From: Centipeda artemidis DSM 19719
GTDB taxonomy: Bacteria; Bacillota; Negativicutes; Selenomonadales; Selenomonadaceae
Assembly (NCBI RefSeq): GCF_000426665.1
Contig: NZ_AUFU01000015.1
Location: 1 to 58,318 of the forward strand
DNA: 58,318 nt
Direction of reading: 5' to 3'
In this document: piece by piece, positions 1 to 58,318 of the stretch
How positions within the stretch are numbered: the stretch's first letter is position 1
How the letters are laid out: each line of letters begins with the position of its first letter
Translations under genes and position numbers: made by a program
Notes under the pieces: model-generated
The model's input: the letters and a program-made list of their open reading frames with translations, nothing else
What the model was told of the DNA's origin: nothing
The model's database searches: none

Positions 1-264
1 CATTGGGACGTCATAACACCGATATTCAAGTTCTCTATGGGTGTTCGCACCGCATTTTATACCACGAATATCATAGAGAGTCTTAATGCATCATACCGCA
101 GATTAAATCGACAACGGAGCGTATTTCCTAGTGCACAAGCGTTATTAAAGGTTCTTTATTTGACGACGTTTGAAGCCACTAAGAAATGGACGATGCCGAT
201 AAAGAACTGGGGTAAAATCCGAGGCGAACTGGCGATTATGTATCCTAACAGATTGCCTGATTAA
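1..264 (+). mobile_element. IS256-family transposase, C-terminal fragment
   Basis: The reading frame is open from base 1, so the gene starts outside the window. The visible part has the IS256 (mutator-type) C-terminal signature: a W-x-x-x-x-P-x-F-x-F stretch, then YTTNIIESLN, then a basic tail ending near PNRLPD. The enzyme is a DDE transposase acting on the element's terminal repeats. The 3' end of the IS should lie shortly after the stop, somewhere in 265-330 where TTTACAGACTTTTCTTCACA is seen, but I could not fix the inverted repeat or the target duplication. It sits just downstream of the AbiH gene, on the opposite strand, at the decayed left edge of the comM/AbiH cassette. Confidence 0.85.
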
Positions 265-361
265 CACTTGCACACATCATAGAAGATCCGATTTACAGAC
301 TTTTCTTCACAGACTCGATTTCCCATGCACTCGACCCTACAACTTTTTCCCCCAACGATCC

Positions 362-1477
362 TTATTCCTTAACTTTAAATCCAAGAAAATATGTATCATT
401 ATTGTCGAACGTGACTACATGTATATTATCCTCAACCTTTTTCTTGGTTTCTTCACTACAATCAACATGTCTTATGCAACAGTCAATAAACATCTTTTTG
501 ATAGAATCTCTGTCTTCATCTCCATGTTTATAAATTATAAGCTCTACATCTCTATCTAAAATTGATTGAAATATCTCATCCATCCACCAAGCATCTGTTC
601 TTCCTAATGACATCCCATATATTATAAACAGCTCGGCTTCTTCCATATATGATTTATACTTTACGTCATATTGACTCCAATATGATTTGACCAATCTCTT
701 TTCTTGTGATTCCCCTTTATCATATTCAGGAAGATCAATCCCAAAAAGAATTGATCTAGGTATATCTTGTGTTCCATGGGGATGTATAATCTCAGAAACA
801 AGATACGATGACCATCTTGTATCGGAGCCAAATTTTTTCTTATTTACACCAAAAGATAAATGTGTATCAACCGTTCTATAACAATGAGGGTCGAATTGTA
901 TTTTATCTAAATACAAGTAGTTATCTAATAGTGAAGTATAGTTAAAATTGGCAAATACATAATAGAATAAATCATAGTGCCTCGTTTTTGATATAAATCT
1001 AAGGCTATCTGGAGATCCCAGATCTTTTAAAAAGCTTGCCATAGATTGTATCGACAAATGATTTTTACTTACAAATTTACTCAACTCTAGCAAAGTTTCT
1101 GCATCAACTAATTCATTAAGAAATTTTGTAAAATATGCCTGAAACTTATCTATACAAGTCTCTAACTCTTTAATAGAAACATGTTCATTGAATAATTCAC
1201 TGATAGTATTTTCAAAGTCGCTCCAATTCTCTTTCCCTCTCCTTCTGTCTTCTTTCATTTTTTCATATAAAATGTTCGTATCATCGGATAAGTTAAAGTA
1301 AGTTATGTAGTCATAAAAATCTGCATAACTTGTTGTTTTTCCATTCATTTTCCCTTTTTTAAATTTGTTCAAAACTGATATATCAAACCCATTGCCAACC
1401 AACACAAATATATTATGCTGTACATTTTTTTGATTATCAAATTTTTCAAACACCTCAGTGTCATACTTTTTGAACAT
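362..1477 (-). CDS. AbiH-family abortive infection protein (copy 1)
   Basis: A 371-residue protein. Near residues 23-33 it carries VLVGNGFDIS, followed by a tyrosine-aspartate segment (SYADFYDYI); this is the G-N-G-F-D...Y-x-D-F signature of the AbiH phage-exclusion family. A second family-typical region, FANFNYTSLLDNY, lies near residues 172-184, and a histidine/glycine segment (HPHGTQD) near 230. AbiH proteins are known as single-gene abortive infection systems; the biochemical activity is not settled. The gene is strongly AT-rich compared with comM upstream. It starts 49 nt behind the stop of the truncated comM and has no obvious promoter of its own, so it is probably transcribed from the comM promoter. 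A GAGGAAA stretch lies about 12 nt before the ATG. It is clearly diverged from the second AbiH gene at 51069-51977 (302 residues). Confidence 0.8.
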   Translation of the reverse strand: MFKKYDTEVFEKFDNQKNVQHNIFVLVGNGFDISVLNKFKKGKMNGKTTSYADFYDYITYFNLSDDTNILYEKMKEDRRRGKENWSDFENTISELFNEHVSIKELETCIDKFQAYFTKFLNELVDAETLLELSKFVSKNHLSIQSMASFLKDLGSPDSLRFISKTRHYDLFYYVFANFNYTSLLDNYLYLDKIQFDPHCYRTVDTHLSFGVNKKKFGSDTRWSSYLVSEIIHPHGTQDIPRSILFGIDLPEYDKGESQEKRLVKSYWSQYDVKYKSYMEEAELFIIYGMSLGRTDAWWMDEIFQSILDRDVELIIYKHGDEDRDSIKKMFIDCCIRHVDCSEETKKKVEDNIHVVTFDNNDTYFLGFKVKE

Positions 1478-1526
1478 ATACTGTTATTTCCTCAAACTCT
1501 CTAAATAACAACAAAAACGAATGACC

Positions 1527-2672
1527 TCACGCAGTTGATCTCAGGGAAGATATATTAGCTTGTGTATTGTCTGTGACAATCGCCTCTCGTTCATCATTAC
1601 ATTGTATCGTTATCGACGTTACTTCGTTCATCGCGGCTACCAAAATTATACTAGAGGGAAACGTCAGCGTTGCATTCGCACGCGACACCGTAATCTGGCG
1701 ATCCTCAATCGGCTCGCGCAGAACCTCAAGTGTCTTCTTGCTGAACTCCGGCAGCTCATCCAAAAAGAGCACGCCGTGATGGGCAAGCGTCACCTCGCCC
1801 GGACGCGGGATGCTCCCACCGCCGATCATCGCCACCGTCGAGGACGTATGATGCGGACTGCGGAAGGGGCGCGTCGTCACAAGCCCCGTATCCTTGCCGA
1901 GCAGCCCAGAGATACTGTAAATCTTTGTGATCTCGATGGCTTCTTCCTTCGTCAGCTCCGGCAGAATCGAAGGCATCCGACGTGCCAGCATCGTCTTGCC
2001 CGAACCGGGCACGCCGACCATCAGGACATTATGCCCTCCCGCCGCCGCAATCTCAAGCGCACGCTTCGCCTGATACTGTCCCTGCACATCCGCAAAGTCA
2101 TCGGTAAAGGCATTGTCTTTTGCGTCTTTGACGGGTTTGGGTGCGGCGGGCGTGAGCGTTTCCGTGCCCGTCAGATGGCGCACAAGCTGCGCCAGATTCT
2201 CGACTGCATAGATCTTCAGTCCATCAATGAGGAGTGCCTCATCTGCATTGGAGGGAGCAACATAGAACTCCGTCAGCCCATGCTCACGCGCCGTAATCGC
2301 CATCGGGAGAATGCCGCTGATCGGACGACAGTTTCCATCGAGGGAGAGTTCCGCAGAGAAGAGTGCACTCTGCACCGCTGTCTCGGGAACCATACCGTAG
2401 GATGCAAGGAGGCCAACGGCAATCGGCAGATCAAGCCCCGAACTGTCCTTTCGCACATCGGCGGGCGCAAGATTCACCGTCACCCGTTCCTGCCGCAGCT
2501 GGATGCCAGAGTTGCGAATCGCCGTCCGTACCCGCTCCTTCGACTCCTTCACCGACGTATCGGGAAGTCCCACCAGCTCAAAGCCCGGCAGCCCCGGAGA
2601 CACATCCACCTCCACGTCGATAATCCGTCCGTCAATCCCGAGGGTCGTCGCACCATAAGTCTTTGCAAACAA
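1527..2672 (-). pseudogene. comM: comM/yifB 5' fragment, copy 1 (Mg-chelatase-like AAA+ ATPase, truncated)
   Basis: ComM/YifB is an AAA+ helicase that aids integration of transforming DNA. This copy keeps the N-terminal ChlI-like domain, Walker A ([10 protein letters not shown]) and Walker B ([10 protein letters not shown]), but stops being comM after VAAMN, where the family has PCPCG. It then runs [10 protein letters not shown] and about 23 further foreign residues to a stop; the C-terminal Mg-chelatase domain is missing. A longer frame opens at 2717, but the start chosen is TTG at 2672: it has GGGAGGG just upstream, the same TTG is used in all three copies, and homology begins there. By eye about 85-90 percent of residues match copy 2, so the copies are not recent duplicates. 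The AbiH gene follows on the same strand. Confidence 0.9.
1594..1625 (-). repeat. 32-nt block abutting the comM break, copy 1 (candidate att half-site)
   Basis: Immediately after the comM codons ATGAAC the sequence becomes a 32-nt block beginning GAAGTAACGTCGATAACG on the minus strand. The same block, with three mismatches by eye, follows the same comM codon in copy 2 at 52038-52069, and similarity stops on its far side in both places. A shared element end joined to a fixed target codon is what an attachment half-site looks like. That a serine recombinase made it is inferred. Confidence 0.6.
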
Positions 2673-2705
2673 CGGCCTTCCCTCCCATGTTTCAAATATA
2701 AGAAA

Positions 2706-2711
2706 ATTATA
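2706..2711 (-). promoter_or_regulatory. comM promoter, extended -10 (copy 1)
   Basis: On the minus strand TGTTATAAT gives an extended -10 element about 34 nt before the TTG start; no convincing -35 is visible. The stretch TGTTATAATTTTCTTATATTT-type context is kept in all three comM fragments (other copies at 53150-53155 and 56433-56438). Conserved homology extends about 60 nt further upstream, to the run TTGCAAAGAATCATTAG. The promoter should now drive the AbiH gene through the truncated comM. Confidence 0.65.
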
Positions 2712-2752
2712 ACACAAGAGAGGGGAAGATGGCTAATGATTCTTTGCAAAGA

Positions 2753-2801
2753 AAAAGAGATTCAAAATGCTAGGTGGGGCGAGTGGAAATCTCTTTGGCG
2801 T
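2753..2801 (-). terminator. Imperfect terminator before comM copy 1
   Basis: On the minus strand AGAGATTTCC pairs with the downstream GAATCTCT, which is followed by TTTTTC. It would end transcription from the HNH gene to the right before the comM promoter. The stem is short with a large loop, so the call is moderate. Confidence 0.4.
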
Positions 2802-2827
2802 GAAATATTATTTCATAAATGATAAAG

Positions 2828-3844
2828 TCATATAGGTATTTCAGTCTTTATATTTTCATCATAGTCCATAATGGAGTCAAAATTCAATGTTATACTATGC
2901 TTATCTCCTTTATGTGTCTCGATTTCCGAAAGATCCCAAAAGCCTTCTGTCGATGTATAAAAAGGGATAGAAGGAAATGGCATAAAATTAAACTCAGATT
3001 CATTATCCTCCCCGCCAATCCTTGGAATTTCTACAAATAAGGAAAAGCAACCATACGTCAAATTAAAAAGCACATATGGTTTATTCCAAATGTATCTTTT
3101 TCGACGAAACAATATATAATGCGGATATTTCGTTACATTAAATCCAGGAATCATTTTATATCTAACAAGTAATTTTCTATTTTTATAAAAATTTTTATGC
3201 TCTGATTCAAGAATCCATTTTATAGCATCAGTAAATAATGGCAACTCTTCAGTTGGCATAACCGTTATCGCCATTTTTACGATGGCTTTAAACACAGCAA
3301 TGGGGCTACACTTAGCTATTGGCCGTGCAATTGTAATAGCATTATACGATAAATCCAGATATTGTTTATTGACTTCTTTACAACAACAAATAGCCGGTTC
3401 ATCCTCCTTAAAGGAAATTTTTATACAATAGTCAGCACATTCAATAGTACGTTTTGAGCAAGGTATTTTAAATTCACATTTTTGTAGACCTTTTTTTCCT
3501 TTTATTTGCATAATGCTGTGATACAAGGAAAAAAATTTCGCATAATCATTTTCAATAGTATTTCCAAAGTACTGGTTACAAACATCACATTCATAGTTTG
3601 ATACTAGAGTTTTATTTCCAATTGATTCTGGAAAAGCGTGAGCTATTTTCTTAAAAGTTACCGCCTCTCCCCCTTTACCACAAAATCTACATCTTTTTTC
3701 TGATCCCCTTAGAATCTTTTTCCCATATCCTGGTTTCAACAATCTTGATTTATCGTCGAAATTCTGCGTCCGCAGGACATCATAGTATGACTCATAATAT
3801 TTTTTTGCTTTGGGATCGATGTAATCTCTAACACCAATCTGCAT
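2828..3844 (-). CDS. HNH_5-like nuclease protein, 338 residues
   Basis: Near residues 52-100 the protein has a zinc-binding HNH-like core: CRFCGK, then TFKKIAHAFPESIGN, then YECDVCNQYFGN. The histidine in AHAFP and the asparagine in CDVCNQ fit the H-N-H arrangement with two Cys pairs. The rest has no domain I recognise. A 467-residue relative lies inside the prophage at 25773-27176 with the same core (CRFCGR, AHAIPLALGN, YECDSCNHFFG) and a matching later segment (KAIVKMAI...WILESEH against KALVKIAL...WIMNKED). The gene is AT-rich in a GC-rich setting. A GGGGGATTGTT ribosome site precedes the ATG, and TGTTATACT about 100 nt upstream may be its -10. A role in defence or in element mobility is possible but not shown. 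Confidence 0.65.
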   Translation of the reverse strand: MQIGVRDYIDPKAKKYYESYYDVLRTQNFDDKSRLLKPGYGKKILRGSEKRCRFCGKGGEAVTFKKIAHAFPESIGNKTLVSNYECDVCNQYFGNTIENDYAKFFSLYHSIMQIKGKKGLQKCEFKIPCSKRTIECADYCIKISFKEDEPAICCCKEVNKQYLDLSYNAITIARPIAKCSPIAVFKAIVKMAITVMPTEELPLFTDAIKWILESEHKNFYKNRKLLVRYKMIPGFNVTKYPHYILFRRKRYIWNKPYVLFNLTYGCFSLFVEIPRIGGEDNESEFNFMPFPSIPFYTSTEGFWDLSEIETHKGDKHSITLNFDSIMDYDENIKTEIPI

Positions 3845-4043
3845 AACAATCCCCCATTTATTGGCAAGTAAAGTTCAACTGCTTCTCTATATTTTCATCA
3901 TTCTCCCTTATGACTAGCTTTCTTAAAAAGAGTATAACACAGAAAATACGTCTTTCCCAAACCTTCTTCAATATATGGGTCTGACCATGTATGACTTCAA
4001 CACTTTTTTGCAGATTATATGACATGGCTCACTCCGCATCAAA

Positions 4044-4415
4044 TCATTCTTTACCATACTCCTCGATCGCCTCACAATAAAATGCGATCTTGGCATCGAG
4101 TGCCTCCATATGTGCGTGTAGCTTCTCCACCTCTGCCGCAAGATTGGCACGGTGCCCTATGAGCATTTCCATCCGCGCTGAAAGAGTATCGTCGCCCTCT
4201 GCCCGCAACGCAGCATAGCGCCGAATCTCCCGAATTGGCATCCCCGTCTCCTTGAGTCGCAGGATGAATGCTGCCCACGCAACATCTCGTTCAGAGTAGC
4301 ACCGCCGATTCGCCGCCGTACGCTCCGGCAGGAGCAGACCCTCATGCTCATAGTAACGCAGCGTATGAATTCCCAGCCCCGTTTTCCGTGAAAATTCACC
4401 AATACTATATTCCAT
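4044..4415 (-). CDS. MerR-family transcriptional regulator
   Basis: A 123-residue protein with an N-terminal MerR winged helix (YSIGEFSRKTGLGIHTLRYY, then EGLL and NRRCYSE) followed by a long helix with heptads (residues about 75-115) that should dimerise. There are no cysteines in the C-terminal effector part like those of metal sensors, so the ligand is unknown; the pattern resembles the MerR regulators that control oxidoreductases. The ATG at 4415 is preferred over a longer frame because GGAGAGG precedes it and MerR homology begins there. It is divergent from the SDR gene, whose promoter contains a 12-bp palindrome in its spacer, so it probably controls both genes. Confidence 0.85.
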   Translation of the reverse strand: MEYSIGEFSRKTGLGIHTLRYYEHEGLLLPERTAANRRCYSERDVAWAAFILRLKETGMPIREIRRYAALRAEGDDTLSARMEMLIGHRANLAAEVEKLHAHMEALDAKIAFYCEAIEEYGKE

Positions 4416-4427
4416 AAACCCCTCTCC

Positions 4428-4458
4428 TTGACATAGAGTATACTCTACATTGTAAAGT
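4428..4458 (+). promoter_or_regulatory. MerR-type promoter/operator for the SDR gene
   Basis: TTGACA at 4428-4433 is followed 19 nt later by TAAAGT (4453-4458). The over-long spacer contains the perfect palindrome AGAGTATACTCT at 4435-4446. A palindrome in a 19-20 bp spacer is the hallmark of MerR-activated promoters, where the regulator untwists the DNA to realign the two elements. It lies between the regulator and the SDR gene. Confidence 0.75.
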
Positions 4459-4481
4459 AGTGCCAGAAGGAGGATTTCATC

Positions 4482-5279
4482 ATGAGCAAACAAAACAACA
4501 GATACACCGTCATCACGGGAGCAAGCTCCGGCATCGGAGCGGCGACAGCAAAAGGATTCGCTGAGCGCGGACACAACCTCATCCTTATTGCACGGCGCAC
4601 AGAGCGACTAAATGCCCTAAAGGAAGAGATTCTTGCCGCACATCCGGCGCTGGACATCGTTATCAAAACTGCCGATCTCTCTTCTGTCGAGAACGTCACA
4701 CAAGTCTATGATACAATAAAAACCTTACCTATTGGGACGTGGATTAACAATGCGGGCTTTGGAAGCTATGGCGCAGTCGGCACATCCGACCTTGACAAAA
4801 TCAGGCAAATGCTTCATCTAAACATCGAGGCACTGACCGTCTTTTCCACACTCTTCGTACGAGACTTCGCTGAGATAGAAGATACGCAGCTGATCAACAT
4901 TTCCTCCGTCGGCGGCTACACCATTGTCCCAACTGCTGTCACCTACTGCGCGACAAAATTCTATGTCAGTGCATTCACCGAGGGACTCGCACATGAACTC
5001 ATAGCACGCGGCGCGAAGCTCCGTGCAAAGCTCCTTGCCCCCGCTGCAACGCAGACCGAGTTCGGCGCAGTCGCGAACAACAACGCCGCCTATGACTATG
5101 ACAAGGCGTTCGGCACCTATCACACAAGCAACCAAATGGCAGAGTTCCTGCTCGCCCTATACGATAGCGACCAGACAATCGGTATCGTTGATCGCGAGAC
5201 CTTCGCATTTCGTTTGTGCCTGCCACAGTTTCCTTATGCGGGAGGTTCTGCACATAATCAAAATGTAGTCGATGAGTAA
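4482..5279 (+). CDS. Short-chain dehydrogenase/reductase (SDR)
   Basis: A 265-residue NAD(P)-dependent classical SDR. The nucleotide site is TGASSGIG at about residues 13-20 and the structural motif NNAG is near 89. The catalytic Ser is in NISSVGG (near 140), with Tyr and Lys in TYCATK. The arginines after the first helix (ARRTER) suggest NADP(H). The substrate cannot be told from sequence; such genes are often called DltE/YdfG-like. AGAAGGAGG precedes the ATG by a good distance. It is transcribed divergently from the MerR gene through a MerR-type promoter, and its stop codon abuts the stop of the convergent WYL gene. Confidence 0.85.
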   Translation: MSKQNNRYTVITGASSGIGAATAKGFAERGHNLILIARRTERLNALKEEILAAHPALDIVIKTADLSSVENVTQVYDTIKTLPIGTWINNAGFGSYGAVGTSDLDKIRQMLHLNIEALTVFSTLFVRDFAEIEDTQLINISSVGGYTIVPTAVTYCATKFYVSAFTEGLAHELIARGAKLRAKLLAPAATQTEFGAVANNNAAYDYDKAFGTYHTSNQMAEFLLALYDSDQTIGIVDRETFAFRLCLPQFPYAGGSAHNQNVVDE

Positions 5280-6218
5280 TTAAGCCATCTCCTTATAATG
5301 CATCGTCAACGTACGTAGCCGTGTACGGATCACCTCTCTGAGTGCCATAGACTCGACCGTTTGAACTTCATCTCCATAGTGGATAAAGTAATCCGCGATA
5401 AACTCCTCCTCGCCCACATTGTAAAATCCATGGATATAGTACCGCCCATTCTCCTCCACAAGTCGCATGGATGGATAGTGTTCTTTATAAAAAAAATCTC
5501 GTCCTTTTGCTGTAATTTCGACAACAAAGGAGAGAGCATCTGCACGGCGATAAAGTTCCTCTGAGGGGCGTACAAAGGACGAGAGAGGCATCCCCGCCAC
5601 ATCCATACACTCCTCCACCGCAGTGATGCGGTCACACCGAAAGACACGCGTCTGCCCCATCTCGAAATCGTGTGCCGTCCCATACCACTGCCCATACGCT
5701 GCGCGAATCTCGAAGAACTGCACTGTATAGCGGCGCAGTTCTTTCTTTTGATAATAAATCACGCAGGGCTGCTCCTTTACAGCAAACTGTAAAATATCCC
5801 GCAAACATGCACTCTCATTCGCGTGCTTCGTTACATCAAGGCGTAAAATATCCGCGATACGCTGCAGGGATGTCCTGTGGAGAGGGGCGCACTCCTCAAA
5901 TTTCTCCCGCAGACGCACCACATCCAGATGAAACGGTGTGGTCTGATATGAGTCGAGCGTACGCATGGCAACGTAGAGCGCATACATTTCATCTACTGTA
6001 AAAAGGATCGGCGTAAGTAGATGATTCGGTAGAATCCCATATGACCCGCCGCGTCCTACGCGTGTGAAAATTGGCAGTCCCAACTCCTCAAGTGCACGCA
6101 CATCGCGCAGAGCGGAACTGCGCGAAATACTGTATCGCTCCATCAGATCACGCAGTCGAAAAGAGTTCTTTCCCGAAAGATAACGTATCATATCGTTCAG
6201 ACGCTCGGATTTATTCAT
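5280..6218 (-). CDS. HTH/WYL-domain transcriptional regulator
   Basis: About 312 residues. An N-terminal winged helix (residues about 5-60: SGKNSFRLRDLMERYSIS, SSALRDVRALEELGLPIF) of the DeoR/HTH_11 type is followed by a WYL ligand-sensing region. The YYQKK segment near residue 160 and a WYGTAHD segment fit WYL. The ATG at 6218 is chosen over the one at 6224. It is divergent from the PPOX-fold gene; the short space between them carries an inverted repeat (AAGGTG...CACCTT) that could be its operator. The ligand is unknown. Confidence 0.8.
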   Translation of the reverse strand: MNKSERLNDMIRYLSGKNSFRLRDLMERYSISRSSALRDVRALEELGLPIFTRVGRGGSYGILPNHLLTPILFTVDEMYALYVAMRTLDSYQTTPFHLDVVRLREKFEECAPLHRTSLQRIADILRLDVTKHANESACLRDILQFAVKEQPCVIYYQKKELRRYTVQFFEIRAAYGQWYGTAHDFEMGQTRVFRCDRITAVEECMDVAGMPLSSFVRPSEELYRRADALSFVVEITAKGRDFFYKEHYPSMRLVEENGRYYIHGFYNVGEEEFIADYFIHYGDEVQTVESMALREVIRTRLRTLTMHYKEMA

Positions 6219-6232
6219 ACACATCCTCCATA

Positions 6233-6255
6233 AAGGTGCCGCAAATTGACACCTT
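6233..6255. promoter_or_regulatory. Inverted repeat between WYL regulator and PPOX gene
   Basis: AAGGTG and CACCTT are separated by 11 nt, with TTGACA (6246-6251) overlapping the right arm. The position between two divergent genes makes it a good candidate binding site for the WYL regulator. No -10 with ideal spacing is obvious (TATACT occurs too close), so the exact promoter is uncertain. Confidence 0.45.
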
Positions 6256-6300
6256 TTTATACTATACTACAACTACTACACAAAGAAAAGGAGTATGGAT

Positions 6301-6720
6301 ATGAACCTGAGTAACGAATTTCTGCGCCTGATGGCAGTACATCAAGACCTCGCACTTGCAACATCGGTGGACAATACGCCCCATGTGCGCATTGTGAATT
6401 TTGTCTATGCAGAGGAGAAAAAGCTCGTCTACTTCGCAACCTTTCCAGACAATGCAAAGGTTGGTGAAATTGACGCAAACCATACAGTTTCGTTCACCAC
6501 GATCCCTCATGACGGGGGAACGGAACACGTCCGTGCCGTCGGCACTGCCGCGAAGAGCAAGCGCAGTATCTTCGACCTCGCTGATACATTCACAGCAAAG
6601 ATTCCGGGCTACGACGAAACAATTGCTGCGGTCGGTGACGCACTCATTGTCTACGAGATCACATTTCCCACTGCGACAGTGACCGTCGATATGGAACACA
6701 GTGGAACGGTGACGATTTGA
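6301..6720 (+). CDS. Pyridoxamine 5'-phosphate oxidase-fold (PPOX) flavin protein
   Basis: About 139 residues with the split-barrel FMN-binding fold: an N-terminal helix, then LALATSVDNTPHVRIVNF (the usual A-T...P-x-x-R-x-V strand pair), VYFAT, and a central DANHTVSFT strand. Proteins of this size are FMN- or F420-binding reductases of unknown substrate rather than true PdxH, which is longer. The ATG at 6301 is preferred to 6295 because AAGGAG at 6288-6293 is correctly spaced only for the later one. It is divergent from a WYL regulator, probably its controller. A good terminator follows. Confidence 0.8.
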   Translation: MNLSNEFLRLMAVHQDLALATSVDNTPHVRIVNFVYAEEKKLVYFATFPDNAKVGEIDANHTVSFTTIPHDGGTEHVRAVGTAAKSKRSIFDLADTFTAKIPGYDETIAAVGDALIVYEITFPTATVTVDMEHSGTVTI

Positions 6721-6758
6721 GTGTTGCTGCCCCATACCGATGATTGAAGGGCATCTTT

Positions 6759-6791
6759 CTTAGGGCGACTGAAAGGTCGTCCTTTTTGCTG
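6759..6791 (+). terminator. Rho-independent terminator after the PPOX gene
   Basis: AGGGCGAC pairs with GTCGTCCT around a TGAAAG loop, followed by TTTTTGC. It closes the plus-strand PPOX transcript and marks the last recognisable non-phage feature before the serine recombinases. Confidence 0.8.
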
Positions 6792-6861
6792 TGTCTGTTG
6801 CGAGGCTGCTTCTGGTAAATGGAATCTTTTGCGTGAAAGGTGATCTCTTGAATTTATATCT

Positions 6862-8433
6862 TCATCCATAAACACCAATTTCAACCCCACCCTTGAAAAC
6901 AACGACTGCCGCTCCGCCCTCCTTAACCACAATGTGCTCGAGCAGCCCGCTCCACAAATCCTCGTCGAACTCAACTAACTCTCCATTGATCCCACATACG
7001 ACTTGAATCATGCCCTCCAAGGTCTTTCTCTTACTCTCCCTCTCGGCAATTCGCTCGCCCAACCTCGCTATATGCCCCTGCTTTTCCAGATAGCGTGCGC
7101 GAATCTCATTTTCCTGTTTCAGATACGCTGTCTGATTCTGTGCCACCCGTGCATTCTCGTGAATCAGCATTTCGAGCCGTTCTGTCAAAACAGCGAGTTC
7201 CTGCTCTATACCGTTACGCTCCTCCGTCAACTCCCCCGTTTGGCAAATGCCGTCAATCAGGGATCTGAGTTCCGCAATCACGCTCTCTTTGACTTCCACC
7301 AAGGAGTTCAGTGCTTTGACGAAAATCCGTTTGATTTCCTCTTCCGTCAGATGCCTCGTGCTGCACGGCTTTCCCTTTTGGGAATATTTCTTGTTGCAGC
7401 GGTAGATCACCCTGCGGTACTTATCCGTGGAGTGCCACACCTTCGCCCCGTACCAACCGCCACAGCAGCCACATTTGATTTTGTTCGCGAAGATGCTCAC
7501 ACCGCTGTGCTTGCCGCCGTTTTCCCGTGCCTTGATTTCTGTCTGCACAAAATCGAATAAGTCCGGCGGGATAATCGCCTCGTGGTGCTCCTCCACATAG
7601 TATTGCGGAATCTCGCCCGTGTTCTTCCGCCGCGTCTTATCGAGGAAGTCCGCCGTGTACTCTTTCTGGATCAGCGCATCGCCACGGTACTTCTCATTTG
7701 TAAGGATGGAACGCACTGTGGAGATGTACCATTTGTCCTTTCCCGACGGAGATTTGATGCCACGCTTCTCCAGTTCCTTGGTAATGGCATAGAAGGATCG
7801 CCCGCCAAGGAAGAGTTTGTAGATGAGCCTTACGATTTTCGCCTGTTCCTCGTTGATTTTGAAATCCTTGTCATAGCCGAGAAATGTACTGTAGCCCACA
7901 CTGGTCTTGCCCTCGGCGAACTGCTTGCGCTTGCCCCATGTGGTGTTCTCCGAGATGCTGCGGCTCTCCTCCTGAGCTAGGCTGGACATAATCGTGATAA
8001 GGAGTTCTCCGCGTGTGTCGAACGTCCAGATGTTCTCTTTTTCAAAATAGATCTCTACGCCATGTTCCTTGAGTTTGCGGACGTTTTGGAGCGAATCCAC
8101 TGTGTTTCTCGCAAAGCGGCTGACCGATTTCGTGATGATGAGGTCGATCTTGCCGGCAAGGGCATCCTCGATCATCTGGTTGAAGCCGTCACGCTTCTTT
8201 GTGTTGGTTCCACTTATCCCCTCGTCCGAATACATGCCGACGAAGTCCCAGTCAGCGCGGCTTTCGATGTAGTTCTTGTAATGTGCCATCTGCATTTCGT
8301 AACTGGAAGCCTGTTCTTCATGATCGGTCGAAACTCTGGCATATCCTGCCGTTCTGCGCCGCCTGGGTTCTTCCGTAACCTCAGGCCGAAAGATTTTAGG
8401 GCTTGCAGGGATGACTCTCACTGTCTTTGCCAT
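6862..8433 (-). CDS. Large serine recombinase B
   Basis: A 523-residue site-specific recombinase. The N-terminal resolvase domain has the catalytic serine in YARVSTD (near residue 35), the helix KSVSRFARNTVD and the E-E-S-R-S-I-S-E-N segment. A recombinase domain follows (residues about 190-290), then a zinc ribbon (KCGCCGGWY ... CNKK ... GKPCSTRHL, about 345-400) and a coiled-coil C-terminus. It recombines attP and attB through a 5'-phosphoserine link. Its start overlaps the end of the other recombinase by 16 nt, so the two are translationally coupled and may act together. Confidence 0.92.
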   Translation of the reverse strand: MAKTVRVIPASPKIFRPEVTEEPRRRRTAGYARVSTDHEEQASSYEMQMAHYKNYIESRADWDFVGMYSDEGISGTNTKKRDGFNQMIEDALAGKIDLIITKSVSRFARNTVDSLQNVRKLKEHGVEIYFEKENIWTFDTRGELLITIMSSLAQEESRSISENTTWGKRKQFAEGKTSVGYSTFLGYDKDFKINEEQAKIVRLIYKLFLGGRSFYAITKELEKRGIKSPSGKDKWYISTVRSILTNEKYRGDALIQKEYTADFLDKTRRKNTGEIPQYYVEEHHEAIIPPDLFDFVQTEIKARENGGKHSGVSIFANKIKCGCCGGWYGAKVWHSTDKYRRVIYRCNKKYSQKGKPCSTRHLTEEEIKRIFVKALNSLVEVKESVIAELRSLIDGICQTGELTEERNGIEQELAVLTERLEMLIHENARVAQNQTAYLKQENEIRARYLEKQGHIARLGERIAERESKRKTLEGMIQVVCGINGELVEFDEDLWSGLLEHIVVKEGGAAVVVFKGGVEIGVYG

Positions 8434-9911
8434 CGGTATGCGCCTCCTTCTTTGAATTGAAATATGACCTCATCATCGGATATAACAATCCGCTCGACGT
8501 TCTGTACGATCTTACCCTCATAGCCATCACCGAACAAGAATGTTGCCGCTTCCTTTAGTTCGGATTCGGGCAGCCGTTTCAGTCGGCACTTTGTGCGCGG
8601 CTGACTGCAAGCCCACACCTTAGTTCCCCTCGTCCAAGTATCACGTTCACACTTGCTGCCGCAGGAGGCGCAGTACACTTTGTTCGTGAAGGGATTGCTT
8701 CCGCGCTGCCCGTTGTAGATTCGGGCAGTCTTTTTTATGCGCCCGTTGACGAGATGGAAGTCGATTCGATCACCATGAATCACGATCTTTGACACCTTAT
8801 GCCTGAGTTCTGCGGCATCGAAATCATCCTTCTCCATGAGGGCTCTGACTGCAGCAACAAGCTCCTCCTCCTTGATCGGACGGCTATCACATGCTGTGCT
8901 GCCCTTCCGCTCTCTTGTGTTGCAGCCCCACCGTCTGTACTTCCCTGCAGTTCTTCTGCTGAATCCACTTCCGCAGCACCCGCATTTCACCATGCCGGAA
9001 AACGGAAGAAGAACAGGATTCCGATTCGCAGACCGTTCGGCTCTCATTTTTCGTATCTCTTGTGCCTTGTCGAAGTCATCCTTGCTCACAAGCGGCTCGA
9101 ACATTCCTTCCACCATGTAGATAGGCAATTCTCCCTTATTCCGTTTACGGATATGCCCCTCACTGATGTAGTTCTTCTGCAATGCCATTGTGCCCGTGTA
9201 GGAAATGTTGGAGAGGATGTCTTTGACCGTGGTCTGCTCGATGGGTCTCCCCTGCCTACCTCTGATTCCGCGCCCCGCGAGTGTCTTTGCGATGGCGTAG
9301 GCAGATTCCCCGGCAAGGTATCTTTGGTAAATCTCCTTTACAATCTCGCCCTCTGCTTGGATAATGCGGAACATCTCACCATCCCATTGGTAGCCGTACG
9401 GTGCTTTATGCCCGTTTGGAACCCCCTGTCTGAAACGCCTCCGCACACCCCATCGGATGTTGTCGCCGATGCTTCTGCTCTCCTCTTGGGCAAAAGATGC
9501 GAGCAGTGTCAAGAGCAGCTCTCCGTCCTCGGATGTGGAATCAATGTTCTCTCGCTCGAAACGAACGGCGATCCCCTTCTCTTTCAACCGTCGGACGGTA
9601 TGAAGGCAATCCACGGTGTCACGGGCAAAACGGCTGATACTTTTGACAAGCACCAAATCAATCTTCCCGGTGTTGCAATCGGCGATCAGGCGCTTGAACT
9701 CCGTCCGATGCGTGGTACTTGTGCCTGTGATACCTTCGTCCGCATACACGCCTGCGTATTCCCATTCGGGATTATTCTGGATGAGGGTACTGTAGTAACT
9801 GACTTGCGCCGCAAGGGAGTGGTGAAGTGTATCCACAGAGACGCGGGCATAGGCAGCCACACGCAGTTTTTTCTGCAATGTCTGAGTTTGTTGGACTCTT
9901 CGTATCTTCAT
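8418..9911 (-). CDS. Large serine recombinase A, two zinc ribbons
   Basis: A 497-residue serine recombinase. The catalytic Ser is in YARVSVD (near residue 25), followed by YADEGITGTS and KSISRFARDTVD. The recombinase domain (about 160-270) is followed by one zinc ribbon (KCGCCGSGF ... CNTRERKGSTACDS) and then, about 90 residues later, a second Cys cluster (YCASCGSKC ... CSQPRTKC). The long coiled coil usual in this family is short. Two Cys clusters in one protein are unusual. It is transcribed between the small SHOCT-like gene and recombinase B, and the pair sits at the left end of the prophage where an integrase is expected. Confidence 0.92.
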   Translation of the reverse strand: MKIRRVQQTQTLQKKLRVAAYARVSVDTLHHSLAAQVSYYSTLIQNNPEWEYAGVYADEGITGTSTTHRTEFKRLIADCNTGKIDLVLVKSISRFARDTVDCLHTVRRLKEKGIAVRFERENIDSTSEDGELLLTLLASFAQEESRSIGDNIRWGVRRRFRQGVPNGHKAPYGYQWDGEMFRIIQAEGEIVKEIYQRYLAGESAYAIAKTLAGRGIRGRQGRPIEQTTVKDILSNISYTGTMALQKNYISEGHIRKRNKGELPIYMVEGMFEPLVSKDDFDKAQEIRKMRAERSANRNPVLLPFSGMVKCGCCGSGFSRRTAGKYRRWGCNTRERKGSTACDSRPIKEEELVAAVRALMEKDDFDAAELRHKVSKIVIHGDRIDFHLVNGRIKKTARIYNGQRGSNPFTNKVYCASCGSKCERDTWTRGTKVWACSQPRTKCRLKRLPESELKEAATFLFGDGYEGKIVQNVERIVISDDEVIFQFKEGGAYRWQRQ

Positions 9912-9945
9912 GGTGCTCCCTCCTTTCCAGTCCTATATTCCCGTA

Positions 9946-10131
9946 CTATCCGCACGATAGCAAGTCAATATCTGAAAATAGTACGCCGATGACGGGGCGA
10001 TATTTCTCGCGCATTTTCGCTTCAAACGCAAGATACTCGTCCTCTGACAAAAGCCCGCTCTGCAGCATTTTCCATGAAGCACGCATCACCATCTGATACG
10101 TCATTTCCCGAAGTCCATCTCCCTTGCTCAT
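9946..10131 (-). CDS. Small SHOCT-like protein upstream of recombinases
   Basis: About 61 residues. The C-terminal half (SGLLSEDEYLAFEAKMREKY) has the short helical hairpin of SHOCT-type domains, which often accompany serine recombinases in such elements. The ATG at 10131 is chosen because GGGAGA is well placed before it; a longer frame begins at 10194. It ends 34 nt before recombinase A and looks co-transcribed with it. It may be a helper or directionality partner of the recombinases, but this is only inferred. Confidence 0.6.
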   Translation of the reverse strand: MSKGDGLREMTYQMVMRASWKMLQSGLLSEDEYLAFEAKMREKYRPVIGVLFSDIDLLSCG

Positions 10132-10196
10132 TTCAACATCTCCCTTCATGAAGCAGCAGACAAAAATGGCTCTTGTGGTCACCTTTGTAGGCATAA

Positions 10197-10222
10197 AAAT
10201 AACCCGACGATAAGCCGCCGGG
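10197..10222 (-). terminator. Terminator closing the late operon
   Basis: On the minus strand CCCGGCG and CGTCGGG pair (one wobble) around GCTTAT and are followed by TTATTTTT. It lies after the holin gene and before the recombinase operon, so it separates late lytic transcription from integration genes. Confidence 0.7.
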
Positions 10223-10242
10223 CGTTGAAGTTGTTATGTATC

Positions 10243-10635
10243 CTACTGATTTTTAAGGCTGTCCATCATGTCCTGCAATTTCTGCGGAACGGGAAGCCCC
10301 ATCCGCGCTGCATTCTCGATGATCGAGATTCCCTCATTCGAGATGTAGAAGAAGATCACAGCCGAGCGCAGGACACAGCCGCTCCCGATGATGTGGACAT
10401 CAAGGACATTCGCCACGCCGACAAGGGTGAAGATGCAGACTTTCTTGCAAATGCCCTTGAATCCTATCGCACTGGACAGCTTCTTCTCCACGACGGCACG
10501 CAGAACTCCTGTGACATAATCCGTTGCCACGAATGCGACGAGGGCATAGAGCAGATCATCGAAGCTGCCGAGAAACTCCCCGACAACGATGCCGATGCCC
10601 GCCGCATAGAGGCGTATTGTCAAAATCTGATCCAT
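10243..10635 (-). CDS. Phage holin (TcdE/Bhl-like, holin 4 type)
   Basis: About 130 residues. Hydrophobic stretches near residues 7-25 (LYAAGIGIVVGEFLG), 30-50 (LLYALVAFVATDYVTGVL) and 68-95 suggest three membrane segments. The FVATDYVTGVLRA segment with a following KKLSSAIGFKGICKK is typical of the phage_holin_4 / TcdE-like family. It should make pores in the inner membrane and time lysis. The ATG at 10635 has AGGAGG eight nt upstream. It is the last late gene; the amidase likely to be its partner lies 20 kb away at 30116-30655. Confidence 0.85.
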   Translation of the reverse strand: MDQILTIRLYAAGIGIVVGEFLGSFDDLLYALVAFVATDYVTGVLRAVVEKKLSSAIGFKGICKKVCIFTLVGVANVLDVHIIGSGCVLRSAVIFFYISNEGISIIENAARMGLPVPQKLQDMMDSLKNQ

Positions 10636-10637
10636 AA

Positions 10638-11711
10638 TCAAAGACCTCCTGCCTTTTTCCATTTACTGAGATGATTCATCCTGCGCAGACGGTAGTTATA
10701 GCATCCGCGCATCAGTTCCGTAAGCTGCCCATCTTTCCATAAATATAAGGGCGATCCTGTGTTGATTAGGTATTTCCCTTGTCCCAGAGGGCAGAGACTG
10801 GTACGAGCCGTTGGATTTGTTGGAATCTCCATGAGTAGCTCATCCTTTGCACTGTAAATCTTTGAGATATATTTTTTCCCGGAGATAAGATAATCCAGAT
10901 TTGCGGGAAAGCGCATATACATTCCGTCATGGAGCGGATAGCGGACACTGTAATCCGGTGCGCTCCATCTGCTTTCCGAAGTATAAGATTCCCCTGTAAC
11001 AGAGTCTCTTGACGTTGTTTTGGTTTTCTCCATCCAAGGTTCCATGTTCTGACCGTCGAAGAACACATATCGGTCGGTGCTGACATGGCTTCCGTCTCCC
11101 CCATGCTCTGATGTTGCGTGCCATATCATCACTTTGAAGTTCCCTTCTTTATCCACCCGCCCGCCTTCTGTTTGACAGCTATAGAGGTCAGTGGGACCGG
11201 ATACGGCGGGAGCACCAAATATCTGCACAAGATCGTATGCGGCGATGATCTCTCCGTTGCATTTAACAGCGAGAATACTGTCACGCTGATCCGCCCCGAC
11301 GAGCGGGAACACGAGGACATTTACAGCTTCGAGGGTATAGAGATTTCCCCGTTCATCCATTTCGGCATCGAGCATTCCATAGCCTGAGACATACGCGAAG
11401 TGGCGACTGCTGTTGACCATCCATATATCCTCTTGGGAAAAGCCGAGCGGATGAATCTTTCCTTTTGCGTAGTACGAATGGAGCATCTGGTTTTTTTGAT
11501 CCTTCCACTTTATTTGGAGAAGTGGGATGCCGGAAAGGACATTCGTCGGAACATAACTGATGCCACCCTCGGATTCATGCCCGTAGACGCAGCGACCGTC
11601 CGTCCAGATCCACTCTCCCTCACGAACGGTTCGATTCCCTATGCAGGTAAGCCATGCGCCATCCGCAAGCACCCGATTCCCGCTCACAGCTTTCACTCGC
11701 GCCCTGTGCAT
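10638..11711 (-). CDS. Phage tail-region protein, unrecognised
   Basis: About 357 residues. The first part (HRARVKAVSGNRVLADGAWL) looks like a small beta module, and the remainder is beta-rich with many Tyr, Trp and Asp (for example FAYVSGYGML, STDRYVFFDGQ, PLHDGMYMRFP). I do not recognise the family. Being the last large gene before the holin, it could be a tail fibre or receptor-binding accessory. It starts at an ATG three nt after the stop of the small upstream gene, with GAGGG close by; an alternative longer frame starts at 11765. Confidence 0.6.
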   Translation of the reverse strand: MHRARVKAVSGNRVLADGAWLTCIGNRTVREGEWIWTDGRCVYGHESEGGISYVPTNVLSGIPLLQIKWKDQKNQMLHSYYAKGKIHPLGFSQEDIWMVNSSRHFAYVSGYGMLDAEMDERGNLYTLEAVNVLVFPLVGADQRDSILAVKCNGEIIAAYDLVQIFGAPAVSGPTDLYSCQTEGGRVDKEGNFKVMIWHATSEHGGDGSHVSTDRYVFFDGQNMEPWMEKTKTTSRDSVTGESYTSESRWSAPDYSVRYPLHDGMYMRFPANLDYLISGKKYISKIYSAKDELLMEIPTNPTARTSLCPLGQGKYLINTGSPLYLWKDGQLTELMRGCYNYRLRRMNHLSKWKKAGGL

Positions 11712-11716
11712 ATCCC

Positions 11717-11938
11717 TCACGCTCCCACAATGACGGCGATACCGCCCCTTGAAATCTGTACCCACACCAAACTCCCCTCTGACGTATTGCAGTCCACCGC
11801 CGCACGGAAGGGATAGGAGCGCTCCCCGATATGGACACGTCCGTTACGGATGATACCGCGCTGGGCGCGAGATTCCTGAGATTGTCCATTACGCAGTCCT
11901 GCTTGGATTGCTGCCGCAAGCCCAACAACTCCATTCAT
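11717..11938 (-). CDS. Small phage tail-region protein
   Basis: About 73 residues, unrecognised. It begins MNGVVGLAAAIQAG and ends VQISRGGIAVIVGA. Its start overlaps the stop of the large tail gene upstream (the TGA and ATG share bases), with AGGTGG before it, and it is followed immediately by the next tail gene; this tight spacing is the main support that it is real. A GTG at 11947 is an alternative start. Confidence 0.55.
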   Translation of the reverse strand: MNGVVGLAAAIQAGLRNGQSQESRAQRGIIRNGRVHIGERSYPFRAAVDCNTSEGSLVWVQISRGGIAVIVGA

Positions 11939-13644
11939 CCGTACCACCTCACCATCTTGATTGTCTGCCGCAAAAGACGCGGCGTAAGCTCTACCGTATT
12001 GGACTGAAGGAAGTATTCGTGTCCCTCGAATCGGATGCGCTCGGTAAAATCGACGATGTGGTCAATGTCGGGAACGCCGCTACGAATCCGTGCGCGAATC
12101 TCCACCGTGACTGTCTCCTGCGTCTTGCGATTGAGCCATTCGATTTCTCTCGTCAGCATTCGCAGATAATCTGCGCCCACAACGGGAAACTCGGTGTCGA
12201 TGAGCGAGGAATACGGAAGCTCATCATCGCTCGCGTAACTTGCACCAAGGCTGAGATTCGACTGCTCGACGGTGAACTGACTCGCCTTGCCGCCGGGCTT
12301 TCCCTGCGACAAACTGCTCCCCTCCAATGCGCCATCGACATAAACCGTGGTTGCATACCATCCGTAGCCGAGCGGCGCGTGGTAGGTGATGCGCTCCGTT
12401 CCCTTCTCATTGCTCCAATCTTCCCAGTCATATTCCGTGTGCTTCTTCCCATCATTGACGGGTTCTGTTGTACGCTCCCATTCCTTGAAGAGGTAAACGT
12501 CGCGACCTGTGGAGGCGTAGGCGTAATCCGTGCGGCTGGTCGAGCCGCCCACATTGTGCGTGCGCTTCTCCGCGAGGTATTCCCCATCGTATGTGTAGGT
12601 GCTGTAACCGTTCTCATTCGTCTCACGGACGAGAAAGCCGTTGGAGTAAGTGCGGCTGATTTCTTTGAAGGAAATTGTGCCGGTGAAAGGAACGGGAGCG
12701 GTATCCTCCTCGTTGTGCGCTCCACTTTCATGATTGTTGTTCGCGCTGTGCCAGACGGAGCGCACGAGTTTCCGTTCGATGGTCGGCTGCGCGTGCGGCC
12801 AGTTCGTAATGTCAATGACAGATTCCTCCATACCGCGCTGAATGATATGAAGCGTATCTCCCCGTATGAACACGTTGATCTGCCTCTGGGGCAATTTCGC
12901 CGTCCATCCGAAAAGTGCCACGATGAAATCATGGTAGGTCATCCCACTGCCCTCGAAGTTCTGGGATGGGGTGAAATCATCGGTCAGACGATGCAGTTTC
13001 AAGCCAAGTGCCCCCGCGATCTCGGCGACATAGCGTGACACCTTTGCCCGCTCGACATAGATGTGGATTGCCGTATAGAGGAGAGAATCCCTGCTATACG
13101 TTCCCTTGACGGACTGCACGATGCCCCGCTGACTCGTTTCCTCGACGAGAAAGCGAAAGGCATAATCCAGTACGCGCCCCTGAACGCTGTCGCCGATGGA
13201 GAGCGGATGCACAGTTTCAATCTGAATCGTATCGGACAGCGTAAGCTCCCCGAGTGTCACGGAGAAGGAGCGAATGCCCCGCTCTCTGAACGCAGCGTAG
13301 GTAAGCGTGTGCGGAATCTCAATCCTCGTATCTGCAAGGATGTGCGACTGCTTGATGAGAGTTCGCTTTGTATCTGCTAGAACCTTATCCCCACGACCAA
13401 TGCGGCGTATGGTTTTTGCCTTGACAACAATCTTCTGCGTGATTCGGATGTGGCGCACCGTATCTGCATGAAGAGTGAAAACAACTTGAAGTTTACGTGA
13501 CGTATCTCCGCTCACCTGTACGGATTGACGAAATACGGGAATCACACTGACGTATATGACTGGCTTGATGTGAACACGCCCCATCGGCAGCCACGCAATG
13601 CAGATGCCGGGCTTCAGCTTGATGCTCATGTCCCCGCTCTCCAT
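11935..13644 (-). CDS. Phage tail protein, probable tail-tip/host-recognition
   Basis: A 569-residue protein. The N-terminal third is beta-rich with repeated short strands (KLQVVFTLHADTVRHI, KRTLIKQSHILADTRIEI). The central part resembles a baseplate hub segment. Residues about 340-400 contain YD-type strands (NENGYSTYTYDGEYLAEK, TDYAYASTGRDVY) recalling Rhs/YD repeats. The C-terminal part (LIDTEFPVVG...DYLRMLTREIEWLNRKTQETVTVEIR) is strand-rich and ends in a basic helix. The place after tape measure and distal tail genes fits a tail-associated or receptor-contact protein. It overlaps the previous gene by 19 nt. Confidence 0.65.
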   Translation of the reverse strand: MESGDMSIKLKPGICIAWLPMGRVHIKPVIYVSVIPVFRQSVQVSGDTSRKLQVVFTLHADTVRHIRITQKIVVKAKTIRRIGRGDKVLADTKRTLIKQSHILADTRIEIPHTLTYAAFRERGIRSFSVTLGELTLSDTIQIETVHPLSIGDSVQGRVLDYAFRFLVEETSQRGIVQSVKGTYSRDSLLYTAIHIYVERAKVSRYVAEIAGALGLKLHRLTDDFTPSQNFEGSGMTYHDFIVALFGWTAKLPQRQINVFIRGDTLHIIQRGMEESVIDITNWPHAQPTIERKLVRSVWHSANNNHESGAHNEEDTAPVPFTGTISFKEISRTYSNGFLVRETNENGYSTYTYDGEYLAEKRTHNVGGSTSRTDYAYASTGRDVYLFKEWERTTEPVNDGKKHTEYDWEDWSNEKGTERITYHAPLGYGWYATTVYVDGALEGSSLSQGKPGGKASQFTVEQSNLSLGASYASDDELPYSSLIDTEFPVVGADYLRMLTREIEWLNRKTQETVTVEIRARIRSGVPDIDHIVDFTERIRFEGHEYFLQSNTVELTPRLLRQTIKMVRWYG

Positions 13645-14543
13645 CCGAACTGCCGTCCTGAGAGTTCCGCAATCGTCATAGATGTAGTTCGCCCGTCCAT
13701 AATGACAGAAGTCGGATTCTGCGCGGCGATATGTCTGCCATACGCCGTAACATTCCCGCCACTCTTTTCAAGTGCCGTCAGAGCGCACAGTCCCTCCGCC
13801 GTCCGATAGGCAGGATTCCCAATGAGCGCGATTCCTGTCACACGAGAATCTGCACCATACTGCGTGGACAGTGCGGTGACATCAACCGTTTGCAGAAGCT
13901 CCTGATTCGCAGCCGTCGCTTCATAACTTCCATCCCCGGAGTCGGTCATGGTCGTTTGCGTTTCCTTAATCGGCAGCATAACGACCTGCTCTCTCGGACT
14001 GATTTCCTCATCCGATAGGATAAGATTCGAGATGAGGATATTATCATTCTTGCTGAGTACCATGAGAATCTTCGCGTGTGTATCATTGGCGTACCAGATA
14101 TTTCTATCCCGCTTGTTGCAAAGTACGCGCTCATTTACTATCACATGAAAGATTCCGTCATTGTTTTTTCCCTGTTTGATGTGGAACCACAAGCTGTTGA
14201 TTGCATCCGGGCGCACAAATTCAGCAGTTTCGTAAATATCGAACACAGTGCTGTCATCATGCCCCTCAATATCCCACTGCCCTCGGTGCGGGTACACTCT
14301 GACCCAGTTGGCAAATCCAATACCGATTTCAAGACGGGAATCCGATGCATTTTTTGGATTCTTGAGGTACATATCGAGTTTTACATAAACCTCGTTAGGT
14401 GCCTCGGAAAGGGGAAGCCCTTTATATTCTTCCGGCTGCCAGAAGGATACGCCCGTCTTACTGTACTGCTCGCCCGTCACCGTCGTGCCGCCACGAACTG
14501 AGAGCAGCTCCGCATAGCCCGGATTGATGTATTTGAACGCCAT
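13626..14543 (-). CDS. Phage tail protein with lectin-like N-terminus
   Basis: A 305-residue protein. Residues about 20-180 read like a jelly-roll fold (VYVKLDMYLKN, WFHIKQGKNNDGIFHVIVNERVL, ILISNLILSDEEI), as in carbohydrate-binding or laminin-like domains; residues 200-290 look helical. GAGGAGG precedes the ATG. Its position between the small tail protein and the large tail-tip protein suggests a role in host contact. The family is not recognised with certainty. Confidence 0.6.
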   Translation of the reverse strand: MAFKYINPGYAELLSVRGGTTVTGEQYSKTGVSFWQPEEYKGLPLSEAPNEVYVKLDMYLKNPKNASDSRLEIGIGFANWVRVYPHRGQWDIEGHDDSTVFDIYETAEFVRPDAINSLWFHIKQGKNNDGIFHVIVNERVLCNKRDRNIWYANDTHAKILMVLSKNDNILISNLILSDEEISPREQVVMLPIKETQTTMTDSGDGSYEATAANQELLQTVDVTALSTQYGADSRVTGIALIGNPAYRTAEGLCALTALEKSGGNVTAYGRHIAAQNPTSVIMDGRTTSMTIAELSGRQFGWRAGT

Positions 14544-14553
14544 ACGAACCTCC

Positions 14554-14967
14554 TCAATTCGAGACTAGGAGTCCCTCTGCCTGAATGTCCACGCTCGTAT
14601 CCTGCTGCGGCGGCTCATCGACACCGCTGAGTGCCTTGACCCAGAAAATCGTATTCTTATCAGCAACATTGGATAATGAGATACTGTCTTTCCACTCGGC
14701 GGACTCCAATACTGTTTCGGCAGTGTATCCATTGTTGATTGCCGCTTTCCACTTATCCGCATGATCTCCAACGAATTTGATCGTCAAGGCTCCGTCGATA
14801 TGGAAGCCGCTCTCGCAGCGCATGGCGCATTTGACGGCTTTCTCCTCTGCCTTGCCCGCATCAAGGAGGACGGAGATCGGAGAAAGCTCTGTACCGGAGC
14901 TGACCTCCGTCCCGTCTTTCCCACCCTCTGTCGGATTGTTCGTATAGATATGCAAGAGTTCTGCCAT
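14554..14967 (-). CDS. Small phage tail protein
   Basis: About 137 residues, acidic and strand-rich, beginning MAELLHIYTNNPTEGGKDGTEV. The C-terminal half (NTIFWVKALSGVDEPPQQD) resembles the Ig-like small proteins found near distal tail genes of clostridial siphophages. The ATG at 14967 is chosen over 14982 because GAGGGTGTGAC lies just upstream. It follows the tail gene at 14970 with a three-base overlap or abutment. Function inferred from position only. Confidence 0.55.
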   Translation of the reverse strand: MAELLHIYTNNPTEGGKDGTEVSSGTELSPISVLLDAGKAEEKAVKCAMRCESGFHIDGALTIKFVGDHADKWKAAINNGYTAETVLESAEWKDSISLSNVADKNTIFWVKALSGVDEPPQQDTSVDIQAEGLLVSN

Positions 14968-14969
14968 TG

Positions 14970-15311
14970 TCACACCCTCCAAAATTCCAGAGACAGTTTA
15001 TATGCCTTCGGGAAATGCGCCATATACTCGTAGGATTTCACCACAACACGCATAGAGGACAGGATGTTCCCGCCCTCATCGGTCACGGACACCATTGTGC
15101 GGCTGTCCCAATAGCCTTTGATTTTCTCCCAGTCACGAGCCGTTACAATAACGGAGCAGGAAATGCGGTCGCCCTCTGTGATATGCCCGAAATCCTGAAC
15201 CACCGCACCGCCGACGATTTCAATGATTTGCTGACGATCGTCGGGAACGGTCTGCCAGTTCTCGACACTCAGTGTTCTGACCTCACCAATGTGAATATGA
15301 ATTGGAATCAC
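14970..15311 (-). CDS. Small phage tail protein downstream of tape measure
   Basis: A 113-residue protein, beta-rich (IIEIVGGAVVQDFGHITEGDRISCSVIVTARDW, TMVSVTDEGG). It starts with GTG inside the end of the tape-measure gene (29-nt overlap) with AGGGGG before it. In this phage type the next genes after the tape measure encode distal tail or baseplate parts, and that is the likely role. The family is not recognised. Confidence 0.6.
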   Translation of the reverse strand: MIPIHIHIGEVRTLSVENWQTVPDDRQQIIEIVGGAVVQDFGHITEGDRISCSVIVTARDWEKIKGYWDSRTMVSVTDEGGNILSSMRVVVKSYEYMAHFPKAYKLSLEFWRV

Positions 15312-17835
15312 CCCCTAGGGCATTTTCAACGGCAGGGCGGATGCGGTCGGCGACGTGGTCGGCAAGCATACGCATCCCCTCGTTGTCCTCCGTAACAGCG
15401 TTCTCGATTTGTACCTGTATGTGAATCTGCCGATTGTCCGTCATGGATGGCGCAGTTTGCTCCCCATTTCTCGATGAAGGGACATTCTGTCCCCCGCTTG
15501 AAACAATCTGCGCTTGCCGTCCAAGCCCTCCCATCAGCTCCGCATACGAAAACTCCTGCCCGTTGACACGGATGCGGGAACTGTCCTCACGCTTCTCGGG
15601 AGCAAAATTCGGCAGCAGATTTTCCATCGACCACTTGCGCCCCTCTTGGAACTGCTGCAGGAGTTCCGGCGTCAGCCTCAGATCCTCTGCCGTAAACTTG
15701 TTCTTTTTGCGCAGGTACTCCATCAATCCGACCTGTCCGAATTTCTTGAATACCTGCAGTTCCTCTTTCTGGGAGCGCAGGACTTCCAGAGCGGCATTAC
15801 GCTTGGCATCGAGCTTTTCCTTCTCCGCCCAGCGTGTCGCTTCGACCTCATCCAGTCCCTTCTGTACCCACGCATCCTTCTCTCGCTCGATCTCCGCAAG
15901 GCGATTTTCGAGTTCCGTTTTCCAGATGGAGTCAATATTGGAAGCGACATCCCGCTCCCACTGCTCCATCACTCGTGCCTTGCTCTCACTGAGCCAGTTC
16001 TGCGTTTGGACTTCATCTAGTCCCTTCTGACGAAACGCATCGGCTTCACGGGCGATGGAATCTAGCTTGTTTTGGAGATCAGTCTTGTAGAGCGCATTCG
16101 CCTTGTCCACAACGTCCCGCTGAAAGTCAGCGTAAATCTTCGCTTCTTTTGCCAGACGGTATTCGTCAATGAGGTGAGGATCTGCCCCCTTCTGAAAGGA
16201 GTCGAAGGCCTCACGATCCAACGCATGAAGGCTGTTCTGGATGTCCGTGTGCGTCAGTGTATATAAATTATCCGTCAGTTGTGCGGTCGCCCTTGCAGAC
16301 TCGCTGACCGTCTTTGCGGCATCTTTCTCTGCCGCCGCACGGATTTTCGCAGCTTTGGCATTCTGCTCCTGCGCCTTGGCATTCTTCTCCGCCTCGGCAC
16401 GCGCCTTCTCCTCTGCCGCCGCTTTCTCCTTGGCGAGTTTCTGCTGTTCTTGGAACTGCTTGTACTCATCACCATAGAGCGCGTCCAGAACTGCACCGCC
16501 GAGGAACGGAATCGGGATAAGGGGCGCAGCCACAGGATGATTCTTCATGAGCCAGCTGTTCGCCTCGGCGTGTTCGTTTACCTTATGAATCTGCTCACCA
16601 ACAAAGCCCGCAAGTTCTGCAACGGTCTTGAGTGCCTCACCCCATCCGAGAACGGCATCCTTGATTTCGTCCTTGTTGTCCCGAATCGTCTCGATGAATG
16701 TCTGAAACCCATCATTGATCTCGGGCATGAGTTCCTCGGCGACAGGAAGGAGAGCCGCACCGAGGGCAAGTTTCAGCTGCCCCGCTTCCATCTCCATCGC
16801 ACGCCATTTAAGATAGGTCTCGTGTGCCTGCTCCGGGTCGAGCAGCCCCGTGGTCTTGACACGCGAGGAAATCGTCATCAGGTCGTCATACTGTTCAAGA
16901 ATCGGGATGAGTGCCGCACCACGCGCACCGAGCACCTCGGCGGTATACGCCTCCTCCATCCCAGCCTCGCTTGCGGTCTTGTACCCTTTGGCGAGCTGTG
17001 CCAGCTGCTCGTTGAGCGGCAGGAGATTCCCCTGTTGATCTTTGATTGCGATGCCGAAGCGCGAGAGTGCGCGTGTTGTATCATTCCCGCTCTCTCCTGC
17101 AGCGGATACCTGCTTGTCGAGTCGTGCAATCAGCGGAATGACGCTCTTGATATCCGTATCCGCAAGCTGAAACATACGCCCAAGTTCAGCGGCTTCACCC
17201 GCCGAGACGTGGAGACGCTGCGTCAGCTTGTAGACGTTCTCACCCGCAAGCATCGCATCTTTGGTGATATTGAACAGCCCTGCGCCTGTTGCAGCAACAG
17301 CCATAACGGCAGCCATCTTCGTTGAGAGGACATTGAATCCGCTCGTTAGATTCTTGACACCCGCCTGTGCCGCTGTCATTCCCGCTGTGATGCGCCCACC
17401 GAGCGTACCGGAGAGAACCGCACTCTCCTTGAGGCGATTGTTGAGCTTCCGCACCTCGGCTTCGGTCTGCGCAACAGTGCGCTGCTGCCGCAGGAGATTG
17501 CTCTCGGCACGGCGATAGGCGGCACTGTCCACACCATCATTCTTTTTCGCAGACTGCAAAACGGCGGCAAGAATCTGTTCCTTCTGCCGTTGAATGTCCA
17601 GCTCGCGGTTAATCGCCTGATAGCGCACCTTGATCTTGTCGAGTTCCGTCCCCACGCCATCGAGTTTCGCGAGGTCGGCATCCAGTTTCAGATGGATGTT
17701 GTTTGCTTTGCTGTTCAGCCGCGCGATGGAGTCGGACACAGTTTTGCCCGCCGTGTCGAAGTCCAGCTGCAGCTGTGCGATGTTGAGACCGATGTCGAGA
17801 TAGAGTTCATCAATCTTTTGTCCGCGCTGTGCCAC
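15283..17835 (-). CDS. Phage tail tape measure protein
   Basis: An 850-residue protein, GTG start with GGGAGGGGA upstream. It has an N-terminal coiled coil (residues about 15-140), a small-residue hydrophobic stretch (KMAAVMAVAATGAGLF, near 190), a TMP-like helical domain to about 370, an Ala/Lys/Glu coiled coil near 460-510, then three tandem repeats of about 55 residues (starting TDIQNSL, TDLQNKL, TELENRL) from about 520 to 670. The C-terminus is Gln/Asn-rich. Tape measure proteins set tail length and are threaded through the tail tube. Its place behind the frameshifted chaperone pair agrees. Confidence 0.9.
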   Translation of the reverse strand: MAQRGQKIDELYLDIGLNIAQLQLDFDTAGKTVSDSIARLNSKANNIHLKLDADLAKLDGVGTELDKIKVRYQAINRELDIQRQKEQILAAVLQSAKKNDGVDSAAYRRAESNLLRQQRTVAQTEAEVRKLNNRLKESAVLSGTLGGRITAGMTAAQAGVKNLTSGFNVLSTKMAAVMAVAATGAGLFNITKDAMLAGENVYKLTQRLHVSAGEAAELGRMFQLADTDIKSVIPLIARLDKQVSAAGESGNDTTRALSRFGIAIKDQQGNLLPLNEQLAQLAKGYKTASEAGMEEAYTAEVLGARGAALIPILEQYDDLMTISSRVKTTGLLDPEQAHETYLKWRAMEMEAGQLKLALGAALLPVAEELMPEINDGFQTFIETIRDNKDEIKDAVLGWGEALKTVAELAGFVGEQIHKVNEHAEANSWLMKNHPVAAPLIPIPFLGGAVLDALYGDEYKQFQEQQKLAKEKAAAEEKARAEAEKNAKAQEQNAKAAKIRAAAEKDAAKTVSESARATAQLTDNLYTLTHTDIQNSLHALDREAFDSFQKGADPHLIDEYRLAKEAKIYADFQRDVVDKANALYKTDLQNKLDSIAREADAFRQKGLDEVQTQNWLSESKARVMEQWERDVASNIDSIWKTELENRLAEIEREKDAWVQKGLDEVEATRWAEKEKLDAKRNAALEVLRSQKEELQVFKKFGQVGLMEYLRKKNKFTAEDLRLTPELLQQFQEGRKWSMENLLPNFAPEKREDSSRIRVNGQEFSYAELMGGLGRQAQIVSSGGQNVPSSRNGEQTAPSMTDNRQIHIQVQIENAVTEDNEGMRMLADHVADRIRPAVENALGGDSNSYSHW

Positions 17836-17847
17836 CCTATCCCCTCC

Positions 17848-18090
17848 CTACATCACGTCGTCAATAAATCGCTCGGACAATCTTTCTTCGCAGATCGCCG
17901 TTACCACAAGCTGATCGAGCAGGAACGCAATCTCATGTGAATCAATCTCCTGCATCGTCCACCCATAGGCGGACTGCAGCCGCTCGTAGTAGCGCAGTAA
18001 GTTCTGGTACGGAGAAAGAACTACGCCTCTTTCCCCGTCTCCTCGTTTGGGAGGTTCACCAGTTTGGAAAACGTCAGCGACTGAATCCAA
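17848..18090 (-). CDS. Tail assembly chaperone T part (made by -1 frameshift)
   Basis: An 80-codon frame that overlaps the upstream gene by 70 nt in the -1 frame and has no good ribosome site. The useful part begins RGDGERGVVLSPYQN and continues LLRYYERLQSAYGWT to ERLSERFIDDVM, a helical segment typical of the T extension of G/GT tail chaperones. The slippery heptamer at 18045-18051 would join it to the upstream protein. The full fusion would span 18335 to 17848. Confidence 0.75.
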   Translation of the reverse strand: MDSVADVFQTGEPPKRGDGERGVVLSPYQNLLRYYERLQSAYGWTMQEIDSHEIAFLLDQLVVTAICEERLSERFIDDVM

Positions 18091-18335
18091 CGGAATAGTG
18101 CGCGTGTCAGTGGTACGATATCCGCGACATCCACATTTTCGTCGATGACTTCTTTTGTGACATCATCACGTCCGAATCCGAGAACGATTAGACGGACGTG
18201 CTCGTCCAGAAAGTCCTCAAGATCCATGTCCTGTTTCTCTGCATCAAAAAAAGCAAGGAACTCGCGCCAGACCTTCATCTTCGGAGGATTCGGCACGATC
18301 TCCCTGCCCGCAATATGCAGTATCGGTGTATCCAT
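18021..18335 (-). CDS. Tail assembly chaperone G part
   Basis: About 104 residues, starting MDTPILHIAGREIVPNPPKM, acidic and helical, with the N-terminal strand pair common to the tail chaperones of HK97-type siphophages. It lies between the major tail protein and the tape measure, where lambda G/GT equivalents sit. The ATG at 18335 has GGGAGG seven nt upstream; an extended frame starts at 18365. Near its 3' end the codons CTC CCA AAC contain the heptamer CCCAAAC in the right phase for -1 slippage into the T frame. Confidence 0.85.
   Translation of the reverse strand: MDTPILHIAGREIVPNPPKMKVWREFLAFFDAEKQDMDLEDFLDEHVRLIVLGFGRDDVTKEVIDENVDVADIVPLTRALFRWIQSLTFSKLVNLPNEETGKEA
18045..18051 (-). 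other. Programmed -1 ribosomal frameshift site CCCAAAC
   Basis: Read on the minus strand, the zero-frame codons are C CCA AAC, matching X XXY YYZ. It is inside the 70-nt overlap of the two chaperone frames, 21 nt before the zero-frame stop. After slippage the ribosome reads CGA GGA GAC and continues to 17848. The same arrangement produces gpG and gpGT in lambda. Confidence 0.75.
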
Positions 18336-18346
18336 CGTAACCTCCC

Positions 18347-18952
18347 TCAGACCTGCTCGTACCACTTCGTCCCCGTCTCAGCGGCAAAGCCCGCCGCCTC
18401 CTCGTCCGCCTTGGCGTAGGACAGCCCGTCCGAGAGTCGGTAGATCGCCTTTGCCGTCAGCGTCGGCGTGTCGAACTGGATGCTCTCCTGCTTCGAATTG
18501 CCGCTCTCCGAGGGTTCTGTGAATTGGACTTTGTAGAATTTGGTGTATCTCTTCTTGCCGTTGCGCTTATCCGACTGGAAGAGAACAGCAAAGTACGGCG
18601 CAACGTCATCCTTGCCCGCCTTCATCACGCCGTTCTCGATACTGTGTCCCAGAAGATACGCTGTGTATTCCAAAGGAAGCGCGGCAGTATCGAAGGTCAA
18701 ATCGTAGGATGCGGTATTGGATGCTGTATCCACGGACTGCCCGTCGGCGAAAAGCTCCGCTTGATTCGTCTGTGGCTTGATGTCCACCTTGCGCAGGAGC
18801 TTCCCGAGCGGGATCGGAGCTTCGTAGGTCGCCGCTCCTCCTGCCACATCGGTGAGCATCTTGGCGATATGAAGTTTCTGGATATTGATGAACTGCCCGC
18901 TCGTAAGATTCGCGGCGGGCTTTCCTGTTGGTGTTGGTGTTGGACTTGGCAT
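18347..18952 (-). CDS. Major tail protein (phi13-like)
   Basis: A 201-residue protein. It begins with a Pro/Thr-rich lead (PSPTPTPTGK) and then the conserved GQFINIQKLHIAKML segment. It continues with paired strands (PIPLGKLLRKVDIKPQ, ELFADGQSVDTASNTASYDLTF, LPLEYTAYLLGH) as in the phi13/TP901-type major tail protein family. It forms the tail tube. GGGAG precedes the ATG. It is next to the tail completion protein upstream and the chaperone pair downstream. Confidence 0.88.
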   Translation of the reverse strand: MPSPTPTPTGKPAANLTSGQFINIQKLHIAKMLTDVAGGAATYEAPIPLGKLLRKVDIKPQTNQAELFADGQSVDTASNTASYDLTFDTAALPLEYTAYLLGHSIENGVMKAGKDDVAPYFAVLFQSDKRNGKKRYTKFYKVQFTEPSESGNSKQESIQFDTPTLTAKAIYRLSDGLSYAKADEEAAGFAAETGTKWYEQV

Positions 18953-18953
18953 T

Positions 18954-19316
18954 TTATTCTCCCTCCACTGCTGTTCTGTAATCTGTGATTTCCACGAAAA
19001 TATCTTTCTCTGTCAGTTCCTGGGTCTGCGCACGCACAAAGCCGAGTGGCAAAAGCGCGTTCTGCACGGCGTGATGAATCTCTCCGAATCTCCCATCCTT
19101 CGTCAGAATATGGATACGCACCGTCACGCGCCGTTCCAACTCCATACCATCGGCTGAGAGCGCAGGAACGTCGGAAATGACGGTGTAGACAATAATCGGG
19201 TATGTCCCCGCATTGGGACTGCGTCCGTGGTAGATGCTCTTCTTTCCGTGAGCGAGAAGCTGCGTCAGCTCCTTCGAGCGCACAAGTTCCTGATACACCA
19301 TCCGCGCCGTGCTCAT
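18954..19316 (-). CDS. Tail completion / tail terminator protein
   Basis: A 120-residue protein with a helix-strand pattern (VYQELVRSKELTQLL, then YPIIVYTVISDVPAL, RVTVRIHILTKDGRFGEIHHAVQNALLPLGF) matching small tail terminator proteins of the DUF3168 type. It starts inside the end of the gp10-like gene through a 4-nt ATGA overlap. It should cap the tail tube and join it to the head connector. Confidence 0.75.
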   Translation of the reverse strand: MSTARMVYQELVRSKELTQLLAHGKKSIYHGRSPNAGTYPIIVYTVISDVPALSADGMELERRVTVRIHILTKDGRFGEIHHAVQNALLPLGFVRAQTQELTEKDIFVEITDYRTAVEGE

Positions 19317-19711
19317 TTCCCTCTCCTCCGTATTGCCGCTCGGACAGCATCAACAATGGCAGAACGAATACTGTCCTTCTTAGCGTCGAGCGCGGGATAG
19401 AGAAACGGACGGTTGATGCGCGGACTGAACTCGACGAGTACGCCATAGGGAACGCCATCCTGCGACTCTGCATCTGCTGCGATCCTCCAAACGGAGCCAT
19501 CCCTCCTGCGCGGCCGCTTGTGGATGGAGTCACGGAGTGCGCCCTTGACCACGCGCTTATCTGTTCCTGTATAGACGGGACAGCGGTTCTTTGCCTCCGC
19601 GACCACATCGTCCGCTCCGTGCGCGAGTGCTGCCTTTGCCGCAGCCGTGGTCTCCGCACCGAGTTCCGAGAGGATCTTCTCGGCAGAAATGAATCCTCGG
19701 TATCTAGCCAT
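19313..19711 (-). CDS. HK97 gp10-like head-tail protein
   Basis: A 132-residue basic protein. The pattern AEKILSELGAETTAAAKAAL, then AKNRCPVYTGTDKRVVKGALRDSI, then the VEFSPRINRPFLYPALDA segment is that of HK97 gp10-family proteins (R-C-P-V-x-T-G-x-L-R-x-S type). Four-nt overlaps with both neighbours indicate translational coupling. It works in joining heads to tails. Confidence 0.88.
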   Translation of the reverse strand: MARYRGFISAEKILSELGAETTAAAKAALAHGADDVVAEAKNRCPVYTGTDKRVVKGALRDSIHKRPRRRDGSVWRIAADAESQDGVPYGVLVEFSPRINRPFLYPALDAKKDSIRSAIVDAVRAAIRRRGK

Positions 19712-20042
19712 CCTCCATCAACTCCCTGCATTCCAGAACAAGCCATTGTTTCTTCCCGCCGAGCGGATACGGCGGCGCGATAGGTGTGAGCGTTTTGTCA
19801 CCCCAACGAATACGATCCGTCACGCGCACATCCATGCGGTAACGAATGACGATGCGGTAATCTACCTCCTGCACCTTCTCCGCATACCCGTCCGAGATTT
19901 TTGCGGCAAAGGGCAGAACGAGTGCCCATGCCTTTGCAATCTCCTGCGTTGTTTGCGCGAGGATATTCCCCTCATCATCCGTATCCGTCACGGGGCGCAG
20001 GATGGAGATTCGATGACGCAGTTCGCTCATAGACACCTGCAT
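19704..20042 (-). CDS. Head closure / head-tail adaptor protein
   Basis: A 112-residue protein beginning MQVSMSELRHRISILRPV, the usual start of SPP1 gp16-like head-tail adaptors, with the strand pairs AWALVLPFAAKIS and YRIVIRYRMDVRVTDRIRW. It plugs the connector after packaging. GGAGG lies nine nt before the ATG at 20042. Confidence 0.85.
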   Translation of the reverse strand: MQVSMSELRHRISILRPVTDTDDEGNILAQTTQEIAKAWALVLPFAAKISDGYAEKVQEVDYRIVIRYRMDVRVTDRIRWGDKTLTPIAPPYPLGGKKQWLVLECRELMEDG

Positions 20043-20318
20043 CTAAAAGACCTCCTTCCGCACACCGAAGAGAAGAGACCGGAGTGTCAGCGCAAGCCCT
20101 CTATGATCCGCTTCCTCCCGGTGCTCGTATAGATAGGACACGGCGTAGAGAATTGCAACGCGCACAATCGCCTGATCTTCAACCTTGGACAGCTTCTTCA
20201 CGCGCAGTAACGCTGTACAGATTTGTTCTGCCGTTTCCGTAAAGCTCGTGATGAGATCATCCTCCTCATCCCCGTCAATCCTAAGATACTGCTTGACTGC
20301 TGCAAGCGGCACAAGCAT
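20043..20318 (-). CDS. Phage head-tail connector (gp6-like)
   Basis: About 91 residues. It starts MLVPLAAVKQYLRIDGDEEDDLI, the hallmark of gp6/DNA-packaging connector proteins, followed by helices (SFTETAEQICTALL, VRVAILYAVSYLYEHRE). The ATG at 20318 has GGGAGG upstream, better than the longer frame at 20351. It forms a ring below the portal. Confidence 0.88.
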   Translation of the reverse strand: MLVPLAAVKQYLRIDGDEEDDLITSFTETAEQICTALLRVKKLSKVEDQAIVRVAILYAVSYLYEHREEADHRGLALTLRSLLFGVRKEVF

Positions 20319-20387
20319 AGAACCACCTCCCTTCTTTTGCCGCAAAACCAATGAAATTACTGATAAAATGGATAAGTGGACGATTTA

Positions 20388-21563
20388 TCAGCCCTTCATC
20401 TTGAGTGTCTGCACGGCTTCCTCGAGGACGAGTTTGCCGTCCACGCGCTCCTTCATAACGTAGCCGACCATACCGTTGCCCGCAAACAGCTCCTTCAGTT
20501 CCTGCAGAGAGCGCGTGCCACGGTCGCCGATGTTGTAGTAGGAGTAATCGCCGAACGCGATGACGGTCTTGCCCGCCTCGACGGCAGGCATATACGCCGA
20601 GGAATACACAGGATAGCCGAGCAGACGGTCGGGTTCGCCCATCTGGTAGGACGGCTGCCAGAAATACGCCCCATTCGCGTCCTTGAGCTTTCGGATGCTT
20701 GCAAGCGTCTGGTCGTTGACGATGAACGCCGCATTCTTGCGGTAGGGACGCTTGAGGCTGTAGACGAGCGTCACGAGTTCATCCGCCTTGAGGTCTGCCG
20801 CCGCCGTGGTGACAGATGTTTTTGCCGAGGTGAGAAGACCCTTGGGCTTGTGCGTGCCGTCTCCATTGAGGAACGCATCCTCCTCTGCGTTGCCGAGAGC
20901 CTTGCCGAACTGCTCGATGAGGTAGTTCTCAAGGTTGAAGGCGTTGTCGTAGAGCAGTTCCTCCGTCACCTTGACCGCAACGTGGAGTTTGTGCGCGTCA
21001 AGAACGATCTGGTCGAAGGTCGCGTCCCCGAAGGTGAGTGGCGCACCTTCCTCAATCCACGATGCCGCAGGTTTGGTGGCGGCAATGTTGATCTTGTGCT
21101 CCCCGCTTGTGGTAATCACCGTCGCAAGCGGACGCAGGACATTCTCCTCATTCAGAACGTCGATCAGACGCTGATCGTATTCCTCGGGAACGAGATAGCC
21201 GCCGTTTGCATCCACGCCTTCCTGCAGGACGTTCTCCACCTGTCGGAAGTTCGTACGCAGTGCTTTGAGCATTGCCGAGCGATAGCCTTCACTTGCACGT
21301 CCTGTCTTTTCTACATTGAGCGCAGCCCCCGGCATATTGGTAATCGCTGCCGTCACGGGCTTTGCAAGCTGCGCGTCGAGAATCGCCTGACGCTCCATGC
21401 GCTCGATATCCTTGCCGAGTGCAAGCACCTCATTCTCCATCTGCTCGTACGCTTTGGCATCTTCGGCTGTGAGATGCCCGTCCTTTTCGTGAGAATCCAG
21501 AAACTGCTTTGCCTGTTCCCACATTTCTGCACGCTTCTCGCGCATTGCCATGATCTTATCCAT
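20388..21563 (-). CDS. Major capsid protein (HK97 fold)
   Basis: A 391-residue protein. The first 100 residues are a coiled-coil delta domain (MREKRAEMWEQAKQFLDS, LGKDIERMERQAILDAQ) that is normally removed by the prohead protease. The body follows with GGYLVPEEYDQRLID, IEEGAPLTFGDATFD and AFLNGDGTHKPKGLL, all typical of HK97-like capsids. Its N-arm precedes the protease cleavage region near residue 110. GGAGGG precedes the ATG. Neighbours are the ClpP-like protease and the connector. Confidence 0.95.
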   Translation of the reverse strand: MDKIMAMREKRAEMWEQAKQFLDSHEKDGHLTAEDAKAYEQMENEVLALGKDIERMERQAILDAQLAKPVTAAITNMPGAALNVEKTGRASEGYRSAMLKALRTNFRQVENVLQEGVDANGGYLVPEEYDQRLIDVLNEENVLRPLATVITTSGEHKINIAATKPAASWIEEGAPLTFGDATFDQIVLDAHKLHVAVKVTEELLYDNAFNLENYLIEQFGKALGNAEEDAFLNGDGTHKPKGLLTSAKTSVTTAAADLKADELVTLVYSLKRPYRKNAAFIVNDQTLASIRKLKDANGAYFWQPSYQMGEPDRLLGYPVYSSAYMPAVEAGKTVIAFGDYSYYNIGDRGTRSLQELKELFAGNGMVGYVMKERVDGKLVLEEAVQTLKMKG

Positions 21564-21586
21564 GTGTTTGTCCCTCCGTTAATTCC

Positions 21587-22276
21587 TTAATGTGAAATAG
21601 AAAAGAGCCGTCGTTTGATCGGCTCTGCATCGACATTGTGTGTTCCCTGCCCGAATTTCGAGAGCAGAGAGTTCGTGACGGCGGCACGGGAGAAGATCAG
21701 CCCGTCTGCTGCCTCGCCTGTGAGATGTTCCCTATTTTCGTAGAGAACAGAATCCGCAAATCCAAGCTCCACCGCCTTCTTTGCATTCATCCACGTCTCG
21801 GCATCCATCAGCCGTGAAATCTTCGCACGGGACAGGCCCGTCTTGATCTCGTAGGCGTTGATGATGCTCTCTTTGATCTCGGCAAGGAACGTGATCGTTC
21901 GCTCCATCTCATGTGTATCCCCGATGGAGACGGTCATGGGATTATGCAGCATCAACAAACCTAGAGGAGAAATCTCAACCGTTGATCCTGCCATCGCAAC
22001 AACGGATGCGGCAGACGCGGCAATCCCGTCAATCTTGACGGCGACATTCCCCTTATACTCCATCAGCATATTGTAGATCTGTGCCGCCGCATAGCAGTCG
22101 CCGCCCGGCGAGTTGATCCAGAGGTCAATATCTCCCTCGGCGGCATTCAGTTCAGAACGGAACATCTGGGGAGTGATCTCATCGCCCCACCACGTCTCGT
22201 CCGAGATTTCACCATCCAGAAGCAAGATACGCTTCTCTCCCTCGTTCCACACCCAGTTCCAAAATTTACGTTTCAT
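21587..22276 (-). CDS. ClpP-like prohead protease
   Basis: About 229 residues of the S14/ClpP fold. Seen are LWINSPGGDCYAAAQIYN (oxyanion region), the nucleophile Ser in GIAASAASVVAMAG and the His in LLMLHNPM, with an Asp further on in MDAETWMNAKKAVELGFAD. It matures the capsid by cutting the scaffold domain. The ATG at 22276 follows GGGAG; the preceding GTG is an alternative. It overlaps the end of the portal gene. Confidence 0.93.
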   Translation of the reverse strand: MKRKFWNWVWNEGEKRILLLDGEISDETWWGDEITPQMFRSELNAAEGDIDLWINSPGGDCYAAAQIYNMLMEYKGNVAVKIDGIAASAASVVAMAGSTVEISPLGLLMLHNPMTVSIGDTHEMERTITFLAEIKESIINAYEIKTGLSRAKISRLMDAETWMNAKKAVELGFADSVLYENREHLTGEAADGLIFSRAAVTNSLLSKFGQGTHNVDAEPIKRRLFSISH

Positions 22277-23525
22277 CACTTACTCCCTTCTGTCTGCCGG
22301 CAAACAGCCCTGCGTCCCTCAGTTTCGTCATGTTCCCGTTGATGAGATACAAATCTCCACCCTCGTCTGCTTCGATGGGATTCATGTCCTCGAGACTGCG
22401 GATGTCGTTCGCGGAGAGCCATCCGTTCTGACGCCCAACAGCATAGCCCTCCATGCGGCTCTTGTAGTCTCCGCGCAGCAGCCCGTCTACGTTGAAGCGG
22501 ATGAAGTAGTCCTTCCGCTCCTTATCTGTCAGAAGTGCTTTCTGCAGGGACTGCTCCCACCGCACCACCCACGGATTCAAAGTGTATTTAACGAACTCCA
22601 AGGACTGTTGCTCGATATTGGAAAACGAGGATTTCTCCAAGTCTCCGACCATATGCGGCGGCACACGGTAGAGCCGTGCAATCTCGTCGATCTGAAACTT
22701 CCTCGTCTCAAGGAACTGCGCCTCCTCGGGTGGAATGGCAATCTGCTGATACTTCACGCCTTCCTCGAGCACGGCGATTCTGCCCGTGTTCATCGTACCG
22801 CCGTAGACGGCGTGCCAACTCTCTCGCAGCTTTGACGGGTCTTTGAGCACCCCCGGATGTTCGAGTACGCCTCCCGGACGCGCACCATTCTTGAAGAATG
22901 CCGCGCCATACTCTTCCGTTGCAAGCGCAATGCCAATGGCGTTCTTTGCCATAGCGATGGGAGAATAGCCGACAAGTCCGTCGAATCCGAGTCCCGGAAT
23001 ATGCAGCACATCCTCACGTCGCAGACGAATCTGCCCCTTGTCCGCAAAATTCGGATTCTCCTCCGTGGTTCTCGTGTAGGTGTAGTAAAGCTCACCCGTG
23101 TAGCTGTCGCGGCTGACCTCCATCTTGTCCGGGAGGAGCGGATAAAGTCCGAGAACACGTCCTCTTCCATCCCGCAAAATTTGTGCGTACGCATTCCCCC
23201 ACAAAAGAAGGTGACTCATCATCGTTTCGCGAAATATAAAGGAGGTCATCTCGGGATTCGGCGCATCGTGGAGCAGGAAGTACAGCGGATGCTCCGGCAC
23301 ACGCTCCTTTCCCTGCCCTTGGTAGGCGTAGACGTGAAGCGGCAGCCCTGCGATGGACTCCGCGAGGATACGGACACAGGCATAGACTGCCGTTGTCTGC
23401 ATTGCAGTACGCTCATTGACCGGCTTGCCCGCCGCCGTCTGGCCAAACAAAAAGGACAAGCCGCCGATATGATTTCTGGGCTTGTCCCGAGAACGGAAGA
23501 TTTTTGTAAAGAAATTCACGAGCAT
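22266..23525 (-). CDS. Phage portal protein (HK97 family)
   Basis: About 419 residues. Seen are AVYACVRILAESIAGLPL, HPLYFLLHDAPNPEMT, LLLWGNAYAQILRDGRG and the C-terminal FSNIEQQSLEFVKYTL stretch. Together these give the standard signature of HK97 portals. It forms the dodecameric DNA gate at one capsid vertex. AAGGAG lies just before the start. Only 31 nt separate its start from an antisense ACT-domain gene, which lies where terL normally directly joins the portal gene. Confidence 0.95.
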   Translation of the reverse strand: MLVNFFTKIFRSRDKPRNHIGGLSFLFGQTAAGKPVNERTAMQTTAVYACVRILAESIAGLPLHVYAYQGQGKERVPEHPLYFLLHDAPNPEMTSFIFRETMMSHLLLWGNAYAQILRDGRGRVLGLYPLLPDKMEVSRDSYTGELYYTYTRTTEENPNFADKGQIRLRREDVLHIPGLGFDGLVGYSPIAMAKNAIGIALATEEYGAAFFKNGARPGGVLEHPGVLKDPSKLRESWHAVYGGTMNTGRIAVLEEGVKYQQIAIPPEEAQFLETRKFQIDEIARLYRVPPHMVGDLEKSSFSNIEQQSLEFVKYTLNPWVVRWEQSLQKALLTDKERKDYFIRFNVDGLLRGDYKSRMEGYAVGRQNGWLSANDIRSLEDMNPIEADEGGDLYLINGNMTKLRDAGLFAGRQKGVSDET

Positions 23526-23556
23526 CACGCTCCTTCGGAATTATGAAAGGAAAAAA

Positions 23557-23922
23557 ATGAACTTACAAAAAATAGATTATGCTTTAAGCGTATGCAAAGT
23601 TACATCACCAGATACGATTGACTTGAATAAGGACTTTTACTTCGTTGGAAAAACCGATGAAGAAATATCCCTCGTGTGCAAAACATCCGACACGCCGAAC
23701 AATACCGTAGAACGCGATGATGGTTGGAAGGCTTTCAGGATACAGGGTACTTTGGATTTTTCTCTCATTGGGATATTGTCCAAAATCTCCACCCTCCTTG
23801 CTGAAAACAAAATCGGTATCTTCGCCATATCCACATACAACACCGATTATATTTTGGTCAAGGAGGAGAACTTCAACGCCGCGTTGACAATATTGGGGAA
23901 AAACGGATACACCATAATCTAA
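23557..23922 (+). CDS. ACT-domain protein (ACT_7 type), antisense moron
   Basis: A 121-residue protein. The N-terminal half ends in the segment ERDDGWKAFRIQGTLDFSL; the C-terminal half has GILSKISTLLAENKIGIFAI, then STYNTDYILVKEENFNAAL. This is the two-ACT fold of small proteins that bind amino acids. Its metabolic role is unknown. It is AT-rich and runs against the phage operon between terL and portal. Its stop overlaps the terL stop, and there is almost no room for a promoter upstream except inside the portal gene. GAAAGG precedes the ATG at 23557; a longer frame from 23482 would overlap the portal gene. Confidence 0.75.
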   Translation: MNLQKIDYALSVCKVTSPDTIDLNKDFYFVGKTDEEISLVCKTSDTPNNTVERDDGWKAFRIQGTLDFSLIGILSKISTLLAENKIGIFAISTYNTDYILVKEENFNAALTILGKNGYTII

Positions 23923-25520
23923 AACACCAAAATTCCTCGCTCATCATAGACAGATGCGGAGGTATCATTCCCACACCGGATCGCACGGTCAAGTGCCATG
24001 ATGAGCGCAATCACACCGTCGATCTTCTCCATAGATTTCTCCTTGTCCGCCTTAATGTTCCCTGCAGGATCGGTGCGAATGAAGATGTTGTCTGCCATCC
24101 AGCGCAGGACGGGATGTCCGCCGTGCGCTATTTTCTTTTCCAACGTCAGCTTCATCAGCTCCTTGGTCGGCGGGCTCATATCCTTGAAGCCCTGCCCGAA
24201 CGGGACAACGGTGAATCCCATTCCTTCGAGGTTCTGCACCATCTGCACCGCGCCCCATCGGTCAAAGGCAATCTCACGGATGTTGTACTTCTCACCCAGT
24301 TTCTCGATGAACGTCTCGATGAATCCGTAATGCACAACATTCCCCTCGGTAGTCATGAGAAAGCCCTGCTTCTCCCACACGTCATACGGTACATGATCGC
24401 GCCGTACACGAAGTTCGATATTCTCCTCGGGAATCCAGAAGTACGGAAGCACGGCAAACGGCTCATCTTCCTCCGTCGGAGGAAACACGAGGACAAATGC
24501 CGTAATATCCATCGTGGAGGAAAGGTCAAGCCCGCCGTAGCAAACACGCCCCTCCAAGGACTCGGCATCCACAGGTATGGCACACGCATCCCACTTGTCC
24601 ATTGGCATCCACCGAACGGACTGCTTGACCCATTGATTCAACCGCAGCTGACGAAAACTGTTCTCCTCGGCGGGATTCTGCCGTGCAGAGTCGCAGGCCG
24701 CCTGTACCTTGTCGATGCCGACCGTAATGCCAAGCGACGGATTCGACCGTTTCCAGACCTCGGGGTCTGTCCAGTCCTCATCTTCCTTTGCTCCGTAGAT
24801 CACAGGATAGAAGGTCGGATCAATCTTTCGCCCTTCGAGAATATCCTTTGCTTTCTGGTGTGTCTCGTAGCAGATGGACTGCGTATCCGTTCCCGCCGTA
24901 GTGATGAGGAAGTAAAGCGGCTGCATTCGCGCATCGCCGGAGCCTTTCGTCATAACGTCAAAGAGCTTGCGATTCGGCTGCGTGTGCAGTTCGTCGAACA
25001 CAACGCCGTGGATATTGAAGCCGTGCTTTGAATATGCCTCTGCCGAAAGCACCTGATAGAAGCTGTTCGTCGGCAGATACACCATCCGTTTCTGGGAGGC
25101 AAGGATCTTCACTCGCTTGCCGAGTGCGGGACACATACGCACCATGTCGGCTGCGACCTCGAATACGATGCTCGCCTGTTGACGGTCAGCGGCGCAGCCG
25201 TAAACCTCGGCACGCTCCTCTCCGTCGCCGCAGCAAAGGAGAAGCGCGACGGCAGCCGCGAGTTCGCTCTTCCCCATTTTCTTGGGAATCTCCACATACG
25301 CCGTGTTGAACTGGCGATACCCGTTCGGCTTCAGAATTCCGAAAATGTCTCGGATAATGCGCTCCTGCCAGTCGATCAGCTCGAAGGGCTTTCCTGCCCA
25401 CGTCCCCTTCGTATGGCACAGGCACTCGATGAATCCCACAGCATAGTCCGCAGAGGATTTGTCATAGTGTGCGTCCTCTGCCATAAACTTTGTCGGTTTA
25501 TAGTCCATCAGTTTCCGCAT
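23919..25520 (-). CDS. Terminase large subunit, complete
   Basis: About 533 residues. The ATPase domain has the Walker A region EIPKKMGKSELAAAVALLL (near residue 77), the adenine-binding upstream segment WQERIIRDIFG, and Walker B plus catalytic Glu in GVVFDELHTQPN. The nuclease domain has YGGLDLSSTMD (first acidic residue), EIAFDRWGAVQMV and the final DRAIRCGND region. It packages DNA at the portal. The ATG at 25520 has GGAGGTGATTTT upstream. The first 83 codons are nearly repeated at 27717-27962, where the similarity ends at the PKK of Walker A. Confidence 0.95.
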   Translation of the reverse strand: MRKLMDYKPTKFMAEDAHYDKSSADYAVGFIECLCHTKGTWAGKPFELIDWQERIIRDIFGILKPNGYRQFNTAYVEIPKKMGKSELAAAVALLLCCGDGEERAEVYGCAADRQQASIVFEVAADMVRMCPALGKRVKILASQKRMVYLPTNSFYQVLSAEAYSKHGFNIHGVVFDELHTQPNRKLFDVMTKGSGDARMQPLYFLITTAGTDTQSICYETHQKAKDILEGRKIDPTFYPVIYGAKEDEDWTDPEVWKRSNPSLGITVGIDKVQAACDSARQNPAEENSFRQLRLNQWVKQSVRWMPMDKWDACAIPVDAESLEGRVCYGGLDLSSTMDITAFVLVFPPTEEDEPFAVLPYFWIPEENIELRVRRDHVPYDVWEKQGFLMTTEGNVVHYGFIETFIEKLGEKYNIREIAFDRWGAVQMVQNLEGMGFTVVPFGQGFKDMSPPTKELMKLTLEKKIAHGGHPVLRWMADNIFIRTDPAGNIKADKEKSMEKIDGVIALIMALDRAIRCGNDTSASVYDERGILVF

Positions 25521-25772
25521 AAAATCACCTCCCTCCAAATGTATGTAAACAAGAAAACCACCCGTAGGCGGTTCTCGACAGATTGCGTATTCGTTTAGCT
25601 GCGCATCAAGTCCTGCGATTTTTGTAAAACCAGAAATCCCAACTACTTGAAATGCTGTGTATTTTGCCTATAATGCAGGCAACAATGTTATTTTTCCTTT
25701 ATCCAAGATCCTATATTGATACCATCACCGTGTGTTAGAGAATAAAATAGCAAAAAGGATTTTTTCAAAAAA

Positions 25773-27176
25773 ATGCCTATGAAGGAAAATACACTATACG
25801 AGCAGAATAAACAACTAGCTTTACACAAATTTTCTACCTACACATTAATAATTATGAGAGGAATGATATCCATGCTTATCTGCACCATGGGTCGAATAAT
25901 TGATATTGCGTTTGAAAATTTTAACGAAAACGTATTGTTTCGCCCATTCATAACAAAAGAAGTGACTCCCAAACTCATCCTACCTTTGCAGATGACCAAA
26001 GAGATTATGGATAAGATTCATGCGCAAAAACAAGAATATATCAATCATCTGCCACCGCGAATCCATAGATATTTTTCTTTTTTTGACAATATATGTGAAG
26101 GAGAATGGTTCTATATTTTTCCAGAAGAACTACTCCATTGCATAGAAAAGGACAACAGAGGAAAGTTTGCGGATTGGCATCAGGTTTACCTTCGCTATAA
26201 GAACATGGGGGTAGAAGAAGAGAAAATAAGCGAATACATGAAGGAGTTCGGAGAAAGACTCAACATGTATCTGGCACCTTTGGAAAATCTGTATGAAATT
26301 GAATGCTATACGAGTAGGCAAGATAAACTGTATCTTGGAGAGAAAGAAAAATCGAAAAGAGTTTGCCGTTTTTGTGGTAGGACAAAGCCAAAAGTTACGT
26401 TTAAGGATGCTGCACATGCGATTCCGTTAGCCCTTGGAAACCATATTTTCTTTAACAACTACGAGTGTGACTCTTGCAATCATTTTTTCGGTGAAGAAAT
26501 AGAACCGCATCTGAGGCAGTGGATTGCGACTATGATTTTCTTCTCTAGAACACGTGGACGATCAGGTGTACCAGATTTGATATTTGAAAATGGTATGATG
26601 AAGTACGACAATGATAAAAACCTGTTCATCATCGTCCAAAAAGGAAATGGAACAGGAAAAGATCCTAAAACGGATGGACAAGAGGCAGAAATTCCATTGA
26701 TTCAGCTCGGAGATGGAACACCATACATTCCTTCCAAAGCCTATAAGGCATTGGTAAAAATCGCCCTATCCTTTATTCCTGATGAAAAGATGAAAATGTT
26801 CGAAAATACTGTTTCTTGGATAATGAACAAAGAGGATAACAGAGATCTGCCAAAGATTGCTTATATGCTGTCCACGAAACCTGTGATGAACCCTCAACCA
26901 GAGATCACATTGTTTTTGCGAAAGGAAGACTCCCCTTCTGACATTCCTTATGCCGTCGCATTCCTTTCTATGTGTGGGATGGATATTGTTTATATAATAC
27001 CGTTTTGTATATCTGATGGAACAAATTTTGCATTGCCCTGTGCCTATGAAAAATATTGGAGCACATTTGCATTGTATAGCGCAGTTCCCGGCTGGAACTT
27101 TGAGAATCTGTCACGTAATACAGCAGTGACACCAAGGTTGAATCTTCGTTTTCAGCAAAACAAGAATAGCTTGTAA
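25773..27176 (+). CDS. HNH_5-like nuclease protein, 467 residues, antisense within packaging region
   Basis: The core near residues 200-250 reads CRFCGRTKPKVTFKDAAHA, then IPLALGNHIFFNN and YECDSCNHFFGEE. This is the same HNH_5-like arrangement as in the protein at 2828-3844, and later segments also match (KALVKIALSFIPDE, VSWIMNKED). The N-terminal 150 residues are helical and unique. The gene is AT-rich, on the plus strand, and lies between a terminase/intein fragment and the complete terminase. A homing-type nuclease is one possibility, a defence protein another. The start is uncertain: 25773 has no good ribosome site, while ATG 25872 has GAGAGGA upstream. Confidence 0.65.
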   Translation: MPMKENTLYEQNKQLALHKFSTYTLIIMRGMISMLICTMGRIIDIAFENFNENVLFRPFITKEVTPKLILPLQMTKEIMDKIHAQKQEYINHLPPRIHRYFSFFDNICEGEWFYIFPEELLHCIEKDNRGKFADWHQVYLRYKNMGVEEEKISEYMKEFGERLNMYLAPLENLYEIECYTSRQDKLYLGEKEKSKRVCRFCGRTKPKVTFKDAAHAIPLALGNHIFFNNYECDSCNHFFGEEIEPHLRQWIATMIFFSRTRGRSGVPDLIFENGMMKYDNDKNLFIIVQKGNGTGKDPKTDGQEAEIPLIQLGDGTPYIPSKAYKALVKIALSFIPDEKMKMFENTVSWIMNKEDNRDLPKIAYMLSTKPVMNPQPEITLFLRKEDSPSDIPYAVAFLSMCGMDIVYIIPFCISDGTNFALPCAYEKYWSTFALYSAVPGWNFENLSRNTAVTPRLNLRFQQNKNSL

Positions 27177-27230
27177 TGAAGTATATAGTCTTTCGTAAAT
27201 TATTTATTTACACCAAGAAAGCAAGGGGTG

Positions 27231-27962
27231 TCATACATTCTTCGTAACCGCCTGTACGTCCTTATGGCAGATGGCGATCTCAGGTTTTTTGGCACATCTG
27301 TTGCCAAGCCAGTATCCGTAAAGATACGGGTCAACAGGAAGATCGCACGCCCCGAAATTAAGCATCTTTGCCACAGGGATACGGATAATGGAGCGGCGTG
27401 CCTCCTTCTCGTTATCCCGATATTTTTCTCTGTGCCTCATCGTTCGGCGATAGATTTCGCCCGTTGTCCAAAGGACGGATTGCGGCTTCCCGATGATGTG
27501 ATCCACATTCCAGAGATGTCGCTCTCCCGCGACGATGGACGATCCGTCGCAAAAGGTCAATCGATAGGCTTGCTCGGTGTCATCCACATCGCTTTTGGCG
27601 ACAACACGGCAGGGCTGTCCGTTTTCATCAAAAACGGTATCTCCCACGCGAATGTCGCCCATTGTTGTAAACCCGCTCGGTGTAGGGATTTTCGTGTCGA
27701 GAGCAAGCTGTTTTCACTGTTTCTTGGGAATCTCCACATACGCCGTGTTGAACTGCCGATACCCGTTCGGCTTCAAAATTCCGAAAATATCTCGGATAAT
27801 GCGTTCCTGCCAGTCAATCAGCTCGAAGGGCTTTCCTGCCCACGTCCCCTTCGTATGGCACAGGCACTCAATAAATCCCACGGCATAGTCCGCAGCGGCT
27901 TTGTCATAGTGCGCGTCCTCTGCCATGAACTTCGTCGGTGTGTAGTCCGTCAGTTTCCGCAA
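27231..27962 (-). pseudogene. Terminase 5' fragment fused to an intein relic
   Basis: The first 82 codons repeat the terminase N-terminus (KLTDYTPTKFMAEDAHYD to EIPKKQ). One TGA (27714-27716) interrupts, and the same frame continues KQLALDTKIPTPSGFTTMGD, IRVGDTVFDENGQPC, then GERHLWNV, then LPVDPYLYGYWLG. These are intein block A, block B and the start of a LAGLIDADG endonuclease (block C). The frame ends soon after, with no intein C-terminus or C-extein. The intein lacks Cys at position 1 but has the block B His and Trp, as in class 3 inteins. The TGA sits where Walker A should have Gly, and GGA to TGA is one change. It cannot make a working terminase. Confidence 0.8.
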
Positions 27963-28020
27963 GCAATCACCCCCATCAAAAAAAGCCGCTGTCAGCGACT
28001 CACAATATCTGAAACAAGAA

Positions 28021-28041
28021 GCAGCCCCGAAGGGCTGTTTT
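28021..28041 (-). terminator. Hairpin after the 92-residue gene
   Basis: AGCCC and GGGCT arms with a CGAA loop (minus strand ACAGCCCTTCGGGGCTGC followed by TTCTTG). A very similar hairpin follows the gene at 28494 (28452-28471). Weak T-run, so this may be a terminator or a processing stem. Confidence 0.45.
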
Positions 28042-28056
28042 GCCTCTTGGCGCGGC

Positions 28057-28335
28057 TTAGATGCGCTTCATGCACCAAGCCATCGCGTGCCCGCCGTCCT
28101 CGAAAAGCTCCGTAGCGGCTTCGACGAGGTTCAGGCGGCATTCGATGTCTGCCAGTCCCGTCTCCTCCGGCGTTTCGACCATCTCGTAGACGGCTGCGTG
28201 GAATCCCCAGCATTCCATCCCGACGACAAGGATCTGCTCGCCGTAGCGCAGGATCGCGCCGCTCGTCCCAAACCGCATCCCATCGAGGTACTCCATCGTG
28301 GTGGTCTGCGGCCATCTTGCTTCTGCGTTCTTCAT
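28057..28335 (-). CDS. Small phage protein, unrecognised
   Basis: A 92-residue acidic protein (TMEYLDGMRFGTSGAILRYG, EQILVVGMECWGFHAAVYEM, EETGLADIECRLNLVEAATE). GAGGAACACAAA precedes the ATG. I do not recognise a family. It belongs to the run of small genes between the amidase and terL. Confidence 0.6.
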   Translation of the reverse strand: MKNAEARWPQTTTMEYLDGMRFGTSGAILRYGEQILVVGMECWGFHAAVYEMVETPEETGLADIECRLNLVEAATELFEDGGHAMAWCMKRI

Positions 28336-28451
28336 TTTGTGTTCCTCGCTTTCTGTGTGTAGGTTGTCCCCTTTGTCATTTACATATTTGCTCTAAACAC
28401 AGAATATAGCAAGTCATATTTTGGATAAACTACACTTATATTTCAAGAGAA

Positions 28452-28471
28452 ACACAGCCCCGAAAGGCTGT
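28452..28471 (-). terminator. Hairpin after the DUF5049-like gene
   Basis: CACAGCC pairs with GGCTGTG around CCGAAA; on the minus strand it is followed by TTTCTCTTG. The stem resembles the one at 28021-28041. Confidence 0.5.
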
Positions 28472-28493
28472 GCAAAAGTCGTGAAACTATCGC

Positions 28494-28670
28494 CTATTGT
28501 TCACCCGTGAGGATAAATCGCACATACGCCACGCGGTCTTCCTCGATGAAGCAGACCAGTTCGTAGAAGCCCATCTCGAACGCCATCCGCTGAACACCGG
28601 GAACATCGAACATATTCACCCGCCCCGAATCGCGGATGTCCATGATCTGGGCGAAAATTTTCTCGTTCAT
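28494..28670 (-). CDS. DUF5049-like small phage protein
   Basis: About 58 residues: MNEKIFAQIMDIRDSGRVNM, then FDVPGVQRMAFEMGFYELVC, then FIEEDRVAYVRFIL. This layout matches a common small phage family (DUF5049-like). Its ATG at 28670 overlaps the stop of the DUF4314-like gene by a few bases. A longer upstream frame exists but has no family support. Function unknown. Confidence 0.7.
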   Translation of the reverse strand: MNEKIFAQIMDIRDSGRVNMFDVPGVQRMAFEMGFYELVCFIEEDRVAYVRFILTGEQ

Positions 28671-28903
28671 GATCTGCTGCCTTTCTGCACGATACGGAAG
28701 GAGTCTATGCCGGAGATCAGGTTCAGTGACGAGCCTGTCTCCCACCGAACGAGAATCTGTCCCGCGTCATCGACGCCCATGACCTCGCCTATCGATCCCG
28801 TCGGCGGGGCTTGCGGATCGTCCATTCCGAGGAGTTCCACCTTCGTCCCGCTCGGGTATCTCTGCCGCAATGCGGCGATCTGGTCCTTACTCGGAAACCG
28901 CAT
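28667..28903 (-). CDS. DUF4314-like small phage protein
   Basis: About 78 residues beginning MRFPSKDQIAALRQRYPSGT, with VELLGMDDPQAPPTGSIGEV and VRWETGSSLNLISGIDSF. It is a small SH3-like beta barrel family (DUF4314) found next to DUF5049-like genes in clostridial phages. The ATG at 28903 lies within the end of the upstream gene. Function unknown. Confidence 0.75.
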   Translation of the reverse strand: MRFPSKDQIAALRQRYPSGTKVELLGMDDPQAPPTGSIGEVMGVDDAGQILVRWETGSSLNLISGIDSFRIVQKGSRS

Positions 28904-29714
28904 GATCCTCAGCCTCCTTCCGATGTCCACTCTTAAACGCGCTGCTGCCCGTGAGGTTCTGCAGGAGAATCTTGCGCGACTGTTTGTAGGCGTTTCCGAT
29001 CATACCGAGGCGCAGGAGGAAGCAGCGGAATGCGTATTTCTCGTTGTCCACGATCTTTTCCTTTGCCGTAACGCGCTTCTGCGTCCGTGCCATCGTACAG
29101 AGTTTGCTGATGAATTCAGCGTATGCCTTTGCCGTCTCGTCGGTGATCGTGCCGTGCAGCCACGCAAAGGTGATGCGGTCGCCCTCCAGCGTGTAGGTCG
29201 CTTCCCTGATGTCAAAGGCGTGGCGAATCAGCCGTCCCTTGCTCAGAAGAAGTGCATCGAGATTCTGCAGTGCCGTCTCGGTGAAAAGGGTGCGTGGAAG
29301 GCTGATGGAAAGGCTATCCTCATCGGTTGCTGCGACGGCTTCCTCCATCGCGGTAACTTCTGCCGACGTTTCTGTTGTTATCGACTCATCCTCTGTCGAA
29401 GCTACTTCAGCAGAGTCGTTTGCCACGCCCGTCTGGATCGGCTTGTCTTCCCCTGTGTCCCCACAGGAAGCCTCGTTCTCCCCGCCCTTGGACATGAAGC
29501 CCGCCTCACGCAGTGCCGTGCGCACACGCGCAACGGTCGCTTCGTCGGTGGCATCGTCGAAGCAAAGGCTACCGTCCTTCATGATTTCGAACGCACCGAC
29601 CTTGTAGGAAAAGCTTGGTGCGCCGCAGTAGGTGGGCTTCATCTCGAGCACCTTTCCCACAATCCCGACCATCGCCTTGCGCTCTTCCTTCTGGATGTTG
29701 TAATTGACCTTCAT
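28887..29714 (-). CDS. Phage protein with acidic linker
   Basis: A 275-residue protein. Residues 1-80 form a first domain (MKVNYNIQKEERKAMVGIVG). Residues about 80-135 are a low-complexity Glu/Thr/Ser linker, and 140-260 form a second domain (GRLIRHAFDIREATYTLEGD, TITDETAKAYAEFISKLCTM). Similar phage proteins are often labelled virulence-like without evidence. AAAGGAGG precedes the ATG. Function unknown. Confidence 0.65.
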   Translation of the reverse strand: MKVNYNIQKEERKAMVGIVGKVLEMKPTYCGAPSFSYKVGAFEIMKDGSLCFDDATDEATVARVRTALREAGFMSKGGENEASCGDTGEDKPIQTGVANDSAEVASTEDESITTETSAEVTAMEEAVAATDEDSLSISLPRTLFTETALQNLDALLLSKGRLIRHAFDIREATYTLEGDRITFAWLHGTITDETAKAYAEFISKLCTMARTQKRVTAKEKIVDNEKYAFRCFLLRLGMIGNAYKQSRKILLQNLTGSSAFKSGHRKEAEDHAVSE

Positions 29715-29831
29715 GGTGGTTTCCTCCTTTATGAACTTTGGTCATTACATTCATCACTCGTACGGGAAGAATTAGCAAGCGGATTGTGTTGTATACACCA
29801 TAGCCTCAGTGAGATAAACCGCAGTGCGTCA

Positions 29832-30113
29832 TCATTTCACAGAATGAGGAGCAGTCATGCGCTCGAGCATCTTGCCCGTCATCCAGATCGCCCCGTCAAT
29901 GACAAGCGGCAGGAAGATGCGGTCGCGGAATCTGCACCATCCCGTCTCCTTCTCTGCGCTCTCACGAAGTGCCGCCGTATATGCCGCCGATACTTCACGC
30001 GCCGCCGGGAGCCCTTTCTCGTGCATCCAGAGGACGGTCGCTTCCTTTGCCTCCGTCCGCACGAAATCTCCCACATGATTCTTCAGTTCATTTTGAATGT
30101 GTTCCAGTTTCAT
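29832..30113 (-). CDS. Small phage protein, unrecognised
   Basis: About 93 residues, basic and helical (MKLEHIQNELKNHVGDFVRT, EATVLWMHEKGLPAAREVSA). ATG at 30113 overlaps the end of the amidase gene. A hydrophobic segment near the C-terminus (IFLPLVIDGAIWM) is too short to be called a membrane span. Not recognised. Confidence 0.55.
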   Translation of the reverse strand: MKLEHIQNELKNHVGDFVRTEAKEATVLWMHEKGLPAAREVSAAYTAALRESAEKETGWCRFRDRIFLPLVIDGAIWMTGKMLERMTAPHSVK

Positions 30114-30115
30114 CT

Positions 30116-30655
30116 TCAACACGCTCCTTCATAATCCGTTACCCCACGCGCAATGGCGCGGGCAAATTCATCCTGCCGGCTGCGGAGCAATTCTGCGTCA
30201 CTCGCATGGTCAATAAACGCAAGCTCCACAAGTACAGCGACCGCATCCGTGTTGCTCAGAACGTACAAACCGTTGACACCGGGCTTTGCCCCCTTCACGC
30301 CGCGATCCACAGTTCCGAGCGCATCCACAATTTGGCTCTGGATGCACTGTGCCAGTTTCTCCCCCTCGCCGCTGCCGTAGTAGTGCCAGACCTCCGTCCC
30401 CTGTGCCACACCGTTGCACGCATTGCAGTGGATGGAGATAAACACATCGGTATCCGCAGAGTTGGAAGCTGAGACAACTTCATGCAGACTGTCGGATTGG
30501 AGACGACCGACCACCTCAACACCTGCGGCACTCAAATAGTCCGCCGCAAGATCAGCGACATTCTTTGCCACATTACATTCCCGCAGTCCATAGCCGCACG
30601 CCCCCGGATCGGGGTTCCCGTTCGGGGCGTGACCCGGATTCAAAAACACACGCAT
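30116..30655 (-). CDS. N-acetylmuramoyl-L-alanine amidase (Amidase_3), endolysin
   Basis: A 179-residue catalytic domain without a cell-wall-binding tail. Zinc ligands and catalytic Glu are seen as His in FLNPGHAPNG (residue 9), Glu in LRECNVAK, His in FISIHCNA, and Glu in VELAFIDH. It cuts the bond between muramic acid and L-Ala. No signal peptide, so it needs a holin. It is placed early in the packaging region, between the methylase gene (one-base junction) and a small gene, about 20 kb from the holin, which is unusual. Confidence 0.9.
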   Translation of the reverse strand: MRVFLNPGHAPNGNPDPGACGYGLRECNVAKNVADLAADYLSAAGVEVVGRLQSDSLHEVVSASNSADTDVFISIHCNACNGVAQGTEVWHYYGSGEGEKLAQCIQSQIVDALGTVDRGVKGAKPGVNGLYVLSNTDAVAVLVELAFIDHASDAELLRSRQDEFARAIARGVTDYEGAC

Positions 30656-31920
30656 TATGCTTCCTCCTTTGGTTTCGGCACATCCGCATACGGAATGCGC
30701 TCACCGTCATGTTCCAAAAACACATCTTCGGCATTCCCGCCTTTGCTCTGAATGTATCGCTCGACAGCGACATCCACGAATTTCGCCTCAAGCTCCACGC
30801 CATAGCAGATACGCCCCAGCTGGTCGCAAGCGATGAGCGTTGAGGCAGAGCCGAGGAAGCCGTCAAGAACGATACCATTCGTCTGCGTACACTGCTTGAC
30901 GAGATACGCGATAAGCGGCACGGGCTTCGAGGACGGATGACCGCAGCCGTCCTTCTTCGAGTCCTTGATGCGATCAAAAGAGAACACCGTAGTCTGCTTC
31001 TGATCGCCGTACCATCTATGCCGTCCGTCTTTGCGCCATCCCCAGATAATCGGCTCATGGATATACTTCCAGTCCGTCCGTGTGAGTACAAGGCGATCTT
31101 TCTTCCACACCAATCCCGCGCCAACTTTAAAGCCCGCATCCTCATAAGCGTCATGAAAGATGCGGGCTTTTGCTGTCGCGTAGAAAACATAGATGGAGGC
31201 GTCCGTTGCCATCACCGAGTGAAAGGCGGTAAAAGCGGATTTGAGGAACTCGTAGGCGTCCTTGTCATTCAGATCGTCGTTCTTTATTTTCCCGGAGGAA
31301 CTTTCCAGAGCCACAAAATACGGCGGGTCCGTGCAGACGAGGTTGACTTTCTCACTGCCGAGCAGTCGCTCGTACGTCTCCGGCAGTGTGGAATCTCCGC
31401 AGATAACACGATGCTTTCCGAGATACCAGACATCGCCTGTTTTGGCAACACAGGGTTTAGCGAGTTCCACATCCACATCAAAGTCGTCTTCCTGCGCCTC
31501 TGCATCATCCAATGAAAGCAGGTCTGCGATTTCAGACTCGTCGAAGCCCGTGAGTGAGATGTCGAAGTCCATGCCTTGCAGGGCTTCCATCTCAACGCGC
31601 AGCATATCTTCATCCCATCCTGCGTCGAGTGCGAAACGGTTGTCTGCGAGGATGTATGCCTTCTTCTGCGCCTCGGTCAGATGGTCGACGAATACGCACG
31701 GCACGCTCTCCATGCCCTCTGCCCGCGCTGCCGCAACGCGCCCATGCCCTGCGAGAATGCCATAGTCCTTGTCGATGATGACGGGACTGACAAATCCGAA
31801 CTCCCGCAGACTGCCGCGCAGCTTGTTGATCTGCTCGGGCGAATGCGTCCGTGCGTTGTTGGCATACGGTACGAGTTTGCTGATCGGAACGAGCTTCATC
31901 TCGGATGTCGTTTTGTTCAA
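30655..31920 (-). CDS. DNA methyltransferase with N-terminal ParB-like domain
   Basis: A 421-residue protein. Residues about 10-110 form a ParB/Srx-like nuclease-fold domain (ISKLVPYANNARTHSPEQI, ILAGHGRVAAARAEGM). The rest is a beta-class N4-cytosine or N6-adenine methylase: CTDPPYFVAL (motif IV, near 200) comes before DGFLGSASTLIACDQ (motif I, near 360). Such fusions are common beside phage terminases and may protect phage DNA or mark it for packaging. TTG start with GGAGGGAAGTCA upstream. The target site is unknown. Confidence 0.88.
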   Translation of the reverse strand: MNKTTSEMKLVPISKLVPYANNARTHSPEQINKLRGSLREFGFVSPVIIDKDYGILAGHGRVAAARAEGMESVPCVFVDHLTEAQKKAYILADNRFALDAGWDEDMLRVEMEALQGMDFDISLTGFDESEIADLLSLDDAEAQEDDFDVDVELAKPCVAKTGDVWYLGKHRVICGDSTLPETYERLLGSEKVNLVCTDPPYFVALESSSGKIKNDDLNDKDAYEFLKSAFTAFHSVMATDASIYVFYATAKARIFHDAYEDAGFKVGAGLVWKKDRLVLTRTDWKYIHEPIIWGWRKDGRHRWYGDQKQTTVFSFDRIKDSKKDGCGHPSSKPVPLIAYLVKQCTQTNGIVLDGFLGSASTLIACDQLGRICYGVELEAKFVDVAVERYIQSKGGNAEDVFLEHDGERIPYADVPKPKEEA

Positions 31921-31933
31921 ATGACTTCCCTCC

Positions 31934-32494
31934 TTACTTCCTCGATCGGAGCAGCTGCTCCATTCTGTCTTCCTGCGGAGAGCCGACGAATGTGGTGGTG
32001 CAGTTCTGCTTCACGATGTCGAAAATCTCATACCAGAGCAGATTGGACTGCTTCTGAAACGCCTGTCCCATCTGAACAAAAGGGCTTGCAATCGCACCTC
32101 CTGTGGTCGGATGCTTGCCAATGAGCCCGTATTGACTCATTGCTTCCTCACATTGGATGAAACGGGCAAATGCCTGTGCGTAGCTTTCGATGAGACGCGG
32201 ATTCACAAGACGCTCACAGCCGCGCTCCTTGAGCCACAGCCATGTTTCACGAAAAATCTCATCCGCACCGAGCGGCTTTCCGTTCCTCTGCCGTGCAGAC
32301 AGGAATTCACTCGGAATTGGCATCTCCTCACCGTAGAGGTCAGCGGCATCCACAAGGTCTGTGCCGTCCAGTTCTGTCATTGGGAACTCCATGATGTGCG
32401 CTGTGCGCCCGCCCGCAATCTTGTCTGCCAGTGCTTCGGGTTTGTCTCCCGCCCGGATGCGCCGTCCGCCGCGATTTGTTCCGTCACGCGCCAT
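31934..32494 (-). CDS. Terminase small subunit, P27 family
   Basis: A 186-residue protein. The helical centre (KPLGADEIFRETWLWLKERG, LVNPRLIESYAQAFARFIQC) and the segment TGGAIASPFVQMGQAFQKQS are characteristic of P27-like small terminases. It recognises phage DNA for packaging. It lies between the HNH gene (32606) and the ParB-methylase, a common order in HK97-type phages with cos packaging. Confidence 0.85.
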   Translation of the reverse strand: MARDGTNRGGRRIRAGDKPEALADKIAGGRTAHIMEFPMTELDGTDLVDAADLYGEEMPIPSEFLSARQRNGKPLGADEIFRETWLWLKERGCERLVNPRLIESYAQAFARFIQCEEAMSQYGLIGKHPTTGGAIASPFVQMGQAFQKQSNLLWYEIFDIVKQNCTTTFVGSPQEDRMEQLLRSRK

Positions 32495-32605
32495 CTTCTC
32501 GCCCCCATTCTTTAATACCCTGTTTGAACCGACGTTTTTGTGCGTGCGTCCCCTCCCCGGTCCAGTAACGGCGCGGTTTTAGAGATTTGACCGCCCCCTA
32601 GGGGT

Positions 32606-32962
32606 CTAGTGGTCGCCTCTGCCGCGCTGATGAATCCGCTCATGACAGGATACGCAGAGCGACATCAAGTTGCTCTTATCGTGCGTGCCGCCGTCGGCGA
32701 GAGATCTGATATGATGCACAAGTGTTGCGAGGATGTATCTGCCCCGCTCCTTGCAGGACTCACAAAGCGGATGCCCCGCCAAGTGACGGTCACGGATTTT
32801 CTTCCACGAATTCCCGTAACGCTCGTGCTGATCGTACCCGCGCGTAAAATTCTCGTAGTGTCGCTGCATAACTTTCTCGTGCGCCTCGCAGTAGCAGCTC
32901 TTTCGGTCTGTAAGATTCGGACATCCTGTCATGCGGCAGGGACGTTTCGGCTTTCTCGGCAT
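32606..32962 (-). CDS. Phage HNH endonuclease of the packaging module
   Basis: A 118-residue protein with two zinc-binding parts: an N-terminal Cys cluster (CRMTGCPNL, CYCEAH) and the HNH core (HPLCESCKERG, LVHHIRSLADGG, NLMSLCVSCHERIHQ). HNH proteins next to terminases of HK97-type phages are required for cos cutting together with TerL. It is the first gene after the terminator at 32977-33015 and so begins the late operon. Confidence 0.88.
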   Translation of the reverse strand: MPRKPKRPCRMTGCPNLTDRKSCYCEAHEKVMQRHYENFTRGYDQHERYGNSWKKIRDRHLAGHPLCESCKERGRYILATLVHHIRSLADGGTHDKSNLMSLCVSCHERIHQRGRGDH

Positions 32963-32976
32963 CGCGCACCTCCATC

Positions 32977-33015
32977 AAAAAAGCCCTCGCGGAGAATTGC
33001 TTCTCCGAGAAGGCT
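32977..33015 (-). terminator. Strong terminator between early and late genes
   Basis: On the minus strand a 15-bp stem, AGCCTTCTCGGAGAA with TTCTCCGCGAGGGCT (a few mismatches), closed by GCAA, is followed by TTTTTTG. It follows the sigma-like gene and precedes the HNH/TerS genes, so it should need antitermination or a new promoter for late expression. Confidence 0.85.
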
Positions 33016-33069
33016 GATTCCATATCCTATTCTTGCTGAGTATATCATATCACTGTCAAGGTAGTGACA

Positions 33070-33510
33070 TCAAGGCGACATCGACTGCCATTTAGTGACA
33101 TTTAGTGACATCGGAGAAATATTTTTCAGTCCGACGCCGTGAAGCCGATAGATTTGTCGCAGTCCGAGCTTCATCTCCGTCGCAATCTCCGCCCACGAAC
33201 GGTAGCCCATGTAACGGAGATACAGGACTCGCCGTGCTTCTTTGTCCTCCACCTGCTGTATCGTTTCGTAAATCTCGGAACGCAGATCGACAAGCCGATC
33301 AATCTCAGCGTCAATCTTTTCTTCACGTTCGATGATTTTTGCAATGGTATCGGAAAGTTGGGACGTGTTCCTCGTTGCATTGCTCGGCATTCCCGTAATC
33401 ACGGCAGTAGTCTTTTCTGCCATACTGCGAAGAACTGAGACCTCCTCCAACATACTCTGGATTTCATTGTCAATGTTCCATGCCTGACTGAGATACTCTT
33501 TTGCTGTCAC
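33070..33510 (-). CDS. Phage sigma-like/ArpU-RinA-type late regulator
   Basis: A 146-residue protein. The N-terminal half is a coiled coil (IIEREEKIDAEIDRLVDLRS). The C-terminal third (RRVLYLRYMGYRSWAEIATE, MKLGLRQIYRLHGVGL) reads as a sigma-70 region 4-like helix-turn-helix. Such DUF1492/RinA-type proteins activate late phage transcription. GTG start overlapping the previous gene by four nt. It is the last early gene, immediately before the terminator and late operon, as expected for the late switch. Confidence 0.8.
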   Translation of the reverse strand: MTAKEYLSQAWNIDNEIQSMLEEVSVLRSMAEKTTAVITGMPSNATRNTSQLSDTIAKIIEREEKIDAEIDRLVDLRSEIYETIQQVEDKEARRVLYLRYMGYRSWAEIATEMKLGLRQIYRLHGVGLKNISPMSLNVTKWQSMSP

Positions 33511-33719
33511 TCAAACTCCCCCTCTAACTGTTGCAGAAGCCATTCTCCGTTTATACTCGTCAACTGACCAAACCATGCGGAACGAAAGAACCGCTCCGTG
33601 TCGCTGCGCATCGCCATCGCCTCGACATTCTCCGCCGCTTTGCGAAGAACCGTCCGCGCCCACCGATAATCCTTTGCCGCCTGTTCGATGATTGCATTGG
33701 CAAGAACCTCACAGTTCAT
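33507..33719 (-). CDS. Small phage protein, unrecognised
   Basis: About 70 residues (MNCEVLANAIIEQAAKDYRW, ARTVLRKAAENVEAMAMRSD, FFRSAWFGQLTSINGEWLL). The ATG at 33719 lies inside the end of the SNF2 gene, with GGAGGTGGCTTCCC before it. The pattern matches small proteins that often sit between the SNF2 helicase and the sigma-like gene in such phages. Function unknown. Confidence 0.65.
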   Translation of the reverse strand: MNCEVLANAIIEQAAKDYRWARTVLRKAAENVEAMAMRSDTERFFRSAWFGQLTSINGEWLLQQLEGEFE

Positions 33720-35073
33720 CATGGGAAGCCACCTCCAGATTCGCTTTGACGGCATCAATCAGAGCCGTCTGTGTCTTGTCCTTTCGTTCAAGTGCCTGCA
33801 TAACATTCTCATCAATCGTCCCTGCCGTGATGATATGGTGGATAACCACAGTCCCCGTCTGTCCCTGCCGATAGAGACGCGCATTGGTCTGCTGATAGAG
33901 TTCCAGACTCCATATAAGCCCGAACCAGATGAGCGTCGAGCCGCCGAATTGAAGATTCAGTCCGTGTCCCGCCGATGCTGGGTGAATCACGGCGACAGAG
34001 ATTTTTCCTGCATTCCAATTCTCAATGTCTGCGCTCGACCGAATCTCTCGAACAGGAATCCGCGCCTTGATCCTCTCAAGGTCATGTCGATACCAGTACG
34101 CGACGAGTACGGGCTTTCCATTCGCACTCTCGACAAGATCTTCGAGTGCATCCAGTTTACGGTCATGCAGCTGGACGGACTTCCCGTCCTCCGTATAGAC
34201 GGCTCCGTTTGCCATCTGGAGGAGTTTCCCGGAAAGTGCCGCCGCACTAACGGCATCAATCTCCGCACCACCAAGGGCAACCACCATGTCCCTCTTCATC
34301 CGGTCATAAAGTTCCCGTTCACGCTCATCCATAGCGACACACACGCTATTTGAGATGAGCTGCGGCATATTGAGATAATCCTTGGAACGCATGGAAATCG
34401 TAATGTCCTCAATCCGTCGGTAGATTTCATCCTCTGCACCCTCGTGCGGCTTGTAGCTGAACACCATCTGCTGGTTCCTCTTGTCGGGAAGGAAGAAGTC
34501 ATTGCGGTAATGGGAGATGAATTTACCAAGCCGCTTGCCCATATCCAAAAGACGAAACTGTGCCCAGAGATCCATGAGTCCGTTTGCCGACGGTGTTCCC
34601 GTCAGTCCTACGATCCGCTTGACCGAGGGACGCAGCTTCAGGAGCGAGCGGAACCTTTTCGCCTGATGAGATTTGAACGATGACAGCTCATCTATGACGA
34701 TCATATCAAAATCCAACACTGCGCCGCTCTCTTCGATCAACCACTTTACATTTTCCCGATTGATAATATATACATCCGCACGCCGCATGAGTGCTGCCGT
34801 CCGTTCCCTCGGTGTTCCCATAACCACAGAGGCGCAGATGTTTTTCGTATGCTCCCACTTTATGATCTCCGACGGCCATGTATCCCGCGCCACGCGCAGC
34901 GGAGCGATAACGAGCACCTTGCCGATCTCAAAGAAGTCATGCAGGAGTTCTTCGATTGCCGTAAGAGTGATGACTGTCTTGCCAAGCCCACAATCCAAGA
35001 AAATCGCGGCTTCCTTGTGATGAAGGATAAACTCTTTGGCGTATGTCTGGTAGAAATGCGGTTCATAGTGCAT
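33709..35073 (-). CDS. SNF2-family DEAD-like helicase
   Basis: About 454 residues with SF2 motifs: Walker A variant DCGLGKTVITLTA (near 30), Walker B MIVIDELSSFK, motif III LTGTPSANG, and the C-terminal lobe with IHPASAGHGLNLQFGGSTLI and ARLYRQGQ (motifs V and VI). Phages with this gene order carry it beside VRR-NUC and the D5-like primase; it likely remodels DNA during replication. The ATG at 35073 is chosen because GGAGGAATTATC precedes it. The start lies inside the VRR-NUC gene end. Confidence 0.88.
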   Translation of the reverse strand: MHYEPHFYQTYAKEFILHHKEAAIFLDCGLGKTVITLTAIEELLHDFFEIGKVLVIAPLRVARDTWPSEIIKWEHTKNICASVVMGTPRERTAALMRRADVYIINRENVKWLIEESGAVLDFDMIVIDELSSFKSHQAKRFRSLLKLRPSVKRIVGLTGTPSANGLMDLWAQFRLLDMGKRLGKFISHYRNDFFLPDKRNQQMVFSYKPHEGAEDEIYRRIEDITISMRSKDYLNMPQLISNSVCVAMDERERELYDRMKRDMVVALGGAEIDAVSAAALSGKLLQMANGAVYTEDGKSVQLHDRKLDALEDLVESANGKPVLVAYWYRHDLERIKARIPVREIRSSADIENWNAGKISVAVIHPASAGHGLNLQFGGSTLIWFGLIWSLELYQQTNARLYRQGQTGTVVIHHIITAGTIDENVMQALERKDKTQTALIDAVKANLEVASHDEL

Positions 35074-35335
35074 TGATAATTCCTCCAATCTCTTCTTTTC
35101 CATCGACCACATAGACCTTGAATCCGAGCGCACGCAGCTGCTCGATACGCCGCACCTGCAAGGGGCGCGGCTTCCTGCCCGGAGCCTTGAGTTCCATAAA
35201 GCACATCTTTCCGCCCGGCATGAGCACAAGGCGATCCGGCACACCTGCACATCCCGGAGATATGAACTTCAGTGCAAGCCCGCCGTGTAATTTTATGTAT
35301 AACCTAGTGAATTTCTCCAAATCCGATTCACACAT
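35063..35335 (-). CDS. VRR-NUC domain nuclease
   Basis: About 90 residues. The VRR-NUC (PD-D/ExK-like) core is seen as FISPGCAGVPDRLVLMPGGK, then MCFMELKAPGRKPRPLQ, then RRIEQLRALGFKVYVVDG. Asp in VPDR, Glu and Lys in MELKA are the catalytic set. It probably cuts branched DNA during phage replication or packaging. ATG 35335 has GAGGAATCTCA before it; an earlier ATG at 35362 is possible. Confidence 0.9.
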   Translation of the reverse strand: MCESDLEKFTRLYIKLHGGLALKFISPGCAGVPDRLVLMPGGKMCFMELKAPGRKPRPLQVRRIEQLRALGFKVYVVDGKEEIGGIINAL

Positions 35336-35383
35336 TGAGATTCCTCGCTTTCCCGATTTCATGTGATAGTGTTGTGTGTCACC

Positions 35384-35462
35384 ACCTATACTATATATAT
35401 AATATATATTTATATATCCTATACTCTTCACTCTTTTCTCTGTTCCTATATATAAAGGGTAT
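35384..35462. other. AT-rich tract between primase and VRR-NUC genes
   Basis: About 80 nt made of TATA-type repeats (for example CTATATATATAATATATATT and CCTATATATAAAGG). It is unlike anything else in the GC-rich phage and lies between two replication genes. It may be a promoter region for 35335 or a DNA-unwinding part of an origin. Nothing else marks a gene here. Confidence 0.4.
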
Positions 35463-35517
35463 AAGAAGTATCACTTCTGTCACCAAAGGTCTGTATCCCA
35501 AAAACCACAGGGGCGGA

Positions 35518-35558
35518 GTACGGTGATACCCTTGTGGGTTTTTACTCACCGCACTGCC
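35518..35558 (-). terminator. Hairpin downstream of the primase gene
   Basis: On the minus strand GCGGTGA and TCACCGT pair with an inner ACCC/GGGT stem. No clean T-run follows, so it may be a regulatory stem rather than a terminator. Confidence 0.35.
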
Positions 35559-35570
35559 ACAACCTGCATC

Positions 35571-37856
35571 TTAGTCTTTCAAAAAATCATCTTCGGGTGA
35601 ACTCCAGAAGCCTGTATATTCCTGAAGTGCTTCCGGTCTCAGCAGGAGATCCCGATAGACATTTCCATAACTTCGCCGTATGGTCATGGAACTGAAATCA
35701 GTATGGTAATACCGAGCCAGTGTAGTTCTGAACTCCCGTGCGGTCTTTGCGAAGCCGTTGTTGTTGTCCCTGCACCATGCCTGATAGATGCGGTAGACCT
35801 TGCCCGTTGTGACCTCGCTGCATTTTGCACCTTCGGGACGTTTCATCATGCACTCTGCATGGAAGGCAAGCACGGAGTTGTTCTCGACCATATATTCCTC
35901 TCTTGCCGACAGAACCGACTGCGGCTCCGTAAAGCGGTAACCATTTTGGATGACCGCACGCAGCGCATGGATGGCTTTGCGAACGATCCCGTCACGCTCG
36001 GCATAGAGCTTTTCTCCGAGAAGCCTGTCCTGCTTTTCAAGCGGGATAGCATTCTTGCAATGTACCTGCATGATACGGTCATGTACCCACTGTCCGTCAT
36101 CGCCGCCGAACCTCGGCAGCTGATTCATACAGAACCAGAACAGTCCGTTGAAAGTGAACTCGAATCCGTTCTGCCCCTTGAACTCCGCGAAGATGCTGTC
36201 CCCGCCCGTGCATTTCTTGAAGGTCTTAAGTTCATCCACGGTGATGAAGCTCATATCCGAGCTGCCCGCAAGGCGCATTCCGTAGATCAGCCCCGTACCA
36301 AACCGCGCCTCGATCTCACGCAGATCAATGCCGACGTAGTTTCCTCTGCCGAGCAGCTGCTCCACCAGACATTTGAGACGGGATTTTCCCGTGTCCCCCG
36401 CACCGTACATAAAGAGAGCTTTTTTCATACGCCATCCTTTGACGTTGGACAGACACGCACCGATGAACTCGAGCAAAAGCTGCTGAATCTCCGAATTCCC
36501 GTCCGTGAGGGTTTGCATGAAGTTGTCGAACACAGGAGTCTCAATCTCCTCCTTTGACCACGCGCACGGAATCTGTATGGTGGATAACAGGTCGGAAGCA
36601 TGCTCGGTCAGTTCCATCGTGGAGAGATGGAGAATCCCGTTCTGGAAGTTGATGATGTCCTCGTCGGCATTGAGGTCAGAGTCCTTGATGTAGTTCAGAT
36701 CCGTTGTGAGGATGCGAAACGTCTCATCCACCTTTCGCATCTCAATCATCTCTGAATCGTAGGATGCAATGCAGTTTTTGATGAGACCTTTCAGCATATC
36801 GTCCGCATAGAGACGGTACACACCGCCCTCGTAGACATAACGCAGCACGCCATGCCGTGCACTGTCCCGAACGAAAATGTAGTGCAGGTTTTGCCGAATG
36901 TAATCTGCAAGTGCCGGACAGCTGATGACGGGATTTCCCTTTGCGTTGAAGTGAATGAAGTCCGGATGTTCCATCGCTGCTGCATGGAACACGCCATGAC
37001 ACGCTTCCACGCCCGTACGGATGGTCGCTGCCTTGTAATCCGCACGCTCCCATTTCTTGCGGTAAAGGGCAGACATACGAAAGACCGCATCAATCATCTC
37101 CGCATCGTCTCCCGTCCGAAAGGCAATCAGGGCACAGAGGGCGGCATCTGCTTCCGAGGCACTGCCGTACTCCGAGATGTCACCACGGTCGAAGAGCCGT
37201 GCAAACTTCCCACCGTTCTTCGCTTTTCGCAAAGAACAAACGATGTCGAAGACGGCGCGGTCGCCGTCCTCATTTGGACGATAGTTCACGGGCTGCTTCC
37301 GCAGCATATCTTTCTGCAGCGTGGTCAGCACGGCTTCCGTACCGTCGGCAAACGGTACGCCATGCAGCACATCCCCCGTGAAGACGGCAAATCGGTTGGT
37401 CAGTCCGCCAACGTAAAGCTCCATGCCGTTGTGCGGATTCTTGACATAAAATTTCGGGTCGAGCTTCTCCTTGCCATCTGCATCCTTCTTTTTCGGAATG
37501 CGGTCATAGTCACAGCAGCCGTAAAGATGAATGCCGTTGCCGCTGACGGATTTCTCGGCATAGGTGTCATGTCTGCGGATCTGCAGCTGCACCATCGCAT
37601 CCGCTTCGTCCCTGTGGTCAATGTCCAAGAAATACATTCCCTTCGGGATAATGAAGCCGACACCGCTGTAGGACGATGCCTCTGCCGCACGCCGGGCTTC
37701 CTCGAACGTCACCCAACTTGCCCGAAATGCATGATTCGATCCCGTGATACCGCCGTCTGCGGCACAGGGCTTCTTCGTGGACTTTCCATCCTTTTGGACA
37801 TACTTCCAACAGACCCAGATTTTCTCTTTCTTGAGTTCGTCGACGGTCATCCCCAT
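35571..37856 (-). CDS. D5/P4-like primase-helicase
   Basis: About 760 residues. The N-terminal part has a Prim-Pol-like fold (YSGVGFIIPKGMYFLDIDHR, with DID as metal site, and the later SVSGNGIHLYG). The middle is a D5_N-type region (RQNLHYIFVRDSARHGVLRY). The C-terminal SF3 helicase has MYGAGDTGKSRLKCLVEQLL (Walker A, near 520), then IDLREIEARF, GSDMSFITVDELKTFKKCTG and FWFCMNQLPRFGGDDG. It should prime and unwind phage DNA. The ATG at 37856 has AGGAGG close by; 37850 is equally possible. A much longer frame to 38099 lacks homology. Confidence 0.9.
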   Translation of the reverse strand: MGMTVDELKKEKIWVCWKYVQKDGKSTKKPCAADGGITGSNHAFRASWVTFEEARRAAEASSYSGVGFIIPKGMYFLDIDHRDEADAMVQLQIRRHDTYAEKSVSGNGIHLYGCCDYDRIPKKKDADGKEKLDPKFYVKNPHNGMELYVGGLTNRFAVFTGDVLHGVPFADGTEAVLTTLQKDMLRKQPVNYRPNEDGDRAVFDIVCSLRKAKNGGKFARLFDRGDISEYGSASEADAALCALIAFRTGDDAEMIDAVFRMSALYRKKWERADYKAATIRTGVEACHGVFHAAAMEHPDFIHFNAKGNPVISCPALADYIRQNLHYIFVRDSARHGVLRYVYEGGVYRLYADDMLKGLIKNCIASYDSEMIEMRKVDETFRILTTDLNYIKDSDLNADEDIINFQNGILHLSTMELTEHASDLLSTIQIPCAWSKEEIETPVFDNFMQTLTDGNSEIQQLLLEFIGACLSNVKGWRMKKALFMYGAGDTGKSRLKCLVEQLLGRGNYVGIDLREIEARFGTGLIYGMRLAGSSDMSFITVDELKTFKKCTGGDSIFAEFKGQNGFEFTFNGLFWFCMNQLPRFGGDDGQWVHDRIMQVHCKNAIPLEKQDRLLGEKLYAERDGIVRKAIHALRAVIQNGYRFTEPQSVLSAREEYMVENNSVLAFHAECMMKRPEGAKCSEVTTGKVYRIYQAWCRDNNNGFAKTAREFRTTLARYYHTDFSSMTIRRSYGNVYRDLLLRPEALQEYTGFWSSPEDDFLKD

Positions 37857-38254
37857 ACGACCTCCTCGCATTTCGTGTTGAAATACCGTATCGGGATGCA
37901 AAGAGAACGCGCCTTGGCGATCTCTTCCTCCATCCCTTCGGTGATTTCCGTACCGAATGCCCAGAGTTCCCTGCACTTGCGCAGGAGAACAAAATTCATG
38001 CGAATCGCAAGAGCGCGATCCTGCTCCTCGGCCATGAACTGTGGGAACAGCAGATGAGGTGCCAGAGGAATACACCCACGCCGAACGGCAAAGCGGCAAT
38101 ACTCCCGCGCCCGCATGATATTGACACGCGGATTGTTACGGTATGCCGAACATATGTAGATGATCGGGAAAGCGGCGTTCATCTCCCTCTCGAGCGTCCT
38201 CATTGCTGCTCCCGCCGTCGGATCCGGATAATGTGATTCATTGAAATACTGCAT
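37847..38254 (-). CDS. DUF4406/DUF7768-like nucleoside deoxyribosyltransferase-fold protein
   Basis: A 135-residue protein with IIYICSAYRNNPRVNIMRAR, YCRFAVRRGCIPLAPHLLFP and the C-terminal LWAFGTEITEGMEEEIAKAR. This is the Rossmann-like fold related to nucleoside 2-deoxyribosyltransferases that phages often carry next to replication genes; its substrate is unknown. GGGAGCGTAGTATC precedes the ATG. Its stop overlaps the primase start. Confidence 0.8.
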   Translation of the reverse strand: MQYFNESHYPDPTAGAAMRTLEREMNAAFPIIYICSAYRNNPRVNIMRAREYCRFAVRRGCIPLAPHLLFPQFMAEEQDRALAIRMNFVLLRKCRELWAFGTEITEGMEEEIAKARSLCIPIRYFNTKCEEVVWG

Positions 38255-38277
38255 GATACTACGCTCCCTGCCTACAT

Positions 38278-38308
38278 GGACGTTTGCTCAAAACTGAGCG
38301 AACGTCCG
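38278..38308. promoter_or_regulatory. 13-bp inverted repeat upstream of the DUF7768-like gene
   Basis: GGACGTTTGCTCA and TGAGCGAACGTCC flank AAAC, with one wobble. A further GCTCA and ACGTCC occur within the next 25 nt. No T-run follows on either strand, so an operator is more likely than a terminator. It lies between the ORF6N-type DNA-binding gene and the DUF7768-like gene. Confidence 0.5.
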
Positions 38309-38337
38309 TACAAACTGCTCAATACGTCCACAAAACA

Positions 38338-39018
38338 TTACCGCCTGAAAACTTCCTGCAGTACATCCACATGATAGGTATTCACCATGCCGTACTTGGC
38401 ATCGTACTCCTTACCGATGTGGTAGCCCTGCTTTCTGGACATTACTGACGCTTTGCGACCAAGCCCGGCGGCAACATCATGACTCACACCACGGATTCCC
38501 ATAAGATTGGTGTAGCCAATGATGGTGTAGTGGTGCTGATCGATGGTCATCTGCTTGGACTCGACCTCAAGAAGCCGCTCGTCCACCTTGTCAATCCGTT
38601 CATTTGCCGCCTTGATTGCCTTCGCCTGCTCCACCAGACGCTGCGCACTGTACAGAAGAAATTCCTCGGGGGTCATGTTCCTCATAGGATTGAAGTAGCT
38701 TTCTTCCAGCTCCTCAAAGACATCCCATGCACGATTCGTCCCGAGCATCTTGCAATGGCGCGCCGCACCTCGTTTCGTCCAGAGATAAATCGTGGATGCA
38801 AACTTGCTCACAGGCAGGTCGAAATTTTCGACTTGCCTCTTGAATCCCTTGAGATCACTTCCTTCAAGCCTGAAGTAATGTTTTCCCTCCGCAAACCGAT
38901 CTTTGTTGTTGTTGAAATTCTGTTTGATGTGCTGGATATCACAGCCATACGCCTCGGCAAGCTGTTCCGTGGTCATGACCCGGATGCTGCTGTGTTCCAA
39001 AACCTGCAAATCTTTCAT
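38338..39018 (-). CDS. Phage antirepressor-type protein with ORF6N domain
   Basis: About 226 residues. The N-terminal ORF6N/KilA-like domain (RVMTTEQLAEAYGCDIQHIK, NFNNNKDRFAEGKHYFRLEG, LWTKRGAARHCKMLGTNRAW) is DNA-binding. A coiled coil follows (AKAIKAANERIDKVDERLLE), then a C-terminal domain (SHDVAAGLGRKASVMSRKQG). Such proteins act as antirepressors or early regulators. GGAGGAATTTACC precedes the ATG at 39018. It is the last gene before the antisense PDF/AbiE island. Confidence 0.8.
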   Translation of the reverse strand: MKDLQVLEHSSIRVMTTEQLAEAYGCDIQHIKQNFNNNKDRFAEGKHYFRLEGSDLKGFKRQVENFDLPVSKFASTIYLWTKRGAARHCKMLGTNRAWDVFEELEESYFNPMRNMTPEEFLLYSAQRLVEQAKAIKAANERIDKVDERLLEVESKQMTIDQHHYTIIGYTNLMGIRGVSHDVAAGLGRKASVMSRKQGYHIGKEYDAKYGMVNTYHVDVLQEVFRR

Positions 39019-39174
39019 GGTAAATTCCTCCAATACTCTGTAAATACTCCGATGACGGGGAAATGTCGTCCCCTTCTCAAAAGACAGCGGACAGAAAGAG
39101 GCATATTGGTCACCCGTTGCAGGAAAATTTATTTGTTCAATCGAATATTTCTAAAGCAAAGGAGGATAAGGCAG

Positions 39175-39588
39175 ATGGTACGATCTATCGTCAAGGATGC
39201 AATGTTTCTCGGGCAGCCATCCGAGGAGGCCGTGAAATCCGACCTCCCGATTGCCAACGACCTGCTCGATACGCTCAAAGCCCATGTTGGACACTGCGTC
39301 GGACTTGCCGCCAACATGATTGGAGAGAAGAAACGCATCATCGCCGTATGCGTGGGTAAATCTCATCTCGTCATGCTGAATCCGGAGATTGTAAAAGCAT
39401 CCTCCGAGCAATACGAGGCAGAGGAAGGATGTCTCTCCCTACCTGGACAGAGAAAAACAATGCGGCATGAATGGGTCGAAGTCACATACCGCGACATAAA
39501 ATTTCGCAAGCAGAAAAACAAGTTCTCCGGCTTTACGGCACAGATTATTCAACATGAGATGGATCACTGCAACGGAATCTTGATATGA
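39175..39588 (+). CDS. Peptide deformylase-like protein
   Basis: A 137-residue protein of the peptide deformylase fold. Motif 1 is VGLAANMIG (usual G-x-G-L-A-A-x-Q), motif 2 EEGCLSLPG, motif 3 QIIQHEMDHCNGIL (usual Q-H-E-x-D-H-L). The metal Cys and both His, and the catalytic Glu of motif 3, are kept. Motif 1 has Met where Gln normally stands. It should remove N-formyl groups, or act on another formyl substrate if the change matters. AAAGGAGGATAAGGCAG precedes the ATG. It is a plus-strand moron beside AbiEi/AbiEii inside the phage early region. Confidence 0.8.
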   Translation: MVRSIVKDAMFLGQPSEEAVKSDLPIANDLLDTLKAHVGHCVGLAANMIGEKKRIIAVCVGKSHLVMLNPEIVKASSEQYEAEEGCLSLPGQRKTMRHEWVEVTYRDIKFRKQKNKFSGFTAQIIQHEMDHCNGILI

Positions 39589-39627
39589 AAACCTCGGGCT
39601 GCACATGAACGCAGTCCGAGGTTTTCA
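39586..39627 (+). terminator. Terminator after the deformylase-like gene
   Basis: A near-perfect 16-bp stem: GAAAACCTCGGGCTGC with GCAGTCCGAGGTTTTC, loop ACATGAAC. It ends the deformylase transcript and insulates the AbiE operon. Confidence 0.8.
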
Positions 39628-39649
39628 TATAATGGTAATTCGTATTTTA

Positions 39650-39693
39650 TTGACTTTCTTGCTTGTTTATTTATATAATACAAGCAAGAAAGT
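39650..39693 (+). promoter_or_regulatory. AbiE promoter with 14-bp operator repeats
   Basis: TTGACT (39650-39655) and TATAAT (39674-39679) are 18 nt apart. A perfect inverted repeat, ACTTTCTTGCTTGT at 39653-39666 and ACAAGCAAGAAAGT at 39680-39693, flanks the -10. AbiEi antitoxins are known to bind inverted repeats in their own promoter, so this is the likely autoregulatory operator. Confidence 0.85.
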
Positions 39694-39712
39694 TTTTTAG
39701 GAGGTGATTCAC

Positions 39713-40306
39713 ATGACGCAACAAGCTGTTATCATGAACCTCGTCCATCAAAATAACGGTATGCTGACAACAGCGAAAGCTGTGTCTTCCGGCATGTCCC
39801 GCAGTATGCTGGCACATCTCGTCAAACGGGGACAGTTGCTCCGTCCGTCCCGCGGCGTATACACTCTGCCTGAAATATGGGAAGATGAATTCCTCAATCT
39901 GCAAACACGATTCAAACGCGGCGTCTTCTCACACGAAACAGCTCTCTTCCTCTGGGATCTGACGGATCGAACGCCGATTTCCTACCATATGACCTTCCCA
40001 ACAAACTACAATCTGGCCAATCCAAAAAAGGAAGGAATCCGCTGTGCGCAGGTGAAGCCGGAGTGGTATGCGCTCGGTATAACAGAGGTAAAGTCACCTG
40101 CTGGGAATTCGGTGCACTGCTACTCCGTAGAACGGACACTCTGCGACATTCTTCGCCCACATCATACCGGCGACATTCAGGTCACCGCAAAAGCATTCAA
40201 ACGCTATACGAACAGTCCGCAAAAAAACATTCCTCTGCTCTCTGAGTACGCACAGCATCTCGGTGTAGAGAAAAAGATACGGCCGTATCTGGAGGTACTG
40301 CTTTGA
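39713..40306 (+). CDS. abiEi: AbiEi-type antitoxin (type IV TA / abortive infection)
   Basis: About 197 residues. The N-terminal winged helix (QNNGMLTTAKAVSSGMSRSM, LAHLVKRGQLLRPSRGVYTL) is the AbiEi_4 type and binds DNA. The C-terminal part (SHETALFLWDLTDRTPISYH, VERTLCDILRPHHTGD) is the AbiEi C-domain needed to offset the toxin. The ATG at 39713 follows AGGAGGTGATTCAC. Its last bases overlap the AbiEii start, so the two are coupled. The promoter carries matching inverted repeats. Confidence 0.88.
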   Translation: MTQQAVIMNLVHQNNGMLTTAKAVSSGMSRSMLAHLVKRGQLLRPSRGVYTLPEIWEDEFLNLQTRFKRGVFSHETALFLWDLTDRTPISYHMTFPTNYNLANPKKEGIRCAQVKPEWYALGITEVKSPAGNSVHCYSVERTLCDILRPHHTGDIQVTAKAFKRYTNSPQKNIPLLSEYAQHLGVEKKIRPYLEVLL

Positions 40307-41139
40307 AGAATGCCATGCAATTAAAGGCTGCCATCAGCAAAATGGCAAAGGAAAAGCACATTCCTGCCCAACTAGTGATGCAAAACTATATGTTGGAGCG
40401 ACTCCTGGAACGCATCGCCCATTCAAGATATCAAGGAAACTTCATCCTAAAGGGCGGACTGCTGATTGCCTCGATGGTTGGTCTTCATTCACGTGCCACG
40501 ATGGATATGGACGCCACCATCCGAAATCATCCCGTAAACGAGAACAGCATAAAGACAATGTTCGAGGAGATCATCTCCATCCCCATTGACGATGATATAA
40601 GCTTCAGCTTCCAAGGTTTAGGAGAAATCCGAAAAAACGATGCCTACGGTGGATACCGCATCTCACTGACCGCAAACTTTCCCCCTATGAAAGTTCCTCT
40701 AAAACTGGACATCACAACCGGCGACAAGATTACCCCCAAAGCAATCGAATACAGCTATCCGATGATGTTCAGCGACGGTACGTTTGAGATTTTTGCGTAC
40801 AATCTTGAGACAATCCTTGCCGAAAAATTGGAGACAGTAATCTCTCGCGGCGACCAAAACACACGTCCAAGAGATTACTATGACATTTTCATCCTCAGCA
40901 AACTGAAAGGACATGAGATTGATCGTGACACTTTACATAAAGCACTGTCCGAAACTTCGCAAAAGCGCAATTCCGGTGACCTAATCCCGCAGTATCACAG
41001 TATCATGGGGCAGATTGTAAAGAGTACAGCAATGCAGCAACACTGGAAAACATATCAGCGCGATTATGAATATGCGAGAGAAGTCGATTTTTCCTTGGCC
41101 TGCGAAACCATTATCAACATTATGGATTCACTTCGTTGA
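40303..41139 (+). CDS. abiEii: AbiEii-type toxin (nucleotidyltransferase)
   Basis: A 278-residue nucleotidyltransferase of the AbiEii/MenT type. The motifs are FILKGGLLIAS (near 48), RATMDMDA (metal-binding Asp pair), VPLKLDITTGD and YNLETILAEKLETVISRGD (catalytic Lys and Asp region). It is thought to modify tRNA or use NTPs to stop growth during phage attack. A TTG at 40303 with GGAGG upstream overlaps the antitoxin stop by four nt; ATG 40315 is the alternative. A terminator lies just downstream, ending convergent with the polymerase gene. Confidence 0.9.
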   Translation: MKNAMQLKAAISKMAKEKHIPAQLVMQNYMLERLLERIAHSRYQGNFILKGGLLIASMVGLHSRATMDMDATIRNHPVNENSIKTMFEEIISIPIDDDISFSFQGLGEIRKNDAYGGYRISLTANFPPMKVPLKLDITTGDKITPKAIEYSYPMMFSDGTFEIFAYNLETILAEKLETVISRGDQNTRPRDYYDIFILSKLKGHEIDRDTLHKALSETSQKRNSGDLIPQYHSIMGQIVKSTAMQQHWKTYQRDYEYAREVDFSLACETIINIMDSLR

Positions 41140-41150
41140 ACCGAAAAGCA

Positions 41151-41187
41151 AGCGGCATCTGTCAGTCAGGCAGATACCGCTTTTTTC
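41151..41187 (+). terminator. Terminator after AbiEii
   Basis: AGCGGCATCTG pairs with CAGATACCGCT around TCAGTCAGG and is followed by TTTTTTC. It ends the AbiE operon and overlaps the 3' end of the convergent polymerase gene. Confidence 0.8.
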
Positions 41188-43123
41188 ATTCCTTCCGATA
41201 GAACTCACACTCATATCCATCCGCCTTGAGCGGCAGCCCATTCGCCCACGGTGGATTCTCTGCCATGATGGAGCATATCTCTTCGATTGAGGAGACTCCA
41301 TGCGGCACTTCGAGCACGATTTCATCATGAATGTGCATCACGATGTCAAATCCCCTGTTTCGCAACTGTTTCATTGCACAGACAAGCAGATCGCGTGCCG
41401 TCGCCTGTGTGATATTCTCGACCAGTTTTCCGCCGAACGTCTCTATCCTCTCCCACTTCTTTGTCATACCAAGGCCTTCATAGGTGACGGATTCCCCTCC
41501 GAATCGGTTCTCTCCGATGCGTGGCTTCGCATACGCAAGTTCTCTGCCACTCGGCAATCGTATAAACAAAACGCCACTCTTATACGCACAACGAATGCCA
41601 TGTGTTTCTACTTCAACGCGTCGTTTCACACAGGTCTTGACGGCACGATCCACATCCCACCAGAATTGTACGATATGTGGATTCGATGCACGCCACAAAT
41701 CCACGAGCGGTTGAAGTTCCTCCTCCTTCATGCCGGACTCGACCGCGCCCATCGCAATCAATGCGCCGACGGAGCCGCCGTATCCACAGCTCAAAACCGC
41801 CTGCTTCCCTTTCTGCCGTAGTTCCGCATTCTCGCCGTGCTTTTCGACAGTGCAATGGAACATGCGGGATGCCGTTTCGCAGTAGATGTCTCCGTTCTTT
41901 TGAAACACATCGAGTACCCACTGCTCTCCCGCAAGCCACGCGAGAACTCTTGCTTCGATGGCAGCGTAGTCGGCGACAAGGAAGCGGCAGCCGGGGCGTG
42001 GCACAAATGAGGTGCGGATGAGCTGCGAGAGAACATCCGAGGTACTGTCATAGAGCATATCCAGAAGGTCGAAATCACCGTCTTTGACAAGCGTGCGAAC
42101 CTCCTTCAGCTTCGTGAGATGGTTTTGGGGCAGATTCTGTAATTGAATAAGTCGCCCCGCGAAGCGCCCCGTTCTGTTTGCACCGTAAAACTGGAACAAT
42201 CCACGCGCACGGTGATCCGCTCCCGTGACCGCTTCCATTGCCATATACTTCTTGACGCTTGTCTTGGATAGTTGCTGCCGCAGTTCCAATATCTCCCGCA
42301 CATCTCCCGTTGCTGTTTTAAGCATTTTGGTCACTTCACTCTTTGCAAGAGATTCCACCGAGAGTCCTTTCCCGTGCAGCCAGTCCATAAGCTGAAGCGG
42401 AGAGTTCGGGTTCTCAAGATCCGTGAGATTCTGTGCCCGTTCAAGGCAGACCGCCTTGCTGCGCTCATCGCAACGAATCGCCTGTGCTACAAACACTGTA
42501 TCTACCAAAATCCCACAGTCATTGATTTCTTGGTCGATGACGTAGTTCTCCCACTCACTCTCCGGCACAGGAAATTTCTTCAGCCGCGCTTGAATGGCCA
42601 TCTCCGTTTCCACATCCCGCTTGTTGTATTCCGTGAATAGTTTCCATTTTTCGGGAGCATCCGCAGGAAGATTGCGCGTCCTGCCCCCGTTGCTTTTGGA
42701 GGCCTTGCAGGGAACGCAGAAATACCGTATGAGGTCTTTCCCCTCCTCCATTTTTTGACGATCAAGACGCAGCACCGTTCCTACGTCTTTTAGGGATAAT
42801 GGCAGCCCAAGCGTTGCCGCCCAGATCATGGAGCAACGCCATGCGTTCGGTTTTAGGTGAATGCCTAGATGCCGTGAAAGGCATACGCGCTCAAACATGG
42901 CGTTGAACGCCCATTTTGTGACAGTCTCATCCGTTAGTGCCGCAAGAATCTCTTTCGGGATCTCTTCCCCATTCGCCAGATCCACAACCTGCACTTCTCC
43001 TCCATCCACAGAATATCCGAACAGCAAGATTTCAAAATCCTCTGCCTCCGCATATTTATATACGCCCGCCTTTGCAAGTGGGACGCTTGAAAATGTCTCA
43101 ATATCGATACTGATTGACTTCAT
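41186..43123 (-). CDS. Phage DNA polymerase, family A
   Basis: About 645 residues. The 3'-5' exonuclease is seen in SIDIETFSSVPLAKAG (DxE, near 6), TKWAFNAMFERV and YNKRDVETEMAI. The polymerase has VADYAAIEARVLAWLAGE (motif A, near 380), KQAVLSCGYGGSVGAL (motif B) and VMHIHDEIVLEVP (motif C). It is shorter than bacterial Pol I, as in clostridial phages, and replicates phage DNA. The ATG at 43123 follows GGGAGAACAGAT. It is next to DUF2815 and DUF2800 genes, a typical early module. Confidence 0.94.
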   Translation of the reverse strand: MKSISIDIETFSSVPLAKAGVYKYAEAEDFEILLFGYSVDGGEVQVVDLANGEEIPKEILAALTDETVTKWAFNAMFERVCLSRHLGIHLKPNAWRCSMIWAATLGLPLSLKDVGTVLRLDRQKMEEGKDLIRYFCVPCKASKSNGGRTRNLPADAPEKWKLFTEYNKRDVETEMAIQARLKKFPVPESEWENYVIDQEINDCGILVDTVFVAQAIRCDERSKAVCLERAQNLTDLENPNSPLQLMDWLHGKGLSVESLAKSEVTKMLKTATGDVREILELRQQLSKTSVKKYMAMEAVTGADHRARGLFQFYGANRTGRFAGRLIQLQNLPQNHLTKLKEVRTLVKDGDFDLLDMLYDSTSDVLSQLIRTSFVPRPGCRFLVADYAAIEARVLAWLAGEQWVLDVFQKNGDIYCETASRMFHCTVEKHGENAELRQKGKQAVLSCGYGGSVGALIAMGAVESGMKEEELQPLVDLWRASNPHIVQFWWDVDRAVKTCVKRRVEVETHGIRCAYKSGVLFIRLPSGRELAYAKPRIGENRFGGESVTYEGLGMTKKWERIETFGGKLVENITQATARDLLVCAMKQLRNRGFDIVMHIHDEIVLEVPHGVSSIEEICSIMAENPPWANGLPLKADGYECEFYRKE

Positions 43124-43188
43124 ATCTGTTCTCCCATAAAAACAGGCGACGGCTTGCGCCGCCGCCCATTCCTGCAAATTCCGATTGG

Positions 43189-43746
43189 TCAGCTGAGGAA
43201 ATCCTCATCCTCGCCGTCAAGGCTCTCAAAATCCGATGCTGCCGATGAACGCCCGCCGAGGGGTTCGCCATCCTCGAGTTTCTGGATGTTCCCGAGTCCG
43301 CATGCGATGCCCTTGTTCCCGTTGGTGTTGAATGCATAGAGCGTAATGCTCACACGCGCATAGCACCCGGAGTACACCTCATCGCGATCCAAAATCGGCT
43401 GAACCTTGCGGTTCACGATCTGCGGAGCCGTCCGAGAGTTTGCGTTGATGAAGTAGGCATCTTTGTAGTCCTCGTCATCGGGACGCTCGACATCACCATC
43501 GCGCAGTGGTAGCTTGATCGCTCCCTTGTTCGGCTTCTTCCCGCCGAACTTACCGATGCCCGCTTCGATTGCCGCATCCACCGCTGCATTGATATCCTTG
43601 ACGGTCTTGGTATCCGACTTGGGAATGATGAGGCTGACGGAGTATTTCTCCTCGCCCTCGTTGATGGATATTGGCTCCCAGACATGTGCATAGGAGAGAC
43701 GAACCTTGCCCGTGATGACCTTCGTGTTTTTGTTCTTTGTTGCCAT
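43189..43746 (-). CDS. DUF2815-family protein (probable ssDNA-binding)
   Basis: About 185 residues: KVITGKVRLSYAHVWEPISI, KYSVSLIIPKSDTKTVKDIN, DKDEVYS-like DRDEVYSGCYARVSITLYAF. The strand pattern and the very acidic tail (DFESLDGEDEDFLS) resemble single-stranded DNA-binding proteins, and DUF2815 proteins sit beside phage polymerases. ATG 43746 with GGAGG upstream overlaps the DUF2800 stop. A longer frame to 43881 is not supported. Confidence 0.85.
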   Translation of the reverse strand: MATKNKNTKVITGKVRLSYAHVWEPISINEGEEKYSVSLIIPKSDTKTVKDINAAVDAAIEAGIGKFGGKKPNKGAIKLPLRDGDVERPDDEDYKDAYFINANSRTAPQIVNRKVQPILDRDEVYSGCYARVSITLYAFNTNGNKGIACGLGNIQKLEDGEPLGGRSSAASDFESLDGEDEDFLS

Positions 43747-43747
43747 T

Positions 43748-44875
43748 TTACTGTACCTCCGTAATAGCTTTGAATTCTGACCGGACATTACCTGTGTGAA
43801 TCGCCGGACGCTTGTCTGAAAGCGGAACGAGCGTCGGCTTGCCGGGCGGCTTTTCAATAAGACCGCCAAGTGTTTTTGCAAACATTTCTTTTCCCATGAG
43901 TTTCTCCATTTGCGTCAGTGGAATGAGTTTCTTATCGAAGATGTCCGTATAACCTGCCGCTTTCGCCTCCCTTACAACGGCATCTTCATCTTTGTACTTT
44001 CGGACGGAGCGGCCTTCCACCACTTTGAAGCCTTTCCAAGCCTTACCGTGATTGACGGCAGCATCCGTTGCGTAGACGAGGATTGCATTTGCCCACTTGA
44101 TTAGGTCAGGAATCTCGCCGAGGACTTCTTCGATCTCCTCGTCCGTAATGAGCGGCGGGAGTTTGAACTCCTCCCTCGCAAGGCGAAGTTTCTCCTCCGC
44201 ACGGGCTCTGCAGCGGACAGCGGCACGGCAGAACGTACACCATTCTCCCGCACAGAACGCGCCCTCGCCCGCATAAGCGAGACGCGCTTTCTCCACAAGG
44301 TCGTCCCTTGCCCATCGGATGAGGTCTTCTTTTGTGAGCGACCATGTGCACACATTTTCCCTGCGGGGCTGGAAGATGCTCATGGAGATTGTCTGGATGT
44401 CATAGATCCCGTCGAGGAGATCCAATGCACCGAGCGCGTAGAGCATCATCTGGGGATTGTGTTCCGCCTCCACGAGTACGCCCATACCGTATTTGAAGTC
44501 AACAATGTGGAGCCTGTCTCCACCAACGATGATGCAGTCTGCCGTTCCGAACGCCTCCGGCACATAACGTGTGAGGTCAAGACGCTGCTCGACAAGCACC
44601 ATCGGCGAAGGAATTTCTCCCATCTGTTCCTGAACGAACGAAACATAGTCATCGGAACAGCGATCCATCTCATCATCTTCAAAATCCGAGTGCGGGCGCT
44701 TGCAGCGGAGCTTCAGAAGTTTACGCAGCTTATGCTCACAGAGCGCGTGCGCTGCTGTTCCTTCGGCGGCTACTTCACTCGATGAAGATGGAAATTCACG
44801 TTCAAGGCAAGCGGACGGTGGACAGTTCATCCACCGATGTGCCGCCGAAGGCGACAACAATGCGTGTGTCCCCAT
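43748..44875 (-). CDS. DUF2800-family PD-(D/E)XK nuclease with Fe-S cysteines
   Basis: A 375-residue protein. N-terminal HALLSPSAAHRWMNCPPSAC carries the first Cys, and GTAAHALCEH follows. The nuclease core is FGTADCIIVGGDRLHIVDFKYG (Asp, then D-F-K) with MMLYALGALDL. A Cys cluster, FCAGEWCTFCRAAVRC, resembles the iron-sulfur site of AddB/Cas4-like nucleases. It probably works in recombination or replication with DUF2815 and the polymerase. Starts at a one-base overlap with the upstream gene. Confidence 0.85.
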   Translation of the reverse strand: MGTHALLSPSAAHRWMNCPPSACLEREFPSSSSEVAAEGTAAHALCEHKLRKLLKLRCKRPHSDFEDDEMDRCSDDYVSFVQEQMGEIPSPMVLVEQRLDLTRYVPEAFGTADCIIVGGDRLHIVDFKYGMGVLVEAEHNPQMMLYALGALDLLDGIYDIQTISMSIFQPRRENVCTWSLTKEDLIRWARDDLVEKARLAYAGEGAFCAGEWCTFCRAAVRCRARAEEKLRLAREEFKLPPLITDEEIEEVLGEIPDLIKWANAILVYATDAAVNHGKAWKGFKVVEGRSVRKYKDEDAVVREAKAAGYTDIFDKKLIPLTQMEKLMGKEMFAKTLGGLIEKPPGKPTLVPLSDKRPAIHTGNVRSEFKAITEVQ

Positions 44876-45123
44876 CAGAGATCCTCCGCTTCTTTCAACA
44901 TGCCGGCGTAGGCATCGACGGGGATGTTACTCAATCGATCCGCACCATACTTCGTAATGAGTGCCTTGACCGCCTCACGCTTTCCCTCCGTACTCTTACG
45001 CACGAGAACAGCGCGTACAGCTTCAAGTGAGACGGCTTTTTCGTCTGTCTGTCCAGACTGTATTGCTTCCAGTGCTTCGGCTGCGTCGCGCAGCATTTGG
45101 GGGAGATCTTTCAGATCAACCAT
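44875..45123 (-). CDS. Small phage early protein
   Basis: About 82 residues, helical and acidic (MVDLKDLPQMLRDAAEALEA, VRAVLVRKSTEGKREAVKAL, KYGADRLSNIPVDAYAGML). The second half resembles LexA-helix or rRNA-biogenesis-like phage proteins of unknown role that precede DUF2800. ATG 45123 overlaps the stop of a 33-residue gene. Confidence 0.7.
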   Translation of the reverse strand: MVDLKDLPQMLRDAAEALEAIQSGQTDEKAVSLEAVRAVLVRKSTEGKREAVKALITKYGADRLSNIPVDAYAGMLKEAEDL

Positions 45124-45217
45124 GTCCATCAGTTCCTTTCATCAAGATTTTCTTTGCGACATTACGGGCAATCAGACTGATTACCATGAGAACGGCTGCG
45201 ATTTCCTTGCTTCGCAT
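45116..45217 (-). CDS. 33-residue microprotein
   Basis: MRSKEIAAVLMVISLIARNV then AKKILMKGTDGHG. GGAGGGAAGAGGA precedes the ATG, and the TGA overlaps the next gene's start. The middle (IAAVLMVISLIA) could be a short membrane segment flanked by positive residues. It overlaps the end of the sigma-like gene in another frame. The good ribosome site and coupling are the support. Confidence 0.5.
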   Translation of the reverse strand: MRSKEIAAVLMVISLIARNVAKKILMKGTDGHG

Positions 45218-45797
45218 TCCTCTTCCCTCCTTTCACAGGAGAGCGGACAGAAACCGGCGAAACGGTCACCGTATTTTCAAAAAAATTTCGGAGTATCGCA
45301 AAAAGCTTATCTTTTCGCTTGTGAACAGCGGTCTTGGATTTACCAAGAATGTCGGCGATCGTACGCTCGGATTCGCCTTCTCCGATCAGTTGGAGAAGCA
45401 GTCGATCTTCCGGGGCGAGATCTTCCATCGCCTCAAGGAGCTGCTCTATCATGAGTTTCTGGATGCAGAAATCCTCGAGGCTCATCGAAGAAACCGCCTC
45501 CTCGGGCATCATGTCAATAGAGGATTCCCTGAACACAGGCTGTGTGCAATGATCGCAGTCATGGTTGCATGCATCCTTACGGCTCTGATTCACACAAAGC
45601 TTCTTCGCTCGCGTTGCTTCCTTTTGTTCACGCCATATTGGGCGCATATATTCGCGGTATACCTCTTCCGTCACCGGAATCTTCACAACGCTTTCCCGTC
45701 GATTGCCGATCCACCACCATTCGATATCTTGGGGATCAATCTCGAAATCCCTGATCGTCTCGGAGGTAACTTCCATTGGAATGAAATACTGCTTCAT
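45162..45797 (-). CDS. Phage sigma-70-like regulatory protein
   Basis: A 211-residue protein. The first 60 residues (IDPQDIEWWWIGNRRESVVK) are of unknown fold. Residues about 85-170 contain a helical region (SLEDFCIQKLMIEQLLEAME) and a region-4-like helix-turn-helix (LAPEDRLLLQLIGEGESERT, IADILGKSKTAVHKRKDKLF). The Ser/Arg-rich tail is disordered. It is the first recognised gene of the early module and may steer early transcription. Confidence 0.75.
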   Translation of the reverse strand: MKQYFIPMEVTSETIRDFEIDPQDIEWWWIGNRRESVVKIPVTEEVYREYMRPIWREQKEATRAKKLCVNQSRKDACNHDCDHCTQPVFRESSIDMMPEEAVSSMSLEDFCIQKLMIEQLLEAMEDLAPEDRLLLQLIGEGESERTIADILGKSKTAVHKRKDKLFAILRNFFENTVTVSPVSVRSPVKGGKRNAKQGNRSRSHGNQSDCP

Positions 45798-45824
45798 CGT
45801 CGTATCCTTTCTGACAAGACAAGG

Positions 45825-45986
45825 TCAGCGGGATACAACGAAGGCCGATGCACTTGACGTACACCGGCCGCAATTACCTAAAAATGGACATAGCGGTAAA
45901 CGGTGGGACATCGAAGTGCCGTATTCATTGCATTTTTTTGCAATGTGGTCTTCGTATGTTCCCGCCGCCTTTAATGGCCATCTCAA
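45825..45986 (-). CDS. Possible small Cys-containing protein
   Basis: A 53-codon frame with TTG start: LRWPLKAAGTYEDHIAKKCN, then EYGTSMSHRLPLCPFLGNCG, then RCTSSAS. The composition looks coding and CPFLGNCGRC could bind zinc, but no ribosome site is evident and a stop lies just upstream. It may be a remnant of a larger gene. Confidence 0.3.
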   Translation of the reverse strand: MRWPLKAAGTYEDHIAKKCNEYGTSMSHRLPLCPFLGNCGRCTSSASAFVVSR

Positions 45987-46108
45987 GGCTTTGAGGTTTT
46001 AAACTGAATCACTTGATATAAGAATTTACGACCTCATTATTTTCCCCTCCTCAAAAAGACTTCCCCTCTCCTAGCTTAATTACAATTGAAGGCCGCGAGT
46101 TTTTGACA
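45987..46108. other. Leader region of the early operon, no gene seen
   Basis: Together with 45828-45986 this is the 386-nt gap between the 70-residue gene and the sigma-like gene. I see GAGGAGGGG followed by a very short frame, an 18-nt palindrome ATTGCATTTTTTTGCAAT near 45933-45950, and no convincing promoter pair. Confidence 0.4.
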
Positions 46109-46172
46109 AATAAAAAACCGCCGGAGTTATCCATTTAGCCTTATGGCTGAATCAGATAACTCCGGCGGTTAG
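46109..46172 (-). terminator. Long-stem terminator after the repressor operon
   Basis: A perfect 16-bp stem, AACCGCCGGAGTTATC with GATAACTCCGGCGGTT, encloses a small inner hairpin (AGCCTTATGGCT) and is followed on the minus strand by TTTTTTATTTG. It stops the repressor transcript before the early genes, which read in the same direction. Confidence 0.88.
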
Positions 46173-46183
46173 CTCCACGTTAT

Positions 46184-46390
46184 TTACGGGGCATGTTGCG
46201 GTAGCTTCATGTTTCGTGGTTTCAATTTATTCACTTGGTAAACGACATCTTCCCAAAGGATTTTGACATACCGATTTGTTTTCTGATCCTTGCGAACCAG
46301 ATAAATTTGCTCATCCTCTTCAAGGATTGCATCGCAGAAGCGTGGAGGATTGGCACAGTCGCTGCATAGGCTACGAATTTGTATCTTCAT
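46184..46390 (-). CDS. Small Cys-containing protein co-transcribed with repressor
   Basis: About 68 residues: MKIQIRSLCSDCANPPRFCD, AILEEDEQIYLVRKDQKTNR, YVKILWEDVVYQVNKLKPRN. Three Cys near the N-terminus (C-x-x-C...C) could bind metal. GAGGAGG is about 10 nt before the ATG. It begins 15 nt after the repressor stop and ends before a strong terminator, so both form one operon. Not recognised. Confidence 0.65.
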   Translation of the reverse strand: MKIQIRSLCSDCANPPRFCDAILEEDEQIYLVRKDQKTNRYVKILWEDVVYQVNKLKPRNMKLPQHAP

Positions 46391-46405
46391 ACACAAGGAA
46401 CCTCC

Positions 46406-47212
46406 TCAAAATGGGATATCATCTGCGTCAAATACCGGTGGATCATCTTCCAAGTCATTCTTCATAAATGCATCAATGACGTATCGTATGTTCTTGTCAA
46501 TTTTTGGATGCCTCATATTCTCACTGACGGTTGTATATAAGCCATCAATAAGGCGAGAAATCGTAGCTTCTCCCTTATTATCGCAAAGGAACTGAGGTTC
46601 CTGTCCCGGCGAGGTCATCCAGATTTCTATGGCAAAGGTATCAGGATCTGAAAAAGATGAGTATGTTTTACAGATATTCATTAGATGTAGAAGTGTACCG
46701 TTCTTCATTCGTAAGGAATAACAATCCTTATGCACCCCCGTATTGCAATCAAAGTTATGAGACGCGAACACAACCTGAGTAACTTCTCCGACTGATTCAT
46801 CGTAATCATTTGATGCATCGTACGTACGTAATTTGAATAATGGATGCCCAGTATCACCATACTGATTTTCCTGCAGCCGATTTAATTCCTCCTTCGATTC
46901 CCGTATCCAGTCAAGACTATCTGTGATGGTATCACTATTGAGCTTGCCCAAGAACGACATAAGATACTTCTCGGTCGGCGTAGCATTTGTCAAATCTGCC
47001 CGCAGTAAAGTGTCGACATTGATCTGCAGCAACTCTGCGATCTTCATTACAAACTCGACCCCCGGCTTTGACTTTTCGTCCTTGCTGGCACGAGAAATAT
47101 ATCCGGCACTAACTCCTGCACTGTTCTCAATCTCACCTATTTTTAGATCATGCTTCTTTATCAAATAGGAGATATTGTCAAAAAACAAGGTTCTATCGAA
47201 ATCTGTTGGCAT
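46406..47212 (-). CDS. Phage repressor (XRE helix-turn-helix)
   Basis: About 268 residues. The N-terminal HTH_XRE domain (FDNISYLIKKHDLKIGEIEN, SAGVSAGYISRASKDEKSKP, VEFVMKIAELLQINVDTLL) spans residues about 8-75. The C-terminal part (about 120-250: VTQVVFASHNFDCNTGVHKD, YSLRMKNGTLLHLMNI) is not the usual S24 peptidase and I do not recognise it. GAGGTGACAAAA precedes the ATG at 47212. A consensus promoter lies just upstream. Its direction is the same as the early genes, unlike lambda. Confidence 0.8.
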   Translation of the reverse strand: MPTDFDRTLFFDNISYLIKKHDLKIGEIENSAGVSAGYISRASKDEKSKPGVEFVMKIAELLQINVDTLLRADLTNATPTEKYLMSFLGKLNSDTITDSLDWIRESKEELNRLQENQYGDTGHPLFKLRTYDASNDYDESVGEVTQVVFASHNFDCNTGVHKDCYSLRMKNGTLLHLMNICKTYSSFSDPDTFAIEIWMTSPGQEPQFLCDNKGEATISRLIDGLYTTVSENMRHPKIDKNIRYVIDAFMKNDLEDDPPVFDADDIPF

Positions 47213-47240
47213 TTTTGTCACCTCTTTCAAGTATGGTCTC

Positions 47241-47269
47241 ATTTTATCAAATATTTATGTACTCGTCAA
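47241..47269 (-). promoter_or_regulatory. Repressor promoter
   Basis: On the minus strand TTGACG (47264-47269) and TAAAAT (47241-47246) are 17 nt apart, placing the transcript start some 20 nt before the repressor ATG. Confidence 0.75.
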
Positions 47270-47655
47270 CTATTTTTATTGCTTTTATATTTTCATCAAT
47301 AATCTTTGTCGCATGATTAACTCTACAATATTTTCTATATTATCACCTAAGATGCCCCTATAAGTAATATCCCTACTCATATTCATTAAATATCTGATGT
47401 CATGTCAATAAAGTTGAAAATTTCTCCCCATAATATTCGAATATAATCCGATTTGTATTTCATTCTGATCATTTTTATCCTATAAAGGATCCGCTCCCGT
47501 GTCATCAAGACATGACATGAGAGCGGCTTACTATGTAGAACTCCTCTTTTGAGATGATGATAAGGCTATACTAAAAATGACAAAAATCAATATGCAGGAG
47601 CTAAGGCTGTAAATGTCGAATACTTCTAATGTGTAATGTGAAAATTCATTAATAG
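47270..47655. other. AT-rich intergenic region between repressor and restriction gene
   Basis: No gene seen. It contains a 15-bp imperfect inverted repeat, CCGCTCCCGTGTCAT and ATGACATGAGAGCGG (about 47489-47525), without a T-run. It is a plausible place for the right prophage end, since phage-like genes stop here, but no repeat shared with 6721-6862 was found by eye. Confidence 0.4.
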
Positions 47656-47679
47656 TTGTTGATGTTATTGTTGATGTTA
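47656..47679 (+). repeat. Tandem 12-bp repeat before the restriction gene
   Basis: TTGTTGATGTTA occurs twice head to tail at 47656-47667 and 47668-47679, ending just before the ribosome site GAAAGGAA of the endonuclease gene. It could be an operator that delays nuclease expression. Confidence 0.55.
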
Positions 47680-47699
47680 ACTGAAAGGAACGATCATAA

Positions 47700-48431
47700 A
47701 TGATTCATACATTGGATGATTTTATTCGTGAATATAATAAAATTTGCAATATGGGATGGATTCGAACCCACCGATCTGGACCTACGGGAATCGGAAAAAC
47801 ATTAGAGGATCTCCTTGGAATTCAGGAAAACAACATCGATGGTCCAGACTTCGGTGACTATGAACTTAAGTCATGTCGTCTTGGATCTAATAGTATGCTT
47901 ACTATCTTCACAAAAACACCTCAACCCCGAGGAGCAATTAATACTTTGCGAATGACATTCGGATACTCAAGTGATGCGTATAATAACGACGAAAAGGTTC
48001 TTCATGCAACGCTATCTGCAGCTGGATTTACCTCAATCGCAAACACGGGGCATAGTCTTAAAATCTCTTGCAGCCCAACCCAAATATCAATTATAGACGG
48101 AGCCGAAACAGAACATGCGTACTGGACAAGGGAGGCGTTGAGAACGGCCTTCCAAAAGAAGTATAAGAATAAATTTATTTATGCTAAGGCACAAGCACAA
48201 GGTTCTGGGAAAGATGAAGAGTTTAAATTTGTAGAGGCATATGAGGTTTCTGGGTTTAACTATGACTCTTTTGTTACTTTGCTTGAGCAAGGAAAAATAT
48301 ACGTAGATCTAAGAATAGGACAATATCACGATGATCAAAAAGACGGACAAACTCATGATCATGGAACGGCGTTCCGAATCAAAGAAAATGATCATTCTCT
48401 GTTATTTAAAAACAACAACAGAATCGTATAA
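47700..48431 (+). CDS. Type II restriction endonuclease, MvaI/BcnI family
   Basis: A 243-residue protein. The opening HTLDDFIREYNKICNMGWIR, then RSGPTGIGKTLEDLLGIQEN, is typical of the MvaI/BcnI (MutH-like) family. The catalytic set is GPDFGDYELKSCR, with Asp, Glu and Lys in D-x(n)-E-L-K. Later, LTIFTKTPQPRGAINTLRMT fits the DNA-contact region. Known members cut CCWGG or CCSGG; the site here is unknown. GAAAGGAACGATCATAA precedes the ATG. It converges with the methyltransferase gene, with a terminator between them. Confidence 0.85.
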   Translation: MIHTLDDFIREYNKICNMGWIRTHRSGPTGIGKTLEDLLGIQENNIDGPDFGDYELKSCRLGSNSMLTIFTKTPQPRGAINTLRMTFGYSSDAYNNDEKVLHATLSAAGFTSIANTGHSLKISCSPTQISIIDGAETEHAYWTREALRTAFQKKYKNKFIYAKAQAQGSGKDEEFKFVEAYEVSGFNYDSFVTLLEQGKIYVDLRIGQYHDDQKDGQTHDHGTAFRIKENDHSLLFKNNNRIV

Positions 48432-48556
48432 AAATAGTCCGTATTCTCCCCTTCTGAGGCCAATGTGGCCTCCTTTGCAGGAGATATCCCATCATTAAGT
48501 GATTGATTTATGATTTGCTGAGTCCATAAAACTTAGTACTAGACATGACATAATAT

Positions 48557-48601
48557 AGCCCTCTTGTTTCGTTCTTGAATTTACGACAAGAGGGCTTTTT
48601 C
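48557..48601 (+). terminator. Terminator after the restriction gene
   Basis: AGCCCTCTTGT pairs with ACAAGAGGGCT, followed by TTTTTCTC. A smaller hairpin (GAGGCC...GGCCTC) lies at 48456-48472. Both lie between the convergent nuclease and methylase genes. Confidence 0.85.
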
Positions 48602-48656
48602 TCTTCCCATTATCTCAATTAGGGTCCAGTATGCTCAAACAGCAAGGAGATAGTGG

Positions 48657-50675
48657 TTATTCTTTTCGAAGGATAACAATATGCTCCTTGGTCATAGTCG
48701 TATGGGTCTTCCCTATTTCGTTCGTAGGCGAATTTCGCGAAGGCATAATTTTGTTTGGTATATTTCTGTTTATTATATAAATAGGAACTAGACCATACTG
48801 TGAAGCTAGCTCTGTAATGATAACATCTGTTTCTAGCAATTCATTTTTTACAGTACGATTGCCTACTACCCAAAACTGATAGCCACCGGATTTAGTTTTC
48901 ACTGCAACGCTCTTTATCGAAGCATCTAAATCTTTATAAAAGCTGTATACATCACCGGCTCGTTCAATATCGAGGTCTTTTATTTTTGAGAGAGATGCTC
49001 GCAGTGTTTCACTTTGAAGTGAAAACTCAAAACCATTTCGATACTTATTTCCCCCCATCAATGTTTTATCTAACCCCATAATATCTTTCTCAGAAAGATT
49101 ATGTAGGTTTATCCATTGTAGCGAGAGCCGACTATACTCACCATATGCGACAGTAGTTCTACTATCACCGTATGGAGGAGAGGTTATTACTAAGTCAAAT
49201 GAATTATCAGGAACATCTTCTAAAGTACAAGTATTGTTACTGTAAATTGTTGTTTTCGGTACAACTGCATTTTTGTCTAAAGCATCGCAAAAATCTTTCA
49301 TTTTTTCTACATTGCGTAAGAGAATAGAGGAAAACTCGGTATAAGCATCCGGTTTGAACGTTAGCACTTTTGGAGCTGGCATCCTGAACATTTTAAATTC
49401 ACCATTGCGGCGATTTGATACAAGACGTATGGATTCACTCATAGCGACAAACATAAAGTCTCTAATGTCAAAATCAGCGACTCTATGGATTTCCGATTTG
49501 ATAATTGCCAGCTCTAAAATAACACGCGGTCTAAACCAATATCCAATATTTTTGAAGTCGGGGATTTGGATATCCAGTTTATTTATATTACAAAATTCAA
49601 GCAGTAATGATGGCGCATCGTCAGCCCATCCCTTTTTTGCAGAAATATCAAGCTCAAGAGTTTCAGAAATGTATGTATCGACTTTTTCTAAGGCCTCTTT
49701 GTTAGCGCATAGCCTATTATGTACATTTTCCAATAGTAATTCACACGATCTCTTTAGCTTTGGATAATCTAACCTAGTCGTTTTGACCTTACAAAGGAGC
49801 AATGCAAATGGATTTATATCATTACCAGCAACTAGATCCATACCACTCAGCATTCCTTCAACGAGTACAGTTCCCGAACCAGCAAAAGGATCAAATATAG
49901 ATTTTACAGATTGAATATTACGTACTATTTTTATGATATTTCTACTGATCGGACTAACCATCATAGCAGGATAATTATGAATGCCATGTGTGTACGTTTT
50001 TGTGTCTTCTTCCTTGAAATCCCAATAGTTAGCCGGAAGTTTTTGAAGAACTTCAATTAGCTGCATGTCCTGTGATGTAAGCATGGGAACCGCCTTCATT
50101 TGTTTGTCTTCTGGTTTTACAACAGCACTATAGTCACCTTTATGGGTTTTAATTTCCACAGTACAAATAGTATCATTGTGCCAACCACCGTGAGGAATAA
50201 GTAATATTCTTTCTATCTCAAAACCATATTTGTACCCTATTCCACCACTGTTCCATCCAAATGTAATAACTTTTCCTCCAAGCTTAACTATACGAGAAAT
50301 CGCTCTTTTATGATTTCCCCAAAAAGAAGCTTTGGTTGTATCCCATGTGACATTGTACCCGACACTATTATAACATTCACTGACTTGACGCGGAGAATAT
50401 GGAGGATCATAAAGAACACCATCAACAGACTCGGAATCAAACATATTGAGAAAATCCAAGGCATCCATATGATAATCTGTATCATATTCTTTGCTTAGAT
50501 CATTGGTGATACTTGCTATCTTGTTTTGATTGGCAAAAGGGTCTACCCACATTTTTGTCAAGTCAACTTCTTCAGACAGCAGTTTTTTAATAGGCGTCAT
50601 TTCAAAGGTATTCTTATTGGGCATAGACCATATTCGTTCAATTCGTATATTATGAGTATCATTCACCTTTTTCAT
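48657..50675 (-). CDS. DNA methyltransferase with two catalytic modules
   Basis: A 672-residue protein. Module 1 (residues about 35-190) has a motif I-like WVDPFANQNKIASITNDL, then VDGVLYDPPYSPRQVSECYN (motif IV). Module 2 has SIFDPFAGSGTVLVEGMLSG (motif I, near 270), GNDINPFALLL, and FDLVITSPPYGDSRTTVAYG (motif IV, near 500). The D-P-P-Y and S-P-P-Y forms differ, so one module may make N6-methyladenine and the other N4-methylcytosine, or both may act on one site. It should protect the host against the adjacent nuclease. Starts inside the AbrB-like gene (4-nt overlap). Confidence 0.85.
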   Translation of the reverse strand: MKKVNDTHNIRIERIWSMPNKNTFEMTPIKKLLSEEVDLTKMWVDPFANQNKIASITNDLSKEYDTDYHMDALDFLNMFDSESVDGVLYDPPYSPRQVSECYNSVGYNVTWDTTKASFWGNHKRAISRIVKLGGKVITFGWNSGGIGYKYGFEIERILLIPHGGWHNDTICTVEIKTHKGDYSAVVKPEDKQMKAVPMLTSQDMQLIEVLQKLPANYWDFKEEDTKTYTHGIHNYPAMMVSPISRNIIKIVRNIQSVKSIFDPFAGSGTVLVEGMLSGMDLVAGNDINPFALLLCKVKTTRLDYPKLKRSCELLLENVHNRLCANKEALEKVDTYISETLELDISAKKGWADDAPSLLLEFCNINKLDIQIPDFKNIGYWFRPRVILELAIIKSEIHRVADFDIRDFMFVAMSESIRLVSNRRNGEFKMFRMPAPKVLTFKPDAYTEFSSILLRNVEKMKDFCDALDKNAVVPKTTIYSNNTCTLEDVPDNSFDLVITSPPYGDSRTTVAYGEYSRLSLQWINLHNLSEKDIMGLDKTLMGGNKYRNGFEFSLQSETLRASLSKIKDLDIERAGDVYSFYKDLDASIKSVAVKTKSGGYQFWVVGNRTVKNELLETDVIITELASQYGLVPIYIINRNIPNKIMPSRNSPTNEIGKTHTTMTKEHIVILRKE

Positions 50676-50860
50676 TTATTATCCTCTGTGGTCACTTCAT
50701 CCACTTTTAGTACAAGACAGGAGTTTTTTTTATCAAAAAATATATTGAATTTTGACTTCCCTTTTTCAACATTTAAATTTGATAATATGCTCTTTGGCAT
50801 TCTAATACGCATATCCTGTTGAAGAATATATGTATCTAAATAAATAAGATTATGATCCAT
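50672..50860 (-). CDS. AbrB/SpoVT-like small protein, probable controller
   Basis: A 62-residue protein. The stretch QDMRIRMPKSILSNLNVEKG and SKFNIFFDKKNSCLVLK is the swapped-hairpin AbrB/MazE pattern (R-x-P-x-x-I...L-x-V). It overlaps the methylase start by four nt and GGAGG precedes its ATG. The promoter just upstream has a 7-bp inverted repeat right at its -10. This suggests it represses its own operon and acts as the control protein of the restriction-modification locus. The role is inferred from layout. Confidence 0.7.
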   Translation of the reverse strand: MDHNLIYLDTYILQQDMRIRMPKSILSNLNVEKGKSKFNIFFDKKNSCLVLKVDEVTTEDNK

Positions 50861-50873
50861 AAGTATTTACCTC

Positions 50874-50920
50874 CAGACTATTTTTAGTCTGATAATAGCA
50901 CAATACTAGTCTATCGTCAA
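50874..50920 (-). promoter_or_regulatory. Promoter and operator of the AbrB-like/methylase operon
   Basis: On the minus strand TTGACG (50915-50920), 17 nt, TATTAT (50892-50897). Immediately downstream CAGACTA-AAAA-TAGTCTG forms a perfect inverted repeat (50874-50891). Its position would block the polymerase. Confidence 0.8.
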
Positions 50921-51001
50921 ATTAGTTAGCATACACATTTCCATAATGTAGATGGTCTAGTCCCTTATGAACACATTCTATACTTCATTCACTGTTTTTT
51001 A

Positions 51002-51046
51002 CAAAAAACGAGGGGGACTCGCACATTTATGGCGAATTCCCCCGGG
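51002..51046 (-). terminator. Terminator after AbiH copy 2
   Basis: On the minus strand GGGGGAATTCGC pairs with GCGAGTCCCCC and is followed by TCGTTTTTTG. It closes the comM fragment/AbiH transcript before the restriction-modification operon. Confidence 0.8.
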
Positions 51047-51068
51047 TAACAGTTCGGATTCTCCCTCA

Positions 51069-51977
51069 TCAACCGAATCTATCGAAACCTCCTCTAAATC
51101 CACACGCTCTTATGGAGTATTCAAATGTGCTATTGCGACCATTTGTATCATCAAAACTATTTAAATACCATACTACGTTTCTACTCAATGACTTCGCTAT
51201 CTCCTGCACATATATTAAGTCAGCTTTTCCATATGAAAAACCATACGAATATATCTTTTCAACAGGAGTTTTGCCAAGGAACTCAAAAAAACTATGATGA
51301 GTTTTCAATGCGTTCTGTACGTTTTTTCTAAGCATCCTATCAATATCAGAAAGATACCCCTCCGTTCCAATATTTTCTTGCTCATATTTTTCGTAAAGCG
51401 AATCATCTTCTCCATGACCAAATATGAAATCTTCTCCAAGTTTTCCATGAATATGACATACTTTTCTTATATTGTAAACATTCTCCAACGTGAGCGTATA
51501 ATTTGTGGAAAAGAAGATATCTTTATTGTGATCAATGAGCTCCTGAAATTCTTTTCTAGGCTTTACATTATCAATTACTACTTGGTTTATCCACTCTGTA
51601 AAGAATTGATTTATAAAAGGAACAATCTTAACTATTGACTTCGATAATGGCTCATTGTTTCCTGCAGTCTTTAAGAGATTCTCTTCCCCATCTCTATCCA
51701 TGACCATTTCAGAGAAACAATCACCATAATACTGTCCATATAAAGAGTCCTCAAACTTGCTCCATTCTATATCATTATTTGCATCAAAAACATTAAACCA
51801 AAAATCTGCTATATCACTATAATCATAGATATGCTCCAAATTAATCGTTGGGATATCATATATTTCATGTTCTGTTGGAGCATATTTCCTCTTCAGATAT
51901 TCACGAAAATCTTTATAGGAGCTTTTTATACCATGTGACAAATCAAACCCATTCCCTATAATAAATAAATTACTCAT
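51069..51977 (-). CDS. AbiH-family abortive infection protein (copy 2)
   Basis: A 302-residue protein beginning SNLFIIGNGFDLSHGIKSSY, then KDFREYLKRK: the full AbiH signature G-N-G-F-D-x-x-H-G-x-x-S-x-Y-x-D-F. Later, FFSTNYTLTLENVYNIRKVC, HIHGKLGEDFIFGHGED and YSYGFSYGKAD match the family's C-terminal conserved blocks. It is thought to act as a stand-alone anti-phage protein. GGAGAGAAG precedes the ATG. It begins 41 nt after the stop of comM copy 2 and ends at a terminator. It is AT-rich. The AbiH at 362-1477 is a distant relative in the same arrangement. Confidence 0.88.
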   Translation of the reverse strand: MSNLFIIGNGFDLSHGIKSSYKDFREYLKRKYAPTEHEIYDIPTINLEHIYDYSDIADFWFNVFDANNDIEWSKFEDSLYGQYYGDCFSEMVMDRDGEENLLKTAGNNEPLSKSIVKIVPFINQFFTEWINQVVIDNVKPRKEFQELIDHNKDIFFSTNYTLTLENVYNIRKVCHIHGKLGEDFIFGHGEDDSLYEKYEQENIGTEGYLSDIDRMLRKNVQNALKTHHSFFEFLGKTPVEKIYSYGFSYGKADLIYVQEIAKSLSRNVVWYLNSFDDTNGRNSTFEYSIRACGFRGGFDRFG

Positions 51978-52018
51978 CTTCTCTCCATACTACAAATGTC
52001 ACAGCTTCACATAAGAGA

Positions 52019-53116
52019 TCAAGCTACTCTCCCAATCTCATTACATTGTATCGTTATTGATGTTACGTCGTTCATCGCCACAATGAGGATGATACTCGAC
52101 GGGAATGAAAGCGTTGCGTTCGCGCGCGCTACGGTGATGGTTCTGTCCTCAATCGGCTCTCTCAGTACCTCGAGCGTCTTCTTGCTAAACTCGGGCAGCT
52201 CGTCGAGGAACAGAACGCCGTGATGTGCGAGCGTCACCTCGCCGGGGCGCGGCACGCTCCCGCCGCCAATCATTGCAACCGTTGACGAGGTGTGATGCGG
52301 GCTGCGGAACGGGCGGTGCGTGACGAGTCCCGCCTCCTTCCCGAGCAGCCCCGAGATGCTGTAGATCTTCGTGACCTCGATGGCCTCTTCCTTCGTCATC
52401 TCCGGCAGAATTGAACTCATGCGACGTGCAAGCATTGTCTTGCCCGAGCCCGGCACACCGACCATGAGGACGTTATGACCCCCTGCCGCCGCAATCTCCA
52501 AGGCGCGCTTTGCCTGATACTGTCCCTGCACATCCGCGAAGTCATCTGCAAAGATGGGGTCTTCCGACTGCTTCGTTTGTGTGGGAACGGCGGGCGTCAG
52601 TGTGACTTCCCCTGTGAGATGGCGAATGAGCTGTGCGAGATTTTCCACGGCATAGACGCGCAGTCCGTCGATGAGAAGCGCCTCGTCCACGTTTTTGCCT
52701 GCAACATAAAAATCCGTCAGCCCCCGCTCCCGCGCTGTAATCGCCATCGGCAGAACGCCGCTCACGGGACGGCAGTTCCCATCGAGCGAAAGCTCCGCGG
52801 AAAAGAGCGCGTGCTCCACAGACTCTGCCGGCACCAGTCCATAGGCGACGAGCAGTCCCACCGCCATCGGAAGGTCAAGTCCGGAGCTGTCCTTTCGCAC
52901 GTCGGCAGGCGCAAGATTCACCGTCACGCGCTCCTGCCGGAGCTGAAAGCCGGAGTTGCGAATCGCAGTGCGCACGCGCTCCTTCGATTCCTTCACCGAC
53001 GTATCGGGCAGCCCCACCAGCTCAAATCCGGGCAAACCAAAAGAAGCGTCAACCTCCACATCGATAATCCGTCCATCTATCCCGAGGGTCGTCGCACCAT
53101 AGGTCTTTGCAAACAA
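52019..53116 (-). pseudogene. comM: comM/yifB 5' fragment, copy 2 (truncated)
   Basis: A TTG-start copy ([20 protein letters not shown] onwards) with the ChlI-like domain, Walker [11 protein letters not shown] and Walker [11 protein letters not shown]. Homology to comM ends at IVAMN, the same codon as in copy 1; the frame then reads [10 protein letters not shown] and stops after a few residues at 52019. The C-terminal third of comM is missing. By eye it is about 85-90 percent identical to copy 1 over the shared part. It keeps the extended -10 promoter (53150-53155) and is followed by the second AbiH gene on the same strand. Confidence 0.9.
52038..52069 (-). repeat. 32-nt block abutting the comM break, copy 2 (candidate att half-site)
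   Basis: Follows ATGAAC of comM and reads GACGTAACATCAATAACG onwards on the minus strand. It matches the block at 1594-1625 with three differences by eye. Outside it the two loci are unrelated on the AbiH side. Confidence 0.6.
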
Positions 53117-53149
53117 CGGCCTTCCCTCCTACGTTTCAAATATAAGAAA

Positions 53150-53155
53150 ATTATA
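53150..53155 (-). promoter_or_regulatory. comM promoter, extended -10 (copy 2)
   Basis: TGTTATAAT on the minus strand, same spacing to the TTG start as in copy 1. Should drive the comM fragment and AbiH copy 2. Confidence 0.65.
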
Positions 53156-53202
53156 ACACAGGATAGGGTATGTTGCCTAATGATTCTTTGCAAAAGAAAA
53201 GA

Positions 53203-53236
53203 TTCCAAACGTCAGAGGTGACGAATGGAATCTCTG
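53203..53236 (-). terminator. Terminator of the helicase operon
   Basis: On the minus strand GATTCCA and TGGAATC pair with an inner GTCA/TGAC stem, followed by TTTTCTTTTG. It separates the helicase/HNH operon from comM copy 2. Confidence 0.75.
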
Positions 53237-53276
53237 TTGTATGAGTTTACGGGAGTATACTACAATGCCCCTCTCG

Positions 53277-53804
53277 TTATATCACACGGAATGTAATCAT
53301 ATCATCAAGGCAGTCCATCGTCTCCACATCGCAGATCTCATTCCCTCGAAGTGCCGTTTGAATATGGTAAAAAACGAGCCGAATTTTTAGGAAGCGTATA
53401 AACTCCTTCGAGCGGCGTTGATATCCATATTCCGCCATTAACGTCCTGAGTTTCATGCGGGCGTAATCTTTTTTTCCAAGATAAAGAATTTGCACACGCA
53501 GTTTCTTGAAAAAGAGATCTGTATTAAAATCATCATACATCAATGCAGATACATCCAAATTTCCGTCAGATAGATTCTGCACTGACGGGAACTCGGCATC
53601 AAGAATGATTTTATCCTGCATATAGTCCGACCAATACAGGATGTCCAACAGCCATTTTCGATAGTTTTGCCGATATTCCATCGACAAAAAGGATTTATCC
53701 TCTGTGTGCATCCGATGAGCAAGTTGGATCGCTTCCTTGGTAGATAATCCCTCCATAGCAATAATGCAGGCTACATCCAAGGCAGTGTATAGGAGTTCCT
53801 CCAT
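53277..53804 (-). CDS. Unknown 175-residue helical protein of the helicase operon
   Basis: Helix-rich, with no known motif: LLYTALDVACIIAMEGLSTK, AIQLAHRMHTEDKSFLSMEY, a Trp/Tyr-rich centre (RKWLLDILYWSDYMQDKI) and a basic C-terminal region (YARMKLRTLMAEYGYQRRSK). There is no signal peptide or clear membrane segment. Its start overlaps the HNH stop by one base and it is the last gene of the helicase operon before a terminator. Translational coupling suggests it works with the helicase and HNH protein. Confidence 0.65.
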   Translation of the reverse strand: MEELLYTALDVACIIAMEGLSTKEAIQLAHRMHTEDKSFLSMEYRQNYRKWLLDILYWSDYMQDKIILDAEFPSVQNLSDGNLDVSALMYDDFNTDLFFKKLRVQILYLGKKDYARMKLRTLMAEYGYQRRSKEFIRFLKIRLVFYHIQTALRGNEICDVETMDCLDDMITFRVI

Positions 53805-54088
53805 CAGTATTCCCCTTCCGATTGATCGCCCTTCTTTCCGTTGCAGCTACGGCAAAGGATCTGCAAATTCTCGAGCACAGAGCGTCCACCCTTGTTCATG
53901 GGGATAATATGGTCTACATTAAGGTATTGCCGATTGGAAAATACTTTTCCACAATGAGCACAAACATAGCCGGAATCAAATTTCGCCTTGGCAAAAGCCC
54001 CCTCCCGCAACTCTTCTTCCAATGCCGGGTCTACTTCCTTGATTTTATCCAAAGGAAGGCACTCCAAGGTTCTTTTATCGTAAGTCAC
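53804..54088 (-). CDS. Small HNH endonuclease of the helicase operon
   Basis: A 94-residue protein with a compact HNH core: YVCAHCGKVFSNRQYLNVDH, IIPMNKGGRSVLENLQILCR, SCNGKKGDQ. The two Cys pairs bind zinc and the His in VDHI is the general base. It starts 22 nt after the helicase stop and overlaps the next gene. A nuclease joined to an SF2 helicase suggests a DNA-targeting defence module. Confidence 0.85.
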   Translation of the reverse strand: MTYDKRTLECLPLDKIKEVDPALEEELREGAFAKAKFDSGYVCAHCGKVFSNRQYLNVDHIIPMNKGGRSVLENLQILCRSCNGKKGDQSEGEY

Positions 54089-54109
54089 ATTTGTCTCTGC
54101 CTCATAAAT

Positions 54110-56086
54110 TTACGGATCAGAAAGTTTCAGAAGCTCAATATCCACCATGCGAAGGAAATAGATCTTTTTACAAAAGAACAGCTGCAGAAGATTGTCGTCT
54201 ACGCCTTCCCAAAGTGTATCAAGATAGTCCTTTTTCTTCTTTGGGCCAAGATCCTCATCCCAAACATACTTGGCAATCGCAGGAACATCCAACTTGCTTC
54301 TGTCCACTTGGTCGAACGTATAGAATTTCGGCTCAGATTCCTTCTGTGCGTAATATTTCAAGATATGCCGCACATCTCTGGGGTCATAGGGTGGCACCAT
54401 TTCGCGATTAAAAAACCGTTGTTTGCACGCCAACTCCAATTTGCCCAGCACGTCGTCGGAGAGATATTCGTCATCGGTATCGATGCCCTCAAACAAAGCT
54501 GGAAGCGCCTGCATCATTTTCTCATAGGCGTCTTGGGTGCTGTTATATACCATGACCTGATAAGAGAAGTCGATCCCTTCCTCGTTGATGTATTGGAACG
54601 CATACATACCCACAGGAATACGCTCCCAGAAAGGAACCGCCTCAAGCTGTTCCGTGTCAATGGCATCGTTTAGGATGGCGGCAAACTCCTCAATTTTGGA
54701 AATCGCAATCCATCGAATTTGTTGCTTTTTATACTCCGGACTATCTTTTAACGGCCATTCACTGTCTCCAACAAAAATAGTATCTGGGCTTACCCATGCA
54801 ATATGTTCATTCCAGTTGTCAACAAAAGAGACAATGTAGGCCATATTGGTTCCGCCTGCTTTTTCGCCACGAAGAGCACGGCCGATCATCTGTGTCATAA
54901 GTATAGTAGATACTGTTGGGCGAGCGAGGAACACCGTTTTCGTCATAGGCAAATCAACGCCCTCTATGAGAATATTTACATTCACCAAAACCTGCACATC
55001 ACTGGCACGAAATGCTTCCAGTTTACGATCATTTTCCTTGGCGCTGATGGTCGCACCCGTTCCCATATCCTTGATGGAAGAGACGATGTACTCTGACTTA
55101 ATGCCCGCCTTGTTGAACAGTTTTGCAAGAGCAATCGCATGGTTAACGCTGACGGCAAAGACAATGGTCTTCCCATATTCGTTAGCCTTCTTCAAATAGG
55201 TATCCACAATCAGTTTGTTGCGTGGGCCGCTCTCCGCGATGCTTTGAGACAGTTCAGGAGACAGTGTGTCAAGATGCTGGATGCTTTCCCATGCTTCAAG
55301 CCCCAAATCTCTGCCATATTCCTCATCCGTATAGTATGTTTCAAAATGAGGATGAGAGAGAATTTGCCGATTGATGAGCTCCTTGAGGTCAACTTTGTAG
55401 ACAATGCCTATGTCATTTTTCTTCGATTTGCCATCCGACATGCCATCTTTATAGATATGCGCTAAAAGCCCCTGCTCATTCTTAGCAGTACGAAAAGGTG
55501 TAGCCGTGAGACCAATCAGTTTAACATGCTCCACCTTTTCCTTGACGAAATCAATGACTCTCCGATATGTTCTTGCCGTCGAGTGATGGGCTTCATCCAC
55601 TATGAGGAAAATTTCTTTCTCTCCAGCAAGCCACGGCTCAAGACGCTCCAGATTGGACTTCCTGCCAATACTGTCCTTACTTATGATAAGCAAATCATCC
55701 TTCGGATCAATGTTGACTGTTTTATCATGATTCGATGAGCCGGACACAATGCGATAGCGGAAGAACGATATGTGGGGGATTTCTGTGGAATAGGCAAATT
55801 TCTGAAAGGATTCAGCAGCTTGGTCAAGAAGCGTCTGACGATGGGCAAGCCAGAGAATCTTTTTCCTTTTGTCAAGCGCATGACGAAGCAGCCAAGTGGA
55901 AGCTGTATACGTTTTTCCCCCACCTGTGGGAAGTACCACAAGAGTACTATAACTGGCATATTCTTCGTCCATATGGTCAAGGGCACGGATCGCATCCAGC
56001 TGATGTTGATATGGATACCGAGTATTACTCCCGGGAATTGGATGCACTTCTCCTGCTGCTGGAAATTCGACATATTCTTGCGCCAT
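54110..56086 (-). CDS. SF2 DEAD/DEAH-box helicase, defence-type
   Basis: A 658-residue protein. Motifs in order: Q-like PYQHQLDAIRALDHM (near 25), Walker A VVLPTGGGKTYTA (near 50), HRQTLLDQA (Ia), LIVDEAHHS (Walker B), GLTATPFRT (motif III), VLVNVNILIEGVDLP (motif V), and TQMIGRALRGEKAGGTN (motif VI). About 250 residues follow without a recognised domain (FWERIPVGMYAFQYINEEGI and onward). It is not a RecG or UvrB. With the HNH protein and the 175-residue protein it forms an operon directly behind comM fragment 3. I do not match this trio to a named system. Confidence 0.85.
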   Translation of the reverse strand: MAQEYVEFPAAGEVHPIPGSNTRYPYQHQLDAIRALDHMDEEYASYSTLVVLPTGGGKTYTASTWLLRHALDKRKKILWLAHRQTLLDQAAESFQKFAYSTEIPHISFFRYRIVSGSSNHDKTVNIDPKDDLLIISKDSIGRKSNLERLEPWLAGEKEIFLIVDEAHHSTARTYRRVIDFVKEKVEHVKLIGLTATPFRTAKNEQGLLAHIYKDGMSDGKSKKNDIGIVYKVDLKELINRQILSHPHFETYYTDEEYGRDLGLEAWESIQHLDTLSPELSQSIAESGPRNKLIVDTYLKKANEYGKTIVFAVSVNHAIALAKLFNKAGIKSEYIVSSIKDMGTGATISAKENDRKLEAFRASDVQVLVNVNILIEGVDLPMTKTVFLARPTVSTILMTQMIGRALRGEKAGGTNMAYIVSFVDNWNEHIAWVSPDTIFVGDSEWPLKDSPEYKKQQIRWIAISKIEEFAAILNDAIDTEQLEAVPFWERIPVGMYAFQYINEEGIDFSYQVMVYNSTQDAYEKMMQALPALFEGIDTDDEYLSDDVLGKLELACKQRFFNREMVPPYDPRDVRHILKYYAQKESEPKFYTFDQVDRSKLDVPAIAKYVWDEDLGPKKKKDYLDTLWEGVDDNLLQLFFCKKIYFLRMVDIELLKLSDP

Positions 56087-56125
56087 GTTTTGTTGTTCCG
56101 CCTTTCAATTTTAGTTTAATTCCAA

Positions 56126-56399
56126 TAGGATGCAAGGAGACCGACCGCCATCGGCAGATCAAGCCCCGCGCTGTCCTTTCGCACATCGGCAGGAGCAAGA
56201 TTCACCGTCACGCGCTCCTGCCGCAGCTGAAAGCCCGAATTGCGAATCGCCTACGTACGCGCTCCTTCGACTCCTTCGCCGACGTATCGGGAAGCCCTAC
56301 GAGTTCAAAGCCCGGCAGCCCCGGAGACACATCCACCTCAACGTCGATAATCCGTCCATCTATCCCGAGGGTCGTCGCACCATAAGTCTTTGCAAACAA
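56126..56399 (-). pseudogene. comM: comM/yifB 5' fragment, copy 3 (frameshifted)
   Basis: TTG-start as in the other copies, then [20 protein letters not shown] and normal comM sequence to KERVR. A one-base loss near 56250 shifts the frame, after which the DNA still matches comM (codons for [18 protein letters not shown]) until TAGGATGCAAGGA at 56126, about codon 93. The break is therefore much earlier than in copies 1 and 2. The promoter is intact. The helicase starts 40 nt beyond the break. Being next to ogt it may be the oldest, native 5' end. Confidence 0.85.
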
Positions 56400-56432
56400 C
56401 GGCCTTCCCTCCCACGTTTTAAATATAAGAAA

Positions 56433-56438
56433 ATTATA
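56433..56438 (-). promoter_or_regulatory. comM promoter, extended -10 (copy 3)
   Basis: TGTTATAAT on the minus strand, in the same context as the other copies. Upstream similarity runs to AAAAGAGATTCC near 56480 and then stops. It should drive the helicase operon through the truncated comM. Confidence 0.6.
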
Positions 56439-56586
56439 ACACAGGATAGGGTATGTTGCCTAATGATTCTTTGCAACAAAAAAGAGATTCCTATATCATA
56501 TTTTGATTGAAAACACACGGGGGACTATCGCAGCGCAATTATTTCCCTTATAATAGAAAACTACATCAACTGACAGGAGAACGCCC

Positions 56587-57072
56587 ATGATCTACACAGC
56601 ACACTACACCTCCCTGCTCGGCGGCATCACGCTCGCGAGTGACGGCATAGCCCTCACGGGGCTGTACTTCGATGGGGAAACGGGCTGTCCGCCATGCGAT
56701 GCGGCACACAAAAAGGACCTCCCCGTATTCGGAGAGGCCATGCGTTGGCTCGATCTGTATTTCGCCGGCCATGAACCGGACTTCAGCCCTACGCTCAATC
56801 CCACGGGCACGGCGTTCCAACAGGCGGTGTGGGCGATTCTGCGAACGATCCCATACGGCGCGACGACGAGCTACGGCACGATCGCACGACGCATCGAGCA
56901 AAAGACGAAAAAGCGCATGTCCGCACAGGCAGTCGGCGGCGCGGTCGGGCGCAATCCGATCTCGATCATCATCCCGTGCCACCGCGTGCTCGGAGCGGAC
57001 GGCAGCCTCACGGGCTACGCAGGCGGGCTCGACAAGAAGGAATATCTGCTGGGTCTTGAGGGGGTTCTGTGA
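56587..57072 (+). CDS. ogt: Methylated-DNA--protein-cysteine methyltransferase
   Basis: A 161-residue protein. The C-terminal domain has TAFQQAVWAILRTIPYGATT, then SYGTIARRI, GGAVGRNPISIIIPCHRV (active-site Cys in PCHRV) and GSLTGYAGGLDKKEYLLGLE. It repairs O6-alkylguanine by a one-way transfer to its own Cys. The N-terminal domain is short and lacks an Ada regulatory part. TGACAGGAGAACGCCC precedes the ATG. It is followed by a bidirectional terminator and converges with the thioesterase; both look like ordinary chromosomal genes flanking the island. Confidence 0.93.
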   Translation: MIYTAHYTSLLGGITLASDGIALTGLYFDGETGCPPCDAAHKKDLPVFGEAMRWLDLYFAGHEPDFSPTLNPTGTAFQQAVWAILRTIPYGATTSYGTIARRIEQKTKKRMSAQAVGGAVGRNPISIIIPCHRVLGADGSLTGYAGGLDKKEYLLGLEGVL

Positions 57073-57089
57073 GCGGACGCCCCTTACAG

Positions 57090-57121
57090 GAAGCGCAGCA
57101 CCATGTGACGCTGCGCTTCTT
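57090..57121. terminator. Bidirectional terminator between ogt and thioesterase
   Basis: GAAGCGCAGC pairs with GCTGCGCTTC around ACCATGTGAC; TTCTCT follows on the plus strand. It serves both convergent genes. Confidence 0.75.
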
Positions 57122-57153
57122 CTCTGTCATATGATGCGGCAGTGGTTCTGTCC

Positions 57154-57690
57154 CTACTGCTGCCCCTCCTTCGTCTGCTGCGCGATGGCATCGCAGACAC
57201 AGCCGCCCGCAGGCGTGACAGCACGACGCTTGCGTGCCTTGTGCGCCTCATAGCGGCGTTTGCCCTCCTCGAAGGCGGCACGCGCCTCCTCGGTATCGAG
57301 CGTGAGCGGCGGCACGGACTTCGGCCGTGCGTTGCGGTCGAGCGCAACCATGGTGAAATACGCCGAGAGCGCGAGCTGCGGCTCGCCGCCGTCGTCCAAG
57401 TCCTCGACGATGACGTTGACGGCGACCTCCATCGAGCTGTGCCCGACATAGACGATGTCCGCCGTCACGACGACGAGATCGCCGATGCGGATGGGCAGGT
57501 GGAACTCCAGCTCGTCCACGCGTGCCGTTACGACGTTCGACCGCGCATACCGCCGCGCCGCCGCATATGCCGCCGAATCCATCAACTTCATAATTTCGCC
57601 GCCATGCACATTCCCGTTCGGGTTCGTCTGGCTCGGCATCATGACCTCACTGATGACGATGCGGCTGTCTTTCATTTTGCATTCCTTCAT
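57154..57690 (-). CDS. Acyl-CoA thioesterase (hotdog fold, YciA/BACH-like)
   Basis: A 178-residue protein. The hotdog signature is seen as SEVMMPSQTNPNGNVHGGEI, then MKLMDSAAYAAARRYAR (Asp in the catalytic helix) and LEFHLPIRIGDLVVVTADIV, YVGHSSMEVAVNVIVEDLD. It hydrolyses acyl-CoA. The ATG at 57690 has AGGAG seven nt upstream; an internal ATG at 57675 is possible. The C-terminus adds a basic tail (YEAHKARKRRAVTPAGGCVC). It looks chromosomal. Confidence 0.9.
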   Translation of the reverse strand: MKECKMKDSRIVISEVMMPSQTNPNGNVHGGEIMKLMDSAAYAAARRYARSNVVTARVDELEFHLPIRIGDLVVVTADIVYVGHSSMEVAVNVIVEDLDDGGEPQLALSAYFTMVALDRNARPKSVPPLTLDTEEARAAFEEGKRRYEAHKARKRRAVTPAGGCVCDAIAQQTKEGQQ

Positions 57691-57867
57691 TATATATCTC
57701 CTATCATAAATTTTTCATTAGAGTGTCCATTCTATCATACTTTGCTGAAAATAATCCGTTACATTTGCTACGCGCCTTGACATCCACGTACATTTCTGTG
57801 ATATAATTCGTTCGGGGAAATTCGGTTCTATGATAAATGTTGCGGGAAAATGAGTACAGCGATGCTC

Positions 57868-57871
57868 CTAA
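57868..57871. repeat. Possible CTAA target duplication at the IS5-type end
   Basis: CTAA directly precedes GGAATCACTGATAAAT, which looks like an IS5-type terminal repeat. IS5-group elements duplicate YTAR. The other end is outside the window. Confidence 0.45.
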
Positions 57872-58318
57872 GGAATCACTGATAAATAGTGGATAATCAC
57901 AGCCAGCTGATCCGCAGACACAAATTTCACAAATTGCAATACAAAAGAGCGTGCAATACTGCTCTCATTGCCCCTTTTTCTTCCCCGAATCGCCCGTTTC
58001 ACCGGGAAATTTTGGAAAAAGGGCGCACTTATCCCATTGTCATGCAGAACGCCCTCTGCCTTCCTGCCCTCAAACACATGACGAGGTTCGCCGATGCAAA
58101 GAGTAGATAGTAACGGAGCAGGTTCTTCTTGATGCCACGATACCTTGTCCTGCCCGCTTGGAACAGCCGCTTCACAATGAGGAACGGATGCTCCACCTTG
58201 CAGCGGATGGAAGTTTTCTCGTGCTCGATCTGTCTGTCCCAATTCATTCCTTTGTATTCTTTCGTCATGCGGTTCTGCGAGAGTCTTTGGGCAATGCGGT
58301 AGTCCACGTCTGAAAGAG
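57872..58318 (-). mobile_element. IS5-family element, 3' part (partial)
   Basis: The element enters from the right edge. Its end is placed at GGAATCACTGATAAAT (57872), after a possible CTAA target duplication. Between the end and the transposase stop lies about 157 nt of non-coding DNA. Confidence 0.7.
58029..58316 (-). CDS. IS5-family transposase, C-terminal part
   Basis: The frame is cut by the window end. The visible 92 or more residues include RQIEHEKTSIRCKVEHPFLI, then VKRLFQAGRTRYRGIKKNLL, then RYYLLFASANLVM. This is the IS5/ISL2 C-terminal DDE region, with the catalytic Glu in KVEHPF. It lies next to the acyl-CoA thioesterase, on the same strand. Confidence 0.88.
   Translation of the reverse strand, partial: LSDVDYRIAQRLSQNRMTKEYKGMNWDRQIEHEKTSIRCKVEHPFLIVKRLFQAGRTRYRGIKKNLLRYYLLFASANLVMCLRAGRQRAFCMTMG

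Follow-up and report, generated by a model that had tools for sequence, protein, structure and literature searches.

Organization of the terL region

The window, the whole stretch of 58,318 nucleotides that was analysed, contains a prophage whose host is an oral Selenomonas-type bacterium. In the terL region of this prophage, read along the minus strand, an Nmad4-domain gene is followed by 82 codons of terL, a TGA, a Lys codon, and codons 1–159 of 340 of an intein. Downstream of the break in the intein there is an antisense HNH_5 gene and then a complete, intein-free terL. The parts and the minus-strand order described in an earlier, sequence-only reading, including the antisense HNH gene, were all found at the places given there. 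The features are listed below; L numbers are terL loci in the comparison and C numbers are contigs.

28057–28335, minus strand: Nmad4-domain gene, part of the backbone, upstream of terL (Pfam Nmad4, E 1.3e-22)
27963–28056, minus strand: type 1 terL leader (like L005, L013, and L033)
28037–28022 and 28001–27983, minus strand: two terminator-like hairpins in the type 1 leader (pattern matches)
27714–27962, minus strand: terL 5′ copy, 82 codons then TGA
27714–27716, minus strand: TGA in the Walker A Gly position (GGA in relatives)
27713–27711, minus strand: Lys codon after the TGA, in frame
27234–27710, minus strand: N-terminal 159 codons of an apparent class 3 intein, comprising block A, block B, and the beginning of a LAGLIDADG domain, with Q1 at 27710–27708 (similarity to the L013 intein)
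27231–27233, minus strand: stop codon at the junction of intein relic and cassette (similarity to L012, L013, and L158 ends)
25598–27230, plus strand: low-GC cargo cassette (GC; matches almost only in records of its own genome)
25773–27176, plus strand: HNH_5 protein gene, 467 aa, antisense to terL (Pfam, PHROG)
25647–25674, plus strand: promoter-like site TTGAAA-16-TATAAT upstream of the HNH gene (consensus match)
25539–25597, minus strand: type 2 terL leader (similarity to L012 and L034)
25576–25553, minus strand: terminator-like hairpin in the type 2 leader (pattern match)
23919–25538, minus strand: complete intein-free terL ORF (Pfam TerL domains, TerL_nuclease E 1.6e-45)

The complete terL probably starts at the ATG at 25520. 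The GC content of terL, the intein relic, the terL fragment, and the Nmad4 gene is 52–61 %; it is 31–38 % over the parts of the cassette and 42 % in the type 2 leader. In a panel of 28 loci, which contains duplicates where one phage has both IMG and genome records, the Nmad4 gene is upstream of terL in 26, being absent there in L167 and L168.

The gap between terL and the portal gene is also variable. It holds an ACT_7-domain gene in the window (23482–23922) and, by eye, a pair of RelE-like and helix-turn-helix genes in the sister prophage on contig C16 (L005:5159–5802). At a greater distance, comM-like (Mg_chelatase) genes are present at 1527–2717 and 52019–53116, 79 % alike over 1207 bases, and a third comM-like stretch at about 56126–56490 is 88–90 % alike to parts of the other two. 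These three stretches bracket the prophage region and are probably the comM case to which the earlier reading referred.

The intein relic and its intact relatives

Over 159 codons, the relic and the 340 aa intein of L013 align at 87.4 % (E 3e-92), and no match to the C-terminal part of that intein was found in the window (best E 0.25). Within the whole genome the ORF of the relic matches only itself; relatives of this ORF are present in 13 of the 151 family genomes, its own included. Its LAGLIDADG content is confined to the first motif region (DPYLYGYWLG).

Intact inteins were sought in related loci with a pattern of GK followed by an xLxLxTxI-like start, and an end with HN before Ser, Thr, or Cys, which set no condition on position 1, on HxW, on the Cys of block F, or on the Thr before HN. 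Eighteen distinct open inteins were identified, with Gln (13) or Ala (5) at position 1. All 18 have HxW (17 HLW and one HDW), a Cys in a CIxV-type stretch of block F, and Thr before the terminal HN (a THN end). The relic itself has Gln at position 1, neither Cys nor Ser, together with HLW; its C-terminal half is gone. Aligned against 6rix, a solved class 3 DnaB intein chain, a mini-intein relative has its block F Cys opposite Cys124 and its HxW opposite His65/Trp67. PMC7664689 defines the WCT motif and, for a class 3 DnaB intein, assigns catalytic roles to Cys124 and His65; the matching positions suggest that 6rix is the DnaB intein of that paper.

It appears from these alignments that the relic derives from a class 3 intein with a LAGLIDADG domain, inserted in terL at Walker A. 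The relatives therefore support what had been proposed for the fragment from the window alone, and comparison with those that have an intein at this Walker A site confirmed insertion between GK and S (GK/S).

Among the 10 nearest intein relatives, four are of 340 aa with YGYW and MDSDG, and six are of 169 aa with neither. Two size classes are present in the family, 340 aa (L012, L013, L112, and L113) and 169 aa (L014–L019 and L169), and these terL inteins are a natural series for endonuclease loss. Separately, the intein-bearing terL of L114/L157 (G016:C12) has decayed by stops and its middle part is missing.

The two terL 5′ copies and the TGA codon

Alignment of the two terL 5′ copies over 262 bases shows 22 differences (8.4 %), 17 of them coding (11 at third positions) and five upstream, which bears out the divergence between the copies that had been reported. 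The point at which their similarity ends is indeed Walker A, as was also reported, but it does not stand as the edge of an element: the site is the intein insertion point (GK/S), and the copies diverge there because one continues as intein and the other as terL. The fewest protein changes in the terL 5′ copy are seen against the intein-bearing L169 (1 nonsynonymous, 12 synonymous). At the protein level, the complete terL is 96 % identical to the terL of the prophage on C16; this sister prophage has a single intact intein-free terL adjoining Nmad4.

In all 17 intein-bearing loci listed, which include several duplicates where one place is known from two records, the Gly codon is GGA, in agreement with the suggested change from GGA to TGA in the window. 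The context of this codon is Gln-Gly-Lys-Gln in 16 of the 17 and Asn-Gly-Lys-Gln in L119. A degenerate pattern containing the TGA has one match in the window and none in any of 100 shuffles; its one match in the viral collection is in a record of the same genome. The TGA is known from assembly base calls.

Leader types and the slot before terL

The terL fragment carries a type 1 leader and the complete terL carries a type 2 leader. With a leader called type 1 where the hairpin at the Nmad4 end lies within 140 bases, the leaders of the panel are type 1 at 19 loci, type 2 at three (L012, L034, and L160), and of another kind at one; the leader pattern did not match five of the 28 loci (L014, L166, L167, L168, and L170). 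Both types are found together in the window, and in none of the 23 scored panel loci. The type 1 leader also directly follows Nmad4 in C16, L013, and L033. A type 1 terL with a long intein is known in L013 and L158, and a type 2 intein-free terL in L034 and L160.

The type 2 leader of the window is 81 % alike to L012 and 84 % alike to L034 over 58 bases, with no similarity to either farther upstream. The match ends at 25597, near the end of a GGACT-like gene in L012. Between Nmad4 and terL in L034 (4441–5942) there are Amidoligase_2 and GGACT-like genes (Pfam); the same pair is seen by eye in L012, L166, and L175, and L160 has an Nmad4–terL gap of similar size. Judged from these comparisons, the HNH cassette seems to occupy the position where relatives carry cargo, before a terL with a type 2 leader. 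Over the first 83 codons of the complete copy, pS is 0.29, 0.31, and 0.52 to L034, L160, and L012, respectively, and 0.22 to the type 1 loci L017, L019, and L033. Being lower to type 1 than to type 2 carriers, these values indicate that it is the leader alone of the complete copy that is type 2.

The HNH gene and its cassette

The HNH gene matches Pfam HNH_5 (E 3.7e-11) and PHROG 26663 (E 5.4e-27), and no family for its protein was found in PADLOC or NCBIfam. No other ORF >95 aa is present in the cassette, and there is no recombinase among the cassette ORFs of this size. The promoter-like site has 11 of the 12 consensus bases; as the region contains eight such sites and shuffles contain 5.9, it is taken as a consensus match only. 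Comparison of exact words at the cassette ends found one 10-base direct match, set back from the termini, and inverted matches of 8 bases in the flanking DNA. Among the compared loci, matches to the cassette are to records of its own genome, plus one of 27 bases at E 0.45.

In viral contigs the HNH protein matched only its own record, and in genome contigs a search sensitive to close relatives only found none. The protein is matched in two of the 188 other family genomes, both times partially and at 30–39 %, and in none of 397 other genomes sampled from the phylum. Distant relatives were found in 92 plasmid records, 77 of them from Acinetobacter, at 28.5 % in the matches listed, with 76 of the 92 spanning at least 80 % of the HNH protein; two phage records also contain relatives. 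These relatives are accessory genes, mostly on Acinetobacter plasmids. The context viewed for one of them, apparently one region in two records, contains uncharacterised genes and insertion sequences, with no terL or intein nearby. A single-sequence structural model has a mean pLDDT of 34.5 and is unusable. A weak PDB sequence match, to Phi92_gp137 (E 0.029), spans 86 residues and lies outside the HNH stretch.

Since the relatives are mostly plasmid accessory genes and the one context viewed has neither terL nor an intein, nothing in the relatives or that context points to cutting of terL or a homing role for the HNH protein. That it serves as cargo, for instance in defence, is a guess. A second HNH_5 gene is present in the window at 2828–3844, and an AbiH-family gene at 362–1477.

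Recurrence of the arrangement

A terL match was found in 69 of the 189 genomes of the host family, and near relatives include Selenomonas species and Centipeda periodontii. The 256 loci compared include 237 with the N-part of terL and 233 with both ends. A second terL N-part is present in four loci (L008, L010, L011, and L127), all of which are copies of the window's own region. Elsewhere, no second case was seen among the 233 loci with both terL ends; many of these are from the best 80 matches per search and some are duplicates, and rare cases may be missed. In L148 and L159 the terL match is split into adjoining parts, which suggests a single copy with a broken frame. A seeming insertion in the terL of L174 proved to be a run of N and was rejected.

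Origin of the locus

The locus is very probably a scar left by recombination, with a young intein pseudogene, and the prophage family to which it belongs is highly mosaic. The best reading is of a one-off, produced by ordinary mosaicism, and not of a new kind of element. The ancestor would have had a type 1 leader right after Nmad4 and a terL split at GK/S by a class 3 LAGLIDADG intein. Donor DNA from a relative, consisting of an HNH-filled cargo slot, a type 2 leader, and an intein-free terL, would have been joined non-homologously into the intein, with the break at 27231–27234. The C-terminal half of the intein and the 3′ end of the old terL would have been lost in this way, and the complete intein-free terL would have taken over packaging. 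The stranded 5′ piece would then have been free to decay, its Gly codon becoming TGA.

We infer the joining in one step, the direction of transfer, and the parentage of the parts. The HNH cassette and type 2 terL are likewise joined as a unit by inference, as no phage was found in which this cassette is beside a type 2 terL. The right-hand crossover is not placeable due to backbone mosaicism, with the best-matching relative changing at intervals of a few hundred bases. With its Walker A broken, a terL would need a helper copy for packaging, either in cis or on C16, so the TGA probably arose when the second copy was already present.

The scar looks young by comparison with its relatives. At otherwise invariant sites, intein codons 1–115 have no synonymous and one nonsynonymous private change (10 sequences), and the terL 5′ copy (83 codons, 20 sequences) has no synonymous and one nonsynonymous private change, which is the TGA. 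This is a weak measure of youth, since private changes at invariant sites are few for most sequences. The last 49 codons of the relic, set against three long inteins (four sequences), have six synonymous and seven nonsynonymous private changes, so the endonuclease part may already have been decaying before the break.

A different origin had been suggested by analogy with comM. The HNH cassette would then be mobile, with the intein or Walker A of terL as its target, and would bring along a new 5′ half for the gene. The order of the parts fits this, a full terL frame lies downstream, and the comM-like copies flanking the prophage imply that target duplication occurs nearby. However, exact words give no clear terminal repeats, the cassette has no ORF >95 aa except the HNH gene, the intein C-half is missing, the leader type is known from other phages, there is no recurrence among the 233 loci compared, and the searches of viral and genome contigs found no close relative of the HNH protein; this origin is very unlikely. 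An insertion that supplies a second 5′ half is unsupported, as the second 5′ half is part of a complete terL with a leader type known in L012, L034, and L160. Such a target-regenerating element was rejected, based on the leader types, the ends, and the lack of recurrence among the loci compared. About equally improbable is an aborted homing event, in which the intein endonuclease cut an intein-free terL at Walker A, repair copied 477 bp of intein, and the end was joined at the HNH cassette of another phage genome copy. The N-part of the intein does start at the homing site and stop within the endonuclease domain, and two mycobacteriophage TerL inteins cut intein-free terL DNA according to the excerpt of PMC5050341 used here; the terL 5′ copy is, however, close to intein-bearing alleles and the copying step is therefore unneeded.

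Retention of the 82-residue TerL piece or the intein relic for a function, as a regulator or a dominant-negative packaging peptide, would be consistent with a frame that is open through both pieces apart from the TGA and with the few private changes. Youth accounts equally for these few changes, no second case is seen among the loci listed, and the intein tail has many nonsynonymous changes, making such a function extremely unlikely. An assembly or base-call artefact merits just as little credence. Every record with this order is of one genome, and the order is known from assemblies, but the differences at 22 of 262 bases are not those of a copied contig end and argue against the second copy being an assembly duplicate. 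A chimera with the C16 prophage would join across 9–14 % difference, and the window is one contig of a genome that is 99.86 % complete. The recombination scar is preferred over these alternatives.

Comparison with known systems and significance

In the excerpted text of PMC5050341, TerL1-a and other mycobacteriophage TerL inteins directly follow the Walker A Lys and precede the hydroxyl residue, the same site (GK/S) as in the intact relatives reported here. By contrast with TerL1-a, in the window the intein-bearing copy is truncated, TGA replaces the Gly codon ahead of the insertion site, and a complete intein-free copy is present in cis. The PDB sequence matches of the relic are mainly to mycobacterial-type DnaB inteins, and it matches DnaB inteins (6bs8, 6rix, and 6riy) over the first 53–57 listed residues, whereas a whole mini-intein relative matches them at the C-terminal block too; the host gene differs from that of the DnaB inteins and the relic is without the C-terminal half.

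A decayed class 3 intein has already been described, to judge from the available portion of PMC3196547. Arth_1007 of Arthrobacter FB24 is likewise a decayed class 3 intein in a genome, and in that portion its intein pseudogene is given as the first such case to the authors' knowledge. The intein of Arth_1007 is inactive and its short flanks belong to no known gene, whereas here the N-terminal half is within a truncated terL and the replacement adjoins it. A narrow look at the literature on Selenomonas and inteins, by title and the start of the abstract, found no report on this.

Cargo genes of phages are known as morons. The HNH cassette is similar to these in its low GC, antisense orientation, promoter-like site, and location in a slot that other genes fill in some relatives, and the HNH gene, with its putative promoter, is candidate cargo of this kind.

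The intein was apparently lost by bypass, the tandem intein-free copy freeing the essential gene from selection, with a nonsense change and truncation then removing the intein. It is unlikely that the joining was prompted by a cut from the HNH protein or from the endonuclease of the intein itself. Tori and Perler suggest (PMC3196547) that a non-splicing intein may persist where another phage, or the host, provides what the extein would do, and loss by bypass fits this suggestion. The locus would provide one apparently young example in which an intein in an essential gene has been lost without precise excision, and it comes with a family of terL inteins, both long and mini, now mapped in Selenomonas-type prophages.
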